From an uncultured Ruminococcus sp. (GTDB taxonomy: Bacteria; Bacillota; Clostridia; Oscillospirales; Ruminococcaceae), in NCBI GenBank assembly GCA_945876405.1, contig CAMCOJ010000050.1:1-10266 (forward strand): a DNA stretch of 10,266 nucleotides. Reading direction: 5' to 3'. Below, piece after piece: positions 1 to 10,266 of the stretch. Made by a program: the position numbers and the translations under genes. The notes under the pieces are model-generated. The model did not search any database and was not told the DNA's origin. It saw only the letters and a program-made list of their open reading frames with translations. How positions within the stretch are numbered: position 1 is the stretch's first letter; the number at the start of each line of letters is the position of its first letter.

Positions 1-1
1 T

Positions 2-55
2 GCCGATCTGCACGGAGATGACGCAGTCATCGGATGTGCAAGGCAATATAATTAA
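2..55 (+). CDS. C-terminal fragment of an unidentified protein
   Basis: The second reading frame is open from the window edge to a TAA at 53-55 and gives 17 residues ending GDDAVIGCARQYN. The stop lies directly against the left arm of an intrinsic terminator (56-82), which is the usual arrangement for a real gene end and is the main reason for choosing this frame. The fragment is too short to assign a family or function. Another frame stays open further but would run through the terminator and into the next promoter, so it is less likely. Confidence 0.45.
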   Translation, partial: ADLHGDDAVIGCARQYN

Positions 56-89
56 AAAGGGGCTGAAAAAAACAGCCTCTTTACTTTTT
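56..89 (+). terminator. Intrinsic terminator of the upstream partial gene
   Basis: A 10-bp stem pairs AAAGGGGCTG (56-65) with CAGCCTCTTT (73-82), with one G-U pair and a 7-base A-rich loop. A T-rich run (ACTTTTT) follows. It begins at the base after the upstream stop codon and insulates that gene from the GtrA unit. Confidence 0.8.
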
Positions 90-108
90 ATTAAGTATAG
101 TGTATAAT
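80..108 (+). promoter_or_regulatory. Predicted sigma-A promoter of the GtrA/oxidoreductase unit
   Basis: A perfect TATAAT -10 box lies at 103-108. A weak -35 box TTTACT at 80-85 (4 of 6 consensus bases) is 17 bases upstream. The -35 box overlaps the descending arm and T-run of the preceding terminator. Transcription would start near base 115, giving a leader of about 40 bases before the ATG at 156. No operator-like palindrome was seen. Confidence 0.6.
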
Positions 109-144
109 TAATAAAGTGTCAAAATTTATAGAAAATTTATTTTT

Positions 145-148
145 GGAG
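145..148 (+). promoter_or_regulatory. Ribosome binding site that fixes the GtrA start at 156
   Basis: GGAG at 145-148 is 7 bases from the ATG at 156 but only 1 base from an in-frame TTG at 150. The spacing therefore favours ATG 156 over the longer reading that starts at the TTG. Confidence 0.75.
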
Positions 149-155
149 TTTGTGT

Positions 156-632
156 ATGAAAGAATTGCTTGGACTCTTGTTTTCGTTTAAGTTCAGAGAG
201 CTGTTTTTCGAAAAAACTGAAAACGGACTGATAAAGTTTTTCAGGTATGCATTTGTCGGAGGGATAGCTTTTGTAGTTGATTATCTTACTTTTACTGCTG
301 TGTGCCAGTTCGGAGAGTCACAGCTTGTAACTGCACTTGCTACTGTTGCCGGATTTATTACAGGAATAATAACCAACTTTATTCTTTCCAAAAAATTTGT
401 ATTTCAGGAAGAGTCTACCGCTAAGTCGGCGTATGGCGAATTTGTCGGATATGCTGTTATAGGCATAATAGGATGCGTTCTGAATATTCTTCTTATGATG
501 TTTGCTACCGGTGTTCTTTCGGTAAACAGATACATAGCCAAGATAATAGTTGCCGTTATTGTACTGTTCTATAACTACATAGCCAGAAAAATTATTTTGT
601 ACACACCATCAGAAAAAGGAAACAGAGGTTAA
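156..632 (+). CDS. GtrA-family membrane protein
   Basis: The 158-residue protein matches the small GtrA family (usually 120-170 residues), whose characterised members help move lipid-linked sugars across the cytoplasmic membrane or otherwise take part in surface polysaccharide synthesis. After a short basic N-terminal stretch there are four hydrophobic segments at about residues 33-52, 57-76, 95-117 and 125-145. Family-typical features are [14 protein letters not shown] (30-43) at the start of helix 1, [10 protein letters not shown] (74-83) after helix 2 and [10 protein letters not shown] (140-149) at the end of helix 4. A longer reading from TTG at 150 is rejected on ribosome-site spacing. 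The stop is 5 bases before the next gene, so the two are probably co-transcribed and translationally coupled. The lipid-linked sugar it handles cannot be told from sequence. Confidence 0.88.
624..628 (+). promoter_or_regulatory. Ribosome binding site supporting a TTG start at 638
   Basis: AGAGG at 624-628, inside the last codons of the GtrA gene, lies 9 bases from TTG at 638. The TTG immediately precedes codons for [12 protein letters not shown], the expected very N-terminus of a Rossmann FAD protein. No ATG lies close by in frame, so the non-canonical start is well supported. Confidence 0.7.
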
Positions 633-637
633 AGATT

Positions 638-2188
638 TTGAAAGATATAGTTATTATAGGAGCTGGTCCTGCAGGACTTACTGCGGCATACGAACTTCTT
701 ACAAAAGCACCTGGTCAGTACAGTGTAAGGATACTTGAAGGTTCATCAGAGATAGGTGGTATTTCCAGAACGGTTAAGTACAAAGGCAACCGTATGGATA
801 TCGGCGGTCACAGATTTTTCTCAAAGGATAAGGAAGTATCGGACTGGTGGGAAAAAATTATGCCTACACAGGGTAAACCTTCATTTGACGATATAAAGCT
901 GAAAAGGGAAAAGAAACTTTCGTCAGGCGGTCCTGATCCGGAGAAGACTGACAGGGTAATGCTTGTAAGAAACAGGGTATCAAGAATTTACTACAGGCAT
1001 AAGTTCTTTGACTACCCTATTTCAATGAAACCGCAGACATTTAAGAATATGGGTCTTGCATCAACGGTTTCAGCCGGATGCAGCTATCTGAAGTCATGTG
1101 TTGCGAAACGTCCTGAGGATTCACTTGAAAACTTCTATATAAACCGTTTCGGAAAAGTACTTTACTCAATGTTCTTCGAAGGATATACAGAGAAACTCTG
1201 GGGAAGACATCCGAGGGAGATTTCGGCGGACTGGGGTTCACAGCGTGTAAAAGGTCTGTCAATCAGAGCCGTTATCAAGGATATGTTTTCAAAGATAGGC
1301 GGCGGAAAGAAGGACAGAAAGGTGGAAACTTCACTTATCGAAGAATTTTTCTACCCGAAGTTCGGTCCGGGTCAGCTCTGGGAAACAGTTGCCTCAGAGA
1401 TAGAGAAACTTGGCGGTACTGTTCAGAAAAATTCAGAAGTTGTAAAGATAAACAATGAAAACGGAACTGTAAAGTTCGTTGAGCTTTCTGACGGAAGCGT
1501 TGTTGAAGGCGACATCTTCATATCTTCAATGCCTCTTAAGGATCTTGTTGCAGGTATGAGTAATGTTCCGGAAAACATTGACCGCATTGCTTCAGGGCTT
1601 CCGTACAGAGACTTTGTAACTGTAGGTCTTCTTGTAAAAAGGCTCAATCTTAAAAATGAAACAGATATAAGAACACTTGGCAATATAGTTCCTGACTGCT
1701 GGATTTATGTTCAGGATACAGGTGTTAAGCTCGGAAGAATCCAGATATTCAACAACTGGTCCCCTTATATGGTTGAAGACCCTGAAAATACAGTATGGAT
1801 AGGTCTTGAGTATTTCTGCAATGAAAACGACAGTTTCTGGAATCTCTCCGATGAGGCGTGTATCGATATGGCTGCTAAGGAACTGGCTTCAATGGGCGTT
1901 ATCAACAGCAGCAGTGATGTTCTTGATTCGCACAGAGAAAGGGTAAAGAAGGCATATCCTGCGTACTTTGATACATACAGCGAGATTGACACACTTATAG
2001 AGTATCTTGATACGTATGACAATCTCTATTGCGTAGGAAGAAACGGACAGCACAGGTACAACAATATGGATCACAGCATGGTTACTGCTTTTGAGACGGT
2101 AAAGAATATTATCGAAGGAAAGACGGACAGAAAAAATATCTGGAATGTCAATACAGAAAAAGAATATCACGAAGAAAAAAGTCAGTAA
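638..2188 (+). CDS. FAD-dependent oxidoreductase, UDP-galactopyranose-mutase-like
   Basis: The 516-residue soluble protein begins with the FAD-binding Rossmann motif GAGPAG (residues 8-13). The ribose-binding acid follows at E34 at the end of beta-strand 2, then GG (40-41) and [11 protein letters not shown] (53-63), typical of the amine-oxidase/protoporphyrinogen-oxidase/UDP-galactopyranose-mutase superfamily. The C-terminal FAD-contact block [15 protein letters not shown] (467-481) is characteristic of a Glf-like group found in surface-polysaccharide loci. At 516 residues it is longer than classical UDP-galactopyranose mutases (about 370-390), so it should not be called Glf outright; sugar-nucleotide or polyprenyl-linked sugar chemistry is an inference. 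It starts at TTG 638, 5 bases after the GtrA gene, and appears to be the second gene of that unit. The stop codon overlaps the first bases of a strong terminator. Confidence 0.85.
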
Positions 2189-2231
2189 AACAAAAACTCC
2201 GAAGGCGTAAAGCTTTCGGAGTTTTTGTTTT
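2187..2231. terminator. Bidirectional intrinsic terminator between convergent genes
   Basis: A 20-bp stem (2187-2206 with 2212-2231, one G-U pair, 5-base loop GTAAA) carries an A-run on its left side and a T-run on its right. It works as a terminator when read on either strand. It begins within the stop codon of the plus-strand oxidoreductase gene and lies 14 bases from the stop codon of the minus-strand glycosyltransferase gene, so it probably ends both transcripts. Confidence 0.93.
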
Positions 2232-2245
2232 GTACAGGGTGGAGT

Positions 2246-4576
2246 TTATTCGAAAACCCATGTAGGAAGCCATTCCAGTACCTTGTCTGTGTATTCCCTG
2301 TCTACTGTTATTCCTGATATTTCCGGGAAAAACATAACGAAGAGCAGGACAGAAGCGATGACCATTATGGTTTCTGTAGTTTTTATTCTGCGTTTCATCT
2401 GTATAAGTGAATTACAGATAAGCATAACCATAATTATAACGCAGCCAAAATACTGATAGATAAATACTGTTCTGTGTATGAAGAGCCATGGCATGAGCAT
2501 GGAGAGATAAGCTATTGACAGGAACTGTGCTGGTTTATCTTCCTTTACTTTCCAGAGATAAACGTTGTAAACAAATGCTGCAAAACCTGCAATAAAGACA
2601 AGAGGATTGCCGAATGTCGCCAGAGAGCTGATCTTGCCGTCATCCATTACTGTTATTGCATCGAGAAGTGATTTCTGATCGATTATCCATGAATACCATG
2701 GTGATTCGTATGGATGGGAATCTCTTATACCGGAGTGATATGAAAGCATGGACTGAGCATTTTCAATTGCATGCTGTATTATGTTTTTATCCGGGTATGA
2801 CTGAACAAATTCTATATATGACAAACAGTAGAAAGAAAGAGGAATAATTATGAAAGAAATTACACAGACAATGCACAGCTTTGTCAGATATTTTGAAGAT
2901 TCTTTCAGTTTCTTTCCTTCTGACAGACAGTGTTTAAGGAGAAAAGTAAAGAAGATAACGGCAAGTCCTGCAGCTGCGTAAAGACCTGTCCATTTTGTTG
3001 ATATGGCAAGTCCGGTTGAAATTCCGCTTAACAGAAGCCAGAGTATCTGTTTTGAAAATTTTCCTTCCTGCTGCATTTCCTGAACAAAGCAGAACATAAA
3101 GAAGAACATCATCAAAATAAACTGTGCAACTATTATATCAATAGTTGCTATTCTGGAAAGTGTAAAGTGCATGAATTCCGTAGCCATAAGTATTCCGCCG
3201 GTAAGTGCCGTATCGGATCTGTGCGAAAGTTTCCATGCAAAAAGGTACATCACAGGAACCATTGCTGTACCAAGTACGGCACATACGATTCTCCAGCCAA
3301 AAGGATTCATTCCGAACAGGGCGATACCTATCGAAATAAGTGTCTTTCCGAGAGGCGGATGTGTATTTTCATAGATTGTAAGATCGTTCAGGAATTCATA
3401 AGCTGTTCTACCGTGATAAATCTCGTCAAACATCATTCGGTAGTAATACGTCGGATATTCCGGATGCATATCCTGTTCGTCAAACAGTTCCGGTGCCCTT
3501 GAAGTATCTGCCGGAGTAATCCGGTTACCTTCGTTGTCAAGTATTACAATTTCATTTACATGAGTATCCGAACTGCCGAATACAAGTCCGATGTAACGGA
3601 CTGACCATGCAATATCAACTGAATTCCAGGCAAATGCTGTTTTCAGTTCCTCGGTTTTTATTGACATCCACTCTTTGTCAACTTCATTGTATGCTGAAAA
3701 AGATATGCTTCTGAGACTTTCCTGTCCGAGAAAGAAGTCTATTTTTGAAACCGTAGTGTATTCACCCAGGTCGATGATTAATTCTGAGTTGTCTGAGTTG
3801 AAGCATACGCCGGTTTTCGGTGCTTCGTGGCTGCCAAGCTGGAAAACAACTGCTGCAGCATAGACTGCAGTAAGAACTGCCAGATGAATGATGTTCTTTA
3901 TACCGAACTTTTCTCCGGATGTTGTTTCAGAAGAGTGTGCGGTTTTCTGAGGCTGCAATGAAGACTCTGTTTTCTTTTCCGGTGTTTTTCCTCCGGAGAA
4001 TGCTTTGATAAAAAACAGGACTATTCCGGCAGCAACGCACACAAGACCGGCAATGAGCATTACCGGAGGTTTGCCCCCTTTAAAAATATCGGAAAATGAG
4101 ACGAACTGACAGTATAAAGCGTACATTATGAAGAAACTTCCTGTACATGCAGCGATATATCCCTTAAGGAAAACAGATGGTGAAATAATTTTGAATTTTT
4201 TAAGTGCCAGTATAACCAGGAGCACAGCCACGACAGCTGTCGCCGCATTTATTATCGTTGTCCTTGCTGTACCAACAGCGATGCACATTGCCGGCAGCGG
4301 ACAGAACATATACAGAGCTGCAGCTTCACGTGGATTTCTTTTCAGTCGGGCAGTGATTATGTATATGAGTATCAGTATAACCGTATCGACAATGAGTGCG
4401 GTTATATTCCCGGCTGCTTTGGTTTTAAGCATCATGAACGGACAAAGCCTCATAAGAAGCCAGAACGGTATAAGTTCAGCAAATGAATAGCCTGAATAAC
4501 CATGTTTTATTCTTCCGGAATACACAATCCAGAAAATGGAGCAGGCCAGTATTGTGTAGATAAATACTGATGTCAA
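2246..4576 (-). CDS. GT39 protein-mannosyltransferase-like membrane glycosyltransferase with N-terminal extension
   Basis: This 776-residue polytopic membrane protein should transfer a sugar from a lipid phosphate carrier to an acceptor on the outer face of the membrane. The GT39/PMT core starts near residue 370. It has the conserved acidic pair D384-E385 in FDEIYHGR, HPPLGK (406-411), the helix-rich region 415-600 with STKWTG (526-531), and the family block YHSGIRDSHPYESPWYSW (613-630). Four terminal hydrophobic segments lie at about 655-755. Upstream are about seven hydrophobic segments (residues 4-195), a polar cytoplasmic-type stretch (196-224), another helix (228-246), and a soluble beta-rich domain (about 250-355) resembling a discoidin/F5-8-type fold. 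In PMT proteins the DE motif normally lies within the first 100 residues, so the first 360 residues are an added module. The start is TTG with a good ribosome site. The acceptor and donor sugar are unknown. Confidence 0.85.
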   Translation of the reverse strand: MTSVFIYTILACSIFWIVYSGRIKHGYSGYSFAELIPFWLLMRLCPFMMLKTKAAGNITALIVDTVILILIYIITARLKRNPREAAALYMFCPLPAMCIAVGTARTTIINAATAVVAVLLVILALKKFKIISPSVFLKGYIAACTGSFFIMYALYCQFVSFSDIFKGGKPPVMLIAGLVCVAAGIVLFFIKAFSGGKTPEKKTESSLQPQKTAHSSETTSGEKFGIKNIIHLAVLTAVYAAAVVFQLGSHEAPKTGVCFNSDNSELIIDLGEYTTVSKIDFFLGQESLRSISFSAYNEVDKEWMSIKTEELKTAFAWNSVDIAWSVRYIGLVFGSSDTHVNEIVILDNEGNRITPADTSRAPELFDEQDMHPEYPTYYYRMMFDEIYHGRTAYEFLNDLTIYENTHPPLGKTLISIGIALFGMNPFGWRIVCAVLGTAMVPVMYLFAWKLSHRSDTALTGGILMATEFMHFTLSRIATIDIIVAQFILMMFFFMFCFVQEMQQEGKFSKQILWLLLSGISTGLAISTKWTGLYAAAGLAVIFFTFLLKHCLSEGKKLKESSKYLTKLCIVCVISFIIIPLSFYCLSYIEFVQSYPDKNIIQHAIENAQSMLSYHSGIRDSHPYESPWYSWIIDQKSLLDAITVMDDGKISSLATFGNPLVFIAGFAAFVYNVYLWKVKEDKPAQFLSIAYLSMLMPWLFIHRTVFIYQYFGCVIIMVMLICNSLIQMKRRIKTTETIMVIASVLLFVMFFPEISGITVDREYTDKVLEWLPTWVFE

Positions 4577-4583
4577 AAAAATT

Positions 4584-4588
4584 CCTCT
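4584..4588 (-). promoter_or_regulatory. Ribosome binding site supporting the TTG start of the GT39 gene
   Basis: Read on the minus strand, AGAGG (4588 to 4584) is followed by AATTTTT, 7 bases, and then TTG at 4576-4574. This decides the start, because no in-frame ATG is nearby and the next residues (TSVFIYTIL) begin a membrane helix directly. Confidence 0.68.
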
Positions 4589-4632
4589 TTTCTATGTATT
4601 TTTGCGTTATATGTGGATAAACACATACATAT

Positions 4633-4661
4633 ATCATATCATATTCTTCTGAATAATTCAA
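4633..4661 (-). promoter_or_regulatory. Predicted sigma-A promoter of the GT39 gene
   Basis: On the minus strand, TTGAAT (4661-4656) and TATGAT (4638-4633) are separated by exactly 17 bases. Each matches consensus at 5 or 4 of 6 positions. Transcription would start near 4626, giving a leader of about 50 bases. An overlapping TATGAT 5 bases upstream gives poorer spacing. The region is A+T-rich, so a chance match is possible. Confidence 0.5.
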
Positions 4662-4738
4662 TAATGTACACTTCTGATTCTGATATTTTAACTATATCGC
4701 AGAGGAAATCTTTATAGAATTTATTATATCAGTTAGTA

Positions 4739-4767
4739 TTGAAACAGATATTGTAAGGTAGTATAAT
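4739..4767 (+). promoter_or_regulatory. Predicted sigma-A promoter of the cellulase pair
   Basis: TTGAAA (4739-4744) and a perfect TATAAT (4762-4767) are separated by exactly 17 bases. Transcription would begin near 4774, leaving a leader of about 55 bases that ends in AGAAAGG (4813-4819), 9 bases before the ATG at 4829. The gap between the divergent genes (4577-4828) otherwise holds only A+T-rich sequence; no riboswitch, clear operator or small gene was recognised in it. Confidence 0.78.
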
Positions 4768-4828
4768 ATATGTGTAGGGCATTTTAGCGGATGGGTATTA
4801 TATAAAAATTTAAGAAAGGTCGTGTATT

Positions 4829-7405
4829 ATGAAAAAAACAGGATTCAGAAGAATTCTTGCATCATTGCTTAGCGTATCTGTACTTTGCAGCTCAGCTTTT
4901 ACAGCTTTTAATGTAAGTGCTGATGCGGGGGAGAAACCACCGGAGGTTACGGATGAAGAGAGGGTATTTCCTGATCCGGATTCATTCAGTTACGATGACG
5001 TTGAGATAAACTTTGCAAAAGCACTTCAGTACGTGCTGTATTTTTACGATGCAAACAAGTGCGGATACGATGTTGATGAAAACGGCAATCCGGGACTTAA
5101 GTGGCTGGAGTGGAGAGGTGACTGTCATGTTGAGGACTATAACATTCCTCTGAAGCCTATGTCACTTGAAGGTGCCGATGCCAAGTTCGGAACAAATCTT
5201 TCCCAGGAATTCATCGATGAGTACAAGGATATCCTTGACCCGGACGGTGACGGATATATGGACTGCGGCGGTGGAATGCATGATGCCGGGGACCATGTTA
5301 AGTTCGGACTTCCGGGTTCGTATGCCGCTTCAACAGTAGGCTGGGGCTACTATGAATTCAGGGATGCATATGAAAAATCAGGTCAGCAGGAGCACGTTGA
5401 GGATATTCTCCACTGGTTCAATGACTTCTATATGAACGGAACATATCTTGACGAGGACGGAAAGGTTATTGCTTTCTGCTATCAGGTTGGCGAAGGAAAC
5501 AATGACCATAACTACTGGAATCCGCCTGAACTTCAGAGCTCGGACATGCTTCTTGACTTTGCAAGACCGGCATACTTTGCAACAGTTGACACACCTGCAA
5601 CTGATATGTGTGCAGGAACAGCAGCTTCACTTGCAATCAACTATCTGAACTTCAAGGATACAGAGCCTGAGTATGCAGAGGAAAGTCTTAAAAAAGCCAT
5701 TGCTCTTTATGACTTTGCTGTTGAGACTCATGCAGAAGACGAAGGAATGTCAGTTCTCAGCTTAGGCTATGACGGCGGTTTCTACACATCAAGCTATGAC
5801 TATGATGAACTTGCGTGGGCTGCTGTATGGCTTTATGAATGTACAGGTAATTATGACTATATTGATGATATCATTTCCGTTGATGAAAATCTCAAGGATG
5901 ATATGGGTCATGTTACATATACGGGTTATATAAAGAGAATTATCAAGACAACGGGAAGTACATGGCAGAACATCTGGGTTCACTGCTGGGATACAGTATG
6001 GGGCGGCGTTTTCGCAAAGCTTGCACCTATAACAAATACTGCACGTGACTGGTATATCTTCAGATGGAACCTTGAGTACTGGTCAGGAATCCCGCACACA
6101 TATCCGGGCGGTATGGCCGATGAGCTCTGGAACCTTCCGTACGAATATACAACAGAGCTTGATGAAAAGGATACCACATTCCTTGCAAAAACACCTGCCG
6201 GATACTCTATGCTCAACGAATACGGTTCATGCCGTTATAATACAGCAGCCGGTCTCTGTGCAGCAGTGTACAGAAAGGAAACGGCTGCAAGAGGCGAAGA
6301 GGATGCAAGATTTGCGGACTGGGCTGAAGGACAGATGGAATATGTCCTCGGAAAGAATCCTATGAATCGTCCTTATATCGTAGGCTATTCACCAACAGCA
6401 GCTTCACATCCTCACCACCGTGCAGCTCACGGTTCCTCAACACTCAGCATGGATGATCCTGTTGATCAGACACATGTACTCTGGGGTGCTCTCGTTGGCG
6501 GTCCGGATGCAACTGACTGGCACAGAGACATTACCAAGGACTATATCTACAACGAAGTAGCGGTTGACTATAACGCAGCTGTAACAGGCTGCCTTGCAGG
6601 TCTGTACGAATATTACGGAACAGAGGATATGCTTCCTGAAGAAAACTTCCCTCCGAAGGAAGAACCTGCACAGGAATTCTGGCTTGAAGCTCTTGTAAAT
6701 CAGGAAAACAAGGAAAGAACACAGTACACAGTAAGAATTCATGCTGACACATCACAGCCACCAAGATACATAGACGGACTTAAGGCACGCTACTACTTTG
6801 ATATAACTGAACTTAAGGAACACGGACAGTCAACTGACGATATCAAGGTTGAAGTTTACTATGACAAGGTTGCTGCAAATTCCAATATGGAAAAACAGGT
6901 TAAGGTTTCCGACCCTGTTCATGTAAAGGACAATGTTTACTATGTGGAAATGGACTGGACGGGAATTCCGTTCAGAGGAGCTATGGAACTTCAGCTCGGT
7001 ATTATTGTCGGTCAGGACGCTGATTACAATGCTAACTGGGACCCGACAAATGACTACAGCCGCGAGGGACTTGAGATAAGTGACGAATACGGACCAACTC
7101 AGAATATTCCTCTTTATCTTGGCGATGAGCTTGTATACGGTAACCCTCCTTTTGAGACTTCAGAAGAACCGGGAATAAAACCGACTCCTTCCGAAATTAT
7201 CTACGGCGATGTAAATCTTGACGGAAAGGTGGACGTTACAGACCTTTCATACCTCAGCCTTTACCTTATAGGCGATAAAAAACTCAGTGATGATGCATTA
7301 AAGGCTTCTGATACTGCATACGACGGAAAGGTTAATCTTGCGGATCTTGCTGCACTCAGACAGTATCTTTCCAAGGTAACGGATTCTGTAGGTCCGAAAA
7401 AGTAA
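4829..7405 (+). CDS. Dockerin-bearing GH9 cellulase (GH9-CBM3c-dockerin), first of a tandem pair
   Basis: This 858-residue secreted enzyme should hydrolyse beta-1,4-glucan chains of cellulose. A signal peptide (basic MKKTGFRR, hydrophobic core, likely cut after A31 or A33) precedes the GH9 module at about 55-600. The aspartate pair D152/D155 lies in HDAGDHVKF (catalytic base region), the histidine motif in SHPHHR (526-531), and the proton-donor glutamate is E576 in NEVAVDYN. Residues 137-145 (DPDGDGYMD) look like a calcium loop. A CBM3c-like module follows at about 615-772, including NWDPTNDYSREGL (736-748), then a short Pro/Glu linker and a type I dockerin (about 792-848) with two calcium-binding repeats starting at D794 and D828. 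Repeat 2 has Ala830 at a usual ligand position. GH9-CBM3c enzymes in other bacteria are often processive endoglucanases, which is inferred here. Docking requires a cohesin scaffold not present in this window. Confidence 0.94.
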   Translation: MKKTGFRRILASLLSVSVLCSSAFTAFNVSADAGEKPPEVTDEERVFPDPDSFSYDDVEINFAKALQYVLYFYDANKCGYDVDENGNPGLKWLEWRGDCHVEDYNIPLKPMSLEGADAKFGTNLSQEFIDEYKDILDPDGDGYMDCGGGMHDAGDHVKFGLPGSYAASTVGWGYYEFRDAYEKSGQQEHVEDILHWFNDFYMNGTYLDEDGKVIAFCYQVGEGNNDHNYWNPPELQSSDMLLDFARPAYFATVDTPATDMCAGTAASLAINYLNFKDTEPEYAEESLKKAIALYDFAVETHAEDEGMSVLSLGYDGGFYTSSYDYDELAWAAVWLYECTGNYDYIDDIISVDENLKDDMGHVTYTGYIKRIIKTTGSTWQNIWVHCWDTVWGGVFAKLAPITNTARDWYIFRWNLEYWSGIPHTYPGGMADELWNLPYEYTTELDEKDTTFLAKTPAGYSMLNEYGSCRYNTAAGLCAAVYRKETAARGEEDARFADWAEGQMEYVLGKNPMNRPYIVGYSPTAASHPHHRAAHGSSTLSMDDPVDQTHVLWGALVGGPDATDWHRDITKDYIYNEVAVDYNAAVTGCLAGLYEYYGTEDMLPEENFPPKEEPAQEFWLEALVNQENKERTQYTVRIHADTSQPPRYIDGLKARYYFDITELKEHGQSTDDIKVEVYYDKVAANSNMEKQVKVSDPVHVKDNVYYVEMDWTGIPFRGAMELQLGIIVGQDADYNANWDPTNDYSREGLEISDEYGPTQNIPLYLGDELVYGNPPFETSEEPGIKPTPSEIIYGDVNLDGKVDVTDLSYLSLYLIGDKKLSDDALKASDTAYDGKVNLADLAALRQYLSKVTDSVGPKK
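5499..5536 (+). repeat. 38-base exact match shared with the downstream paralogue (copy 1)
   Basis: This stretch, encoding the region around DHNYWNPPELQ of the first cellulase, is identical to 8088-8125 in the second with no synonymous differences, whereas the flanking codons differ. It is one of the longest of several identical blocks between the two genes; another is 5291-5319 with 7880-7908. Confidence 0.85.
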
Positions 7406-7447
7406 CTGATTTCAGGATAAAAACACCCTGGAAGAAAGGAAAATCAT

Positions 7448-10021
7448 ATGAAAAAAATCAACCGATTTCTTGCTGCATTTTTAAGCCTTTCGATGGCGTT
7501 CGGATTTGCAGCACAGCCGGTCGGTGCGTCGGCGGGTGAAGATCCGCCGCCGATTACTGACCAGACATTTCCTGACCCGGATTCATTCAGCTATGATGAT
7601 GTTGAGGTGAACTTTGCCAAGGCACTTCAGTATTCACTTACATTTTACGACGCAAACAAGTGCGGAGCCGGCATAACTGACGGATTTCTCGAATGGAGAG
7701 GCGACTGTCACGTTGAGGACTACAAAATTCCTCTCCAGCCTCTTGAGATTGTAAATGAACAGAAACACATGTACATCGGCACAGACCTTACACAGGAATT
7801 TATCGATGAATACAGGGATATACTTGATCCGGACGGTGACGGGTTCGTTGATCTCGGCGGCGGTATGCACGATGCCGGAGACCATGTTAAGTTCGGACTT
7901 CCGGGTTCATACGCAGCTTCAACAGTAGGCTGGGGCTACTATGAGTTCAGAGACGCATATATCAAAGCTGAACAGCAGGAACACGTTGAGGATATTCTTC
8001 GCTGGTTCAATGATTTTTACATGAAGGCAACCTTCCTTGACGAGGACGGAAAGGTTATTGCATACTGCTATCAGGTTGCAGAAGGTGACAATGACCATAA
8101 CTACTGGAATCCGCCTGAACTTCAGGATATGGATCACTTTGATGATTTTGCAAGACCGGCATATTTTGCGACAGCAGATGTTCCGGCGTCCGACTGCGCT
8201 GCAGGTGCTGCAGCTTCACTTGCAATCAACTACCTGAATTTTAAGGACACCGACCCTGAGTATGCGGAAAAGTCACTTAAGACTGCACTTGCTCTTTACG
8301 ATTTCGCAGTTGAGACTCACACATACATTGACAGTTTTGATGAGGAGTACAGTGACAAGGAGAGTCTTGGATACGGAAGCAGCTTCTACGATTCAAGCTA
8401 TGCCTGGGATGAACTTTCATGGGCTGCTGTATGGCTCTATGAATGCACAGGCAACTATGACTATATTGATTCAATAATCAGTCTCTCTGATACTCCGAAT
8501 GCTGACGGTTCATATGACTACACAGGTTATATGAAGCGTATCATCAGAAATACAGGAAATATCTGGCAGAACATCTGGGTACACTGCTGGGATACAGTAT
8601 GGGGCGGTGTATTTGCAAAGCTCGCACCTATAACAAATACAGCACGTGACTGGTACATATTCAGATGGAATCTTGAGTTCTGGTCGGGACTTCCGCATGC
8701 TGAACCGGGTGCGCCTGCAGACCATCTATGGGAAACAGAATACCAGTACACTGACCAGATAAGCAATGACACAGACAAACTCTCAGCCTCACCGGCCGGG
8801 TTCTCGGTGCTTAATCCTTACGGTTCCGCACGTTACAATACTGCTGCACAGCTCTGTGCTCTGGTTTACCAGAAGGAAACAGCTGCAAGAGGCGAGGAGG
8901 ATTCACAGTTCTCCGAATGGGCGAAGAGCCAGATGGAATATATCATGGGCAAAAACCCTATGAACAGATGCTATATCGTTGGATATGCTGAAAATTCAGC
9001 CTCACATCCTCATCACAGAGCGTCACATGCTTCAACAACACTCAGCATGGATGACCCGGTAGACCAGACTCACGTACTCTGGGGCGCTCTTGTAGGCGGG
9101 CCGGATGACGGTGACTGGCACAGAGATATAACTGCTGACTTTGTATACAACGAAGTTGCAGTTGACTACAATGCCGGATTCACAGGTGCATGTGCAGGAC
9201 TTTATAATTATTTCGGAACGCCTGATATGAAGCCGCAGGCTGATTTCCCTCCTAAAGAAGAGGAAAAACAGTCGTTCTTCGTTGAAGCTCTTGTAAATCA
9301 GGAGAACACTGAGAGGACGCAGTTCACTGTAAGAGTGACAAGTGCTCAGACACAGCCTCCTGCATATCTGAACGGATTCAAGGCGAGATATTACTTTAAT
9401 ATCAGCGAGCTCCTTGAACACGGGCAGTCAATTGATGATGTTTCTGTTGAGATATACTATGATCAGATTGAGTCGGATACCAAGGGTGAATACAGTTCTT
9501 CAGTAACTGGTCCGCATAAGGTTGATGACGAAACCTACTATATCGAAATGGACTGGGGTGACTACAAGTTCTTCGGAACAAGGGACATTCAGCTCGGACT
9601 TATAGCTGCTCAGGACAGCGAATTCAAGAGTAACTGGGATCCGACAAATGACTACAGCCGCGAAGGTCTTGAAAAGAGTGATTTCTTCGGAGAAACTCTT
9701 AACATTCCTCTCTACTACAACGGAAAGCTTGTTTACGGAAATCCTGTCGACGGCGACACTGAACCACCGGTAACTGAGCCTTCGGGTAATCCTTCTGACG
9801 AGCCTGGCAGTGTTAATTACGGCGATGTCAACGGAGACGGAAAGGTTGACGTAACTGACCTTTCAGTTCTTGCAATCTATCTTGCAGACGGTGCCGGAAT
9901 AGCTGACAGTAATATGAAGGCAGCAGATGTGGACGGAAGCGGAAAAGTAAATCTCGGCGACCTTGCAAGACTCAGACAGTATCTTTCAAAGATAATCGAA
10001 GTACTTGGACCTAAAAAATAA
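7448..10021 (+). CDS. Dockerin-bearing GH9 cellulase (GH9-CBM3c-dockerin), second of a tandem pair
   Basis: This 857-residue secreted paralogue of the preceding enzyme has the same domain order. A signal peptide is probably cut after ASA (A29). The GH9 module (about 47-593) has D142/D145 in HDAGDHVKF, SHPHHR (519-524) and E569 in NEVAVDYN, so it should be active. A DPDGDGFVD loop lies at 127-135. The CBM3c-like module is at about 608-766 with NWDPTNDYSREGL (729-741). The linker (about 767-789) is longer and richer in Pro, Glu, Thr and Ser than in its neighbour, and the dockerin (about 791-847) has repeats starting at D793 and D827, both with normal ligands. AAGAAAGGA (7432-7440) sits 7 bases before the ATG. 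The gap to the upstream stop is 42 bases with no T-run terminator, so the two are probably one transcript. Sequence differs most at residues 69-110, 291-305, 345-357 and 418-446 and in the linker, which may change substrate preference. Confidence 0.94.
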   Translation: MKKINRFLAAFLSLSMAFGFAAQPVGASAGEDPPPITDQTFPDPDSFSYDDVEVNFAKALQYSLTFYDANKCGAGITDGFLEWRGDCHVEDYKIPLQPLEIVNEQKHMYIGTDLTQEFIDEYRDILDPDGDGFVDLGGGMHDAGDHVKFGLPGSYAASTVGWGYYEFRDAYIKAEQQEHVEDILRWFNDFYMKATFLDEDGKVIAYCYQVAEGDNDHNYWNPPELQDMDHFDDFARPAYFATADVPASDCAAGAAASLAINYLNFKDTDPEYAEKSLKTALALYDFAVETHTYIDSFDEEYSDKESLGYGSSFYDSSYAWDELSWAAVWLYECTGNYDYIDSIISLSDTPNADGSYDYTGYMKRIIRNTGNIWQNIWVHCWDTVWGGVFAKLAPITNTARDWYIFRWNLEFWSGLPHAEPGAPADHLWETEYQYTDQISNDTDKLSASPAGFSVLNPYGSARYNTAAQLCALVYQKETAARGEEDSQFSEWAKSQMEYIMGKNPMNRCYIVGYAENSASHPHHRASHASTTLSMDDPVDQTHVLWGALVGGPDDGDWHRDITADFVYNEVAVDYNAGFTGACAGLYNYFGTPDMKPQADFPPKEEEKQSFFVEALVNQENTERTQFTVRVTSAQTQPPAYLNGFKARYYFNISELLEHGQSIDDVSVEIYYDQIESDTKGEYSSSVTGPHKVDDETYYIEMDWGDYKFFGTRDIQLGLIAAQDSEFKSNWDPTNDYSREGLEKSDFFGETLNIPLYYNGKLVYGNPVDGDTEPPVTEPSGNPSDEPGSVNYGDVNGDGKVDVTDLSVLAIYLADGAGIADSNMKAADVDGSGKVNLGDLARLRQYLSKIIEVLGPKK
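8088..8125 (+). repeat. 38-base exact match shared with the upstream paralogue (copy 2)
   Basis: Identical to 5499-5536 in the first cellulase gene. It marks the tandem pair as a duplication and is a place where recombination, or read misassembly between the copies, could occur. Confidence 0.85.
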
Positions 10022-10030
10022 TAAAATTAT

Positions 10031-10071
10031 ACCGCATACGCATTTTTACAGCGTATGCGGTGTTTTTTTTT
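10031..10071. terminator. Strong intrinsic terminator after the cellulase pair
   Basis: A perfect 11-bp stem pairs ACCGCATACGC (10031-10041) with GCGTATGCGGT (10051-10061) around a 9-base loop, followed by G and nine Ts. It begins 9 bases after the second cellulase stop. On the minus strand the hairpin is followed by a T-rich stretch too, so it may also terminate the convergent partial gene. Confidence 0.92.
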
Positions 10072-10079
10072 CAGAATAA

Positions 10080-10219
10080 TTACAAATTCTTTATCAGCAG
10101 TTTTGTGTTTGATTTTGTGAATTCACTAAGTCTGTATGAACGAATTCGTGTATTTACTATTACAGGGATAATGAATCCGTTCGAAGCAAGTCTTGCACAT
10201 CGATTGATTATTGTTTTAT
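10080..10219 (-). CDS. C-terminal fragment of an unidentified protein, cut by the contig end
   Basis: On the minus strand a frame is open from the last genomic base (10219) to a TAA at 10082-10080 and encodes 45 residues, including RCARLASNGFIIPVIVN and RIRSYRLSEFTK. The mix of a basic helix-like stretch, a short beta-prone stretch and a second basic segment might suit a winged-helix tail, but no family was recognised. Support comes from the lack of stops over the whole available length and from its convergent position 8 bases beyond the terminator. The upstream end is artificial because adapter sequence begins at 10220. Confidence 0.5.
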
Positions 10220-10266
10220 CTGTCTCTTATACACATCTCCGAGCCCACGAGACAGGCAGAAATCTC
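10220..10266. other. Untrimmed Illumina Nextera adapter (non-genomic)
   Basis: CTGTCTCTTATACACATCT at 10220-10238 is the 19-base transposase mosaic end. It is followed by CCGAGCCCACGAGAC at 10239-10253, the reverse complement of the Nextera read-2 arm. Next come AGGCAGAA at 10254-10261, which matches my memory of i7 index N703, and ATCTC at 10262-10266, the start of the P7 tail. The order and spacing are exactly those of adapter read-through, so these bases are a library artefact. Base 10220 could equally be genomic. Confidence 0.98.

What the first reader, a model, noticed from the sequence alone, without database searches (positions are those of the whole stretch)
10220..10266. Contig ends in an untrimmed Nextera adapter with a legible index
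The last 47 bases consist, in order, of the transposase mosaic end, the read-2 arm, an 8-base string equal to an i7 index and the first bases of the P7 tail. The record therefore contains synthetic DNA, the true sequence stops near 10219, and the gene fragment there is truncated by assembly. The index string could even identify the library.
Basis: partly seen in the sequence, partly recalled or inferred. Interest (0 to 1): 0.7.

Follow-up and report, generated by a model that had tools for sequence, protein, structure and literature searches.

The report
Untrimmed sequencing adapter at contig end
The last 47 bases of this bacterial contig are laboratory DNA from a sequencing kit, left on many contig ends of the same assembly; the real chromosome carries on into a gene that the assembly has split in two.

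Summary
Bases 10220-10266 equal, letter for letter, Tn5 mosaic end (ME, 19), Nextera read-2 arm (15), AGGCAGAA (8, index N703) and five bases that begin P7. It is not local: the assembly (434 contigs) holds 289 exact MEs on 289 distinct contig ends, none of the backwards control pattern. 138 run into the full i7-side arm, 135 into the full i5-side arm; the 61 tails fetched show one index pair, AGGCAGAA and TACTCCTT. The nine bases before the 289 tails carry the symmetric Tn5 target signature, so these are tagmentation ends read through and not trimmed. The chromosome continues: a Fic-domain gene on the minus strand is cut at 10219, its other end lies at the start of contig C103, and a congener carries sequence of both contigs side by side. 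Raw reads were not available. A confirmed artefact of known kind, assembly-wide; the index pair is a plate position, not a unique library name (recalled).

The parts
10220..10238 (+). Tn5 mosaic end (adapter, synthetic)
   Evidence: exact 19-base match, once in the window
10239..10253 (+). Nextera read-2 arm (adapter, synthetic)
   Evidence: exact match with ME; string listed for trimming in PMC6460022
10254..10261 (+). i7 index AGGCAGAA (N703)
   Evidence: name and letters in PMC7589761
10262..10266 (+). first five bases of the P7 tail, ATCTC
   Evidence: P7 recalled, longer tail ATCTCGTAT on contig C3 (L002)
10211..10219 (+). last nine genomic bases, TTGTTTTAT: the Tn5 cut site, a weak example of the target signature
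   Evidence: rank 90 of 289 counted from the weakest
10080..10219 (-). 3' end of a Fic-family gene truncated by the contig end: 45 codons (10083-10217) and stop codon (10080-10082)
   Evidence: 78% over 45 aa to residues 320-364 of a congener's Fic protein; Fic domain PF02661 found in the congener's protein, no Pfam match for the 45-residue fragment itself
10060..10266 (+). spurious open frame whose C-terminal residues are coded by the adapter
   Evidence: no homologue at E <= 1e-3

Best explanation
The tail is read-through into a Nextera (Tn5 tagmentation) library adapter. A library fragment ended at the base now numbered 10219, where Tn5 transposase cut and attached the mosaic end with its arm; PCR added the i7 index and P7. 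The insert was shorter than the read, the Nextera adapter was not trimmed, and the assembler carried it into the contig because no longer fragment spanned the place. Shown: letter-for-letter identity, presence at contig ends through the assembly, both arms, one index pair in the tails fetched, the Tn5 cut signature, and a chromosome that continues elsewhere. Inferred: short inserts, missing or wrong trimming, thin coverage at the gap.
For: 47 of 47 bases identical. 289 exact MEs on 289 distinct contig ends, 0 for the backwards pattern. 138 full i7-side and 135 full i5-side arms. In 61 fetched tails one i7 and one i5 index only (28 full AGGCAGAA and 3 cut short; 28 full TACTCCTT and 2 cut short). 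Junction 9-mers: G at -9 in 35%, C at -1 in 43%, profile symmetric about -5, r 0.94, as for Tn5 (PMC3046479, PMC8557372; passages). ME in only 5 of 297 family genomes, this one included. Homologous chromosome continues into a Fic gene and on to contig C103.
Against: None found against the main reading. Loose ends: raw reads unseen; the window's own 9-mer fits the Tn5 profile weakly (rank 90 of 289); positions -7 and -3 of the core show no significant bias, while -10 and -14 outside it deviate too; 16 of 289 tails have no exact full arm and were not examined one by one; why most tails stop near 43-47 bases is unexplained.
Confidence: 0.99

Rival explanations
1. The 19 bases are a natural Tn5/IS50-type transposon end, or an insertion from laboratory Tn5 mutagenesis, in the chromosome.
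For: The mosaic end derives from Tn5 ends (recalled).
Against: ME is followed by the synthetic arm, an index and the P7 start; 289 copies all at contig ends, half of the full ones with the other arm; no transposase among the five main genes of the window; four other genomes of 297 with any copy.
Confidence: 0.003
2. The tail is adapter, and its length is set by the assembly graph: contigs break where their adapter paths merge.
For: Tail lengths are narrow: 117 of 146 contig-start tails are 43-47 bases.
Against: Merging predicts shorter tails where more flank is shared with another contig of the same arm; in the 99 contig-start tails of known arm there is no such trend (Spearman -0.09, p 0.35). 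The test used 200 of 289 flanks as possible partners, those whose arm was listed.
Confidence: 0.15
3. The tail is adapter, and reads were trimmed only of the outer P5/P7 stretches (for example with a TruSeq adapter set, which shares them), leaving mosaic end, arm, index and a few bases.
For: 48 of 61 fetched tails stop 2-5 bases past the index, 26 of 31 on the i7 side and 22 of 30 on the i5 side, although the arms differ (counts).
Against: The cut is not sharp: some tails stop inside the index, others reach up to 9 bases beyond it. That TruSeq shares these stretches is recalled.
Confidence: 0.35

Closest known systems
Vector and adapter contamination at contig ends in public records
   Same: Synthetic DNA at contig ends of deposited assemblies; [quoted passage not shown]
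   Different: Here it is a library adapter rather than a cloning vector, with the index legible, and on 243 of 434 contigs.
Nextera mate-pair junction adapter left in an assembly (G194, same family)
   Same: The same mosaic end left in an assembly.
   Different: There MEs stand head to head inside contigs of about 0.7 Mb (the name of the junction is recalled); here a single ME with arm and index ends the contig.

Membership tests
Nextera adapter read-through | exact mosaic end followed by read-1 or read-2 arm | tested here: met
Nextera adapter read-through | kit index and start of P7 (or P5) after the arm | tested here: met
   AGGCAGAA then ATCTC; index letters in PMC7589761
Nextera adapter read-through | lies at contig ends, both arms, one index pair through the assembly | tested here: met
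   289 distinct contig ends (end position read from contig lengths for 32 of 143 forward copies, inferred from contig order for 111, direct for 146 reverse copies); 138 and 135 full arms; one pair in 61 fetched tails
Nextera adapter read-through | genomic 9-mer at the junction shows Tn5 target preference | tested here: met
   for the assembly as a whole, weak for the window's own site
Nextera adapter read-through | reads over the tail come from inserts shorter than the read | not testable with these tools
   no raw reads
Tn5/IS50 transposon end | end sequence continues into transposon DNA with a transposase gene | tested here: not met
   ME is followed by 28 synthetic bases and the contig ends; no transposase domain in the five main genes of the window

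The most novel reading that the evidence does not exclude
Since each tail is a physical Tn5 cut of one dual-indexed library, tailed ends mark coverage gaps to the base, and adapter-coded residues from this and similar untrimmed assemblies sit in protein catalogues as false C-termini. The second half found no support in one search (64 candidates shared words with the window's false frame, none at E <= 1e-3).
Probability: 0.3. Interest if true: 0.2.

Novelty: not a real feature. Interest (0 to 1): 0.08.

Why it matters
A quality flaw with practical weight: at least 243 of 434 contigs of this assembly carry a tail and need end-trimming before gene calling, repeat analysis or comparison. A 19-base 'repeat' or a peptide shared by frames at contig ends in such genomes is laboratory DNA. 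Beyond the tail the biology is ordinary: a Fic gene split over two contigs, next to a pair of dockerin-bearing GH9 genes.

Tried and rejected
Graph merging as the cause of tail length: tested, no trend. Natural transposon end: rejected by arms, index and contig-end position. Adapter-coded protein tails in the protein database: one search, nothing at E <= 1e-3. Paper searches (listings only, apart from passages of PMC8185305, PMC6460022, PMC7589761, PMC3046479, PMC8557372 and PMC10978663 seen): judged by title and start of abstract, no listed paper was about Nextera tails throughout a public bacterial assembly; the 20 listed of 49 papers held the adapter DNA string and none of the three adapter-coded peptides, the other 29 were not seen. 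The window's own record was not found by name: genome contigs gave relatives, and the tool says that the window's genome may be left out.

Full report
What is there. The last 47 bases of the window are, in order, CTGTCTCTTATACACATCT (10220-10238), CCGAGCCCACGAGAC (10239-10253), AGGCAGAA (10254-10261) and ATCTC (10262-10266) (identity tested). The first is the Tn5 mosaic end (ME) of Nextera kits, the second the read-2 arm; both are listed as strings to trim in PMC6460022 (passage seen). AGGCAGAA is index N703 in PMC7589761 (passage seen), there on primers with another inner arm; that the Nextera kits use the same names and letters is recalled. ATCTC fits the start of P7 (recalled); a longer tail on contig C3 reads ATCTCGTAT (L002).

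Chance or local? The window is contig C50 of an assembly of 2,537,096 bases in 434 contigs. The assembly has 289 exact MEs, 143 forward and 146 reverse, and none of the same pattern read backwards. Listed in four searches by the base 24 upstream (83 + 62 + 56 + 88 = 289), they lie on 289 different contig ends: 243 contigs, 46 of them at both ends. All 146 reverse copies start within the first 34 bases of their contig. For forward copies the contig length is known for the 32 fetched, which all end the contig; for the other 111 the end position is inferred from contigs being numbered by falling length, with six reversals of at most 41 bases. In the 61 tails fetched the contig ends at most 51 bases after the start of the ME. 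In a draw of 297 genomes of the family 5 hold the ME, this one included; the other four have 15, 2, 1 and 1 copies.

One library. 138 tails have the full read-2 arm and 135 the full read-1 arm; the other 16 were not examined one by one (examples: C10, C64 and C146 are cut short, C3 has a mismatch in the arm). Of the 61 fetched tails 31 are on the i7 side (28 with AGGCAGAA, 3 cut inside it) and 30 on the i5 side (28 with TACTCCTT, 2 cut inside it). TACTCCTT is the reverse complement of AAGGAGTA, S507 in PMC7589761. The library was therefore N703 with S507, a standard plate position used wherever the kit is used (recalled): it narrows but does not identify the library.

Physical Tn5 ends. If each tail marks a tagmentation cut, the nine genomic bases before it should show Tn5's target preference. 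Over 289 junctions G stands at -9 in 35% and C at -1 in 43%; T is raised at -8 and -6, A and T at -5, A at -4 and -2 (chi-square p between 1e-5 and 3e-20); -7 and -3 are not significant; outside the core, -10 (p 9e-4) and -14 (p 6e-5) also deviate, and -13, -11 and -16 weakly. The profile is its own reverse complement about position -5 (r 0.94; the next of ten centres tried is 0.60 at -11). PMC3046479 quotes the preference AGNTYWRANCT and a duplicated 9-bp core (passages); PMC8557372 reports a G/C pair at the edges of the 9-bp core and an influence over 19 bp (passages). The window's own 9-mer, TTGTTTTAT, is a weak example (rank 90 of 289 from the weakest).

Where the chromosome goes. Of 41 genomes searched with bases 10000-10219, a congener, G009, aligns at 77% from 10102 to the last genomic base, 10219; a local re-alignment runs four bases into the tail, one of them a mismatch. 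In G009 this DNA belongs to a 368-residue frame (start codon chosen by me) with a Fic domain (PF02661, E 4e-18). The window holds, on the minus strand, the equivalent of residues 320-364 and the stop codon (78% over 45 aa). Residues 1-133 lie on contig C103, bases 2-400, minus strand, at 81%; three other Fic-like matches in the assembly are 30-32% identical. Some 186 residues (about 0.56 kb) are thus missing between C50 and C103. The first 1900 bases of C103 hold no ME. In another congener, G007, contig C293 (22,983 bases; identical over the 5826 bases compared with JAUNJJ010000060.1, also 22,983 bases, MAG Oscillospiraceae bacterium S2A_St_21), the two GH9 genes are 99.2 and 99.5% identical to those of C50 and are followed by frames that match those of C103 at 97 and 99%. 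Between them G007 carries C50 bases 10000-10070 (100%), 56 bases of other sequence, C50 bases 10068-10092 (100%), and from there C103 bases 358-620 (98%), with the nine bases AAATTCTTT common to both edges. So C50 and C103 are very probably neighbours, and G007 has lost the inside of the Fic gene. The 47 bases are not found at this place in either congener; none of the 77 related GH9 loci fetched holds the ME, a weak control.

Mechanism and what is open. Read-through of short Nextera inserts into untrimmed adapter accounts for all of this. Not settled is why 117 of 146 contig-start tails are 43-47 bases long. Merging of contigs in the assembly graph predicts shorter tails where more flank is shared; in 99 tails of known arm, with 200 of 289 flanks as possible partners, there is no such trend (Spearman -0.09, p 0.35). 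Trimming only of the outer P5/P7 stretches would put the cut near the index in both arms, as in 48 of 61 fetched tails, but the cut is not sharp; this is inference.

Verdict. A confirmed, assembly-wide laboratory artefact without biological novelty. Trim 10220-10266 and treat the contig as ending inside a Fic gene.

Noticed in passing
G194:C7:456065-456102, G194:C8:220662-220699 and others (L081-L083): A genome of the same family (99% complete) holds MEs inside long contigs: 15 copies, 13 listed, ten of these in five head-to-head pairs like the Nextera mate-pair junction (name recalled); the DNA on the two sides may be wrongly joined there.
   Followed up: partly
G284:C36:5220-5238, G279:C112:55545-55563, G072:C194:82-100 (L084-L086): Single MEs at or near contig ends in three more family genomes; in G279 35 other bases follow the ME and in G072 81 bases lie outside it, so these may be chimeric ends.
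   Followed up: partly
L089:9361-9441 (G007:C293) against window 10068-10092 and L088:358-620 (C103): The Fic gene is internally deleted in the congener G007, with a 9-base direct repeat AAATTCTTT at both edges of the lost stretch.
   Followed up: partly
window 4829-10021: Two GH9 genes in tandem, each with GH9, CBM_3 and dockerin type I domains; about 65% identical to one another, judged by matching each to the other's ortholog in G007.
   Followed up: no
L088:588-3707 (G000:C103): Two similar frames of 518 and 521 codons in tandem with a stretch like the GH9 dockerin region (48.5% over 68 aa); G007 has one such frame at that place and a related 639-codon one after the next gene.
   Followed up: no
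window 10031-10071: Terminator-like inverted repeat with T run after the second GH9 gene (seen by eye); similar short stretches recur on C103 and C114 of the assembly and on G007:C293.
   Followed up: no
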